Shown piece after piece: positions 1-49,557 of a stretch of DNA of 49,557 bases. A program made the translations under genes and the position numbers. The notes below the pieces were generated by a model, which saw only the letters and a program-made list of their open reading frames with translations, was not told where the DNA came from and ran no database searches. The stretch's first letter is position 1; every line of letters begins with the position of its first letter. This stretch comes from Bacteroidota bacterium (GTDB lineage Bacteria > Bacteroidota > Bacteroidia > Palsa-948): contig PLUL01000040.1 of assembly GCA_003164895.1 (NCBI GenBank), forward strand, positions 1 to 49,557, written 5' to 3'.

Positions 1-326
1 GTTAATTATGAAAGAGGTCTAATATAGCGTTTTGTCCTTTTTGTCCAAACGGAAATAAAATAAAAAAAGGGATGTCGCTGGCTTAAAAGTTTTTTCTGTT
101 GCACAGTCGTTTTAAATGACTACTAACTATTGGCTTTACACATTGCACAGCCAAGATATTTATTTTTCATCACAGCCAAAACATAACATAGAGAGCTATT
201 TCTTTTTAATTTTATCGCCCCTTGATAAATGCAGATTCAAACGGAAAAACTTGGATTCAAACGGAGGAGAAATTTTATCTGTCTGTATCCGTCATTTTCC
301 GTTTGCATCCCTGAAAATAAAAAAAA
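1..326. other. Upstream non-coding region of ruvA
   Basis: I see no convincing gene here. An open frame that starts at 116 runs into ruvA in another frame and has no recognisable protein character. The visible structure is a short word, GATTCAAACGGA, present twice in direct orientation (about 234-245 and 254-265), with a near-perfect inverted copy TCCGTTTGCATCC at 298-310. The second direct copy and the inverted copy could pair as a 12-of-13 stem just ahead of the ruvA start. No good TAnnTTTG promoter element was found. In other Bacteroidota ruvA often follows a malic enzyme gene; whether that holds here lies outside the window. Confidence 0.5.
234..310. repeat. Direct and inverted copies of GATTCAAACGGA
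   Basis: Two direct copies (about 234-245 and 254-265) and one inverted copy (298-310, one mismatch) lie within 80 bases upstream of ruvA. A related word, GATTCACACGGATTT, occurs at about 26626-26640 just upstream of metX, so this may be a dispersed intergenic repeat rather than a ruvA-specific operator. The second and third copies could form a hairpin in the ruvA leader. Confidence 0.45.
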
Positions 327-914
327 ATGATAACCCACATCGAAGGTCGCCTGCTTGAAAAAAATCCAACCTACGCAATCATTGATTGCAATGGCGTTGG
401 TTATTACCTCAACATTACGGTTAATACCTATTCCAAAATCGGCAGCTCGGAAAAATGCAAATTACTTGCCCATGTTATTGTCAGTCAGATGGATCTTTCT
501 CAAACCATGTATGGTTTTTTTGATGAGGATGAACGCAGCGTTTTTCGTCATCTCATTTCTGTTTCGGGAGTTGGTGCATCCACCGCGCGCATGGTGCTTT
601 CATCGCTCACGCCGCCGGAAGTTCAGCAAGCAATTTTAACGAGCAATGTTGCGGTTTTCAAAAACATAAAAGGCATTGGAGAAAAAACCGCGCAACGCAT
701 TATTATTGACCTGAATGGCAAGATAAATACTGAAAAACCCACCCCCTTAAAACCATTCGGCACACACAATAAAACCCGCGAGGAGGCGTTGATGGCTTTG
801 CTCACGCTGGGCTTTGCAAAAAATGCTTCTGAAAAAGCTGTTGACAGGGTACTGCAACTAAGTCCTGATGTGCCGGTTGAGCGTTTGATAAAAGAAGCGT
901 TGAAAAATTTATAA
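327..914 (+). CDS. ruvA: Holliday junction branch migration protein RuvA
   Basis: RuvA binds four-way DNA junctions as a tetramer and loads the RuvB motor during recombinational repair. The 195-residue product has the usual family length and order: an N-terminal OB-fold (about 1-63), two helix-hairpin-helix motifs (SVSGVGASTARM near 78-89 and NIKGIGEKTAQRI near 113-125), and a C-terminal helical domain (about 148-195) that contacts RuvB. It starts at an ATG preceded by an A-rich stretch without a Shine-Dalgarno sequence, as is normal in Bacteroidota. sprA begins 18 nt after its stop, so the two are probably co-transcribed. The ruvA-sprA order is common in this phylum. No defects are seen. Confidence 0.97.
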   Translation: MITHIEGRLLEKNPTYAIIDCNGVGYYLNITVNTYSKIGSSEKCKLLAHVIVSQMDLSQTMYGFFDEDERSVFRHLISVSGVGASTARMVLSSLTPPEVQQAILTSNVAVFKNIKGIGEKTAQRIIIDLNGKINTEKPTPLKPFGTHNKTREEALMALLTLGFAKNASEKAVDRVLQLSPDVPVERLIKEALKNL

Positions 915-932
915 TCAATTACAAAAGTATCC

Positions 933-3900
933 GTGAAAGGATTTAAACATTCTTTTTTTGTTTCTGTATCTATGCTGTTCATCACATTGGTGTGGGCGAG
1001 CAGTTCTAAAATTATATCCTTGCCTGCGCCAAAATCTTTTTCTTCTTCAAGTTCTAATCCTTTAGCAAAAGCAGCTGACCCATCTTTAAATTCGGAAAAG
1101 GTTAGCAATCCTGCCGAACCACCATATTTAAATTCAGAGCCACAAATAATACCACTTGCCGGAGATACACCTATTCCGATGAAATATCCCATGAAGGATG
1201 AATCTACCGGGATGCCTTCGCTGAACGATTACAAGGGCGGACTTTATCTGAAAGAGCCTTCCAACATAAAAACAAATATTACTTACAATACTGATTCAAA
1301 CACATATGACATTACTCAAAAAATGGGAGGTCTTGATTATCGTCCGCCCATTTACATGACTCAGGAAGAATACATGGATTACATGTTCAAAAAATCTTTG
1401 CAGGATTATTGGCATGAGCGAGGTACGGCAGAAGCGATGACTCAGAAGAAAAATAAAGCCAACCTAATTCCTCCTATAAAAATTAACAATGAATATTTCG
1501 ATAGAATTTTTGGAAGCAACGTAATTGATATTCGTCCGCAAGGTTCTGCGGAATTAATTTTTGGCGTGAACTCATCGCATACGGATAATCCCGCTATTCC
1601 TGTTAAACAAAGACGGATTACCACCTTTGATTTTAACGAAAAGATTCAGCTAAGTTTGACTGGAAAAATTGGCGACAAGATGAAAATTACCGCCAACTAC
1701 AACACCGAAGCAACATTTGATTTTGAGAACAAAATGAAATTAGAATGGTCGGGTGGAGAAGATGACATCATTAAAAAAATTGAAGCCGGGAACGTTAGCT
1801 TTCCTCTCAATAGCACACTCATCACCGGCAGCCAAAGTTTATTCGGAATAAAAACACAATTGCAATTTGGAAAACTTACGGTTACGTCGGTTGTTTCACA
1901 GGACAAGGGGCAGAAAAAAGAAATTAATATTCAAAACGGAGCGCAGACAAATCAATTTTCTATCACCGGAGATAATTACGAATCAAACAAAAACTTTTTC
2001 CTCTCGCAATATTTTAAGAACAGATATGATTCGGCGCTTTCGCATATTCCGGTAATAGAATCGGGAGTCAGCATTACACGAGTGGAAGTATGGATTACTA
2101 ACACAACTTCCAATACAAACAACACAAGAAATATTCTTGCCCTGTCTGATATTGGTGAAGATAGTTTAGCGTGGTTTACAAACATCAGCCACTGGATTCA
2201 CCCAAATGCAAACAACGGCCTTCCGAATAATCCGGCAAACAATCTTAATCCCGCAACATTGGTTACCGGTGCCGATACCGCTCTTAGAAACAGAGATAAA
2301 GCGATTGGAATTCTTATCGCCCCTCCGTTAAATCTCCGTCAGGTGCAGGATTTTGAAAAAGTTCTTTCCGCGAGAATGTTATCTCCGAGCGAATTTACTT
2401 TCAATCCAAAACTCGGATTTGTTTCTCTCAACACAAATATAAATCCGGATCAAGTGGTAGCTGCCGCATACCAATATACCCACGAAGGAGTAACGTATCA
2501 GGTAGGAGAATTTTCTTCTGATGGAATTGCCGACCCAAAATGTTTGCTGGTAAAAATGTTGAAGAGCACCAACGTGGATCCAAGGAGAGATAAACTTCTT
2601 TGGGATTTGATGATGAAAAACGTTTATTCCATGGGGGCGTATCAAATAAAGCCGGATAATTTCAGATTGGATATTTTTTATAATAATCCCGCAACAGGAA
2701 CCGATGTACCGATTATTCCCGAAACAGGATTAAAAACTACAGGCAAACCGCTTTTGCAAGTGATGGGGCTTGATCACATCAATACTTCTGGAGATCCAAA
2801 TCCTGATGGTATTTTTGATTTCATTGATGGCGTAACCATTAATGCCGCTACCGGAAGAGTTTATTTTCCAGTGCGCGAACCATTTGGAAATCATTTGAGA
2901 GCAGAAATAAATCCGCCGCCCGGCTCTGCAAATCTTAATGTTACAGCTAACAAATATGTTTTTCAGCAACTCTATGATTCTACAAAATATTCGGCGCAGC
3001 AGATTCCAAGTTTGAATCGTTTCAAGATGAAAGGAAGTTTCACATCTACTGTTGGTTCGGAAATTTCTCTTAATGCTCCAAACATTCCGGCTGGTTCTGT
3101 TGTAGTAACTGCCGGCGGAGTTCCGCTGGTGGAAAATGTGGATTACACGGTTGACTATGCGCTTGGGAAGGTAAAAATTATTAATCAGGGAATTATGATG
3201 TCGGGCACTCCGATAAAAATTACTTTCGAGAGTAATGTTCTTTTTGGTATTCAGCAAAAAACACTTTTGGGAACACGCTTGGATTATCGCGTAAACAAAG
3301 ATTTTAATTTGGGAGCTACCGCCATGAATCTGAACGAACGCCCGCTTACTCAAAAAGTAAACATTGGCGATGAACCGATAGACAACACCATTCTTGGTTT
3401 GGATGGAAATTACCGAAGTGAAGTTCCTTTTCTTACGCGCATGCTTGACAAGCTCCCGTTTTATTCTACAAAAACCATGTCAACCATTACTGCCTCTGGA
3501 GAAGGAGCATATCTTATACCGGGTGTATCTCGCGCAATCGGAAAAAGCGGAACTTCTTACATAGATGATTTTGAAGGCAGCCAAACTCCGATAGATATTA
3601 AAGCCGTTGGAGCGTGGTCAATGGCAAGCACACCTCAGGGCGGAAATCCTCTTTGGCCCGAAGGGGCGCGAACCGATACTGTTTATGGATTCAATCGTGC
3701 GCGACTTGCCTGGTACACGATTGACCCGATGTTCCAGCTCCAAACTAACGGACTTACTCCCGGGTATTATTCAAAAGCACAGATGTCGGATAATTTTTCG
3801 CGCCAGATTTTAGAAACAGAAATTTTTCCGAAGAAAGAATCTCCCACTGGTCAGCCGGTTCCGCTTCAAACACTTGACCTCGCTTTTTATCCTACGGAAC

Positions 3901-6900
3901 GAGGTATGTATAATTACGATGCAACCGGAGTTCCCGGTATTTCTGAAGGAACAAATCCAGATGGCAGCTTAAAGAACAATTCGTTACATCGATGGGGTGG
4001 AATTATGCGTCCTTTAGCAACAACCGATTTTGAAGCGGCAAACGTTACCTATGTACAATTTTGGGTGATGGATCCGTTCAACCCAGATCTTACCGTTCCG
4101 GCTAATCCCAATAATGGACTTTTGCCAACATCCGGAGAACTTGTTGTTCAGCTGGGAAATGTTTCAGAAGATGTTTTGCGTGATGGACAGAAAAGTTTTG
4201 AAAATGGTTTGCCTACTTCGCCTTCTGACATAACTCATCCAACAGTAAATACTTCGTGGGGAAAAATTCCAACCATTCAGGCAATTGTAAATGCGTTTGA
4301 TAATGATATTACCACGCGCGCAGCACAGGATGTTGGTCTTGACGGATTGAGCAGTGCAGACGAAGTGAATTACTTTACAAAATTTCTAAATACCCCAACT
4401 ATTTCAGGGTTGAGCGCGGCAGCACATGCAGCTATTATTGCCGATCCATCATCTGACGATTATCATTATTACAGAGGTGATGATTATGATGCGGCATCAC
4501 TTGGCACATTGGAACGATATAAAAAATTTAATGGGGTGGAGGGCAATTCCCCGGTGAGTTCGGGTGCTTATCCAACTTCTTCCACCACACTACCCAGCAC
4601 CGAAGATATTAACCACGATAATAACCTTAGCGAGAACGAAGCATATTATCAGTACACAGTAAAAATTTCTAAAACTGATTTTACTCCACAAAATGTTGGC
4701 AACAATTATATTACCGATGTAGTTGCCGGAGGCGGAACAACGCTTAACAACACACAGGTTTCTGCCAACTGGTACCAGTTGAAAATTCCTGTGGAAGAAT
4801 TTGAAAGTAAGTTTGGAAACATAGCGGATTTTACATCCATTCGTTTTATCCGATTATTGCTGCGTGGATTTAGCAGTCCGGTTGTTCTCCGCATAGCGCA
4901 CATGGATCTTATACGAGGTGAATGGAGAAAATATCAATATGATCTTGCGAGCGACGGAGAATATCCTGGAACTGATAACACTGGAACTTCTTTCGATGTT
5001 ACGGCTGTAAATTATCAGGAGAACGGAACAGAAGCTCCGGTGGATTATGTTCTTCCTCCGGGAATTACACAGCAGTTAAGTTATGGAACCGCAACGCCAG
5101 TTCATCTTAACGAACAATCAATTTCGCTAAAGATGTGCAACTTGCAGGATGGTGATGCAAGAGCGGCATACAAGACGATTAATTTTGATTTGCGTTCATA
5201 CAAAAATTTGAATATGTTTATTCATGCGCACGCACAAACCGGAGGTACACCTTTGCGCAGCGGGGATCTTACTTGCTTTGTTCGGCTTGGAAGCGATTTT
5301 ACACAAAATTATTATGAATATGAAATTCCAATGCAAGTTACTCCTGCCGGTTCGTATGATAACAACAGCAATTCCGATCAGGGAAAGGTTTGGATTCCGG
5401 CAAATAATATGGATCTTGAGTTTTCGGTTTTGGAGCAATTAAAATTAACCCGCGACAAAGCAATGAACGGAGGAGGGGCTACTCTTACTAAACGATACTC
5501 AACAACAATTACAGATCCCGAAGGATATACAAGAACTATTTATGTGGTTGGAAATCCAACCATAAGTGCGCTAAAAACTATTATGATAGGTGTAAGAAAT
5601 CCGAAAAAAACTCCCGGAAGTTCCGATGATGGCTTGGCAAAATGCGCTGAAGTGTGGGTAGATGAATTACGTGTAACCAATTTTATTGAAAAAGCGGGCG
5701 GTGCAAGTGTTGCACATGTTTCTGCAAAACTTGCAGACTTGGGAACGCTCACGTTAGCCGGAAATCTTAGCACGCCGGGTTGGGGAGGACTTGAACAAAC
5801 GGTTGGACAGAGACAGCGTTCCACAAATTATGGATTTGATATTTCTTCTCAAATATTACTAAGCAAATTTTTGCCAGCGAGTTGGGGAATAAGTTTGCCC
5901 ATGTATATTGGATATTCCAACTCAATAATAAGACCCGAATATAATCCGTATGATCCGGATATACTTCTTTCTTCCATATTAAAAGACCCGACTTTGGCTC
6001 AGCACTATCGGGATTCTCTGAAAGCAGTAACGCTTGATAAAACTACGCGTAAGAGCATCAACTTTACAAATGTTAAAAAAGAACGACCAAAAAACTCTAA
6101 GCGAAATAATATTTATGACATAGAAAATTTCACCTTCAATTTTTCTTATACTGGATTTCACAATCAGAGTTCTCAGGTTCAATACAACAACATGAAGGAT
6201 TACCGGGCAGGTATTATTTATGGATATTCCACTACTCCGAAAAATATTCAGCCGTTCAAGAGTGTACAATTGTTTAACAAAAAAGCATTCGCCCTTATAA
6301 AAGATTTTAATTTCTATCCGTATCCAAACAAATTTGCATTCCTGATGAGTTTGGATCGGCACTATGCCGAACAACTTCAGCGCAATACAACAGGATTGGA
6401 TTTTCCGATGCAGGTGTTTTACGACAAACACTTCAACATGGTTCGGAGTTATGATTTGAAATATGATTTAACAAAATCCATTAAAATGGATTTTCATGCC
6501 GATAATAATAGTCGCATCCTTGAACCCTACGGAGCAATTGATACGAAAGAGAAAAGAGACACGATTACAAAAAATATTCTTCAAGGCGGGCTCAATACCA
6601 TGTATGCGCAACACGCAAAAATTGATTATGCTATTCCGTTTAGTAAAATCCCGCTCACAGATTGGATAACCGCCAATGTCGGTTACACAACAAATTATAA
6701 TTGGACACGCGCTTTGTTCAGCGCGGATTCACTTGGTAATTCGATTACAAATGGAAATCAAAAAACCTTGAACGCTCAGGCAAACCTCGTTACCCTTTAC
6801 AACAAAATCCCTTTTCTGAAAAAAGTAAATAAAGGAATTCAAAAAACACCTCCGCCAAAAAAAGCGCCCAAACCTACCGGACCAGTGGACGCAAATTCTG

Positions 6901-8396
6901 CATGGTGGGATAATGTGGATGATGCCACCAAAGCAAAAAAGAAAAAAGATTATCTCTTTGCTCAATATCTGGCGCGCACACTGATGATGGTGAAAAATGT
7001 TTCGTTAAATGCTACCGCCACCGGAGGAATGACACTTGCCGGATATAAAAACAATACTGGATTATTTGGAATGGATAATGGAAATTATTCCTCACCGTTT
7101 GGACTTTCACCGGGATTGGGATTTATTTTTGGTCAGCAGCAAAATTTTGGACCAAACAATCAGGCGTTTACAGATTATGCAAAAGATCAAGGATGGCTTA
7201 AGCAAGCGGTTACGCTGAATACTCCTTTCACCCAATCAAAAACACAAAACATTGCGCTGAGAGCAAATATTGAACCGCTTCCAAGTTTCAAAATAGAACT
7301 TACGGCAAATAAAAATCAATCGCAAACGTACAGCGAGTTTTTTAGATGGGCGCGCGATTCGGTTACCGGTATAAACGAATATCAACATCAAAGCCCGACA
7401 GAAAGCGGAAACTTCAGCATGTCGTTCATATCAATTAGAACAGCGTTACAAAAAACGAATTCGAATTTTGATTCGCCGGTATTCGAAAAGTTTTTGACTA
7501 ACAGAGTTACAATTTCTCAGCGGCTTGAAAATGAATATGCACATACATCAGGATGGTCTCCTGGTAAGCCGGTTGGAAGTCCTTATTTTACGGGATATGG
7601 GGCTACCGCCCAGCAAACACTAATGTTTGCTTTTCTTTCTGCTTATTCAGGACGGGATCCTCAAAAACAATCGCTATTCATGTTTCCAAAAACGCCTTTA
7701 CCAAATTGGCGCATAACATATGATGGTTTGTCGAAAATAAAATCAGTAAAAAAACTTTTCAAAACAATTACAATCAGCCACGCGTATCGCTCCTCTTGTA
7801 ATTTTTCCTATACAAATAATTTGGAATCGGGATTAACCGGAACCGGACAGGCGCCAATAAAAATGGACGAGAATGATAATTTTATGTTTTATGAATTGAT
7901 AAATTCTGTTTCCATTGTGGAGCAATTTGCTCCGCTGATAAAAGTTGATGTGGCGTTGCTGAACGGAATTCTTCTTAATGCGGAAATGAAGGTGGACAGA
8001 AATCTTAATTTAAGTTTTGCCAACACTCAAATCACCGAAGTTGACAGCAAAGAATATGTGGTTGGTTCGGGATATAAATGGAAAAATCTCACAATAAAAA
8101 ATCCTTTTTCAAGCAAAAGCAAGAGTAAAAAACCAATCAAAAGCGATTTAACTTTGAAAGCGGATTTTTCGATCCGGCAAAACCTTACTGTGATTCGGCA
8201 AATAACAACAGAAGCGACAGAACCTACCGCAGGACAAACCATTTACTCTTTAAAAACTTCTGCCGATTACATGATTACATCAAGAATTACGGCTCGATTA
8301 TTTTATAACTGGCTCTTTACCAATCCGAGAATTTCTACGAGCTTCAAATCCTCCAATACAAATGGCGGAATCAGTATCAGATTTTCGTTGAGCTAA
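933..8396 (+). CDS. sprA: SprA, outer-membrane translocon of the type IX secretion system
   Basis: SprA forms the very large outer-membrane beta-barrel through which T9SS substrates leave the periplasm, and is needed for gliding in motile relatives. The product has 2487 residues, within the usual range for SprA/Sov. It begins at GTG (933); this start gives a signal peptide with a basic n-region (MKGFKH) and a hydrophobic core (residues 8-22), which the next ATG would truncate. The body is rich in alternating aromatic and polar strands and Asn/Gly-rich loops, and it ends in RFSLS, a typical barrel end. Its position directly after ruvA is the conserved SprA neighbourhood. At least four proteins encoded in this window look like its cargo (starts at 12972, 21585, 31219 and 45902). 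No frameshift or internal stop is present over 7.4 kb. Confidence 0.95.
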   Translation: MKGFKHSFFVSVSMLFITLVWASSSKIISLPAPKSFSSSSSNPLAKAADPSLNSEKVSNPAEPPYLNSEPQIIPLAGDTPIPMKYPMKDESTGMPSLNDYKGGLYLKEPSNIKTNITYNTDSNTYDITQKMGGLDYRPPIYMTQEEYMDYMFKKSLQDYWHERGTAEAMTQKKNKANLIPPIKINNEYFDRIFGSNVIDIRPQGSAELIFGVNSSHTDNPAIPVKQRRITTFDFNEKIQLSLTGKIGDKMKITANYNTEATFDFENKMKLEWSGGEDDIIKKIEAGNVSFPLNSTLITGSQSLFGIKTQLQFGKLTVTSVVSQDKGQKKEINIQNGAQTNQFSITGDNYESNKNFFLSQYFKNRYDSALSHIPVIESGVSITRVEVWITNTTSNTNNTRNILALSDIGEDSLAWFTNISHWIHPNANNGLPNNPANNLNPATLVTGADTALRNRDKAIGILIAPPLNLRQVQDFEKVLSARMLSPSEFTFNPKLGFVSLNTNINPDQVVAAAYQYTHEGVTYQVGEFSSDGIADPKCLLVKMLKSTNVDPRRDKLLWDLMMKNVYSMGAYQIKPDNFRLDIFYNNPATGTDVPIIPETGLKTTGKPLLQVMGLDHINTSGDPNPDGIFDFIDGVTINAATGRVYFPVREPFGNHLRAEINPPPGSANLNVTANKYVFQQLYDSTKYSAQQIPSLNRFKMKGSFTSTVGSEISLNAPNIPAGSVVVTAGGVPLVENVDYTVDYALGKVKIINQGIMMSGTPIKITFESNVLFGIQQKTLLGTRLDYRVNKDFNLGATAMNLNERPLTQKVNIGDEPIDNTILGLDGNYRSEVPFLTRMLDKLPFYSTKTMSTITASGEGAYLIPGVSRAIGKSGTSYIDDFEGSQTPIDIKAVGAWSMASTPQGGNPLWPEGARTDTVYGFNRARLAWYTIDPMFQLQTNGLTPGYYSKAQMSDNFSRQILETEIFPKKESPTGQPVPLQTLDLAFYPTERGMYNYDATGVPGISEGTNPDGSLKNNSLHRWGGIMRPLATTDFEAANVTYVQFWVMDPFNPDLTVPANPNNGLLPTSGELVVQLGNVSEDVLRDGQKSFENGLPTSPSDITHPTVNTSWGKIPTIQAIVNAFDNDITTRAAQDVGLDGLSSADEVNYFTKFLNTPTISGLSAAAHAAIIADPSSDDYHYYRGDDYDAASLGTLERYKKFNGVEGNSPVSSGAYPTSSTTLPSTEDINHDNNLSENEAYYQYTVKISKTDFTPQNVGNNYITDVVAGGGTTLNNTQVSANWYQLKIPVEEFESKFGNIADFTSIRFIRLLLRGFSSPVVLRIAHMDLIRGEWRKYQYDLASDGEYPGTDNTGTSFDVTAVNYQENGTEAPVDYVLPPGITQQLSYGTATPVHLNEQSISLKMCNLQDGDARAAYKTINFDLRSYKNLNMFIHAHAQTGGTPLRSGDLTCFVRLGSDFTQNYYEYEIPMQVTPAGSYDNNSNSDQGKVWIPANNMDLEFSVLEQLKLTRDKAMNGGGATLTKRYSTTITDPEGYTRTIYVVGNPTISALKTIMIGVRNPKKTPGSSDDGLAKCAEVWVDELRVTNFIEKAGGASVAHVSAKLADLGTLTLAGNLSTPGWGGLEQTVGQRQRSTNYGFDISSQILLSKFLPASWGISLPMYIGYSNSIIRPEYNPYDPDILLSSILKDPTLAQHYRDSLKAVTLDKTTRKSINFTNVKKERPKNSKRNNIYDIENFTFNFSYTGFHNQSSQVQYNNMKDYRAGIIYGYSTTPKNIQPFKSVQLFNKKAFALIKDFNFYPYPNKFAFLMSLDRHYAEQLQRNTTGLDFPMQVFYDKHFNMVRSYDLKYDLTKSIKMDFHADNNSRILEPYGAIDTKEKRDTITKNILQGGLNTMYAQHAKIDYAIPFSKIPLTDWITANVGYTTNYNWTRALFSADSLGNSITNGNQKTLNAQANLVTLYNKIPFLKKVNKGIQKTPPPKKAPKPTGPVDANSAWWDNVDDATKAKKKKDYLFAQYLARTLMMVKNVSLNATATGGMTLAGYKNNTGLFGMDNGNYSSPFGLSPGLGFIFGQQQNFGPNNQAFTDYAKDQGWLKQAVTLNTPFTQSKTQNIALRANIEPLPSFKIELTANKNQSQTYSEFFRWARDSVTGINEYQHQSPTESGNFSMSFISIRTALQKTNSNFDSPVFEKFLTNRVTISQRLENEYAHTSGWSPGKPVGSPYFTGYGATAQQTLMFAFLSAYSGRDPQKQSLFMFPKTPLPNWRITYDGLSKIKSVKKLFKTITISHAYRSSCNFSYTNNLESGLTGTGQAPIKMDENDNFMFYELINSVSIVEQFAPLIKVDVALLNGILLNAEMKVDRNLNLSFANTQITEVDSKEYVVGSGYKWKNLTIKNPFSSKSKSKKPIKSDLTLKADFSIRQNLTVIRQITTEATEPTAGQTIYSLKTSADYMITSRITARLFYNWLFTNPRISTSFKSSNTNGGISIRFSLS

Positions 8397-8414
8397 GAAA
8401 GAAAACTAAATAAC

Positions 8415-8422
8415 TATATTTG
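8415..8422 (+). promoter_or_regulatory. Candidate -7 element TATATTTG for dsbD
   Basis: TATATTTG matches the Bacteroidota -7 consensus TAnnTTTG and lies 20 nt before the dsbD ATG. A TTG at 8388-8390 could be the -33 element, but the 24-nt spacer is longer than usual, so this is moderate evidence only. Confidence 0.4.
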
Positions 8423-8442
8423 GTCGCGCAAAAAATCATCGG

Positions 8443-10512
8443 ATGAAAACGATAAAACATTTTTTCTTTTTTCTGTTTCTATTTTTTTTGCAAATAGGAT
8501 GTGATAATCCTCATGATACAAAACAATCATCTGTCGCTGTTCCTATTGCCACTGTTGCTGCGCAGGTTCAAAATCCTGTGAAGTGGAATTTTTCCATTAA
8601 TAAAATTTCTGATAGTGAAGTTGAGCTTATTTTGAAAGCCAAGATTGACAAGGGCTGGCACATGTATGCACTCAAACAGGAAAAAGATGACGGACCCGTT
8701 CCCATCACTTTTGAATTTGAAAAAAATCCGAACTATGAAATATCTGGAAAAATATCAGAACCAAAACCGCATGAAGAGTATGATAAAACTTTTGAAATGA
8801 CCGTTCGTTATTTTGAAAAGGAAGTTACCTATAAACAAAAAATAAAAATTCTTTCGCAAAAAACATTTTCTGTAAAGGGATCGCTTAATTATGAATCCTG
8901 TTCGGATGTTTGCGTGATGTTGAGCAAAGATTTTGAATTTAAAATAGAAGGGAAAGGCGGAATCGAAAATAAATCCGAAACAATAAAAACCAAAAAAGAT
9001 TCCGACACACTAAAAATTCAGGTTGCTGATACCGCTCACAAAATTTCTTCTGCTACCATTGACGATGAAAATTTTCACGACAGTTGCGGATCACTCGAAG
9101 GAGATAATTTTGCTACGCTTTCCGGCTGGTCAATTTTTATTCAGGGCTTGATCGGAGGGTTGTTGGCGTTACTTACGCCTTGTGTTTTTTCTATGATTCC
9201 GCTAACCGTAAGTTTTTTTATCAAGCAAAGTAAGGATAGAAAAACAGGAATTCGCAATTCACTTGTTTATTCTGTTTCAATTGTTTTGATTTATGTTGCA
9301 CTCGGATTTATCATCACAAAACTTTTTGGAGCCGACACGCTGAATAAAATGGCAAGTGATGTTTGGTTCAATCTTTTGTTCTTCGTTATCTTCATCGTAT
9401 TTGCGGTTTCTTTTTTTGGTGCATTTGAAATTACATTACCAAGCTCATGGGCAAATAAAACAGACCGCGCAGCAGAGCGAGGCGGAATGATTGGAATTTT
9501 TTTTATGGCATTTACGCTTTCATTGGTTTCGTTTTCCTGCACGGGTCCAATAATCGGAACATTATTAGTGCAAGCTGCGGTGGGTGGGGGAAATATGGGT
9601 CCGCTTCTTGGGATGACAGGATTTGCAATTGCGCTTGCGCTGCCGTTTGCTTTGTTCGCAGCGTTTCCTGCTTGGTTGAATTCAATGCCGAAAGCAGGCG
9701 GTTGGCTCAATTCTGTGAAAGTAAGTTTGGGATTTTTAGAACTCGCGCTCGCGCTGAAATTTTTTTCCAATGTTGATCTTGCGTATCACTGGGGGATTTT
9801 AAAAAGAGAAATTTTTATTTCTCTCTGGATAATAATTTTCGGTTTGTGGGGATTTTATCTTTTGGGTAAAATAAAGTTTTCGCACGACAGCGAAGTAAAA
9901 CATCTTTCTATTTCGAGATTGATTTTTGCAATTATCGTCATGAGTTTCACATTATATCTTATTCCCGGATTGTGGGGTGCGCCGCTTAAACTCATCAGCG
10001 GATTTCCTCCTCCTGATTTTTATAAAGAATGGAACGCCGGAAAAGCCGAAAGCGGACATTGTCCGCACGATCTTTCTTGCTTTCACGATTACGACGAAGG
10101 AATGGCGTATGCAAGAAATCAAGGCAAACCCGTGATGCTTGATTTTACAGGATGGAGCTGTGTTAATTGTAGAAAAATGGAAGACAATGTTTGGGGTGAT
10201 CCTGAAGTTATAAAGCGTTTGCGCGAAGATTATGTTTTGATTTCACTTTATGTGGATGATAAAACGCCGCTTGCGGAAAAAGACCAAAACATTTCAAAAA
10301 CCACAGGAAATAAAATAAAAAATCTTGGAAACAAGTGGAGCGATTTGCAGGCATCTGTTTACAAAACAAATTCTCAGCCCTATTATGTTTTGATAGATAA
10401 CAACGCGAAAAAAATTGCCAAGCCGCGCGGAGGTTATAATCCGGATGTAATTGTTTTCAAACAATTTCTTGATGAGGGATTGTGCCGATATAAAACGAGA
10501 ATGAGCAGGTAG
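8443..10512 (+). CDS. dsbD: Thiol:disulfide interchange protein DsbD
   Basis: DsbD carries electrons from cytoplasmic thioredoxin across the inner membrane to periplasmic thiol partners. All three domains are visible in 689 residues: an N-terminal periplasmic domain (about 45-170) with a C-x3-C pair (C153, C157); a membrane domain of about eight helices (about 230-510) with the conserved TPCVF (C247) and SCTGP (C366) motifs; and a C-terminal thioredoxin domain with the WSCVNCRK active site (C573, C576). The N-terminus is hydrophobic and ends in QIGC at residue 20, an imperfect lipobox. It follows sprA after 46 nt with its own candidate promoter. It may support disulfide handling in exported proteins; that link is inferred. 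Confidence 0.93.
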   Translation: MKTIKHFFFFLFLFFLQIGCDNPHDTKQSSVAVPIATVAAQVQNPVKWNFSINKISDSEVELILKAKIDKGWHMYALKQEKDDGPVPITFEFEKNPNYEISGKISEPKPHEEYDKTFEMTVRYFEKEVTYKQKIKILSQKTFSVKGSLNYESCSDVCVMLSKDFEFKIEGKGGIENKSETIKTKKDSDTLKIQVADTAHKISSATIDDENFHDSCGSLEGDNFATLSGWSIFIQGLIGGLLALLTPCVFSMIPLTVSFFIKQSKDRKTGIRNSLVYSVSIVLIYVALGFIITKLFGADTLNKMASDVWFNLLFFVIFIVFAVSFFGAFEITLPSSWANKTDRAAERGGMIGIFFMAFTLSLVSFSCTGPIIGTLLVQAAVGGGNMGPLLGMTGFAIALALPFALFAAFPAWLNSMPKAGGWLNSVKVSLGFLELALALKFFSNVDLAYHWGILKREIFISLWIIIFGLWGFYLLGKIKFSHDSEVKHLSISRLIFAIIVMSFTLYLIPGLWGAPLKLISGFPPPDFYKEWNAGKAESGHCPHDLSCFHDYDEGMAYARNQGKPVMLDFTGWSCVNCRKMEDNVWGDPEVIKRLREDYVLISLYVDDKTPLAEKDQNISKTTGNKIKNLGNKWSDLQASVYKTNSQPYYVLIDNNAKKIAKPRGGYNPDVIVFKQFLDEGLCRYKTRMSR

Positions 10513-10547
10513 AAAACCCCGTTTATCTCAAAAAAGTATTTTCCGTT

Positions 10548-12095
10548 TTATATTTTAAAACCAACCACCAGCACATCGTCGGTTTGTTCAATTGATCCTG
10601 CCCAGTTTTTGAAAAAAGATTGTAATTCGTCTTTTTGTTCAATCATGGGTTTGTGGCAGATGCTGAGCAAAAGTTCCTTAAATGTTCTCGTCATTATTTT
10701 TTTTCCTTTTTCGCCGCCAAACTGATCTGCATAACCATCAGAAAAAATATAAAAAGAATCTCCCTTTTTTGTTTCTATTTTTTTTGTGGTATAGTTTCTC
10801 AACTCATCTTTTTGATAACCGCCAATGGAGTTTTTGTCGGGAGAATATTCGAGTAATTCATTATTCCTTATTAACCATAACGGTCTGTTTGCTCCCGAAT
10901 ATTCCAACATTCCATTTTCCTTATCAATAGCACAAAGCGCAATGTCTAATCCGTCTCTGCTTCCGTTTTGATTTTGTTTTAAAATTTCATAGATTGATTT
11001 GTTGAGCAGTCTCAAAATTTCGGATGGATTTGTTTTGTTGTTTTCAATGATTAACTGATATAAAATATTTCCGGCAAGAATGCTCATAAAAGCTCCCGGA
11101 ATTCCATGTCCGGTACAATCGGCAGCGGAGATAATTATTTTTTTTCCGCTCTGAAACAAAGAATAAAAATCACCGCTCACAATATCTTTTGGCCAAAATA
11201 AAATGAAGGAATCAGAGAGTTCGGTTCTCAAAAACTTTCTATCCGGAAGCATTGCTAGCTGAATTCGTTTTGCATAATTTATGCTGTCAGAAATATCTTT
11301 GGTTTTATTTTCCAATGCGTTTTCTAACTTTTTCATTTCTGTAATATTCGAATCAATGACAATCATATTAACCAATTCTCCTTTTTCGTCTAAAACCGGA
11401 GAGATGGTAGAAAGCGCCCAGATAATTTCATCTTTAACCCATTCGTTTTTTGATTCGTAGGAGCAAGATATTTTTTCATTTATTACTTTATGAAAAATTT
11501 CTGCTATGTTTCGATTGCCGCTTATGGTAAGAATATTAGAACCTTTGGATGCAATCATTTCAGCTAATGTGATTTTATTTAAGCGTTCAAAACTGCTACT
11601 TACCCATTCAATATTTCCATTCTTATCAAGAATTAAAATTACGTTGTTGGTTTTTTCGGCAACCAACGAAAGGCGTTTTAACTGAATACTTTGTTCGTGA
11701 ATAATCTGCTGTGCCTTGTGTTGCTCGGTAATATTTTGACCAACTCCGATTAATGTTTTGTTGGGTCCAAAAGAATCCTGCCATTGTATCCAGTATTTTT
11801 TTCCGGTTGTATCTTGGATGGTGTTGACATAAGGAGTTTTATCCAAAGGCAACTCGCCCTTAATTATTTTTTTTAAAGAATCTATTTCTTTGTTTCTTGC
11901 TTCGACATCCGATCGGGTTAATGTCCACCAACCCATGCCAAGTATTTCGGAACTTTCAACTTGCAATAAATTCAGAATGGATTGTGAGCAATAAATAATT
12001 GCACCGGTTTGATCGCACACAAGTACCAATGCCGCAATATTTTCTAAAATGGAATCGGCTAATTCGGAATGCTTGATGGTTTCTAATGGCTTCAT
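10548..12095 (-). CDS. PAS-domain sensor with SpoIIE-type (PP2C-like) phosphatase output
   Basis: This is a predicted soluble signalling protein that dephosphorylates a partner, typically an anti-sigma-factor antagonist, in response to a PAS-sensed cue. Two PAS domains (about residues 10-125 and 145-255) lead into a SpoIIE/RsbU phosphatase domain (about 270-515) with VSGDFY, DCTGHGIPGAFM and IFSDGYADQFGG, which carry the metal-binding acidic residues. The frame can be extended to a TTG at 12218, but I prefer the ATG at 12095 (MKPLETIK). A -7 element, TAAATTTG, sits just upstream of it, and the longer form would abut the divergent ferredoxin start and run through both promoters. No partner STAS or anti-sigma gene is adjacent, so its target is unknown. 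Confidence 0.85.
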   Translation of the reverse strand: MKPLETIKHSELADSILENIAALVLVCDQTGAIIYCSQSILNLLQVESSEILGMGWWTLTRSDVEARNKEIDSLKKIIKGELPLDKTPYVNTIQDTTGKKYWIQWQDSFGPNKTLIGVGQNITEQHKAQQIIHEQSIQLKRLSLVAEKTNNVILILDKNGNIEWVSSSFERLNKITLAEMIASKGSNILTISGNRNIAEIFHKVINEKISCSYESKNEWVKDEIIWALSTISPVLDEKGELVNMIVIDSNITEMKKLENALENKTKDISDSINYAKRIQLAMLPDRKFLRTELSDSFILFWPKDIVSGDFYSLFQSGKKIIISAADCTGHGIPGAFMSILAGNILYQLIIENNKTNPSEILRLLNKSIYEILKQNQNGSRDGLDIALCAIDKENGMLEYSGANRPLWLIRNNELLEYSPDKNSIGGYQKDELRNYTTKKIETKKGDSFYIFSDGYADQFGGEKGKKIMTRTFKELLLSICHKPMIEQKDELQSFFKNWAGSIEQTDDVLVVGFKI

Positions 12096-12109
12096 ATAGA
12101 AAAGCAAAT

Positions 12110-12117
12110 CAAATTTA
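12110..12117 (-). promoter_or_regulatory. Candidate -7 element TAAATTTG for the PAS/SpoIIE gene
   Basis: On the minus strand this octamer matches TAnnTTTG and lies 14 nt upstream of the ATG at 12095. It supports that start over the TTG at 12218. I could not assign a convincing -33 TTG. Confidence 0.4.
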
Positions 12118-12194
12118 TTAAAATCCTCCGAATCTTTCTCTATAAAGAAATAATTAATCTTTTTGTGTCTCTCTGTAATTTGAATGCGTTTTTC

Positions 12195-12202
12195 TATCTT
12201 TG
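12195..12202 (+). promoter_or_regulatory. Candidate -7 element TATCTTTG for the ferredoxin gene
   Basis: TATCTTTG matches the TAnnTTTG consensus and lies 16 nt before the ATG at 12219. No well-spaced -33 TTG is obvious. Confidence 0.45.
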
Positions 12203-12218
12203 AAACAGTAAAAACCAA

Positions 12219-12542
12219 ATGTTAAAATTCGACAAACATATTTTTATCTGTACCAACCAGCGCGCCGCGGGTTCGGAAAAAGCAAGCTGTGGCGAAGTTC
12301 ACGGAATGGAAATTGTAAATGCATTCAAGAAAAAACTGAAAACAAAAAATCTGTCTATAAAAGTCCGAGCACAAAAAGCGGGTTGTCTGGATGTTTGTTC
12401 TTTCGGGCAAACGGTTGTTGTTTATCCCGAAGGAATTTTTTATGTTGGAGTTGAACTTTCGGATGTGGATGAAATTATATCCGAACACATCATGAATAAT
12501 CGTCCGGTGATGCGATTGGTTCTGGATGAAAGCAAATACTAA
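12219..12542 (+). CDS. Thioredoxin-like [2Fe-2S] ferredoxin
   Basis: This small cytoplasmic electron carrier has 107 residues. Four cysteines, C11, C24, C56 and C60, give the C-x12-C ... C-x3-C spacing of thioredoxin-fold [2Fe-2S] ferredoxins (the NuoE C-terminal / Shethna-type family). The N-terminal strand HIFICTNQR and the segment KAGCLDVCSFGQTVVVYPEG are typical of the family. It is divergent from the phosphatase gene and is followed 9 nt later by a small gene of unknown function, probably in one transcript. The redox partner cannot be inferred from the neighbours. Confidence 0.85.
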   Translation: MLKFDKHIFICTNQRAAGSEKASCGEVHGMEIVNAFKKKLKTKNLSIKVRAQKAGCLDVCSFGQTVVVYPEGIFYVGVELSDVDEIISEHIMNNRPVMRLVLDESKY

Positions 12543-12551
12543 CGCAAAATA

Positions 12552-12902
12552 ATGACCACCGATTTATCTCCGTATTTAAACCGTCTGGATTTTCTGAATG
12601 ACACAGCAAATCAAATCATAAAAGATTTCGGAATGAGCGGGATGAAAATTAACTTTTCGGGAAACACCGATAATGCTTATACAGAATTATTTTCGCAGAT
12701 ACATCCGCACATCGAAAAACTTTTGAAAGGAAACTCAGAAATTTTTTATAATCTTTTATATAGAATTGACCTCAGCGAAACACAAATTAAAAAAGCCGTT
12801 GAATCATCTGTGGATAAATCTTTTTCCGAAATCATTACCGATCTTATCCTGAAACGCGAATTGCTGAAAGTGGTGATGAGAAAAACGTACAAGCAGAAGT
12901 AA
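12552..12902 (+). CDS. Small helical protein of unknown function
   Basis: I do not recognise this 116-residue protein. It is predicted to be largely alpha-helical, with no signal peptide, membrane segment or cysteine motif, and has a basic C-terminal tail (RELLKVVMRKTYKQK). It begins 9 nt after the ferredoxin stop, so it is probably translated from the same message and may act with it. Codon use is like that of its neighbours, and the close spacing supports a real gene. Confidence 0.7.
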   Translation: MTTDLSPYLNRLDFLNDTANQIIKDFGMSGMKINFSGNTDNAYTELFSQIHPHIEKLLKGNSEIFYNLLYRIDLSETQIKKAVESSVDKSFSEIITDLILKRELLKVVMRKTYKQK

Positions 12903-12948
12903 AATATCTATTAATTATGTTTCGTTCATTCTCGCATAAATTTCTCCT

Positions 12949-12956
12949 TATCTTTG
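12949..12956 (+). promoter_or_regulatory. Candidate -7 element TATCTTTG for the repeat-protein/lptE operon
   Basis: TATCTTTG matches TAnnTTTG and lies 15 nt before the ATG at 12972. It would drive the exported repeat protein and, given the 1-nt gap that follows, lptE and the downstream genes. Confidence 0.45.
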
Positions 12957-12971
12957 GTGAAGTAAATTAAA

Positions 12972-14189
12972 ATGACAAAAACAGGTTTCATACTTTTTGT
13001 TTTCGCTGTGAGTGTTGCAATGTCTGCACATTCTCAAAACAAATGGACACAGAAAGCTGATTTTGGTGGAAGCGCACGAGAAGGCGCGGTGGGATTTTCG
13101 ATTGGCACAAATGGATATATCGGAACCGGAGAAGATGGCAGTGGTTTTAAAAAAGATTTCTGGCAATGGAATCAGACAACAAATAGCTGGACTCAAAAAG
13201 CTGATTTTGGTGGCACGGCAAGATATCGGGCAGTAGGATTTTCCATCGGCGCAAACGGATATATCGGAACAGGCAATGATGGAACGTACAAAAAAGATTT
13301 TTGGGAATACGATACTATATTAAATACCTGGACTCAAATGACAGCTTTTTTAGGATTAGGAAGATTTGAAGCTGTTGGTTTTTCCATTGGTTCAAAAGGA
13401 TATATTGGAACCGGTAGAGGACAAAACGGTTCTTTTTATAGTGACTTTTGGGAATACAATCCTGTTGCCGATACGGTACTTGGTAAACCATGGAAACAAA
13501 AAACAAATTTTGGCGGAAACTCAAAAAGCGGTGCTGTTGGATTTTCAATTGGCACGCAAGGATTTATTGGTACCGGAGGAAGCAATGATTTTTGGGAATG
13601 GGATGGCGATACTTCCTCAACAACGTATAATACGTGGACACAAAAATCTAATTTCCCCGGAGTTGCAAGAAGTTTATCTGCCGGATTTTCTATTGGCACG
13701 CAAGGATATATTGGCACAGGAGATAGCAGCAATATTTTTTATTATGATTTTTGGGAATATGATAGTGGAACAAATACCTGGACGCAAAAAGCAAACTTTG
13801 GTGGCGGATTTTCTTGTGATGGAGTAGGTTTTTCTATAGGAAACAAAGGATATATTGGAACCGGAGTTAATTTGGTATCAGTCTGTCAGTATTTTTGGGA
13901 ATTTACTCCTGACAGTACTGCAGGAATAAATGAATTGTCGTTAAATAATTTTATTTCAATTTACCCAAATCCTTTTGCTGAAACAGCAACCCTACAAATT
14001 ACGAATCCGCGAATTGCGAATTATGAATTGAAACTTTTTGACATAAAAGGAAATAAATTAAGAGGAGAAACCATTCGTAATTCTTCTTCATTTGTAATTC
14101 GCGGAGAAGGTTTGCCTTGCGGAGTTTATTTTCTCCATATCATTGCAGGCGATCGGCAAGCCGTAAAAAAAATAATCATTAGCGATTAG
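12972..14189 (+). CDS. Secreted Kelch-like six-repeat protein with T9SS type A sorting domain
   Basis: This is a predicted exported surface or secreted protein of 405 residues. A signal peptide (about 1-21, ending SAHSQ) precedes six repeats of about 50 residues, each opening with a W-T/K-Q-K/M-x-x-F-x-G segment and containing GFSIG...GYIGTG and DFWE-W/Y. This spacing suggests a six-bladed beta-propeller like Kelch/galactose-oxidase folds. The C-terminal 75 residues form a T9SS type A sorting domain (IYPNPFAE start, YFLHI and VKKIIISD near the end). No catalytic residues are apparent. The sorting domain contains inverted copies of a short dispersed repeat (see 13994-14110). The gene ends 1 nt before lptE. 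Confidence 0.85.
   Translation: MTKTGFILFVFAVSVAMSAHSQNKWTQKADFGGSAREGAVGFSIGTNGYIGTGEDGSGFKKDFWQWNQTTNSWTQKADFGGTARYRAVGFSIGANGYIGTGNDGTYKKDFWEYDTILNTWTQMTAFLGLGRFEAVGFSIGSKGYIGTGRGQNGSFYSDFWEYNPVADTVLGKPWKQKTNFGGNSKSGAVGFSIGTQGFIGTGGSNDFWEWDGDTSSTTYNTWTQKSNFPGVARSLSAGFSIGTQGYIGTGDSSNIFYYDFWEYDSGTNTWTQKANFGGGFSCDGVGFSIGNKGYIGTGVNLVSVCQYFWEFTPDSTAGINELSLNNFISIYPNPFAETATLQITNPRIANYELKLFDIKGNKLRGETIRNSSSFVIRGEGLPCGVYFLHIIAGDRQAVKKIIISD
13044..13915 (+). repeat. Six in-frame tandem repeats of roughly 150 bp
   Basis: The repeats encode the predicted propeller blades of the T9SS cargo protein. The protein copies are clearly homologous (WTQKADFGG, WTQMTAFLG, WKQKTNFGG, WTQKSNFPG and WTQKANFGG openings), and at DNA level they are similar enough that recombination could change blade number. 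Confidence 0.7.
13994..14110. repeat. Inverted copies of an ATTACGAAT-type dispersed repeat inside a sorting domain
   Basis: ATTACGAAT at 13998-14006 has its exact inverted copy ATTCGTAAT at 14073-14081. Related words (GCGAATTATGAATT, GTAATTCGCG) surround both. The same vocabulary occurs between genes at about 32703-32738, suggesting a dispersed repeat that has been absorbed into coding sequence. Confidence 0.5.
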
Positions 14190-14190
14190 C

Positions 14191-14706
14191 ATGAAACGAA
14201 ATAGTATCATTTACATATTGCCCATTTTCTTTTTAATGATTGTTGTTTATTCGTGCAAGGTTAATTATTCTTTTTCCGGCGCATCTGTTTCTCCCGATAT
14301 AAAAACTGTTTCCATACAATATTTTCGTAACAATGCGTCGCTTGCTCCGCCAACAATCAGCCAGTCGCTAACCGAAGCGCTAAAAAATATTTTTACTTCC
14401 CAATCTCATCTTGCCATTGTTACCCGCAATGCGGATTTGAATTTTGAAGGCGAGATAACCGGCTATGCCATAGCCCCCGTTGCTATTCAAAGTAACGACC
14501 TTGCAGCATCAAATCGCCTTACAATTATGGTGCATGTGAAGTTTGTAAACACGAAAGATGAAAAGCAAAATTTTGATACTTCGTTTTCCCGCTTTGCAGA
14601 TTATTCCAGCACACAAAGTCTAACCGCTGTGCAGGCAAATCTTATCGACCAAATCAATCAGCAATTGGTTCAGGATATTTTTAACAAGGCGATGATAAAT
14701 TGGTAA
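14191..14706 (+). CDS. lptE: LptE-family LPS assembly lipoprotein
   Basis: LptE is the outer-membrane lipoprotein that plugs LptD in the lipopolysaccharide export machine. The 171-residue product begins with a lipoprotein-type signal (hydrophobic 6-20, then YSCKV with the lipid-bearing Cys at 22), followed by a YSFSGASV segment and a mixed alpha/beta domain of the size expected for Bacteroidota LptE proteins. It is followed by a TPR-like gene, secG and groESL, a gene order I know from other Bacteroidota. It starts 1 nt after the preceding stop, so translation is probably coupled. Confidence 0.82.
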   Translation: MKRNSIIYILPIFFLMIVVYSCKVNYSFSGASVSPDIKTVSIQYFRNNASLAPPTISQSLTEALKNIFTSQSHLAIVTRNADLNFEGEITGYAIAPVAIQSNDLAASNRLTIMVHVKFVNTKDEKQNFDTSFSRFADYSSTQSLTAVQANLIDQINQQLVQDIFNKAMINW

Positions 14707-14709
14707 CAA

Positions 14710-15636
14710 ATGACCAAAGAGAATTTCATACAATATCTTTTTCATCCCGAAAATCTAAATGGACAGAGCATTACTTCGCTTGAAAAATTAGTTCAGGAAT
14801 ATCCGTATTTCCAGATTGGAAGAATGCTTTATCTGAAAAATCTGCATAATGAAAACAGCATTGATTACGAAAAAAATCTTCACATCACTTCGGCGTATGC
14901 TCCGAGCGGAAAAGTGCTATATAATTTGATAAAGAAAAAACCAATTCAGAAGTTAGAAGCTAGAAGTGAGAAGTTAGAATTAATTTCAGAAACACCGAAC
15001 ACCAAACAACAAACCACAAGCGAAATTCTCCCGAAGTTAGAACCTATTGCTATTCTTCAAGAAATACCGATGATAGTTAATGAAGAAATTCCGGTTTCGC
15101 CAATTGTAATAAAGGATGTTCCCGATGAAATGCAGGTACTGGAAAAACAAATGCTGCGAGAAGCATACCGAACTTCGATGACAATTGATTTGCTGGAAGA
15201 AAATCAAGAATCAAGAATCAAGAATCAGGAAACTATCCGCCAGAAACCAGAAGATAGAAGCCAGAATCATTCCTTTAATGTTTGGCTGAAAGTTATTAGC
15301 GGAAAAACTCCAACACCAACAAAAGAAGAAAAAATCGTTCAGCAAAAAGCAAAATCTGAGATTATTGACAACTTCATTCTCGAAGAAACAGCTAAAGCAA
15401 TTCCAAAACCAAAAGCAGAATTTTATTCTGCCGAAGCGATGGCGAAAAAGAGTATTCAGGATGACGAAACCTTTGTTACCGAAACGCTTGCCAAGATATA
15501 TTTAAAGCAGGGAAACCTCCCGAAAGCCCTCCGTTCTTACGAAATTTTAGTTGTGAAGTATCCCGAAAAAATTCATATCTTCGCTCCCCTTTTAGAGAAG
15601 ATAAAAAATCTTCTGAAGGAACAAAAGAGCAAATAA
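14710..15636 (+). CDS. TPR-like protein of the lptE-secG locus
   Basis: This 308-residue protein has no assigned function. The N-terminal 75 residues form a conserved-looking helical domain (SLEKLVQEYPYFQIGRMLYL), and the C-terminus (about 235-305) contains a TPR-like pair of helices (AKIYLKQGNLPKALRSYEIL). Between them (about residues 80-187) lies low-complexity sequence encoded by short DNA repeats, giving peptides such as KLEARSEKLE and NQESRIKNQE. It starts 3 nt after lptE and is followed by secG, the arrangement usual in the phylum. No signal peptide is seen, so it is probably cytoplasmic. Confidence 0.75.
   Translation: MTKENFIQYLFHPENLNGQSITSLEKLVQEYPYFQIGRMLYLKNLHNENSIDYEKNLHITSAYAPSGKVLYNLIKKKPIQKLEARSEKLELISETPNTKQQTTSEILPKLEPIAILQEIPMIVNEEIPVSPIVIKDVPDEMQVLEKQMLREAYRTSMTIDLLEENQESRIKNQETIRQKPEDRSQNHSFNVWLKVISGKTPTPTKEEKIVQQKAKSEIIDNFILEETAKAIPKPKAEFYSAEAMAKKSIQDDETFVTETLAKIYLKQGNLPKALRSYEILVVKYPEKIHIFAPLLEKIKNLLKEQKSK
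14948..15270 (+). repeat. Short dispersed repeats embedded in a coding sequence
   Basis: Near-repetitive runs of AGAAGTTAGAAG type (14948-14979) and AATCAAGAATCAAGAATC type (15202-15229), plus CAGAAACCAGAAGATAG (15241-15257), lie in frame within the TPR-like gene. They encode charged low-complexity peptide between two better-conserved ends. Confidence 0.6.
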
Positions 15637-15666
15637 TTTTAGACATCAAACCTTAAACTTTTAGAT

Positions 15667-16020
15667 ATGGCAACTTTTTTATCTATCCTTATTATTATCG
15701 TCTGTGCGCTATTGGTTTTGATCATACTTGTTCAAAATCCAAAAGGTGGAGGAATCGCGTCAAATTTTATGTCATCCAACCAATTTATTGGCGCTAAACA
15801 GCAGGTGGAACTTGTTGAGCAAGTAACCTGGGGATTTGTTGGCGGACTTGTGGTATTGTGTATCGCATTTGCAGGAATTGTAGGAACCGGAACTAAAACC
15901 GAAGTAAAAGAATCCATCATTAGCAAATCGGAAATGCCAACGCCTGGCACTTCCGCGCCTACTATGCCTGCACAACAACAACAAGCTCCTGCATCGACTC
16001 CTGCTCCTAAGACTAAATAG
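15667..16020 (+). CDS. secG: Preprotein translocase subunit SecG
   Basis: SecG is the small accessory subunit of the SecYEG channel in the inner membrane. The 117-residue product has two membrane helices (about 4-24 and 53-75) separated by the conserved loop with QNPKGGGIA. A Pro/Ala/Gln-rich tail (about 90-117) follows, as in many Bacteroidota SecG proteins. It lies 30 nt after the TPR-like gene and upstream of groES, the usual order. Confidence 0.95.
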   Translation: MATFLSILIIIVCALLVLIILVQNPKGGGIASNFMSSNQFIGAKQQVELVEQVTWGFVGGLVVLCIAFAGIVGTGTKTEVKESIISKSEMPTPGTSAPTMPAQQQQAPASTPAPKTK

Positions 16021-16043
16021 GAATGGTCAGAATGTTTGTCATC

Positions 16044-16065
16044 CTGTCACCTAAAACTATGACAG
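16044..16065. promoter_or_regulatory. CTGTCA-N10-TGACAG inverted repeat upstream of groES
   Basis: Perfect 6-nt arms, CTGTCA (16044-16049) and TGACAG (16060-16065), flank a 10-nt centre between secG and groES. It lies 54 nt upstream of the candidate groES promoter core start. It could be an operator or merely the fading end of the secG transcript; there is no T-tract. It is not a CIRCE element. Confidence 0.3.
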
Positions 16066-16097
16066 AGGTTTCAGATAAAAATTTAATCGCTGAATAA

Positions 16098-16127
16098 TTG
16101 TCCGATAACAAGCGAATAGAATCTTTG
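16098..16127 (+). promoter_or_regulatory. Candidate groESL promoter (TTG-N19-AATCTTTG)
   Basis: TTG at 16098-16100 is followed by exactly 19 nt and AATCTTTG at 16120-16127, one base from the TAnnTTTG consensus, with good spacing for the Bacteroidota primary sigma factor. It lies 68 nt before the groES ATG, leaving an untranslated leader of about 60 nt. Confidence 0.5.
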
Positions 16128-16195
16128 GCATAAAAACTGTCTCATCGCAACTGAAAAATTAAAAATAAAGTTCAACCAAATAAAACACAAAAACA

Positions 16196-16480
16196 ATGGC
16201 AAAAGTTAAATTTCAACCACAAGGAGACAGAGTGCTTATCGAAGCAGCTCCTGCTGAAGAAAAAACCGCTGGAGGAATTATCATTCCAGACACTGCAAAA
16301 GAAAAACCACAAAAAGGAATTATCGTAGCAGTTGGTCCCGGAAAGAAAAAGGACGAACCAATGACCGTTAAATTAGGCGACACAGTTTTCTACGGAAAAT
16401 ATGCCGGCACTGAAATTATGGTTGACGGAAAAGAATACCTCATCATGCGCCAGGACGATGTGTTTGGCGTTATCGGATAA
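16196..16480 (+). CDS. groES: Co-chaperonin GroES
   Basis: GroES is the heptameric lid of the GroEL folding chamber. At 94 residues it has normal length, with the opening [11 protein letters not shown], the mobile loop [18 protein letters not shown] (about 22-39) and the closing [15 protein letters not shown]. groEL starts 36 nt downstream, so they form the standard operon. Confidence 0.98.
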
Positions 16481-16489
16481 TAAAAATAA

Positions 16490-18151
<1,662 letters not shown>

Positions 18152-18177
18152 ACCACTAATAAGTTTATTTTTAAAGA

Positions 18178-18212
18178 AAACCCTCTCCAACTTTTTGGAG
18201 GGGGTTTCTTGT
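18178..18212 (+). terminator. Rho-independent terminator of groESL
   Basis: CCCTCTCCAA pairs with TTGGAGGGGG (one G-T wobble) around a short CTTTT loop. The stem is extended by flanking A and T runs and followed by TTTCTTGTTTT. The stem-loop begins 27 nt after the groEL stop. Confidence 0.85.
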
Positions 18213-18304
18213 TTTATGCTTCCTTATATATAAGCAGAACACTGCCATTAATGTCAGAAGCATCTTGAAGTTGAATTTTTGAGAAAAAAGGAGGGTTTTT
18301 GCCG

Positions 18305-18577
18305 ATGTTAACCATCAGTGTAGCAAAAGGAGTTCCTTTTTCCTCAAAAGTGTTTCCTTTTACTCCAAAAGGAGTTCTTTTTAATACAGAAGTGTTTCCT
18401 TTTTCTTCAAAAGGAGTTCCTTTTACCCCAAAAGTATTTCCTTTTACTCCAAAAGGAGTTCCTTTTATCACAAAAGTGTTTCCTTTTACCTCAAAAGGAG
18501 TTCCTTTTGTTCTAAAACCATTTGGTTTTGCTCCAAAAGCAGTTGCTTTTGTGTTGGAAGAAGAGAAATTACCCTAA
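18305..18577 (+). CDS. Possible 7-residue-repeat peptide (doubtful)
   Basis: If translated, this 90-residue product begins MLTISVAKGVPF and consists of about eleven heptads alternating KGVPFxx and KVFPFxx, ending EEEKLP. A purine-rich AAGGAGGG lies upstream of the ATG. Against it: the DNA palindrome alone explains the open frame, the opposite strand is equally open, and there is no known domain. Paired changes keep the palindrome (KGVPF, KPFGF and KAVAF units), which suggests selection or copying acts on DNA or RNA structure rather than on the peptide. I keep the entry so the reader knows the frame exists. Confidence 0.25.
   Translation: MLTISVAKGVPFSSKVFPFTPKGVLFNTEVFPFSSKGVPFTPKVFPFTPKGVPFITKVFPFTSKGVPFVLKPFGFAPKAVAFVLEEEKLP
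18325..18555. repeat. Array of eleven 21-bp palindromic repeats
   Basis: Eleven contiguous 21-nt units each carry a 16-nt core and a 5-nt spacer. Odd units have the core AAAAGGAGTTCCTTTT (7-nt arms around a 2-nt centre); units 2, 4, 6 and 8 have a degraded AAAAGTGTTTCCTTTT core, giving a 42-bp super-period. Units 10 (AAAACCATTTGGTTTT) and 11 (AAAAGCAGTTGCTTTT) have different arm sequences but are again perfect palindromes, so both arms changed together. No spacer diversity of CRISPR type is present. Confidence 0.85.
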
Positions 18578-18587
18578 TGAAAAGACT

Positions 18588-18595
18588 TATTTTTG
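18588..18595 (+). promoter_or_regulatory. Candidate -7 element TATTTTTG for the small membrane-protein gene
   Basis: TATTTTTG fits TAnnTTTG and lies 41 nt before the ATG at 18637. No -33 TTG at normal spacing was found. Confidence 0.35.
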
Positions 18596-18636
18596 CAATG
18601 TTGATTAGATGAATATTTATTAAACGAATAAACAAA

Positions 18637-18954
18637 ATGAAATTTGCCTACACGTTAAGTATTATCGGATTACTTGTTGAATTTATAGGAGTAATTGGAA
18701 TATTTTTTATAAAAGTAAAAGGATTAAAAAAAACTTCTGAATATAAAATCATACGTAGAAATCCAAATAGTAATGATAATTTAAGACAGGATATTAATGA
18801 TTTTGAAAAGGAAGTAAATAAAAATATTGATGAAACCAATCTTAAAAATGAAGGGAATAATAAAAAGGCAAATTACTTTTTTATATTAATCACCATAGGA
18901 TTTATTCTTCAATTGATTTCCTCCGCTATGCAATACTTGTCTTGCCTGCAATAG
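18637..18954 (+). CDS. Small two-helix membrane protein of unknown function
   Basis: This 105-residue protein has an N-terminal membrane helix (about 5-26), a charged Asn/Lys/Glu-rich middle (about 28-75; DFEKEVNKNIDETNLKNEG) and a second membrane helix (about 79-101). I do not recognise a family. The hairpin topology would put the polar middle on one side of the inner membrane. It stands alone between the palindrome array and a convergent gene. Its A+T-rich codon use is somewhat higher than in groEL, as expected for a weakly expressed or recently acquired gene. Confidence 0.6.
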   Translation: MKFAYTLSIIGLLVEFIGVIGIFFIKVKGLKKTSEYKIIRRNPNSNDNLRQDINDFEKEVNKNIDETNLKNEGNNKKANYFFILITIGFILQLISSAMQYLSCLQ

Positions 18955-18984
18955 GAACGAAAACATTTTTATATCTAAAATTAA

Positions 18985-21585
18985 TTACAACTTTCCCGCC
19001 ACCACGCAGGTTTTTTTGTATTTCTTAACTTTTCCTTTAGTATCAAATGCTTCAAACCAAACAATGTAAATCCCAATGTGAGCTTTTTCTTTTTCATCGG
19101 TAATGCCATCCCAAAAAAATGTTCCGGATGAGGCAAGCAGTTCGTTGCGCACCAATGTTTTTGTCAGTCTTCCGCGCGAGTCGTAAATATTTACATCGCC
19201 CACCATGCCGGGCGTGTCAAAAGAATAATTAATGCTGAGCACATCGTTGTAGCCGTCATTGTCGGGAGAAAAAACTTCGGGAGAAACCGTTACTTCTGTT
19301 CCTTCTTCACCATTGGTGTACTGCGAATTTTTATAAGCAGGCGTTGCACCGCCCACACTTTCAGCAGCGGAATGCCAGTTGCTTGCATCTTGCGTGGGAT
19401 GGTCGTAGTTAATTCGCTCCAAAGAAATTCCTTTTGTATCGGTAAGCAAAGGCAAATGCCAGGAAGAATAGTAATGCAGTTTGTCAATCACAGTTTGCGA
19501 AGTGTTTACAAGCAGCACATAATCGCTGTCGTTATTCAGCGATGGAGTGGAAGGCATATCAATAAATCCTTCCGCGTTCGGAGTGTTGTACTGCGATTTA
19601 ATCGCGCTGCCATCGGTACTCAGAATAATATATTTCTGCGGAAGAATTAAATATCCACCCGGAGCAACCTGATTTATATAATTCAGATTTCCAAAATTAT
19701 CCTGTGAGCAGAAATAAATTTCCGTCAGGTCAATTACTTTTTCCGAGCGATTATAAATTTCAATCCACTCCACGCCATTTACTTTCGGGTCAAACATTAC
19801 TTCGTTGATGACAATATCATTTGCTGAAGCGGGCTGAGCAATTGCAAACTGTCCGGTGTTGCCCGATGCGATTAAATTTCCTGCGCAATCTTTCGCACCA
19901 CTCACAGTTACAGTATAAATTATTCCTGAAGTAATCGGAGAGTTTAACGTGAGCAACACACTTGTGTAATCTGGTCCAACAGGATCTGCAAGAATAGGAT
20001 TCCCTATTCCGTTATCAATTGTATAAGAAGAAATGTTCATCAGAGTTGTGCTGTCCATATATTCATCAAAAAAAAGCTGAACGATTGTTGGAGAAATCAC
20101 AGCGGTATGAGAAATTTTTGGCGGAATGTTATCGGGATTAGAACCGCAAACAGAATTTTTTCTTCCCGGAGTTCCACCTGAATTATTTGCCGATGCTTTC
20201 CAGTTTGCTTTCCCTGAACAGGAACCGTTCGCATCAATTTGTTCCAACGACCAGCCGCCATTTTGTTTTATCGGGTCGTTGTACCAGGTAGCATTGTATG
20301 AAACCGAATTAATAATATTTTCCAGATCATTGCGAAGAATAAGATTGTCTCCTGTATTTGACAATGTATAAACAGAAGTGAAAAGCCCGATGGTTGGTCC
20401 ATACGATTGAAATAAATTCGCTGCTGAATCTTTGCAAAGAATTAAAAAACTATCAGGCAAAAGAATAATGTTTGGAAATATTTTTATGGTTGAGCTGGTG
20501 GAGAAAGTCCAATTATTCAAATTAACCGGATAATGAGTGCGGTTAAATAATTCCACATACTCATAATCAGGAAGCCCGACCACCGGATCTGGATCTGCCA
20601 TGATTTCGTTTATCACCACATCGTTTGCCGCAGGAGAAAAATAAAAAAATGTTTTTGTAGCATTTAACGTGTTGTTCCCTGCGAGATCCTGAACACCCGT
20701 TGCTGTGAGCGTGTAATATTGTTTGCTCACAAAATTATTGCCTAAGGTAAGATGTACAAGCTCGGGATTAATTGTATCCTGAACAGCAGCAGAGGCAAAA
20801 CCAATTCCGTTGTTCACAGAATAATTCGCAATCGTTTGCGCAGAAATTGTACTCAGCGCTTCGCTGAAATATGCATCCAGCTGATTGTGAGAAATTATTT
20901 TCACCGAATCAAGAGAAGCAGGAGTAACATCCGGTGGAGCATAAATATAAAAATCATCAAAGAAAAATTGTGTTGCATTGGTGGTTGTGTATTTGCAAAA
21001 CACGCCAAAGAAATTTGTATTGGAAAAAGTATTATCCGTTCCGCTTGCTTCCTGAGAATAATTTGTTCCGCCAGTCGGGTCAACAAATAGTTTCCACAAA
21101 CCAAAATTATCTCTCGTAACTTTTACGCGGAGGGAAAATGCATTCGCGATATTTGTTGTTCCGCGACAAACCGAAAAGGAAGTAGAACCCGATTGCAAAA
21201 ATAATTCCACCTGATCATTCGAACCATTTTCTCCGAACTGCAAATAGTAACCATTAAGAGTTCCAGAAATATTTTGTTGATTGGAAACCAAATACACACG
21301 TGCATAATTGCTGGATGATGGAGAAAAATTCAGATGAATCCCAAAACTCCATTCGCAATTATTCAGAGGCTGAGTATTCGTCAACGCAAGATAACTCGCA
21401 CCTGTTCCCGATGAATTCAGTTGCAACTGATGATTTGCATTCACAATAAAATCTGTGTCGTTACCGTTCCACGCAGGATTGGATGTAAAATTTCCATCCG
21501 AGAAATCATCCGTTATTTGTGAAAAAGCAAAAGTGGAAAACAGAACAAGAACGAATGAGAGATAATATGTAATTTTCAACCTCAT
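18985..21585 (-). CDS. Exported protein with two lamin-tail domains and a C-terminal FlgD-Ig/CHU_C-like domain
   Basis: This is a predicted secreted or surface protein of 866 residues. I chose the ATG at 21585 because it gives a clean signal peptide (MRLKITYYLSFVLVLFSTFAFSQ region). The longer frame to 21651 would overlap the divergent gene's start. After a LamG-like beta-sandwich (about 25-215) come Ig-like repeats (SVKIISHNQLDAYFSEAL; TAVISPTIVQLFFDEYMD) alternating with two lamin-tail domains (NDVVINEIMADPDP; NDIVINEVMFDPKVNGVEW). The C-terminal 90 residues (SPEVFSPDNDGYNDVLSI ... FFWDG ... GIYIVWFEAF) are of the gliding-motility-associated/FlgD-Ig type used as a T9SS signal. No enzymatic motif is seen; an adhesive or structural role is inferred. 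Confidence 0.82.
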   Translation of the reverse strand: MRLKITYYLSFVLVLFSTFAFSQITDDFSDGNFTSNPAWNGNDTDFIVNANHQLQLNSSGTGASYLALTNTQPLNNCEWSFGIHLNFSPSSSNYARVYLVSNQQNISGTLNGYYLQFGENGSNDQVELFLQSGSTSFSVCRGTTNIANAFSLRVKVTRDNFGLWKLFVDPTGGTNYSQEASGTDNTFSNTNFFGVFCKYTTTNATQFFFDDFYIYAPPDVTPASLDSVKIISHNQLDAYFSEALSTISAQTIANYSVNNGIGFASAAVQDTINPELVHLTLGNNFVSKQYYTLTATGVQDLAGNNTLNATKTFFYFSPAANDVVINEIMADPDPVVGLPDYEYVELFNRTHYPVNLNNWTFSTSSTIKIFPNIILLPDSFLILCKDSAANLFQSYGPTIGLFTSVYTLSNTGDNLILRNDLENIINSVSYNATWYNDPIKQNGGWSLEQIDANGSCSGKANWKASANNSGGTPGRKNSVCGSNPDNIPPKISHTAVISPTIVQLFFDEYMDSTTLMNISSYTIDNGIGNPILADPVGPDYTSVLLTLNSPITSGIIYTVTVSGAKDCAGNLIASGNTGQFAIAQPASANDIVINEVMFDPKVNGVEWIEIYNRSEKVIDLTEIYFCSQDNFGNLNYINQVAPGGYLILPQKYIILSTDGSAIKSQYNTPNAEGFIDMPSTPSLNNDSDYVLLVNTSQTVIDKLHYYSSWHLPLLTDTKGISLERINYDHPTQDASNWHSAAESVGGATPAYKNSQYTNGEEGTEVTVSPEVFSPDNDGYNDVLSINYSFDTPGMVGDVNIYDSRGRLTKTLVRNELLASSGTFFWDGITDEKEKAHIGIYIVWFEAFDTKGKVKKYKKTCVVAGKL

Positions 21586-21604
21586 TTTTAGAAAGCCGAA
21601 ATTA

Positions 21605-24199
21605 ATGGATTGCAATAAAACAGGTTTGTTTTTTTTAATGATTCTCCTCATGTTTTCTTCTTGGATGAAAGGCGCTGTTGTCTCCGGAAAAATTACAGAT
21701 GAAACAAATCAGCCGCTTCCATTCGTGAGTGTTTACCTTCAGGGAACAACGCAAGGTGTTACATCAAACAAAGAAGGAAATTATTCCATTGATCTTCCGG
21801 TTGGAAATCACGATCTGGTTTTTCAGTTCATCGGATATAAAAAACATGTAGAAATTGTTCATATTGAATCTGCCGAACAAAAAATTATTCTGAATGTAAA
21901 AATGGAACCGCAGCCCTATGAAATTGCAGAAGTAACGGTGAATGCCAATGCCGAAGATCCCGCCTACGAAGTAATGCGCAAAGCGATCAAGATGCGGAAA
22001 TATTATTTGAATCAGGTTCAGTCTTATTCCTGCGATGTGTATATAAAAGGAGTTCAGCGTGTAACGAGTTATCCGAAAAAATTTATGGGCTTTGATGTGA
22101 ATGCCGAAGGTGACATTGATCCCAAGACCGGAATTTTTTATCTATCGGAATCTGTTTCAAAATTTTCTTTCATGCAGCCGGACAAAATTCACGAAGTGAT
22201 GATTTCCTCGAAGGTAAGTGGCAACAGCAAAGCATTTAGCTTCAACCGAACATCCGATTTGCTTTTGAATTTTTACGACAACATTGTAAATATTTTGGTG
22301 ATCAGCAAGCGCGGATTTGTTTCTCCGCTCGCGGAAGGCGCGATGTTTTATTACAAATATCATTTAGCCGGAACTTTTTATGAGAACGGAAAAGCGATAA
22401 ATAAAATTCAGGTTATTCCCAAGCGGGAGAACGATCCGGTTTTTCGGGGATACATTTACATCACCGATAATACTTGGCGAATTCACAGCACCGACCTGTA
22501 TCTTGTGAAAGATGCGGGTATGCAGTTTCTCGATACGCTTCGCATCAATCAGGTTCATCTTCCTGTACAAAACGCCAGCGCATCTTCGGCTGATGATATT
22601 TGGATGTTGTTCTCCAACAAGCTCAGTTTCAGTTTTTCTATTTTAAGTTTCAAAGGAAGCGGAATGTATCTGAGCATTCATTCCAAGTACAATGTGAAGC
22701 AGGATTTTTCGGTGACGAATCCGTTGCCGCAACCCATCGCAACACAAACGGTTGCTCCAATTCCGGCAAAAGTTGTGATGAAGCAGAAAAAGAAAGAAAA
22801 AAAGGAAGAGAAAAAACTTTTCTCGCCTGAAATAATGAAGGTGAATGATGATGCGAATAAAAAAGATTCTGTTTATTGGGAAACGATTCGTCCCGTGCAG
22901 CTTACTTCGGAAGAGACGCGCGACTACAAAAAGAAAGACAGCATTCAGGTGATTCACGAATCGAAAATATTTAAAGATTCGATAGATAAAAAAACCAACA
23001 AGTTTAAGCCAATGAATCTGCTGCTTGGATATTCTTACGACCAGCGTTATAAAAAGCGAACCATTTCTTTTTCTCCGTTGATACAAAACTTTCAGTTCAA
23101 TACGGTGCAGGGGTTGGTTTTGGCAGAAGAAGTGGAGGTGGAAAAAAAATATGAATCAGAAAAAAGTTTACGCACAAGCGTTTCAGCAGACTACGGTTTT
23201 TCTGATAAGCAATTAGGTCTTGTCGGGAAATTGCGCTATGAATATGATCCGAAAAAATTTGCAAACATCGGCATTGAGGGTGGAAGACAAGCGGTTCAGT
23301 TCAACGAAAATAATCCTATTTCTCCGCTTGTAAATTCAATTTATACGCTGGTGGAAAAAGAAAATTACGAAAAACTTTATCAGAAAACTTATGTCGAAGT
23401 TTTTCATAATTCCGAATTGACGAACGGTTTGTATCTGAGAACTTCGCTTCAATATGCCGACCGCGACCCGCTGATGAACAACACGAATTATACTTTCTTC
23501 CCAGATAAATTTCAAAACAAAACTTTTACTTCCAACGATCCGCTTCACCCCGCGCAAGACAGCGTGGGATCTTTTTCGCGAAATCAAACGCTGGAGTTCA
23601 GAGCAAACCTCCGCATTCGCTTCGCGCAGAAATATGTTACACGACCGGATGAAAAATGGGTGTACGGCTCCAAATATCCAACCTTGCGTATCGAATACCG
23701 GAAAGGAATAAATAATTTGCTCGGCTCAAATGTGGATTATGATTTTCTGAAGTTTAGCATAAGCGACAAAATAAAAATGGGATTGCTCGGTCGCGCCAGT
23801 TATCTTATTTCGGCAGGAACTTTTTTGAACACAAACAAAATGCAGTTCATGGATTACTACCATTTTTCGGGCAATCAAACTATTTTTTCCAATTTTGCTT
23901 TTTCGGATTTTCAACTGCTGAATTATTATGCGTACAGCACCAACGCAAGTTTTATCGAAGCGCATTACGAGCACGACTTCGGCGGATTCATCCTGAATAA
24001 ATTCCCGTTGCTGAGAAAATTAAAAGTGAACGAACTGGCAGGCGTTCATTATTTATATGCCGAAAAGCTGCCGAATTATTTTGAAGTGTTTGTGGGAATT
24101 GAAAAACTCCGCATGGCGCGATTTGATTTTGTAACTTCTTTCACCGACAAAGGAAGACAAGCGGTTGGTTTCAGATTGGGATTGGAGATTGGGCGGTAG
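21605..24199 (+). CDS. DUF5686/carboxypeptidase-regulatory-like outer-membrane protein
   Basis: This is a predicted outer-membrane protein of 864 residues. A signal peptide (about 1-23, ending in MKGA) leads into a CarboxypepD_reg-like beta-sandwich (about 24-110; VVSGKITDETNQPLPFVSVY, GNYSIDLPVGNHDLVFQFIGY), then a long beta-rich region that matches my memory of the DUF5686 family. A Lys/Glu-rich linker (about 395-415) is followed by a barrel-like C-terminal half. It resembles the plug-plus-barrel layout of TonB-linked proteins, but no TonB box or full TonB-receptor plug is visible. It is divergent, by 19 nt, from the lamin-tail gene, so the two may share regulation. Confidence 0.75.
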   Translation: MDCNKTGLFFLMILLMFSSWMKGAVVSGKITDETNQPLPFVSVYLQGTTQGVTSNKEGNYSIDLPVGNHDLVFQFIGYKKHVEIVHIESAEQKIILNVKMEPQPYEIAEVTVNANAEDPAYEVMRKAIKMRKYYLNQVQSYSCDVYIKGVQRVTSYPKKFMGFDVNAEGDIDPKTGIFYLSESVSKFSFMQPDKIHEVMISSKVSGNSKAFSFNRTSDLLLNFYDNIVNILVISKRGFVSPLAEGAMFYYKYHLAGTFYENGKAINKIQVIPKRENDPVFRGYIYITDNTWRIHSTDLYLVKDAGMQFLDTLRINQVHLPVQNASASSADDIWMLFSNKLSFSFSILSFKGSGMYLSIHSKYNVKQDFSVTNPLPQPIATQTVAPIPAKVVMKQKKKEKKEEKKLFSPEIMKVNDDANKKDSVYWETIRPVQLTSEETRDYKKKDSIQVIHESKIFKDSIDKKTNKFKPMNLLLGYSYDQRYKKRTISFSPLIQNFQFNTVQGLVLAEEVEVEKKYESEKSLRTSVSADYGFSDKQLGLVGKLRYEYDPKKFANIGIEGGRQAVQFNENNPISPLVNSIYTLVEKENYEKLYQKTYVEVFHNSELTNGLYLRTSLQYADRDPLMNNTNYTFFPDKFQNKTFTSNDPLHPAQDSVGSFSRNQTLEFRANLRIRFAQKYVTRPDEKWVYGSKYPTLRIEYRKGINNLLGSNVDYDFLKFSISDKIKMGLLGRASYLISAGTFLNTNKMQFMDYYHFSGNQTIFSNFAFSDFQLLNYYAYSTNASFIEAHYEHDFGGFILNKFPLLRKLKVNELAGVHYLYAEKLPNYFEVFVGIEKLRMARFDFVTSFTDKGRQAVGFRLGLEIGR

Positions 24200-24224
24200 A
24201 AATATATTCACTAAATTCTTTTCC

Positions 24225-24938
24225 TTACATGTCAAAATTAATTATCAGTGGTGAGTGATCACTATGTGTTGTCCACTCTTTGTACGACCCGATTTCTACA
24301 CTTTGCAATTTGTTGTAAATATCGTTTGATGCAAAACAATAATCAATATGATAGGATTTCTTTTTGTTACGTTGCAGAAAAAAAGTCGGATGTTTTTCTT
24401 TTCCTTGTTCTATTTCAAAAAACCTATGATAAACACTATAAATATTTTTGTCTTCCAATTTTGAAACAACATCGGAGTGATTACCAACTCTGTCTTTGTA
24501 ATCCCAAATTTTATTGCTATTGAAGTCACCAATTAATATTGTAGAATCGCCCAACAAATTCTCATAATGATTAATGGCAAGCCAAATTTGACCAATGTAT
24601 CTTGTATCGCGGTTTATTTTATTGTTCATTGCCCAAATCGCAAACAAAGTAAAGGTTCGACCACGACCAGTTACACGAAAAGGCAAAATGTATCTAAATT
24701 CAGGATTAAAAATTTCTAATAACTCGAACGAATAATCTGAGTATGAAAATATTCCAATGCCTTTATGAATATTATCTCCATACCAAAAAATATTTGTTGG
24801 TTGTTGAGTAGTGGAACTAAAAACCAATTTGTCTTTCCTCTCGCATTCCTGAACTAGTAGAATGTCTGGTCGGTGTGTTAAAATAGCATCAGCTTTTTTT
24901 CTAAATGCACCTTGACAATTCCATGTTATTAGTTTCAT
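24225..24938 (-). CDS. Endonuclease/exonuclease/phosphatase-fold protein
   Basis: The 237-residue product is a member of the EEP metal-dependent phosphoesterase superfamily (DNase I, ExoIII, inositol phosphatases). Hallmark motifs are present in order: TWNCQG (N7), VQECE (metal-binding E31), LIGDFNSN (D and N of the active site, mid-protein) and the closing THSDHSPLI (D227, H228). There is no signal peptide, so it is probably cytoplasmic. It is smaller than ExoIII and lacks features that would fix its substrate, so DNA, RNA or a phospho-lipid head group all remain possible. It stands convergent with the DUF5686-like gene and 22 nt after the sulfhydrylase gene on the same strand. Confidence 0.85.
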   Translation of the reverse strand: MKLITWNCQGAFRKKADAILTHRPDILLVQECERKDKLVFSSTTQQPTNIFWYGDNIHKGIGIFSYSDYSFELLEIFNPEFRYILPFRVTGRGRTFTLFAIWAMNNKINRDTRYIGQIWLAINHYENLLGDSTILIGDFNSNKIWDYKDRVGNHSDVVSKLEDKNIYSVYHRFFEIEQGKEKHPTFFLQRNKKKSYHIDYCFASNDIYNKLQSVEIGSYKEWTTHSDHSPLIINFDM

Positions 24939-24960
24939 TTTTATCTGTCGGCAAAAATCA

Positions 24961-26133
24961 TCACTTCGATTTCCTCAATGCCTGCTCCACATCTCCAATA
25001 ATATCATCAATATGTTCCAGCCCAACTGAAATACGGATGGAGCCGGATGTAATTCCAACCGCTTTTCTTTCTTCTTCCGAAAGTTTTGAATGCGTGGAAG
25101 AGGCGGGATGCGTGGCAATTGTTTTCACATCACCCAAGTTTGCAGAAATAGAAATCATCTCCATCGCATCCATAAATTTTTTCGCGCGCTCGTATCCGCC
25201 TTTCACAATGAACGTAACCACTCCGCCACCGGCTCTCATTTGTTTTTTTGCAATGGCATGTTGCGGATGAGAAGCAAGAAAAGGATATTTCACCGATTCA
25301 ATTTCTTTGTTCTTGCTCAACCATTCGGCAAACGCCAGCGCGTTCTCCGAATGTTTTTCCATTCTCACCGCCAGCGTTTCCAAACTTTTTGAAAGCACCC
25401 ATGCGTTGAAAGGAGAAAGCGCAGGACCGGTATTTCGGCAGAAGAGATAAATTTCTTTTATCATTTCTTTTTTTCCGGCAACGACACCGCCCATCACGCG
25501 ACCTTGTCCGTCAATAAATTTTGTAGCGGAGTGTACTACCAGATCCGCTCCGTATTTTATCGGCTCCTGCAAGTATGGTGTGGCAAAACAATTATCCACA
25601 TTGAAAATCAATTTATGCTTCTTCGCAATCTTGCCGACAATTTCCAGATCGATCATATCCAATCCTGGATTGGAAGGAGTTTCCAGAAAAATCATTTTTG
25701 TATTCTTGCGAATGTGTTTTTCAATTTCTTTTGGTTTGCCCATCTCGAAATAAGAATGTTCAATTCCCCACTTGGGTAAATATTTTGAAATCAACGTGTG
25801 CGTACTTCCGAAAATTTCCCGCGCGGAAAGAATATGATCTCCTGTTTTTAAAAATGTCATAAAGCTTGCGAATACAGCAGCCATTCCGGTGGCGGTAGCA
25901 AATGCGGCTTCGGCTCCCTCAAGCAAAGCGATTTTATCTTCAAACTCTTTTACGCTTGGATTTGAAAAACGGCTGTAAATATTTGCTTCAATCTCATCTG
26001 AGAAAGCAGCACGCATGTGTTCTGCATCATCAAACGTGAAACTGGAAGTGAGATGGAGCGGAGAAGAATGTTCTTTCTCTTGCGTTTGCCTCATGCGGGT
26101 GCGCACGGCAATGGTTTCAAATTTCTTTTTCAT
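24961..26133 (-). CDS. metZ: O-acyl-homoserine sulfhydrylase / cystathionine gamma-synthase family PLP enzyme
   Basis: This 390-residue enzyme belongs to the Cys/Met-metabolism PLP family. It probably converts activated homoserine plus sulfide to homocysteine. The PLP-binding lysine is K205 in HSATKFIDGQGRVMGG; the cofactor-stacking and aspartate region is FNVDNCFATPYLQ (D180); the phosphate-binding segment is ATGMAAV. The C-terminus with SIRISVGLEHIDDIIGD is typical. With metX (homoserine O-acetyltransferase) encoded on the facing strand, an O-acetylhomoserine substrate is most likely, though O-succinylhomoserine sulfhydrylase (MetZ) annotation is common for this subgroup. Its start overlaps the OsmC stop by 17 nt, implying coupled translation. 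Confidence 0.85.
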   Translation of the reverse strand: MKKKFETIAVRTRMRQTQEKEHSSPLHLTSSFTFDDAEHMRAAFSDEIEANIYSRFSNPSVKEFEDKIALLEGAEAAFATATGMAAVFASFMTFLKTGDHILSAREIFGSTHTLISKYLPKWGIEHSYFEMGKPKEIEKHIRKNTKMIFLETPSNPGLDMIDLEIVGKIAKKHKLIFNVDNCFATPYLQEPIKYGADLVVHSATKFIDGQGRVMGGVVAGKKEMIKEIYLFCRNTGPALSPFNAWVLSKSLETLAVRMEKHSENALAFAEWLSKNKEIESVKYPFLASHPQHAIAKKQMRAGGGVVTFIVKGGYERAKKFMDAMEMISISANLGDVKTIATHPASSTHSKLSEEERKAVGITSGSIRISVGLEHIDDIIGDVEQALRKSK

Positions 26134-26548
26134 TCAAAAATATTTTATAAATGATTTTTGCTCCGGCAAGTCGCAATGTTTTTTCTACTGAACAATATTT
26201 TTCCATAGATAGTTTTACTGCACGTTTTGCTTTTTCGGGTTCAATAGTTCCTTTCAGTTGAAAACGAACTTTAATATCGGTAAAAATCTTTGCGGCATCT
26301 TTTAAATCTTCCTGTTCTCCTTCCACTTCAATTTCGAAGTCATCTATCGGTTGTCGTTGTTTTTTCAGAATGCTCACCACGTCAATCGCGCTGCATCCTG
26401 CCAAAGCCATCAGCAACATTTGTGTTGGACGAACGCCTTGATTTCTGCCACCAATTTTCTCAGCCGCATCCATTTGTACGGTTCTTCCATCTTCGTTCTT
26501 TCCCTCAAAATGAAAGGCATCGTCAACCCGTTTAACATTTATTTTCAT
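26117..26548 (-). CDS. OsmC-family peroxiredoxin-like protein
   Basis: OsmC/Ohr proteins reduce organic hydroperoxides with a pair of cysteines. The 143-residue product has the OsmC alpha/beta layout, with the first reactive Cys in MALAGCSAIDVV (about 52) and the second in MEKYCSVEKTL (about 118). It overlaps the sulfhydrylase start by 17 nt and is the first gene of that two-gene operon. The link suggests a role in sulfur or thiol chemistry, or protection of the pathway from oxidants; this is inference. A TACCTTTG -7 element lies 21 nt upstream of its ATG. Confidence 0.88.
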   Translation of the reverse strand: MKINVKRVDDAFHFEGKNEDGRTVQMDAAEKIGGRNQGVRPTQMLLMALAGCSAIDVVSILKKQRQPIDDFEIEVEGEQEDLKDAAKIFTDIKVRFQLKGTIEPEKAKRAVKLSMEKYCSVEKTLRLAGAKIIYKIFLNEKEI

Positions 26549-26568
26549 AGTCGTTTTCTTAAAACAAT

Positions 26569-26601
26569 CAAAGGTAGATAAAGATTTATATTTGCAGACA
26601 A
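26569..26601 (-). promoter_or_regulatory. Candidate osmC-metZ promoter (TTG-N22-TACCTTTG, minus strand)
   Basis: On the minus strand TTG (26599-26601) is followed after 22 nt by TACCTTTG (26569-26576), which matches TAnnTTTG, 20 nt before the osmC ATG. It overlaps the candidate metX -7 element on the other strand, so the two directions might compete for polymerase. Confidence 0.4.
26587..26594 (+). promoter_or_regulatory. Candidate -7 element TATATTTG for metX
   Basis: TATATTTG matches TAnnTTTG and lies 52 nt before the metX ATG. The region between it and the start contains the dispersed word GATTCACACGGATTT. Confidence 0.4.
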
Positions 26602-26646
26602 TTAGGATGCAAATGGATTAATACTGATTCACACGGATTTATTTCA

Positions 26647-27654
26647 ATGAAAGTTTTAAAATATAATCAGCAGCTTATTCTTGAATCAGGAGAAATACTT
26701 CTAGAATTAGAAATTGCTTATCATACTTATGGAGAACTTAACAAGAAAAAAAACAATGTAATCTGGATCTGCCACGCGCTTACAGCAAGTTCGGATGCTG
26801 CGGATTGGTGGAACGGATTAGTTGGCGAAGGAAAAATATTTGATACGAAAAAGTATTTTATCGTATGTGCAAATATTCTTGGTTCATGCTATGGAAGTTC
26901 TGGACCGTTGAGTTTAAATCCAAAAACAGGAAAAAAATATTACAGTTCATTCCCGCAGATCACAATTCGTGATATGGTGAATGCGCATATTCTTCTGCGA
27001 AAACATCTCGGCATAGAAAAGATATTCATTGGAGTCGGTGGAAGTATGGGCGCATATCAGACTTTAGAATGGACAGTGATGGAACCTCAACTATTTGAGC
27101 GAACAATTTTAATGAACACAAGCGCAAAAGAATCTGCCTGGGGAATTGCCATTCATACCGCTCAGCGTTTAGCGATTGAAGCAGATACAACCTGGAAAAA
27201 TAATTCGGATGATGTAGGAGCAAAAGGTTTGAAAGCCGCGCGCGCAATCGGCATGCTCACTTATCGCAATTATGAAATGTTTGCCGAGCAACAAACGGAT
27301 GAAGAGGATAACAAATTGGATGATTATAAATCATCTTTCTACATTCATCATCAGGGAGATAAATTGGTGAAACGTTTTAATGCTTTTTCCTACTGGCTTT
27401 TAACAAAAGCAATGGATTCGCACAATTTAGCACGAGGCAGAAAAAAAACTGAAGTTGTTTTGAAATCTATAAAAACAAAATCTTTAGTCATCGGAATTTC
27501 AAGCGACCGGCTTTGTCCGAATGCAGAACAGAAATTTCTTGCGAAACATCTTTCCAGTGCAACGCTGAAAATCATCGACTCACCGTTTGGTCATGATGGT
27601 TTTTTAACGGAGTGGGAAAAAATGACGAAGGCGATTTCAAAATGGATTAAATAA
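26647..27654 (+). CDS. metX: Homoserine O-acetyltransferase MetX
   Basis: MetX acetylates homoserine with acetyl-CoA, the first committed step to methionine. The 335-residue alpha/beta-hydrolase protein has the nucleophile elbow GGSMGA (S133), catalytic D287 in SSDRLCP and H316 in FGHDGF, and the early CHALTASSDAADWW and NILGSCYGSSGP motifs of the MetX family. It is a little shorter than some MetX proteins but complete. It is divergent from the OsmC-sulfhydrylase pair, which supplies the next step, so the locus encodes the two enzymes from homoserine to homocysteine. A bidirectional terminator overlaps its stop codon. Confidence 0.9.
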   Translation: MKVLKYNQQLILESGEILLELEIAYHTYGELNKKKNNVIWICHALTASSDAADWWNGLVGEGKIFDTKKYFIVCANILGSCYGSSGPLSLNPKTGKKYYSSFPQITIRDMVNAHILLRKHLGIEKIFIGVGGSMGAYQTLEWTVMEPQLFERTILMNTSAKESAWGIAIHTAQRLAIEADTTWKNNSDDVGAKGLKAARAIGMLTYRNYEMFAEQQTDEEDNKLDDYKSSFYIHHQGDKLVKRFNAFSYWLLTKAMDSHNLARGRKKTEVVLKSIKTKSLVIGISSDRLCPNAEQKFLAKHLSSATLKIIDSPFGHDGFLTEWEKMTKAISKWIK

Positions 27655-27685
27655 AAAGGGCTCACAAAATTTGTAAGCCCTTTTT
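27653..27685. terminator. Bidirectional terminator between metX and the giant T9SS cargo gene
   Basis: AAAAAGGGCT and AGCCCTTTTT form a perfect 10-nt stem, with ACAAA/TTTGT pairing inside around one mismatch. Flanking A and T runs give U-tracts in both directions, so it can end both converging transcripts. Confidence 0.85.
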
Positions 27686-27706
27686 AAAATCAATATTGAA
27701 AGTAAT

Positions 27707-30700
27707 TTAATACACGATTACTTTTTTCACCGTTTCATTTTTAGAGTTGGAAATGCTTAGCATGTAAATCCCTTTTCCATACTTTTCAATATCCATTCCT
27801 TTAGAATAGTCTCCGCTAAACCCATTCAAAGTTTCCTCGTAAACGATTTGTCCAAGAGTATTTGTTATAGTGAGCTTGTAATTATCTTTATTTGGTGTTT
27901 GGAAAGATAATTGGAATGTTCCGTTGTTTGGATTGGGGAAAATATTCATCGAACTTCCTGCCATCAGATTGAATACTCCAGTGGAGGAACAAGTATCGGT
28001 TGCAGTGCAAATAGTTCTTGCTGTGTTACAGGTGTTTAGAGTGAATTGCCAGTTATAAAAGAAATAATAATATCCGGCGATACCCGCGTTGCTACCTGTT
28101 ATACTAACCGCAGCAACAGGCGATGAAGTATATGGATAAACGGCTCCTGCAGTGTTTCTATAGAAGTCAACAGTACCCGACCATTTAATAAAATACCCGG
28201 TACCCGGATACATAACGATTTTTACAGGAATAGCTTGTAAAGTTGGAGTTGCACTTCCTGTTACAGTAATCGTAGTGTCGTAATAAGTGTTTCCTTGTGA
28301 ATCTAAAATTTGTATGGTCCTTGGTCCTGCTGTGTAGGAGTAAACATCAAAGCTGGTTAGGGTGACTGGTTGTGTGATATTAAAATAAAGTCCACGAATA
28401 TCATTGGCATTAAATTCTGCGCCGGCACCTATTCCATTTGTTCCTGGTCCAACAATCTCAGCCGATCCGGCAGGGAAAACCTCATCCACATAATAAGAGG
28501 TAGTTGAAGAGAGCGCTGGAGTAACAAATGTATTTCCGGTACCAAGAACGCTTCCTCCTCCAGCCGAACTAAACCAGCGAACAGTACCCGGTGAAGATTG
28601 AGGAGTTGCCGTAAGGGTTACAGTTGCACCAGTACAGAAATTTTTACCTGTAGTGGTTGGTGCGGCAGTTGCATTATTGATTGTAATATAACTTGTTTGT
28701 GTTGCTGAATTAGTACCATTTGCGTTCGTTGCGGTCAAAGAAACAGAAAATGTTCCTGGAGTATTGTAATAAACCACCGGATTTTGCACTGTGGATGTTG
28801 CAGGATTACCACCAGCAAAAGACCAACTCCAAGAAGTAGGTTGACCAGCTGATAAATCTGAAAATTGGACAGCAGCTCCAGGACATGCTATATTGAGATT
28901 TGATGCAAAATTAGCCGTTGGAGCATACGATCCTGGAACATACGGTCCAGATTGCCATAGCCCTCTTCCATAAGTAGCGCAACGCAACACATTGGTCGCA
29001 TAGTAAATTTCAATCTGGCGCACACTTACATTTGGAAGTCCACCTGAAAATGGTTGCCATGCGCTTAAGGTAGCATCTTTATAGAAAACGCCCACCTCTG
29101 TTCCTATATAAGTAGCATCATTAGAGTTATTAACGTACGTAACGCAATTGATTGGAATATTTGGAAGTGAAGCAGATAAATTAGTCCATGATGTTCCCTG
29201 ATTGGTAGTTTCAAAAACTTTAGTGGTATTAGTGAATCCCGAATAAGTAATCCAAGCTTTGTTTACATCGGTGTTGCTGCAAGCAATGTAAGATATTGTT
29301 CCGGCAGGCATGCTTGTAAGAGTTGTCCAAGATGTGCCTCCGTTGGATGTAACATACAAAGCAGTACCAGTGGTTGCCCAAATGACCTGCGAGTTTGCAG
29401 GTGAAATAGCTAATTGTGTCAAAGAAACAGTTCCTGTTGGAAGCGTACCAAGTTGAGTCCATGCGGTTCCTCCGGTTGTGCTTTTCCAAACATTATTAAA
29501 TCCCGCATAGATAGTATTAGCTGTTGTTGGGTCTTCCCTCCAGGGGGTAACCCAAGCACCTGTTCCAGTAATTCCAGTATTTGCAGTACTCCATGCCGCA
29601 CCGCCATTTGTAGATCGGTTAAGAGTACCATTATATTGAGAACCCCACATATAATTACTGCTGCCGTGGCTGATAAATGCGAGCATTCCATCTCCTTGCA
29701 TTGTGTTTTTGTAGGTCGCAGCAGTATGAACATTAGTTCCGTCGTCCTGATGACCGGAAATAATTGTATCGGTATTTGTAGTGGATTGTCCGAAACCATA
29801 CATTTGAGCAACGACTAAATTGTTGTTCAAGTTTGTCCAAGAAGAAGCACCGTTGGTTGTTTGGTAAATACCACCATCGCTCACAACATAAAAAGTTCCA
29901 GTGGCACCACTTCCGCTTACATAAACTGCGTTATGATAATCTACGTGTGCAGTTCCATTAATACTTGTCCAAGATGTTCCGCCATTAGTAGATTTCTGAA
30001 GGTTTTGTGCCCCAGCAATAATCTCGGTTGTACTTGCAGGTGATACAGCCAAAGTTAAATCATACCATTCTTGACCAGGTGTGCCAATGTCAAAACCAGC
30101 GATAGCTGTAGCAACAGTAGACCAACTTAATCCGCTGTTAATCGATTTATAAAGTCCTTGCATACCATAATTTGGGGTAGGACCTCCGGCAAGCAAATAA
30201 ATATATGCTGCATTTGCAGCGGTTACTGCCAATTTCATACGACCAACAGCAGTTGATGCAGGAAGCCCCGTGGTAACTTGAGTCCATTTTGCACCGCAGT
30301 TTGTGGAATAGAAAAAAGTAGTTCCACAAGCATATATAGTGGAAGGTTTTCCGGGCATGAATTCCATAGATTGAAAAGAACCACTTTGAACTTGGGTAAA
30401 AGTTGCCCCGGCATCAGTACTTCTATAAATTCCTGCTGAAGTTGCTACAAAGATATGGCTTGTTGAATCTGGTTTAATAAGCACTCTGTATATTGAAGTG
30501 AATGCCGACAAATGGAAAGAAAGGCCTGTTGTATTCCAAGTAGTTCCGCCATCCGTTGATTTAAGTAATCCTACAGAATAGGTATCTCCTGCATCACCAT
30601 CACCCGTAGCAGCATACATTGTCTGGCCACTTGATGTAGGGTCAATTGCAAGATCAGAGTATCCAATAATCTGAGCCGTCCAATCTGTATTGGTAGTCCA

Positions 30701-31219
30701 ACTTGTTCCACTATTTGTAGAATGCCATAACCCACCGCTTGGTGAACCAACCCAAAGACTGCTGGCATTACTTGGATCAATAGTGAGAAAGTTTAAGCGT
30801 CCGGCACCCATCATTGATCCGCTGTTTACTGGTCCAATAAGTGTCCAGTTTCCGGCAGCAAAAGTTCCATATTGTTGATGGTACTTTTTCATTTCATTCC
30901 AAACGGCATCTGGAGCAAAGCGCTGCCCTGTTGGAGATACACGAGGTTGCATGAACCATTCCCATCGTTTATATTGTGCATATCCTGGTGCTTCTGCTTC
31001 GTCTGCGTCTACATCTTGTTCTTCTTCCTTGGCTTTTGTGTCAGCGGGATGATTTGCTTTATATGTTTCATACCAGCCATTGAATGACTTTTGCACATCA
31101 TAAAAGTTAGCGTTTGGGTCTTTCATCATCTTTACCCAATCTTGATCTTGTGCAAAAAGAACAGAAGTAAATAATACTGCTATGAGCAGCATCGCATTAC
31201 GGAGTTGAAACTTTTTCAT
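27707..31219 (-). CDS. Giant sortilin/BNR-repeat secreted protein with PKD, Ig-like and T9SS type A domains
   Basis: This is a predicted secreted or surface protein of 1170 residues. After a signal peptide (about 1-23, ending VLFAQ) and an acidic segment comes a long array of sortilin/BNR-like blades (about 115-745). These are marked by repeated S-T-N/D-G-G-T/A-x-W motifs such as SGTSWTTN, KSTDGGTTWNTT and TTNQGTSWTN, likely one or two beta-propellers. A PKD domain follows (about 770-850; FSDLSAGQPTSWSWSF), then an Ig-like domain (about 860-905), a beta-sandwich and a type A T9SS sorting domain (IFPNPNNGTFQLSF to VKKVIVY). No protease or glycosidase catalytic motif is visible. It is an expected client of SprA encoded in the same window. 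Confidence 0.85.
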   Translation of the reverse strand: MKKFQLRNAMLLIAVLFTSVLFAQDQDWVKMMKDPNANFYDVQKSFNGWYETYKANHPADTKAKEEEQDVDADEAEAPGYAQYKRWEWFMQPRVSPTGQRFAPDAVWNEMKKYHQQYGTFAAGNWTLIGPVNSGSMMGAGRLNFLTIDPSNASSLWVGSPSGGLWHSTNSGTSWTTNTDWTAQIIGYSDLAIDPTSSGQTMYAATGDGDAGDTYSVGLLKSTDGGTTWNTTGLSFHLSAFTSIYRVLIKPDSTSHIFVATSAGIYRSTDAGATFTQVQSGSFQSMEFMPGKPSTIYACGTTFFYSTNCGAKWTQVTTGLPASTAVGRMKLAVTAANAAYIYLLAGGPTPNYGMQGLYKSINSGLSWSTVATAIAGFDIGTPGQEWYDLTLAVSPASTTEIIAGAQNLQKSTNGGTSWTSINGTAHVDYHNAVYVSGSGATGTFYVVSDGGIYQTTNGASSWTNLNNNLVVAQMYGFGQSTTNTDTIISGHQDDGTNVHTAATYKNTMQGDGMLAFISHGSSNYMWGSQYNGTLNRSTNGGAAWSTANTGITGTGAWVTPWREDPTTANTIYAGFNNVWKSTTGGTAWTQLGTLPTGTVSLTQLAISPANSQVIWATTGTALYVTSNGGTSWTTLTSMPAGTISYIACSNTDVNKAWITYSGFTNTTKVFETTNQGTSWTNLSASLPNIPINCVTYVNNSNDATYIGTEVGVFYKDATLSAWQPFSGGLPNVSVRQIEIYYATNVLRCATYGRGLWQSGPYVPGSYAPTANFASNLNIACPGAAVQFSDLSAGQPTSWSWSFAGGNPATSTVQNPVVYYNTPGTFSVSLTATNANGTNSATQTSYITINNATAAPTTTGKNFCTGATVTLTATPQSSPGTVRWFSSAGGGSVLGTGNTFVTPALSSTTSYYVDEVFPAGSAEIVGPGTNGIGAGAEFNANDIRGLYFNITQPVTLTSFDVYSYTAGPRTIQILDSQGNTYYDTTITVTGSATPTLQAIPVKIVMYPGTGYFIKWSGTVDFYRNTAGAVYPYTSSPVAAVSITGSNAGIAGYYYFFYNWQFTLNTCNTARTICTATDTCSSTGVFNLMAGSSMNIFPNPNNGTFQLSFQTPNKDNYKLTITNTLGQIVYEETLNGFSGDYSKGMDIEKYGKGIYMLSISNSKNETVKKVIVY

Positions 31220-31362
31220 GTTTTGAAAAATTTAGTTTTTAGTTTTTTTATGTTTTAAAAATGCTTTAAGAAAATGCTTTAAGAAAAAAGCGAGGGTGAA
31301 GGTAGTAAATTTATTTAACAACACAAATTTTAGAAGAGCTTTTTACAAGAGTTGAATAGTTT

Positions 31363-31629
31363 TTACTTGTTTTTCCACCTTTCTAAGTTAGGAATGTTTT
31401 TCGTGAAAAATCCTGCAAGAAATCCGGGAAAACCAAACTCTTTCAGTTTTTCTTTTACGCGAATTTTCATTTGATCAACGGTCATGTCAGGCGAAGTGAA
31501 TTTTCCGTTGTCGTAACAATGTGAACAATACATTTTGTTTTTGTTTCCGTCTGCATTGGTGCCTCCACCTTTTTCGTCGCGCTTCATCGGCATTCCGCAT
31601 GACTGACAATTTTTATAAGATGTTTTCAT
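31363..31629 (-). CDS. Small zinc-ribbon protein
   Basis: The 88-residue protein has two CxxC knuckles, C8/C11 (NCQSCGMPM) and C35/C38 (YCSHCYDNG), that would bind one zinc. A helical C-terminal half (about 47-88) contains KIRVKEKLKEFGFPGFLAGFF. It matches a family of small Bacteroidota zinc-ribbon proteins of unknown function. It lies 56 nt downstream of prs on the same strand and may share its transcript; I found no separate -7 element in the gap. Confidence 0.78.
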   Translation of the reverse strand: MKTSYKNCQSCGMPMKRDEKGGGTNADGNKNKMYCSHCYDNGKFTSPDMTVDQMKIRVKEKLKEFGFPGFLAGFFTKNIPNLERWKNK

Positions 31630-31685
31630 GTTTTTACTTGAGTTTGGAAAATCGTTTCTTGTTGAAATTAAAAAGAGATTCTAAC

Positions 31686-32621
31686 TCACATTATAAAATG
31701 CGCACTGATTGATTCGTGGCTCAGCACTTTATCAATTACGCTGGCAAAAAGATCGGCGACAGAAATAATTTTTATTTTTTTGCTTTCCTGTTTCAGCGGA
31801 ATAGTATCTGTAACGATAAGCTCCTCCAATTTTGATTTTTCTATTTTGTCGTATGCTTTTCCGGAAAGTACTGCATGAGTGCAGATGGCGCGAACGCTTT
31901 TTGCGCCTTTATCAAAAAGCATATCGGCAGCAGTGCAAAGTGTTCCTGCAGTATCCACCAAGTCATCTACGAGGATTACATTTTTCCCCTCCACTTCTCC
32001 GATGACGGTCATGCTTTCAATCACGTTTGCTTTTTTCCGTTGCTTGTAACAGATAGCAATTTCTGCTCCCAGATATTTTGCGTATGCATTAGCGCGCTTG
32101 GAACCGCCAATATCTGGAGTAACAATTGCAAGATCAGATAAGTTCAATTTTTTTATATAAGGAATAAAAATCGTAGAAGCGTAAAGATGATCAACCGGCA
32201 TTTCAAAAAATCCTTGTATCTGATCGGCATGAAGATCCATCGTCATCACTCTGTTTGCTCCTGCTGCTGTCAAAAGATTGGCGATGAGTTTTGCACCAAT
32301 GGGAACACGTGGCTGATCTTTTCTGTCCTGACGTGCAAACCCAAAATAAGGAATCACCGCCACAATGTTTTTTGCCGATGCTCGTTTAGCGGCATCAATC
32401 ATGAGTAATAATTCAAAAAGATTTTCTGTAGGCGGAAAAGTGGACTGGATCAAAAAAATATTATTTCCGCGAACAGTTTCTTCAAATGAAGGAGCAAATT
32501 CTCCGTCACTGAAACGATTCAGCGCAACTTTTCCAAGCGGCTCACCGCAAGCTTTGGCAATTTTTTCAGCAAGAACTTTTGAAGCGCTGCCTGAAAATAT
32601 TTTTATATCGGGAGTTGTCAT
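31686..32621 (-). CDS. prs: Ribose-phosphate pyrophosphokinase
   Basis: Prs makes PRPP from ribose 5-phosphate and ATP for nucleotide, His and Trp synthesis. The 311-residue product has the family features: IFSGSASKVLAEKIA at the start, FSDGEFAPSF, RQDRKDQPRVPIGAKLIANLL, the PRPP-binding loop VDDLVDTAGTL, and DLHADQIQGFF. The frame is open to 32702, but I choose the ATG at 32621. It matches the usual N-terminus, has a TATATTTG -7 element 15 nt upstream, and the 27-residue extension is encoded by short dispersed repeats (QQQTTNDQRL). Confidence 0.95.
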   Translation of the reverse strand: MTTPDIKIFSGSASKVLAEKIAKACGEPLGKVALNRFSDGEFAPSFEETVRGNNIFLIQSTFPPTENLFELLLMIDAAKRASAKNIVAVIPYFGFARQDRKDQPRVPIGAKLIANLLTAAGANRVMTMDLHADQIQGFFEMPVDHLYASTIFIPYIKKLNLSDLAIVTPDIGGSKRANAYAKYLGAEIAICYKQRKKANVIESMTVIGEVEGKNVILVDDLVDTAGTLCTAADMLFDKGAKSVRAICTHAVLSGKAYDKIEKSKLEELIVTDTIPLKQESKKIKIISVADLFASVIDKVLSHESISAHFIM

Positions 32622-32635
32622 AGTAAGAGCAGAAA

Positions 32636-32643
32636 CAAATATA
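32636..32643 (-). promoter_or_regulatory. Candidate -7 element TATATTTG for prs (minus strand)
   Basis: The octamer matches TAnnTTTG on the minus strand and lies 14 nt before the ATG at 32621. It sits inside the upstream open frame, which argues that the longer start is not used. Confidence 0.45.
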
Positions 32644-32662
32644 GAAAATTTATACAGTCGTT

Positions 32663-32738
32663 GGTCGTTAGTGGTTTGTTGTTGAATTTTTTTTTGAGAC
32701 AATCATTCGTAATTCGCATTAATTCGTAATTCGTAGTT
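32663..32738. repeat. Short dispersed repeats between prs and the PBP gene
   Basis: The stretch contains GTCGTTGGTCGTTAG (32667-32681) and ATTCGTAATTCG (32705-32716), with a second ATTCGTAATTCG at 32722-32733. The second word also occurs in the T9SS sorting domain at about 13998-14107, so these look like members of dispersed simple-repeat families. Confidence 0.5.
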
Positions 32739-32770
32739 TTCTCTACCTTTAACACTTCCTTTTAAACCAG

Positions 32771-35080
32771 ATGAGCGAACAAAACCAAGAAGATAAAAAA
32801 GAAAAAAAGAAACTTCCTTCAAAGAAGTTGAAAAAATATTTGCTCATTTTTTGGGCGTTGGTATTTGTTCCATTCATAGCGATTTTTGCTATCGTTTTTA
32901 TGGTTTCGATGGGTTGGTTTGGAGAACTTCCCAATGTAGCAGAACTACAAAATCCGAAACTTAATCTCGCTACCGAAATTATTTCTTCCGATGGAAAAAT
33001 TCTTGGAAAATATTATGCAGAGAATCGTGTGAACGTAAAGTATAAAGAACTCAGCCCATATCTTGTGAACGGATTGGTAGCAACAGAAGATGCACGTTTT
33101 TACGATCACTCAGGGGTTGACTTGAGAGGATTGTTCAGAGTGTTTTTCAGAACAGTAATTGGCGGAGATCAAAGCGGCGGTGGCGGAAGTACACTTTCAC
33201 AGCAATTGGCGAAAATGCTTTTCCCTCGTGAAAAAAAACAATCAAAGGTTCGTCTCGCCATGCGAAAAATAAAAGAGTGGATCATCGCCGCGCGGCTGGA
33301 ACAACAATACACGAAGGAAGAAATCCTCACGATGTACATCAACAAGTTTGATTTTGTCAATCTTGCCGTGGGAATAAAATCTGCTTCCAAAATTTATTTC
33401 AACACAACACCGGATTCACTCAAAGCGGAACAAGCTGCCATGCTGGTAGGCATGTGCAAAAACCCCGCGCTGTTCAATCCGCAGAGAAGGCCCGATACTA
33501 CGCTGCAACGAAGAAATGTGGTGTTAAGTCAAATGGAGAAATATAAATATATCACACAGCATCAATACGATTCTCTAAAAAAACTTCCTCTTTCAATAAA
33601 TTTTCAACCCGAGGATCACAACCTCGGGCTTGCTCCATATCTGCGCGAATACTTGCGCGATGACTTCATGAGAAAGTGGTGCGAAGCAAATCCTAAACCC
33701 GACGGAACAAAATACAATGTGTATCGTGACGGATTAAAAATTTACACCACCATTGATTCCCGCATGCAGCGTTATGCGGAGCAGGCAATGGAGGAACACA
33801 TGAAAGAAATTCAAAGGAATTTTTTCAAAGAATGCAAGCAGAAAAAAAATGCTCCGTTTGATTATCGTTTGACTAAGGAAGAAATAAAATCCATTATGAA
33901 TTCTTCCGTGCATCGGTCGGATCGCTACCATGCGTTGAAGGCACAGGGATTGAGTCCGGAAGAAATAGAAAAAAACTTCAATACACCTGTGCCGATGACT
34001 GTTTTTTCGTGGAAAGGAGAAATTGATACTACCATGACACCGATGGATTCCATTCGTTATTACAAACATTATTTACAAGCGGGATTTATGAGCGTTGATC
34101 CGCATACCGGCTATATCAAAGCATGGGTTGGTGGAATCAACTACAAACATTTCAAATACGATCATGTGCAGCCGGGTCCGGATCGCGGAAGACAGGTTGG
34201 TTCTACTTTCAAACCATTTGTATACGCGCTCGCCATTATGGAAGGATGGTCGCCTTGCCAGAAAATTCCGAATGTTCCGGTTACGTTCGAACTTCCGAAT
34301 CAGCCGCCATGGACTCCGCAGAATTCTTCGGAAAAAGAATTCAACGGCAAAATGGTAACGCTTCAATTCGCGCTTGCACTTTCAATCAATTGGGTTACAG
34401 CTTACATCATGAAACAATTTGGTCCCGAACCTGTTGTTCAGCTTGCAAGACGACTCGGCATAACAAGTCCGTTGGATCCGGTTCCATCACTTTGTTTGGG
34501 CTCGGCAGATATTTCTGTTTATGAAATGACCGGGGCGATGGCGTCATTCGCCAATAAAGGAACTTGGATCGAACCAATTTTTGTTACGCGCATTGAAGAT
34601 AAACACGGTCGTGTTCTTGCAGATTTTCGCCCGCGCACCGAAGAAGTGATGAGCGAGGAAAAAGCGTATGTGATGATTCAACTTATGAAAGGAGTGGTGC
34701 AATACGGAACAGGTGTTCGCCTTCGCTATAAATATAAACTCACGCAGCCAATGGCAGGAAAAACCGGAACCACGCAAAATCATTCCGATGGTTGGTATAT
34801 GGGAATCACTCCCGATCTGGTTTCGGGATGTTGGGTTGGAGGCGAAGACCGAGGTATTCACTTTTCAACTTTGAATGAAGGACAGGGAGCTGCAATGGCG
34901 TTGCCTATTTTCGGATTGTATATGCAAAAAATTTATGCCGATAAAAGAATCAATCTTTATCAGGGAGAATTTGAAAAACCAACTAAGAAAATATCTGTGG
35001 AAATGGATTGCGATAAGTACAACAAGGAAATGGAATCGGGAAAAGATAACGGAGGGAATTCGGATGATGAAAAATTCTAA
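32771..35080 (+). CDS. Class A penicillin-binding protein (PBP1A-like)
   Basis: This bifunctional peptidoglycan synthase both polymerises glycan strands and cross-links peptides at the inner membrane. The 769-residue protein has a basic cytoplasmic tail, one membrane helix (about 23-47), a GT51 transglycosylase domain (about 60-250; E106 in ATEDARFYDHSG and GGSTLSQQLAKMLF), and a transpeptidase domain (about 430-700) with SxxK at S478-TFK, SxN at SIN 538-540 and KTGT at 664-667. The C-terminal tail is acidic and low-complexity. It is transcribed divergently from prs. All catalytic motifs are intact. The symbols pbpA, ponA or mrcA are used for this class; I assign none. Confidence 0.93.
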   Translation: MSEQNQEDKKEKKKLPSKKLKKYLLIFWALVFVPFIAIFAIVFMVSMGWFGELPNVAELQNPKLNLATEIISSDGKILGKYYAENRVNVKYKELSPYLVNGLVATEDARFYDHSGVDLRGLFRVFFRTVIGGDQSGGGGSTLSQQLAKMLFPREKKQSKVRLAMRKIKEWIIAARLEQQYTKEEILTMYINKFDFVNLAVGIKSASKIYFNTTPDSLKAEQAAMLVGMCKNPALFNPQRRPDTTLQRRNVVLSQMEKYKYITQHQYDSLKKLPLSINFQPEDHNLGLAPYLREYLRDDFMRKWCEANPKPDGTKYNVYRDGLKIYTTIDSRMQRYAEQAMEEHMKEIQRNFFKECKQKKNAPFDYRLTKEEIKSIMNSSVHRSDRYHALKAQGLSPEEIEKNFNTPVPMTVFSWKGEIDTTMTPMDSIRYYKHYLQAGFMSVDPHTGYIKAWVGGINYKHFKYDHVQPGPDRGRQVGSTFKPFVYALAIMEGWSPCQKIPNVPVTFELPNQPPWTPQNSSEKEFNGKMVTLQFALALSINWVTAYIMKQFGPEPVVQLARRLGITSPLDPVPSLCLGSADISVYEMTGAMASFANKGTWIEPIFVTRIEDKHGRVLADFRPRTEEVMSEEKAYVMIQLMKGVVQYGTGVRLRYKYKLTQPMAGKTGTTQNHSDGWYMGITPDLVSGCWVGGEDRGIHFSTLNEGQGAAMALPIFGLYMQKIYADKRINLYQGEFEKPTKKISVEMDCDKYNKEMESGKDNGGNSDDEKF

Positions 35081-35122
35081 ATCTATTTTTTCAGAAAGTT
35101 ATCCAGACAAAAAATATTTTAT

Positions 35123-35860
35123 ATGAACAAAACAGTCAAGAACGCTGAAGAAGCCGTTAAGGATGTAAAAGATGGAATGACCATCGCACTCGGAGGATTC
35201 GGTTTATGCGGAATTCCGGAGAATTGTATTAATGCGCTCGTGAAAAAAAATGTGAGAAACCTGACGTGCATTTCAAACAATGCAGGCGTTGACGATTTCG
35301 GGCTCGGATTACTTTTACAGGGAAAGCAGGTTAAAAAAATGATCTCTTCTTATGTAGGAGAAAATGCAGAGTTCGAGCGGCAAATGCTCAGTGGAGAATT
35401 GGAAGTGGATTTGATTCCGCAGGGAACACTTGCTACACGTTTAATGGCGACAGGATATGGAATGCCAGTCATTTATACTCCTGCAGGAGTTGGAACCGAA
35501 GTGGCAGAAGGAAAAGAAGTGCGTAGATTCAAATTCAACGGAGTGGAAAAAGATTATTTAATGGAATATGCTTTTGAACCCGACTTCGCTATTGTAAAAG
35601 CATGGAAAGGGGATACAATGGGAAATTTAGTTTTCCGATTAACGACACGGAATTTTTCACCGTTGGTTGCAATGTCAGGAAAAATTACAATAGCAGAAGT
35701 GGAACATTTGGTTCAGCCGGGAGAATTGGATCCCGATCACATTCACGTTCCCGGAATTTATGTTCACCGAATTTTTCAGGGAGAAAACTATTTGAAAAGA
35801 ATTGAGCAGCGCACCGTGCGCAAAAAAATTGTAATGGAAGTTCCATTTATTAAAAAGTAA
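35123..35860 (+). CDS. scoA: 3-oxoacid CoA-transferase subunit A
   Basis: This is the alpha subunit of a succinyl-CoA:3-ketoacid CoA-transferase, which activates acetoacetate or related acids. The 245-residue product has the Gly-rich [13 protein letters not shown] (about 21-34) and the [14 protein letters not shown] motif of the family, and ends with the usual basic tail ([16 protein letters not shown]). Its partner subunit B is encoded at 36316, but the two are separated by a four-helix-bundle gene inside inverted repeats; in most bacteria the subunit genes are adjacent or overlap. Confidence 0.92.
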
Positions 35861-35873
35861 AAAAGAATTTGAG

Positions 35874-35900
35874 AATTTGTTGATTAGCGGATTAGCTAAT
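35874..35900 (+). repeat. Left inverted repeat of the four-helix-bundle cassette
   Basis: This 27-nt AT-rich repeat contains GATTAGCGGATTAGCTAAT and is 23/27 identical to the inverted right copy. It is preceded by a second short GAATTTGA unit. Confidence 0.6.
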
Positions 35901-35924
35901 GCAACGCCAAATACAAAAGGCAAA

Positions 35925-36278
35925 ATGAAAAAAGAAGTTTTAGAGAAAAATCTTATCGTGCGGTTAACCTTTGAATTTTCTTTAGATGTAATTGACTACT
36001 GCGAGATATTGGAAGAGAAAAGAAGATTTGTTATTGCAAATCAATTATTGAAATCAGGCACCAGCATTGGCGCCAATGTATGGGAAGCTCAAAATGCTGA
36101 AAGTAAAAATGATTTTATTCATAAATTCAAAATAGCGGTAAAAGAAATGGATGAAACAGAATATTGGCTGCTGCTTTGCAACCATTCAAAAAAATATCCC
36201 AAAGATGAAACACTTTTAGAAAAATTAGAATCTATTTCAAAAGTTATTAATAAAATAATCGCCTCATCAAAAAAATAA
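35925..36278 (+). CDS. Four-helix-bundle protein (S23/IVS-type family)
   Basis: This 117-residue protein belongs, by its pattern, to the four-helix-bundle family first seen as proteins encoded in intervening sequences of 23S rRNA genes. Visible family motifs are the opening helix NLIVRLTFEFSLDVIDYC, the QLLKSGTSIGANVWEAQNA segment (about 58-76), and the DFIHKFKIAVKEMDETEYWL helix. I choose the ATG at 35925; the frame continues upstream to a TTG inside the left inverted repeat. The family's biochemical role is unknown. It splits the two CoA-transferase genes and lies within inverted repeats, suggesting that it is carried as a mobile cassette. Confidence 0.85.
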   Translation: MKKEVLEKNLIVRLTFEFSLDVIDYCEILEEKRRFVIANQLLKSGTSIGANVWEAQNAESKNDFIHKFKIAVKEMDETEYWLLLCNHSKKYPKDETLLEKLESISKVINKIIASSKK

Positions 36279-36285
36279 TCGACTA

Positions 36286-36312
36286 ATTAGCTAATCAACT
36301 AATCTGCAAATT
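36286..36312 (-). repeat. Right inverted repeat of the four-helix-bundle cassette
   Basis: This 27-nt repeat reads ATTAGCTAATC at its inner end and GCAAATT at its outer end. It is the inverted partner of 35874-35900 (23/27) and stops 3 nt before the scoB start, so it forms the whole leader of scoB. Confidence 0.6.
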
Positions 36313-36315
36313 TGT

Positions 36316-36975
36316 ATGTTAGACAAAGAAGGAATTGCAAAACGTATTGCACGTGAAATTAAAGATGGCTATTATGTAAATCTTGGGATCGGAATTCCAA
36401 CCTTGTGTGCCAATTATGTTCCAAAAGGAATTAACATCGTGCTTCAATCCGAAAACGGAATTCTCGGTATGGGTCCGTTTCCGCACGATGGAGAAGAAGA
36501 TGCCGATCTTATCAATGCTGGAAAGCAAACTGTAACACTTTTAAATGGATCGTCAATTTTTGATTCAGCCATGAGCTTCGGAATGATTCGCGCACAGAAA
36601 GTTGACTTGACAATTTTAGGAGCAATGGAAGTGAGCGAGAGCGGTGACATTGCCAACTGGAAAATTCCCGGTAAGATGGTGAAGGGAATGGGCGGAGCGA
36701 TGGACCTGGTTGCTTCTGCAAAAAATATTATTGTGGCAATGCAGCAGGTGAACAAAGCAGGTGAATCAAAGCTTCTTCCCAAATGTACGTTGCCAATTAC
36801 CGGTGTGCGCTGTATAAAAAAAATCGTAACTGAATTAGGAGTGTATGATGTTCTTCCGCATGGAGGATTCAAATTGCTGGAACGAGCTCCGGGGATTTCA
36901 GTGGATCATATTCGGAAATCCACTGCCGGAAAATTAATTGTGGAAGGAGATGTGCCGGAAATGATGATTGATTAA
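36316..36975 (+). CDS. scoB: 3-oxoacid CoA-transferase subunit B
   Basis: This is the beta subunit of the succinyl-CoA:3-ketoacid CoA-transferase. The catalytic glutamate that forms the CoA thioester is E46 in LQSENGILGMGP. Other conserved segments are VNLGIGIPTL (about 21-30) and GMGGAMDLVASAKNI. The 219-residue length is normal. Its translation start directly follows the right inverted repeat of the inserted cassette, so expression may now depend on a readthrough transcript from scoA or a promoter within the cassette. Confidence 0.93.
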   Translation: MLDKEGIAKRIAREIKDGYYVNLGIGIPTLCANYVPKGINIVLQSENGILGMGPFPHDGEEDADLINAGKQTVTLLNGSSIFDSAMSFGMIRAQKVDLTILGAMEVSESGDIANWKIPGKMVKGMGGAMDLVASAKNIIVAMQQVNKAGESKLLPKCTLPITGVRCIKKIVTELGVYDVLPHGGFKLLERAPGISVDHIRKSTAGKLIVEGDVPEMMID

Positions 36976-36997
36976 ACCGATACTTGATACTTTGTAG

Positions 36998-38863
36998 ATG
37001 ATTCGAGAAAAAACTAATAGGATATCGCTTTGTACCATAATCCTCCTTTTCCTTGCGATTATTTTTTTTGGCATTATTCCCCATTTCTCACGTCCGGAAT
37101 ACCTGCGTTATGTGATTTCCTGGGATGTATTTGGATATTACTTATACCTGCCAGCAGCATTTATCCGCCACGATCTTGCACTTGAGCATTTTGACTGGGT
37201 ACTTGAGGTGCAAAAAAAATATGAACCTTCTGATACGCTTTATCAGCTTTTCAATACTCCGCATGATGGCGTAAATACCTGGGTGATAAAATATGCAATG
37301 GGTGCAGCTATTTTATATTCACCATTTTTTTTTATCAGTCATTTTACTGCGGGGTTATTCGGTTATCCTGCTGACGGTTTTTCTATCCCTTATCAAATTG
37401 CTGTTTTGGCTGCAGGATATTTTTATACACTCATGGGATTGCTTTTTTTTAGAAAAATTCTACTGAGATTTTTTACTGACCAGATAACAGCCATTGTAAT
37501 TTTCCTGATAATAGTTGGAACAAATTTTTTTGAGTTTGTAAGCAGAGAAGGAACCCTTTCGCATAATCTGTTGTTTTTTATTAATGCTGTTATTCTCTAT
37601 CTTACCGTCCGGTGGCATGAAAACCCTAAACAACGATTTGCCTTTTTGCTTGGAATGTTTATTGCACTTGCAAGCATCACCCGTCCGCTGGAAATTGCAT
37701 GGATCATTATTCCGATCTTCTGGGGTGTCGGAAGCAAAGAATCTTTGAGAAAAAAAATTTACATGTTATGGAGTTATCGCAGTCATCTATTTCTCTTTGC
37801 TGCAGGCATGTTCCTGATAGGATGCCTGCAAATGCTATACTGGAAAAAAACTACCGGGCATTATATTTATTATACCTATACCGAAGAATTCTATTTTTTG
37901 AAACCATTTATACTCAACGTGCTATTCAGTTATAAAAAGGGATGGCTTCTTTATACTCCTCTTATGATTTTTGCACTGATTGGTTTTGTTCCATTATTCA
38001 AAATCTATCGCAATATTTTTCTTTCCTCATTCCTGTGTTTTGTCGCCTACCTTTATCTTATATCTTGTTTTGAGGGGTGGTGGTATTCGGGCAGTTTCAG
38101 CAATCGCGCATTACTGGAGACGTATGTTCTCCTCGGGATTCCTCTTGGATCGTACATTCAGTTTGTTTCAAAACAGAAAAAGTTATTGAGAAATAGTATG
38201 GGTGTTCTTTTTCTTGTAATAGTTGCGTTAAACGTATTTCAGACCTGGCAATACACAAATGAAATTATAGACAAAGAAAGAATGACAAAAGAATATTACT
38301 GGGCTGTCTTTTTGAAAACTTCCGTAAATGAAAAAGATCGGGAATTACTTGAAGTGGAAAGAACGAACATTCCTCCTAAAAACCTTGAAGACGGGACAAA
38401 ATTTGTTAAAAGACCTTTGGAGCATCTGGATTTTAGCACCATGCCGGAGGAATGGCAGAGACGCTATTTGGATACATCCATTTACCTATCGCCGGCATAT
38501 TCACTGAAAATGGATTCTGCCATGCCGTATGCAGCCACGTATGAAACACGGTATTCTAACCTGACAGTAAAAGACTATGCGTGGGTAAAAGTAATTGCTT
38601 CCATTTATATTTTTGACGAAACGGACAGGGAAAAAGCAATGATCGTTACATCCTTTAAGCACAAAGGGAAACTGTATAATTACAAAGGATCGGTCATTCA
38701 GCCCGATTCGCTAAAGGTAAACCAATGGAACAAGGTGGTTGCGTATTACATGACACCTATTGTTAAGTCTACGGACGATTCCTTGCAGGTATACGCTTGG
38801 TATAATGGAAAAAATCAAATTCGGCTGGATGATTTTTCAGTAGAAGTATTTGAGCCAAGATAA
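36998..38863 (+). CDS. GT-C-like polytopic membrane protein with C-terminal beta-sandwich domain
   Basis: This 621-residue protein has about 11-12 membrane helices (about 8-415) followed by a soluble C-terminal domain (about 430-621). The N-terminal motif SWDVFGYYLYLPAAFIRHDL and the layout suggest a GT-C-fold glycosyltransferase using a lipid-linked sugar donor. The C-terminal region (KDYAWVKVIASIYIF, YNYKGSVIQPDSL, IRLDDFSVEVFEP) is beta-rich and resembles carbohydrate-binding jelly-roll domains. A clear paralogue lies at 42710-44560 on the opposite strand. The protein starts a same-strand run with a GT2, another membrane protein and a GH5-like hydrolase. Substrate is unknown. Confidence 0.7.
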   Translation: MIREKTNRISLCTIILLFLAIIFFGIIPHFSRPEYLRYVISWDVFGYYLYLPAAFIRHDLALEHFDWVLEVQKKYEPSDTLYQLFNTPHDGVNTWVIKYAMGAAILYSPFFFISHFTAGLFGYPADGFSIPYQIAVLAAGYFYTLMGLLFFRKILLRFFTDQITAIVIFLIIVGTNFFEFVSREGTLSHNLLFFINAVILYLTVRWHENPKQRFAFLLGMFIALASITRPLEIAWIIIPIFWGVGSKESLRKKIYMLWSYRSHLFLFAAGMFLIGCLQMLYWKKTTGHYIYYTYTEEFYFLKPFILNVLFSYKKGWLLYTPLMIFALIGFVPLFKIYRNIFLSSFLCFVAYLYLISCFEGWWYSGSFSNRALLETYVLLGIPLGSYIQFVSKQKKLLRNSMGVLFLVIVALNVFQTWQYTNEIIDKERMTKEYYWAVFLKTSVNEKDRELLEVERTNIPPKNLEDGTKFVKRPLEHLDFSTMPEEWQRRYLDTSIYLSPAYSLKMDSAMPYAATYETRYSNLTVKDYAWVKVIASIYIFDETDREKAMIVTSFKHKGKLYNYKGSVIQPDSLKVNQWNKVVAYYMTPIVKSTDDSLQVYAWYNGKNQIRLDDFSVEVFEPR

Positions 38864-38897
38864 AAAATAGTTTATACTTTTATTCGATTTCAATTTT

Positions 38898-39611
38898 ATG
38901 AAACGAGACACACTTTCAATCATAATTCCCGCTTACAACGAAGAAAAGACCATTCATCTTATTCTTGACAAAGTTCTTTCCGTTAAATTGATTGGAGAAA
39001 TGCAGAAAGAAATTATTATTGTAAACGATTGCTCAAAAGATAATACGAAAGAAGTTGTTGAAAAACATATTGCTTCTCATCCCGAACAAAAATTTATTTT
39101 TTTCTCTCAATCAATAAACAAAGGAAAAGGCGCGGCTATTCACAAAGGAATTGAAATTGCCACCGGAGATTTTATTATTATTCAGGATGCCGATTTGGAA
39201 TACAATCCTGAAGAATACAATATTCTTCTTAAACCAATTCTTGACGGCTTTGCCGATGTAGTGTATGGTTCGCGTTTTATCGGAGGAAACCCTCATCGCA
39301 TTTTATTTTTCTGGCACTCTATCGGGAATAAACTCCTCACGGCAGCTTCCAACATGTTCACCAATCTGAACCTCACGGATATGGAAACCTGCTACAAACT
39401 TTTTCGTGCAGACATCATTAAAAATATTTCCCTGAAAGAAAAACGATTTGGCTTTGAACCGGAGGTAACGGCAAAGATCGCTCGCATTCCAAACATCCGC
39501 ATTTACGAAGTAGGAATTTCCTACTATGGCAGAACCTATGCTGAAGGGAAAAAAATAAATTGGCAAGATGGATTCCGCGCGTTGTGGTGCATATTGAAAT
39601 ATAATTTATAA
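38898..39611 (+). CDS. Family 2 glycosyltransferase (dolichyl-phosphate sugar synthase-like)
   Basis: This 237-residue GT-A enzyme is similar to the DPM1/Alg5 group, which transfers a hexose from a nucleotide sugar to a polyprenyl phosphate. Motifs: [12 protein letters not shown] (about 8-19), [10 protein letters not shown] (about 41-50), the metal-binding DAD at 97-99 ([11 protein letters not shown]), and the acceptor-side GSRFIGG. No membrane helices are obvious, so it probably works at the cytoplasmic face. Its product could feed the GT-C-like proteins on either side, which use lipid-linked sugars; this is inference from family and context. Confidence 0.88.
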
Positions 39612-39620
39612 AAAGCAATA

Positions 39621-41180
39621 TTGTTTTCCGATAAACTCATAAAATGGGAAAAATATTTTTTTCTCTTACTTGTAGCAGTACATCTTATACCGATTTTGTC
39701 GGTTGATTTTTTTGTAACGCTAGATGGTCCGGCACATGTTTATCATGCCTCCCTCATTTCTCGTCTCTTATCTGGCAATACTCACGCTTCGGAGTTTATG
39801 ATATTAAATCCTGAACCTGTTCCATACTGGACGGCACAATTTATTCTGTCGGTAATGAATCAATTTTTTTCCGGAAATATTTCTGAAAAAATATTTATAG
39901 GAATATACGTTGTAACGCTACCAATCGCCTTCAGAAAATTTATTCTTACAGTATCTGCTCAATCGGCATGGGTTTCATATCTTATATTTCCCTTTATTTA
40001 TTCTTTTCTTTTGTATATCGGTTTTTATAATTTTTGCATTGCTCTGCCTGTTTTCTTTTTTACCCTACACGTTTTTCTTTCCGGTAAAATCGCGATGAAT
40101 AGAAATAAAATACTTATTCTATTAATTCTTATTCTATTAATTTATTTCAGCCATTTATTTGTTCTTGCTGTTTTTTTTCTTTTCACGGCAACGTTTCTCG
40201 TTGTTAATAATTTATTTGTGCGAACCGATGATGTCTTCAGGATAAAAAAGTTATTAATAAAAATTGGTTTTATACTGCTGGTTTCACTGCCGACACTTTT
40301 GCTAACGCTACATTTTCTCCTGATAAATAAAGACAAACAGTTTTATAATTCGCATCTTGCTTTTTCAGAACTCATGGAGTGGCTCACCACTGCTCGACCC
40401 ATTATTACATTCAAATACGATGGCGAGGGATCATTTGCCATCATCATAGCTGCAACAACCGGAATGTTAATCGTAGGAATGTTATATTCCGTATGGAAAA
40501 AGAAATATCATTCAGAGGGAACTGTTTGGATTGTTTTCTCCATGCTTATTCTTGTGCTTTATTTTTTTCTACCAAATAATCTTTCCACGGGAGGATTTGT
40601 TTCTATGAGGCTGTTGCTGTTTATTTACTTGTTCTTATTTACCTGGTTCACGGCAGGACATTTTCATCCTGCTTTAAAAAACGCAGCTGTCATACTATTT
40701 GTTTCTGTAAGCATTTATTTCTTAAAATACCATCGTGATGTAGGAAAGGTTTTATCTGAGAATGCAAAAGAATATTATTCGGTTACCGGACATATAAAGG
40801 AAAACAGCATTGTGCTTCCATTAGATTATTCTGATAACTGGATGCATAATAATATTGCTGCTTACATTGGGACTTGTCATACTATCTTTATGCTGGAGGA
40901 TTACGATGCTTCCAGCCCACACTTTCCGGTGATATGGAAGCCGAATTTAGCGCCGCACGAACTTCTTGGCAAATACTTATGGGGTAATCCTCCTTGTGCT
41001 GATATTGATAATTTTGAATCCAAAACAAAAATCAAAATTGATTACATCACGCGCTGGCACTACAATCCGGCAATTCAAGATTCATGTACATTTGCTATGA
41101 ATAGTAAAATAGAAAAAGATTTTACACGCATTTTTGTTTCTTCTTCGGGAGAGGCGGAACTTTTTCTCAGGAAAAAATAA
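39621..41180 (+). CDS. Polytopic membrane protein, probable GT-C-type glycosyltransferase
   Basis: This 519-residue protein has about ten membrane helices. It starts at TTG (39621), 9 nt after the GT2 stop; the next in-frame ATG would remove the first helix (about 10-30). The first periplasmic loop carries FVTLDGPAHVYHASLI, where the Asp/His arrangement resembles the acidic loop of GT-C enzymes. The C-terminal 100 residues are soluble. No close family is recognised. Tight spacing with the GT2 gene supports a joint role in surface-glycan synthesis. Confidence 0.65.
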   Translation: MFSDKLIKWEKYFFLLLVAVHLIPILSVDFFVTLDGPAHVYHASLISRLLSGNTHASEFMILNPEPVPYWTAQFILSVMNQFFSGNISEKIFIGIYVVTLPIAFRKFILTVSAQSAWVSYLIFPFIYSFLLYIGFYNFCIALPVFFFTLHVFLSGKIAMNRNKILILLILILLIYFSHLFVLAVFFLFTATFLVVNNLFVRTDDVFRIKKLLIKIGFILLVSLPTLLLTLHFLLINKDKQFYNSHLAFSELMEWLTTARPIITFKYDGEGSFAIIIAATTGMLIVGMLYSVWKKKYHSEGTVWIVFSMLILVLYFFLPNNLSTGGFVSMRLLLFIYLFLFTWFTAGHFHPALKNAAVILFVSVSIYFLKYHRDVGKVLSENAKEYYSVTGHIKENSIVLPLDYSDNWMHNNIAAYIGTCHTIFMLEDYDASSPHFPVIWKPNLAPHELLGKYLWGNPPCADIDNFESKTKIKIDYITRWHYNPAIQDSCTFAMNSKIEKDFTRIFVSSSGEAELFLRKK

Positions 41181-41231
41181 AAATGTCAAAAAAATAATAG
41201 CAGTGCAGTACATTTTGAAATATAATCTCTG

Positions 41232-42707
41232 ATGAAAAAGTATCTTCTTGTTTTTATTTTGTTTTCAGTAGCGGCAATTTTGTATTTGTCGTTTCCCATT
41301 AATTCAAAACAACACTTTATTTCCGTCAAGGACAATAAATTCAGATTAAATGGAAAAGATTTTTATCCTGTTGCATTAAATTATCTTGTCTCCTTACATG
41401 CAGGCGGAAAAGAATTATGGGCTGCTCCTTCTACAAGTTATGATGTTGACTCTTTACATGAACTCTTAAATAAAGACTCCTGTATAAAAGGGTTGCGAGC
41501 GGATTTGCATTTGATAAAACAAATGGGATTTAATACGGTACGCATAGTTGGAATTGGAGAAGAAGGTGCAGACGATAGTAAGCGTAGGAGTGAAATAGCC
41601 CTGTGGGCGCACTGTGGAAAGAATCGTGATACAAGTATTGTGCTTTCAAATAAGGAGATGTACAATAAATATTTTGATGCTCTCACCGGATTATTTAAAG
41701 AAGTGAATGATGCCGGGTTAAAAATAATTTTCCTAGTGCGTATGCGTCCTGGCGTTGAAACAACGCATGATCATGTAAGAAAAATAGTAACTCATTTTAA
41801 AAATGACACAAGCATAATGGCTTACGATTTGTACAACGAGCCACTGTATTTTGATCATGAAGCTAGAAAAAAACCGGAGGTTGATTCAATTGTAAAGAGT
41901 TGGCATAAGATGCTTAAAATGTATGCGCCCAATCAAATGTTCACCATAGGGCTCGAAGGAATTCGAGAAGTATTTGAATGGGATCCCAATATTCTTGATG
42001 TGGATTTTATTTCTTTGCATCCTTACGAATTTGAACCCGGACAGGTGATGAATGAATTATATTGGTATGGAAAATATATTAAGAAACCATGGATGATCGG
42101 AGAAACAGCTATACCGGCTAACAATGATTCTGTAACCTATGAAGAACAAAAAATATTTGCACAAAAAACCTTAAAACAGGCTAATGATTGCGGAGCCAGC
42201 GGATATTCCTGGTGGCAATACAAAGATGTTGATTGGCATACTTATCGTGCAAATTATATGGGCGTTGTTACCAGAACCGGAGAGACAAAAATCACTAAAG
42301 AAAATTTGAAGATTAAGGGAACAGTAAAACCCGTAGCAGAAGCATTTCAAAAATTTATTCCTTTTGAGAAAAAAGACAGTTGTATTTGTTTACCTAACTA
42401 TTATAATTATTCCGAAGGAAAAGCAAGTAGAATTATCGGGCGATTAATTGACGAAGTAACCAACCAACCGATAAAAGGCGGAGTTGCATTGGGTTGGGAT
42501 AAAGATTGGGTACATTCGTATCATACCATTACCAAGGATGATGGCAGTTTTGAACTATTAGGAGCGCATGCATTTTATCATTGGATTGCTACAGCTACAA
42601 ACTATTCGGTTGTAAGGGATGATTTTTCTCCTGACACGGTAAAAGCAGGAAAAGACAATATTCCAACATTAAATATTGGCACCCTTAAAATTAAAAAGCT
42701 CTTTTAG
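41232..42707 (+). CDS. Membrane-anchored GH5-like glycoside hydrolase with CarboxypepD_reg domain
   Basis: This 491-residue protein starts with an uncleaved-looking hydrophobic helix (about 4-22), then a TIM-barrel hydrolase domain (about 28-375). The clan GH-A retaining pair is visible: acid/base E203 in YDLYNEP and nucleophile E291 in WMIGETAIP, with RIVG and SLHPYEF at expected strand ends. A C-terminal carboxypeptidase-regulatory-like beta-sandwich (about 405-485; RIIGRLIDEVTNQPIKGG) follows. GH5 is most likely, but other clan A families such as GH2-type barrels cannot be excluded. Within a glycosyltransferase cluster it may trim, edit or transfer surface glycans. Confidence 0.78.
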   Translation: MKKYLLVFILFSVAAILYLSFPINSKQHFISVKDNKFRLNGKDFYPVALNYLVSLHAGGKELWAAPSTSYDVDSLHELLNKDSCIKGLRADLHLIKQMGFNTVRIVGIGEEGADDSKRRSEIALWAHCGKNRDTSIVLSNKEMYNKYFDALTGLFKEVNDAGLKIIFLVRMRPGVETTHDHVRKIVTHFKNDTSIMAYDLYNEPLYFDHEARKKPEVDSIVKSWHKMLKMYAPNQMFTIGLEGIREVFEWDPNILDVDFISLHPYEFEPGQVMNELYWYGKYIKKPWMIGETAIPANNDSVTYEEQKIFAQKTLKQANDCGASGYSWWQYKDVDWHTYRANYMGVVTRTGETKITKENLKIKGTVKPVAEAFQKFIPFEKKDSCICLPNYYNYSEGKASRIIGRLIDEVTNQPIKGGVALGWDKDWVHSYHTITKDDGSFELLGAHAFYHWIATATNYSVVRDDFSPDTVKAGKDNIPTLNIGTLKIKKLF

Positions 42708-42713
42708 TTTTAA
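42685..42713. terminator. Weak AT-rich hairpin between convergent genes
   Basis: A 12-pair AT-rich stem (TTAAAATTAAAA with TTTTAGTTTTAA, one G-T pair) spans the stops of the hydrolase gene and of the convergent membrane-protein gene. It might act as a weak terminator both ways. The low GC makes this uncertain. Confidence 0.3.
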
Positions 42714-44560
42714 TAAATATCGTTCTTTGGTTCGAACGATTCCACTTTCAAATCATCTATATAAATTTTTCCTTTGCTGTTATTCCATATATAAACACTC
42801 AAACGGTCGCCGCTATTTCGTACTGCTTCCGGTGTCAGATAATCTACAGTAATCTGGCTCCATTTTCCAACTTCAAGATTTAACTGGTCGGTACCAGTTC
42901 CTTTATATTTATAGGCTTTGTTGCCGTGCATGAAAGTGGTTATCATGTATGTTGGATTTTTCTTTACATCGGCAGTCGGATACACCCAAACACTTACTCT
43001 TATCCATGCATAATATTTATCGGTGATGTCAGAATATCTTTTTTCGATCGAAGGGCTGAATGTTGCAATGCTGTCCATGATATACGAACTTGTTCCTGAA
43101 TGAAAAATTTCTTTGCTCAATCTTTCCTGAGGATATCCATCGCTGGGTTCAAAGCCTATGCTCCAAGTGTGATTTTTAATGTGCGAATTATCATTTGGAA
43201 AAATTTCAACTCCGTTCACTGGCCATTCCATAAAAAGAAGTTTTTGATCTTCGGCAGAAGCAGATGTTTTTCCAAAAGCAGCCATCCAGTATTTTGAAGT
43301 TGCTCTGGGTGATTGAAGAATCCCGTTTACTTCCTGCCAGGATTGAAATACATTTAACAGAATAAAAAAGCCAATGAGTCCGAGAACAGAAAATTTAATG
43401 AAGTTTGCTTTTGTGCGCAGCATATCCAGAAAATAGCCCAACGGGATGGAAAGCATCACATACGAAGCGATTAGCCCGCGTTGGCTGAAACACTGACCGT
43501 ACCACCAAACCGTCCAGCTGGAAACCACCCATAGGGAAATGATGAAATAAATAAATGCGGAAGTAAAAATTGTCTTGTTTTTTTTGTAGAGGAAATAAAA
43601 TCCAACAAGAGCAAAAATAATGACAGGTGTATATATTAGCCAGCCGTTCCTGAAACTGAATAACGTGTGTAGTGTATGCGGAGGGAAATCAATTCCTTCC
43701 CCCGGATTGTAATAGCTATCGAAAATAAAACGTCCGGAATAAATTCTCCAGTAGGTGAACTGAATAGAACCGATCGCCAGCATGATAAGTGAGAAAACAA
43801 GCAGTTTAATTTTATTTTTCTTTATCAACTCTAGTTTTTCGTTGAATGTTTGTTTGTTGTAAACCCCCCAAAGAATTGGAATAAGAAGTCCTATTACTTC
43901 TGTCGGTCTAACAAGCGCAGCGAGTCCGCAGGAAATGGCGAGCAGTACTGCGTGTTTCATTTTATTTGTTTCATGCCAGCGAATGGTGAACCACAAAATG
44001 AAAGTATAAAGAGTGAATAAAATGTTATGTGTCATTGCCCCCTGCCCGTGCATGGAAGTATGCAGCGTATAATTGGTGCCGAGTACAATTATGGTCAATG
44101 TTACCGCAGCAATTTTCTCATCGAAGAATTTCATCAATGATCTACGAAGCATAAATACTCCGAGGAACGTATAGATCATGCATCCTGCCCAGATGCCGTA
44201 CTGATAGGGAGTCGAAAAACCATCGGCAGGAAATCCGGTAACTTTTGCAAACAGGTGAGCAATGAAAAAGAAAGGAGAATACAATACCGACATCCCGATG
44301 CCGTAGCGCATCACCCAAACCCCATCGGGCATCTGAAGCGCCTGATAAAATGTTCCGGTGCTGTGATACTTGTCGATGATGGTTTGTATTACCGAATAAT
44401 CTTTAATGCCAAGATCGTGGTAAATAAATGTCATTGGCAGGTACAGGTAATAACCAAATATATCCCACGTAAGAATATTAATTGGGAAGTAATTCAGTCC
44501 AATAAAAAGCAGAACGGCACACAGCAGGAAGGCAGTTGTTTTAGATACAGATAATTTCAC
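42710..44560 (-). CDS. GT-C-like polytopic membrane protein with C-terminal beta-sandwich (paralogue of 36998-38863)
   Basis: This 616-residue protein shares layout and motifs with the protein at 36998: LTWDIFGYYLYLPMTFIYHDL near the N-terminus, PADGFSTPYQY, the RWHE segment, a WWYGQCFSQRGL loop and a C-terminal beta-rich domain (DKYYAWIRVSVWVYP, YKYKGTGTDQLNL, IYIDDLKVESFEP). It begins at GTG (44560); no ATG occurs before residue 43 and that would cut the first helix. About 11-12 helices precede the soluble domain. Likely a GT-C-type glycosyltransferase or a glycan-modifying transporter. It faces the rest of the cluster, closing it by an inverted paralogue. Confidence 0.7.
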   Translation of the reverse strand: MKLSVSKTTAFLLCAVLLFIGLNYFPINILTWDIFGYYLYLPMTFIYHDLGIKDYSVIQTIIDKYHSTGTFYQALQMPDGVWVMRYGIGMSVLYSPFFFIAHLFAKVTGFPADGFSTPYQYGIWAGCMIYTFLGVFMLRRSLMKFFDEKIAAVTLTIIVLGTNYTLHTSMHGQGAMTHNILFTLYTFILWFTIRWHETNKMKHAVLLAISCGLAALVRPTEVIGLLIPILWGVYNKQTFNEKLELIKKNKIKLLVFSLIMLAIGSIQFTYWRIYSGRFIFDSYYNPGEGIDFPPHTLHTLFSFRNGWLIYTPVIIFALVGFYFLYKKNKTIFTSAFIYFIISLWVVSSWTVWWYGQCFSQRGLIASYVMLSIPLGYFLDMLRTKANFIKFSVLGLIGFFILLNVFQSWQEVNGILQSPRATSKYWMAAFGKTSASAEDQKLLFMEWPVNGVEIFPNDNSHIKNHTWSIGFEPSDGYPQERLSKEIFHSGTSSYIMDSIATFSPSIEKRYSDITDKYYAWIRVSVWVYPTADVKKNPTYMITTFMHGNKAYKYKGTGTDQLNLEVGKWSQITVDYLTPEAVRNSGDRLSVYIWNNSKGKIYIDDLKVESFEPKNDIY

Positions 44561-44875
44561 GGTCTGAAGATAAAAGGGTTGTAAACGCTAAAATACAAAA
44601 GAAGATTTCATAGCATTTTTTTTTCTTTCATCTGCCGAAATTCTAAACACATTCATCGAAAGTTCTTTTCCGCTCGTCTAATTTCCCGCCTTATTCAAAG
44701 TTATCACGCATAATATTTATGAACTACATCGTTAAATAAAAAAAATACCCGCGATGAAATAAGTTGTACTCGGTGCTAAAATAAACACAAACCCACTCGC
44801 CTTTTAATTCTCGTAAAACAGAAACAAGGCGGGTAAAAAAAAATCCTGCGAGTAAAGTAGCAGGTGCCAAGTACA
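44561..44875. other. Intergenic region upstream of the FN3-like gene
   Basis: No gene is seen in these 315 bases. Features: an 11-nt word CTCGGTGCTAA (44769-44779), whose exact inverted copy lies after the next gene (45517-45527); a CGCCTT...AAGGCG pairing (about 44798-44831); and a small hairpin CCTGC-N10-GCAGG (44845-44864) just before the downstream start. No clear TAnnTTTG element was found for either flanking gene. Confidence 0.4.
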
Positions 44876-45502
44876 ATGGGTAACACCCTAAAAACAATCA
44901 TCAGGCACATTCTTGTTGTGCTTTTGTTTCCGAAAAAAATTAACGATTTCATCACTTATGCCAAGGGCATTTTCAAGGCGATGAACGGAAACACAAATTT
45001 TCCCGATTCGGCAGCAAAAGTAGCTGTGCTGAAAACGGACATTGACACGCTCGATTCCACCGAATCGGGATTGTTAACCAATCCGCCCACGACAACCGTG
45101 GAGGCACGCAATGCGGCAATGGAAAAAGTGAAAGCAGATCTGCGCGGTTTACGAAACGATGTGCAAGTAGTAACAGATGCAACTCCCGCACAGGCAGAAG
45201 TGCTTGCAAAAAGCGCAGGCATGAATGTGAAACAAGTTAGCGTTCAGCAAAAAAGGATCAACGATGCAAAATCCGGAGATGTATCGGGTAGCGTTATTCT
45301 TACTGCCGACGGAGGCGGACCTCACGAATGGCAGATGAGCAAAGACCAGGTAACTATTATAAACCTGCCGGCTACCAGCGGTGCAAAAACTACAGTTTCC
45401 AATTTAACACCCGGTGAAATATGGTACTTCCGCAACCGCCCAATCCTTACACAAGGAGTAGAAGGCGACTGGTGCGGATGGATTAAAGTGGTAGTGAAAT
45501 AA
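44876..45502 (+). CDS. Small protein with C-terminal FN3-like strand segment
   Basis: This 208-residue protein has no firmly assigned function. I choose ATG at 44876 over a GTG at 44864. The N-terminus has a short hydrophobic/basic stretch (IIRHILVVLLFPKKINDFI), then a helical region (about 40-125) with heptad-like spacing, and a C-terminal beta region whose end (TTVSNLTPGEIWYFRNRP) looks like the closing strands of a fibronectin type III fold. No signal peptide cleavage site is evident. The gene has its own strong terminator. Codon use is less AT-rich than that of neighbouring genes. Confidence 0.65.
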   Translation: MGNTLKTIIRHILVVLLFPKKINDFITYAKGIFKAMNGNTNFPDSAAKVAVLKTDIDTLDSTESGLLTNPPTTTVEARNAAMEKVKADLRGLRNDVQVVTDATPAQAEVLAKSAGMNVKQVSVQQKRINDAKSGDVSGSVILTADGGGPHEWQMSKDQVTIINLPATSGAKTTVSNLTPGEIWYFRNRPILTQGVEGDWCGWIKVVVK

Positions 45503-45533
45503 ACAGAATTCAAGAATTAGCACCGAGAATAAA

Positions 45534-45571
45534 GGATTCGGGAGGTAAAACTTCCGAATCCTTTTTCTTTT
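45534..45571 (+). terminator. Rho-independent terminator after the FN3-like gene
   Basis: GGATTCGGGAG pairs with CTTCCGAATCC (one wobble) around a GTAAAA loop, followed by TTTTTCTTTT. It begins 31 nt after the stop codon at 45502. Confidence 0.88.
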
Positions 45572-45901
45572 AACGCCTACCGAAGCATTCCTCCTCGCGA
45601 TTGAACCACCGAGCGGTTCTACCGAACCACCGCGAAGCGCAGCCGAATGGTAGAGCGCAAAAGTGGAACAGCCGCAGGGATCTACCATTCGGCCGGGCTG
45701 ATGGGGCGAATGGCAGAGGGGCTCGGATGAACGATACATCTGCTCTACCGAACGGTTGGAGGGACGGGGCGTTCGGTCGCGCTGTCGGGGCGAACGGTAG
45801 GACGAAGATTTGGTCTTGCCGAAAGGAGCTTACTGTTAAACCTCTCGATTTTGTGAATCATCTCAAATATTTTAACTTTACTAATCAAAACCCACATTGC
45901 A
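45572..45901. other. GC-rich repeat patch without a confident gene
   Basis: This stretch is visibly far richer in G and C than the surrounding DNA up to about 45830. It contains an 84-nt-period repeat and several internal inverted words (CCGAACG/CGTTCGG; CTACCATTCG/CGAATGGCAG with one mismatch). A frame open from 45601 to 45957 reads low-complexity Arg/Gly/Asn peptide and overlaps the next gene's start in another frame, so it is probably not a gene. From about 45838 the AT-rich leader of the next gene begins. Confidence 0.55.
45688..45800 (+). repeat. Two 29-nt direct repeats with 84-nt period
   Basis: 45688-45716 and 45772-45800 match at 23 of 29 positions (TTCGG-CG-GCTG--GGGGCGAA-GG-AG pattern). 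The offset of 84 nt is 28 codons, so the open frame repeats FGRADGANGR as FGRAVGANGR. A degenerate third copy lies at about 45618-45656, sharing CCGAATGGTAGAG. Confidence 0.7.
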
Positions 45902-47191
45902 ATGAAAAAACTTTACACAGTTATTTTGTTATGTGCGACTTCAACAATTTGTTTTAGCCAGTGGAATAATTTTACTTCTTTTCTTCCAAGTTCAGATTTT
46001 AGAGATGTAATGTTTATTTCAAGTGATACGGGCATGTATTCTACATATGTTTATTATGCTGGTGGACCCGATCCTTCTAATCCTGGTCACGGTGATTTAA
46101 CCGTTTACTGTACTAAAAATGCCGCTCAAGCGTGGCAAACAGTATGTTATAATACTGATTATAATTATGGAGGAGTAGAATCATATGCAATTTACACTGT
46201 TAAAAATCAACACTCGTTTTTTCATATCAGGAGCTGGCATCAGTATTTATACGTTGATAAAACTTATAATGGTGGATTAGCATGGAAGAGTTTGGAAACA
46301 GGAACTTTGTTTTTTCAGGATTTTTCTGTGATTGATACTTCGCATTGGTTTTTGCTTTTGGGAGACGGAGGTTCGAAGTATTTTATTAATAAATATCAAA
46401 AAGGATTGCTAATTAATAATCTTGATTCGTTTATTCTTGAAAAGGCTCATGTTATGTTTTTTCCTGATACAACCACAGGATATATTGCAGCTTCAACTGC
46501 TTCAAATTCTAATAATCATCTAATATTAAAATCTGTTTCAGGTGGCACTAACTGGATAAATATTTTTTCTGATTCTTTAATTAATATAAGGAAGATGTAT
46601 TTTGTCAATGCAAGTTTGGGTTATGCAGTAGCCGATTCGGGAAAAATAATTAAAACATCTGATGGCGGTACAAATTGGCAATATCTTAATTCTGGTACAA
46701 ATAAAAAACTTAACTCAGTTTTTTTTATAAATGATTCTGTTGGATTTGCTGCTGGAGATTCAGGTATAATTATCAGAACGACTAATGGAGGTCAAAACTG
46801 GTCAAAAGACATCACGGGAGTAACAACTTCGTTTTCAAAAATATTTTTTGTATCAGACAGTATTGGATTCGCATTAACAGGGAGCACATTGTATATTATA
46901 AACACAAACTGGTTAGCAGGAATTTGGGAAATTTATAATAATAAAAAATTAATTATTTATCCGAATCCAAGCAAAGGCGAATGCAACATCACAATACCGG
47001 ATGAATTTCTTAATGAGAAAAATTTAACTCTAAGCATTTATGATAATACAGGTAAACTCATTCGGCAAACAAAAGTAGAAGTGAATACAGGCAATATAAA
47101 ACTAAACCTTGAAGCCGAAGCAAAAGGAGTATATTATGCACGATTAAGTAATGGTAAGAAAAACTATAGCGGGAAAATTGTGTTGCAGTAA
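45902..47191 (+). CDS. YCF48/BNR-like secreted protein with T9SS type A sorting domain
   Basis: This is a predicted exported protein of 429 residues. A signal peptide (about 1-19, ending CFSQ) is followed by propeller-like blades. Two clear YCF48-type repeats occur at about 230-310 (YFVNASLGYAVADSGKI, KTSDGGTNW; FFINDSVGFAAGDSGII, RTTNGGQNW). The C-terminal 80 residues make a type A sorting domain (IIYPNPSKGECNITI ... GVYYARLSNGKKNYSGKIVLQ). No catalytic motif is seen. It is another probable client of the T9SS to which SprA belongs. Confidence 0.83.
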   Translation: MKKLYTVILLCATSTICFSQWNNFTSFLPSSDFRDVMFISSDTGMYSTYVYYAGGPDPSNPGHGDLTVYCTKNAAQAWQTVCYNTDYNYGGVESYAIYTVKNQHSFFHIRSWHQYLYVDKTYNGGLAWKSLETGTLFFQDFSVIDTSHWFLLLGDGGSKYFINKYQKGLLINNLDSFILEKAHVMFFPDTTTGYIAASTASNSNNHLILKSVSGGTNWINIFSDSLINIRKMYFVNASLGYAVADSGKIIKTSDGGTNWQYLNSGTNKKLNSVFFINDSVGFAAGDSGIIIRTTNGGQNWSKDITGVTTSFSKIFFVSDSIGFALTGSTLYIINTNWLAGIWEIYNNKKLIIYPNPSKGECNITIPDEFLNEKNLTLSIYDNTGKLIRQTKVEVNTGNIKLNLEAEAKGVYYARLSNGKKNYSGKIVLQ

Positions 47192-47273
47192 TCCGTTTCG
47201 TGCAAATCTTTTTGTGGTGTTCCTTGCTCATTCTAAGAACATTGATATATATTATCTGAAAGGCGCGCAATAG

Positions 47274-49331
47274 CTATTTGGTTATCATCTCAAATTTTTC
47301 TTGCTTGCCAATTGAATCTCCACTGGCATAGAGTTGAAGAGATTTTTCATTCACAATCACATATTTTCCATTTGCTGCTTTTAAAGCAACGAAATTGCTG
47401 TCAAGTTTAACTAATGTAAATGTTTCCCATGGTCCAATTTTATCTCTCGTTGCAGTAATTTCATTTTGTTGTTTTAATTCTGCACATAAAAATCGTTTGT
47501 TGTATGCGCGTAGTGCACAGGTGTTGTTGTCAAATAGAACCAATAAAAATGTTTCACAATTCGAAATGTTGCCTCTGTTAGCAGCAATTAAATTATTTAC
47601 TGTTCCGTCAGCACAAACATATTTGCCGTTAATAGTTTTCAGGCGGATCGTTTTACTATTATCAGAGAAATCTATAAAAATAATCGTAGTATCAGTTGCA
47701 AAATACTCCGGCATTGGAGAAAAATCATCGAGGTAAAATATTTTATAATTATTTTTTTTAAGGAAATTGTACTCTTCAATTTTTGGGATTCTATTATAAG
47801 CTGTATAGCCGGAAAAATACATGATTGGAATATCATCGGTATCGTAGCAATTAACAATTACGGTTTTTTCTTCATTGTATTTTCCTTTGATTGATTTACC
47901 AAATTCTGTTGCTCGAACTATTTTTTTATTACACCATGCTCTCAAGTCGTTTTTTATCCAATCGGTATGATTGGCTTGCAACTTCTCAATATTAAAACTT
48001 ACTAAACCAATAGAAAGCAACAATATAAATTCAATGGTGGGTATCAAAGACTTATTTATTTGAAATTCTTTGAGCTTACTTTTCATCTGAACGTTGTTTG
48101 TTAGGTACAGTTCTTGTTTTGGAATTAATACTACTTTGATAAGATACAAATAGTCAATGATTCTATTTAGCAAATTACCTAGTGCAAGAAATAATATTGG
48201 AGAAATAATCAAACAAAAAGCGGGCATCTTTGTTTGTGAAAGGGTAAAAAATAAATAAACAATAACAACAAATATTAAATAACTAATTTTAATAGCTGCA
48301 TTTTTAATATCCCAAAATAAAACCAGTAATGCAATAGGTAAAGCGAATGCCGCTACTTGACCATATTGCAAAACTGCCTGGTTAAAATGATACCACATAT
48401 CACCTCCGTGCCCATCCAAAGCTGAAGTAATGTGAAGAGAATAGTATTTGTATTCTCCTGCACTTTCAGCAGGGAATCTTATGGACTTATATATCTGCCA
48501 GGGAATAAAAGTTATAACACACACGATTAAGGCTTTTATCATGTTTATTATTTCGCGCTTTTTATTTGCGAAACCTTGAATAAAAAATAATGTAGTAGCC
48601 CATCCCGAAAAAACCAAAAGACCAGTTAGCCACTTATTAAGTATGGCAAGCCCCGCAAACAAACCTATAAGCCAAACATATCGGGCATTTTTTTCAGACC
48701 AATATTCGGTAAAAGCCCAGATACTTAGGGTTACATAAAATATAAATGCAATATCGTTGTGATCTGTATTGTATTGCCCTGTATTAAAATCCAAGAGATA
48801 ATTACAAACAGCAAAAAGAAAACTTCCAATATAACCTACTCTTGCGTTAACCGTAAGTTTTCCCATACGAAAAATAACAGGAATTAATAATGAAGTCATA
48901 ATCGCGCTTGGCAAACGAAGAGCAAAAGGAGAGGTGCCAAATAATTTGATGCATAACGCCATTTGCCACAAGAACAAAGGCTGCTTGTGAAGCCAAATGT
49001 GACTTGTAGTCCAATTAATAGGGTCATAATCCAAAGGAGTATATTTATAAAGCATGGGGATAAAAGGATTGTCCACCATGTTTTTTGCAACTAAAGCGTG
49101 GTATTGCTCATCCCAGAGATGCAAATAGTTGTCAAAAGTTATTATTAGCAATCTTACAATTAATCCTCCGGCAAATAAAAAAAACATTGCATACTTTATG
49201 TTTTTTCTATAAGTAAAATAATAAATACTTATAAGATGCAGTAGTGCAATAAAAGCAAGCCCTAAAACCTGGGTGGATGAAAAATAGGTTGTAAACAAGT
49301 TATGATTTTTTAAAACACAAACATAAAACAA
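47274..49331 (-). CDS. PMT/ArnT-like (GT39-type) glycosyltransferase fused to a fascin-like beta-trefoil
   Basis: The 685-residue protein has an N-terminal GT-C membrane region (about 20-450). It carries the acidic loop motif HLWDEQYHALVAKNM (D74, E75) and LHKQPLFLW (about 114-122), typical of enzymes that move a sugar from polyprenyl phosphate to protein or lipid A. A loop domain (about 450-555) leads to a C-terminal beta-trefoil (562-685) made of three 38-43-residue repeats: IRLKTINGKYVCAD, CALRAYNKRFLCAE and VALKAANGKYVIV openings, each closing with ETF or EKF. No ATG is near the start; the frame opens at a TTG at 49331 (49298 TTG is an alternative). The trefoil may bind sugar or protein acceptors. 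Confidence 0.8.
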   Translation of the reverse strand: MFYVCVLKNHNLFTTYFSSTQVLGLAFIALLHLISIYYFTYRKNIKYAMFFLFAGGLIVRLLIITFDNYLHLWDEQYHALVAKNMVDNPFIPMLYKYTPLDYDPINWTTSHIWLHKQPLFLWQMALCIKLFGTSPFALRLPSAIMTSLLIPVIFRMGKLTVNARVGYIGSFLFAVCNYLLDFNTGQYNTDHNDIAFIFYVTLSIWAFTEYWSEKNARYVWLIGLFAGLAILNKWLTGLLVFSGWATTLFFIQGFANKKREIINMIKALIVCVITFIPWQIYKSIRFPAESAGEYKYYSLHITSALDGHGGDMWYHFNQAVLQYGQVAAFALPIALLVLFWDIKNAAIKISYLIFVVIVYLFFTLSQTKMPAFCLIISPILFLALGNLLNRIIDYLYLIKVVLIPKQELYLTNNVQMKSKLKEFQINKSLIPTIEFILLLSIGLVSFNIEKLQANHTDWIKNDLRAWCNKKIVRATEFGKSIKGKYNEEKTVIVNCYDTDDIPIMYFSGYTAYNRIPKIEEYNFLKKNNYKIFYLDDFSPMPEYFATDTTIIFIDFSDNSKTIRLKTINGKYVCADGTVNNLIAANRGNISNCETFLLVLFDNNTCALRAYNKRFLCAELKQQNEITATRDKIGPWETFTLVKLDSNFVALKAANGKYVIVNEKSLQLYASGDSIGKQEKFEMITK

Positions 49332-49349
49332 TTATAACAAATTCAAATT

Positions 49350-49557
49350 TTACTTAATTACCATCTCAAATTTTTCTTGTTTACCGATGGAATTTCCTGT
49401 AGCGAACAGACGAAATGATTTTTCGTCCACGCTCAAATATTTCCCATTCGTGGCTTTAAAGGCAACAAAATTATTTTTAAGTTCAACTATTGTAAATGTT
49501 TCCCAGTTTGCAACATTATCTCTCGTAGCGGAAATTTCATTTTGGTTACTCAAGTCG
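49350..49557 (-). CDS. C-terminal end of a second fascin-like trefoil protein (partial)
   Basis: This frame is open to the window edge, so only the last 68 complete codons are seen. They match the end of the neighbouring glycosyltransferase's trefoil closely: SNQNEISATRDNVANWETF versus KQQNEITATRDKIGPWETF, and GNSIGKQEKFEMVIK versus GDSIGKQEKFEMITK. DNA similarity is also high. It is therefore the tail of a tandem paralogue or another trefoil-bearing protein transcribed in the same direction, 18 nt ahead of the next frame. What precedes the trefoil is outside the window. Confidence 0.75.
   Translation of the reverse strand, partial: DLSNQNEISATRDNVANWETFTIVELKNNFVAFKATNGKYLSVDEKSFRLFATGNSIGKQEKFEMVIK

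Follow-up and report, generated by a model that had tools for sequence, protein, structure and literature searches.

Eleven abutting units of exactly 21 nt each tile positions 18325-18555 of the window (the whole 49,557-nt stretch of Bacteroidota DNA that was analysed), and we read them, at about even confidence, as a non-coding minisatellite, belonging to a class of 21-bp arrays that is spread through the genome. As in other minisatellites, the units are arranged head to tail and fall within the usual size range (about 10-100 bp), lie in non-coding DNA and show higher-order duplication. Bacterial minisatellites are usually viewed as accidents of single loci, with unit lengths that vary from case to case. 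The arrays described here belong with them, and their fixed 21-bp step is an unusual and testable regularity: in several lineages of one phylum, many arrays per genome have the same step and the same mirror symmetry with no common sequence. The features of the region are listed below.

16517..18151, plus strand: groEL (Cpn60), a neighbour only (PF00118, E 2.5e-78)
18178..18207, plus strand: terminator-like hairpin belonging to groEL, located upstream of the array; groEL of the congeners is followed by a comparable one
18214..18471, minus strand: open frame KGTPF../KGNTF.. with a GTG start, judged not to be a gene (synonymous fraction 0.10)
18299..18577, plus strand: open frame KGVPF.. with a TTG start, which spans the array and was judged not to be a gene (synonymous fraction 0.08)
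18325..18555, no strand: the array, in which units of consensus AAAAGGAGTTCCTTTT, each with a 5-nt linker, alternate with AAAAGTGTTTCCTTTT units (periods 21/42/84; p 0.003 for dyad symmetry)
18325..18340, no strand: typical palindromic core AAAAGGA-GT-TCCTTTT; an identical core occurs again at 18409, 18451 and 18493
18346..18361, no strand: typical degraded alternate core AAAAGTGTTTCCTTTT; variants at 18388, 18430 and 18472
18514..18529, no strand: paired-change unit AAAACCATTTGGTTTT with CCA/TGG arms
18535..18550, no strand: paired-change unit AAAAGCAGTTGCTTTT with GCA/TGC arms

The sequence-only reading had described eleven such units behind groEL, most with 7-nt arms around a 2-nt centre and with degraded palindromes in alternation, and this layout was confirmed. 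Perfect 7+7 palindromes with a 2-nt centre make up six of the eleven (units 1, 5, 7, 9, 10 and 11) and unit 3 contains a single G.T, while units 2, 4, 6 and 8 are degraded. Since perfect and degraded units alternate, the 42-bp super-period is real; it was recovered by unit reading, by TRF (periods of 21, 42 and 84 with 71, 80 and 86% matches, respectively) and by self-match, which is 0.70, 0.80 and 0.84 at shifts of 21, 42 and 84 and about 0.5 at shifts of 20, 22, 41 and 43. The rise in self-match from 21 to 84, where a further period is found, shows that the array grew by nested duplication.

The unit equals seven codons and both strands are open, as had been noted from the sequence, which is easier with a unit length divisible by three. 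A repetitive heptad peptide gene of KGVPF or KGTPF type would agree with this and with the K-x-x-x-F heptads that can be read in several arrays, yet it is hardly credible in view of how the codons vary. Of the single-base codon differences in the KGVPF frame, only 8% are synonymous, and third codon positions are the least variable (0.13 versus 0.32 and 0.22), whereas 44-45% are synonymous in two 21-bp repeats that lie in coding DNA of this genome and served as controls; the third such control, taken from a different genome (L105), gave only 0.13, so that the synonymous test is good and not infallible. Neither open frame had a match above cut-off in Pfam or NCBIfam, many other arrays contain stops in every frame, and some have undergone register slips of 1 nt. 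Synonymous-biased codon evolution, named beforehand as the observation that would speak against a structural array, is absent from the open frames.

Dyad symmetry of the array amounts to 0.80 compared with 0.54 under a column-permutation null (p 0.003, which is the floor of a test with 300 permutations). The same property was evaluated in 19 arrays that had been found by autocorrelation or by accident, not through a palindrome-like search pattern, and that include the window array and its sister on contig C12 (see below). In 13 of them p lies below 0.05 against the permutation null, and the combined Fisher value of 7e-14 overstates the certainty because some arrays are related and their edges were set by eye. 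The mean complementarity of 27 arrays lies at about 0.5-0.76 for arm distances and at chance level for both centres, as for loops; several arrays (C71, C48 and C19:2261) display little or no dyad symmetry. The recurrence of symmetry in unrelated 21-bp arrays, in this and other genomes, upholds the earlier proposal of a structural or copying process at the DNA level rather than a gene. The further-reaching claim of paired changes in the arms depends on two units: those at 18514 and 18535 do carry such changes, but the statistic for the window array is borderline (70 of 87 arm cells paired versus 67.0 expected after within-column shuffling, p 0.048) and the C12 sister array gave none (64 of 95 versus 67.4 expected, p 0.99). 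The latter array has a left arm that changed with the right arm unchanged (AAACCTGTTTCCTTTT), and the alteration of its unit AAACCT..CCTTTT in one arm, taken with that of the window unit AAAACCA..TGGTTTT in both, is the order expected of arm-to-arm correction.

Elsewhere in the genome the unit of the window array recurs once (C12:147131-147361), in an array with a nested period of 84 bp, and the homology between the two ends at the array edges so that the repeat is common to both sites and the flanks are not. Three unlinked sites (C7, C9 and C19) carry a second family, built of a 42-bp unit, again with homology ending at the array edges; this family was not found in any congener and is confined to this species. 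When 1.07 Mb of this genome were surveyed by autocorrelation, without bias and over periods 8 to 60, periods 21 and 42 stood far above the rest with 15 and 16 regions, respectively, the next highest period having 8 regions, one count per period stemming from the N-only contig C4. Only two or three arrays were found per family; by eye, the arrays of one genome have no common consensus, there were no cross-family blastn matches, and the families compared have no common leader, tail or terminal repeats. In the window, a 390-bp stretch at 45180-45566 is 78% identical to DNA adjoining the C7 array (L155:18114-18500, inverted) and represents a dispersed element or a paralogous gene. A dispersed repeat of ~75 bp (..GATTACTCCGATTTCCG..GATTACACCGATG) at L018:2750-2825, in C71 after murQ, is also present at several further positions of the sampled genome, and CTCTGTGTTCTCTGCGG repeats directly adjoin the array of L103 (G003). 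Unlike the other array pairs compared, those of C48 (L019:3100-3320) and C71 (L018) have an apparent common downstream stretch, identified by eye (GGTTTGTTCTTAT.., AAAAGAAGATAAAAAGTATATTTGTTG).

Similar arrays occur in other Bacteroidota. A generic pattern search had matches in 11 of 395 genomes of the class, a lower bound since only units with AAA and TTT arms could match. Scanning 84,980 species with an exact pattern returned seven stretches, among which the real arrays are all from Bacteroidota and include that of the isolate Sphingobacterium gobiense, where the array is degenerate; stretches in Thermodesulfobacterium and Desulfobacula consist of two units each and were set aside as chance. 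A single match in IMG/VR falls inside a lysine-rich coding repeat. In samples of five array-bearing Bacteroidota genomes, which were chosen by pattern match and in which all periods were then counted, 48 of the 61 non-coding tandem repeats (those whose midpoint is not covered by a stop-free frame of 180 codons) have a period of 21, 42, 63 or 84 bp: 33 at 21, 13 at 42 and two at 63 or 84, against 13 at any other period. Density reaches about one array per 7 kb, with six non-coding tandem repeats in 40 kb of G272 and fourteen in 160 kb of G296. No such array was seen in 200 kb of a sixth genome from the Bacteroidota (G113), and none at period 21 in 50 kb of E. coli. The unit sequences vary among arrays (TACGGGGAATCGCTCCCATTA, CATTATTCCTATTGGGATAAT, CTATTCTTTGGTTAAAGAACG, ACCGCCCACTGAGTGGTCGAG) and the families are species-private, while the units tend to dyad symmetry.

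The link of the window array with groEL is incidental. No array is found behind groEL in any of the five congeners checked, in which groEL is intact and on a contig and its hairpin is kept; one of them, G004, has a GroEL that is 99% identical, yet no array. A groEL-linked regulatory element was rejected on these grounds, and the minisatellite account would give the array no special role for groEL. Likewise, another array (C71, after murQ) is absent in the four congeners whose downstream region was read. On the other side of the window array, the minus strand of 18985-21651 encodes a large secreted protein that has lamin-tail and Ig-like domains and, below threshold, a C-terminal domain of type IX secretion.

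According to the minisatellite account, slippage or unequal exchange in single-stranded DNA during replication would have produced tandem copies of a short near-palindrome. Growth was by nested duplication from 21 to 42 to 84 bp, as the nested periods of the window array (21/42/84) and of its C12 sister (84) show. The 7-nt arms may then fold back so that one templates the other (quasipalindrome correction); such templating would renew the symmetry and give paired arm changes, with no selection at the locus needed. Against the account, covariation within arrays is borderline in the window and absent in C12, several arrays have little or no dyad symmetry, and arrays are in excess in divergent intergenic regions (see below). 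The strict 21-bp step in arrays of unrelated sequence is left unexplained by the minisatellite account, by a common consensus and by helical phasing. Neutral slippage should predict a spread of periods, and the 48 of 61 repeats at 21, 42, 63 or 84 bp count against it. It is possible, if doubtful, that certain Bacteroidota have a dedicated process with a 21-bp ruler, which repeatedly makes and extends dyad-symmetric intergenic arrays from unrelated sequences; tentative candidates for it are an enzyme, an intermediate of replication and a coating protein. Should a coating protein or a copying machine lie behind the step, bacterial genome architecture would follow a rule that is new; should the step be purely mutational, the arrays would be a natural record of hairpin-templated copying in replication.

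The main rival to the minisatellite account is a coating or binding protein, in line with the multi-site protein-binding array proposed from the sequence. One dimer would bind each palindrome and the 21-bp step, equal to two helical turns, would place the dimers on one DNA face for cooperative coating; nucleoid organisation and divergent promoter control are examples of purposes that it might serve. The strict step and the dyad symmetry over unrelated arrays agree with this, as does location: the 36 array-bearing intergenic regions, with genes defined by crude calls as ORFs of 100 codons, comprise 18 divergent, 12 tandem and 6 convergent ones, whereas intergenic bases overall are 27% divergent, 59% tandem and 14% convergent (p 0.004 for the divergent excess). 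Arrays are thus found preferentially between transcription units, a hint that they have a role or that transcribed DNA is avoided. The protein reading is nonetheless rather unlikely, being weakened by the absent consensus: a single sequence-specific protein cannot serve arrays that have no common sequence within one genome, and unlike in operators and iterons no sequence consensus is common to the sites of the genome. In addition, array loci are not conserved between congeners, and helical phasing is not the main pattern, the mean share of A/T-content periodicity being 0.07-0.12 at 10.5 bp and 0.21-0.25 at 7 bp. Intrinsically curved DNA with phased A-tracts was rejected for the same reason, the 10.5-bp harmonic not being dominant in this test of periodicity rather than of modelled curvature. 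A base-7 slippage origin was also considered and dropped: ten loose 7-bp regions were found versus 0-1 at neighbouring periods, and one was left after a stricter non-coding filter. The window has two short 7-bp tandem repeats (14948-14979 and 15202-15231), inside the coding frame 14710-15636.

A mobile minisatellite, copied to new sites by a transposase in the manner of MITEs or REP/RAYT, is unlikely. It would account for one family residing at unlinked sites with unrelated flanks, but the families compared lack common ends and number two or three arrays each in this genome, and the Y1/RAYT transposase (PF01797) had no match in this genome (G000, 100% complete) or in G296 with its 14 arrays in 160 kb. 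A RAYT-driven REP element was for this reason rejected as a general cause, and a phage or plasmid origin was rejected with no blastn match. Hairpin-rich RNA, which had also been suggested, or a bank of weak bidirectional terminators is very improbable as a general role. Both strands of the array do fold better than shuffled versions of them (z -6.0 and -4.6), two terminator-like matches lie inside it, and its mismatches are 5 G.T versus 0 A.C, numbers that are too few; good folding, however, is expected of any dyad-symmetric array, and over 35 arrays the mismatches are 93 G.T versus 98 A.C. This lack of wobble preference indicates the DNA rather than the RNA level and, together with the divergent intergenic bias (half of the array-bearing regions), makes RNA hairpins unlikely. 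Besides, groEL already has a terminator-like hairpin upstream of the array, and no Rfam family came near its gathering score for the array.

Several described systems resemble these arrays in part. REP, BIME and REPIN elements, associated with RAYT transposases, are intergenic, palindromic and present in many copies per genome. The present arrays are likewise intergenic, palindromic and numerous, but they differ from these elements by the missing Y1 transposase in this genome and G296 and by having no consensus common to arrays. Plasmid iterons and helically phased operator arrays are direct repeats about two helical turns apart, a spacing that is also seen here; the present arrays differ in being chromosomal and many per genome, with no common consensus and no plasmid match. 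The closest described case is BrickBuilt of Porphyromonas gingivalis, a 23-nt minisatellite in a MITE with leader and tail subunits and inverted-repeat ends (PMC4596501). Both occur in Bacteroidota as abutting tandem units of similar length dispersed in many copies per genome, whereas the present arrays have a 21-bp unit, no common leader or tail, and sequences that vary by array. The VNTR loci of Flavobacterium psychrophilum, another member of the Bacteroidota, are also mainly intergenic tandem repeats, but with units mostly of 7-8 bp (PMC4501049) as compared to 21 bp with dyad symmetry here; that 21 is 3 x 7 and that the arrays have a 7-bp harmonic is only a lead with respect to those units. 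A report on archaeal Borg elements (PMC9879509) describes pervasive, fast-evolving and independently arising tandem repeats, traits that the present arrays share; the Borg repeats differ in replicon and host, and the fixed 21-bp step and the dyad symmetry are features of the present arrays. No described class of 21-bp dyad-symmetric arrays was found in a literature search outside which most subscription papers lay.

Finally, two further sets of arrays were noted. Four genomes of genus g20 (G068, G103, G135 and G270) contain 21-bp arrays with differing units, making this genus a good group in which to compare array birth and loss. In an uncultured Bacteroidetes contig (L082, CAIWCG010000072.1), about 33 degenerate 21-bp units occur at 3117-3830, the halves of which seem mirrored around about 3440-3470 so that the whole array looks like an inverted repeat, and a second, nearly perfect array (GAAACGTTACCGTTTGAGGTC) is located at 5763-5975.
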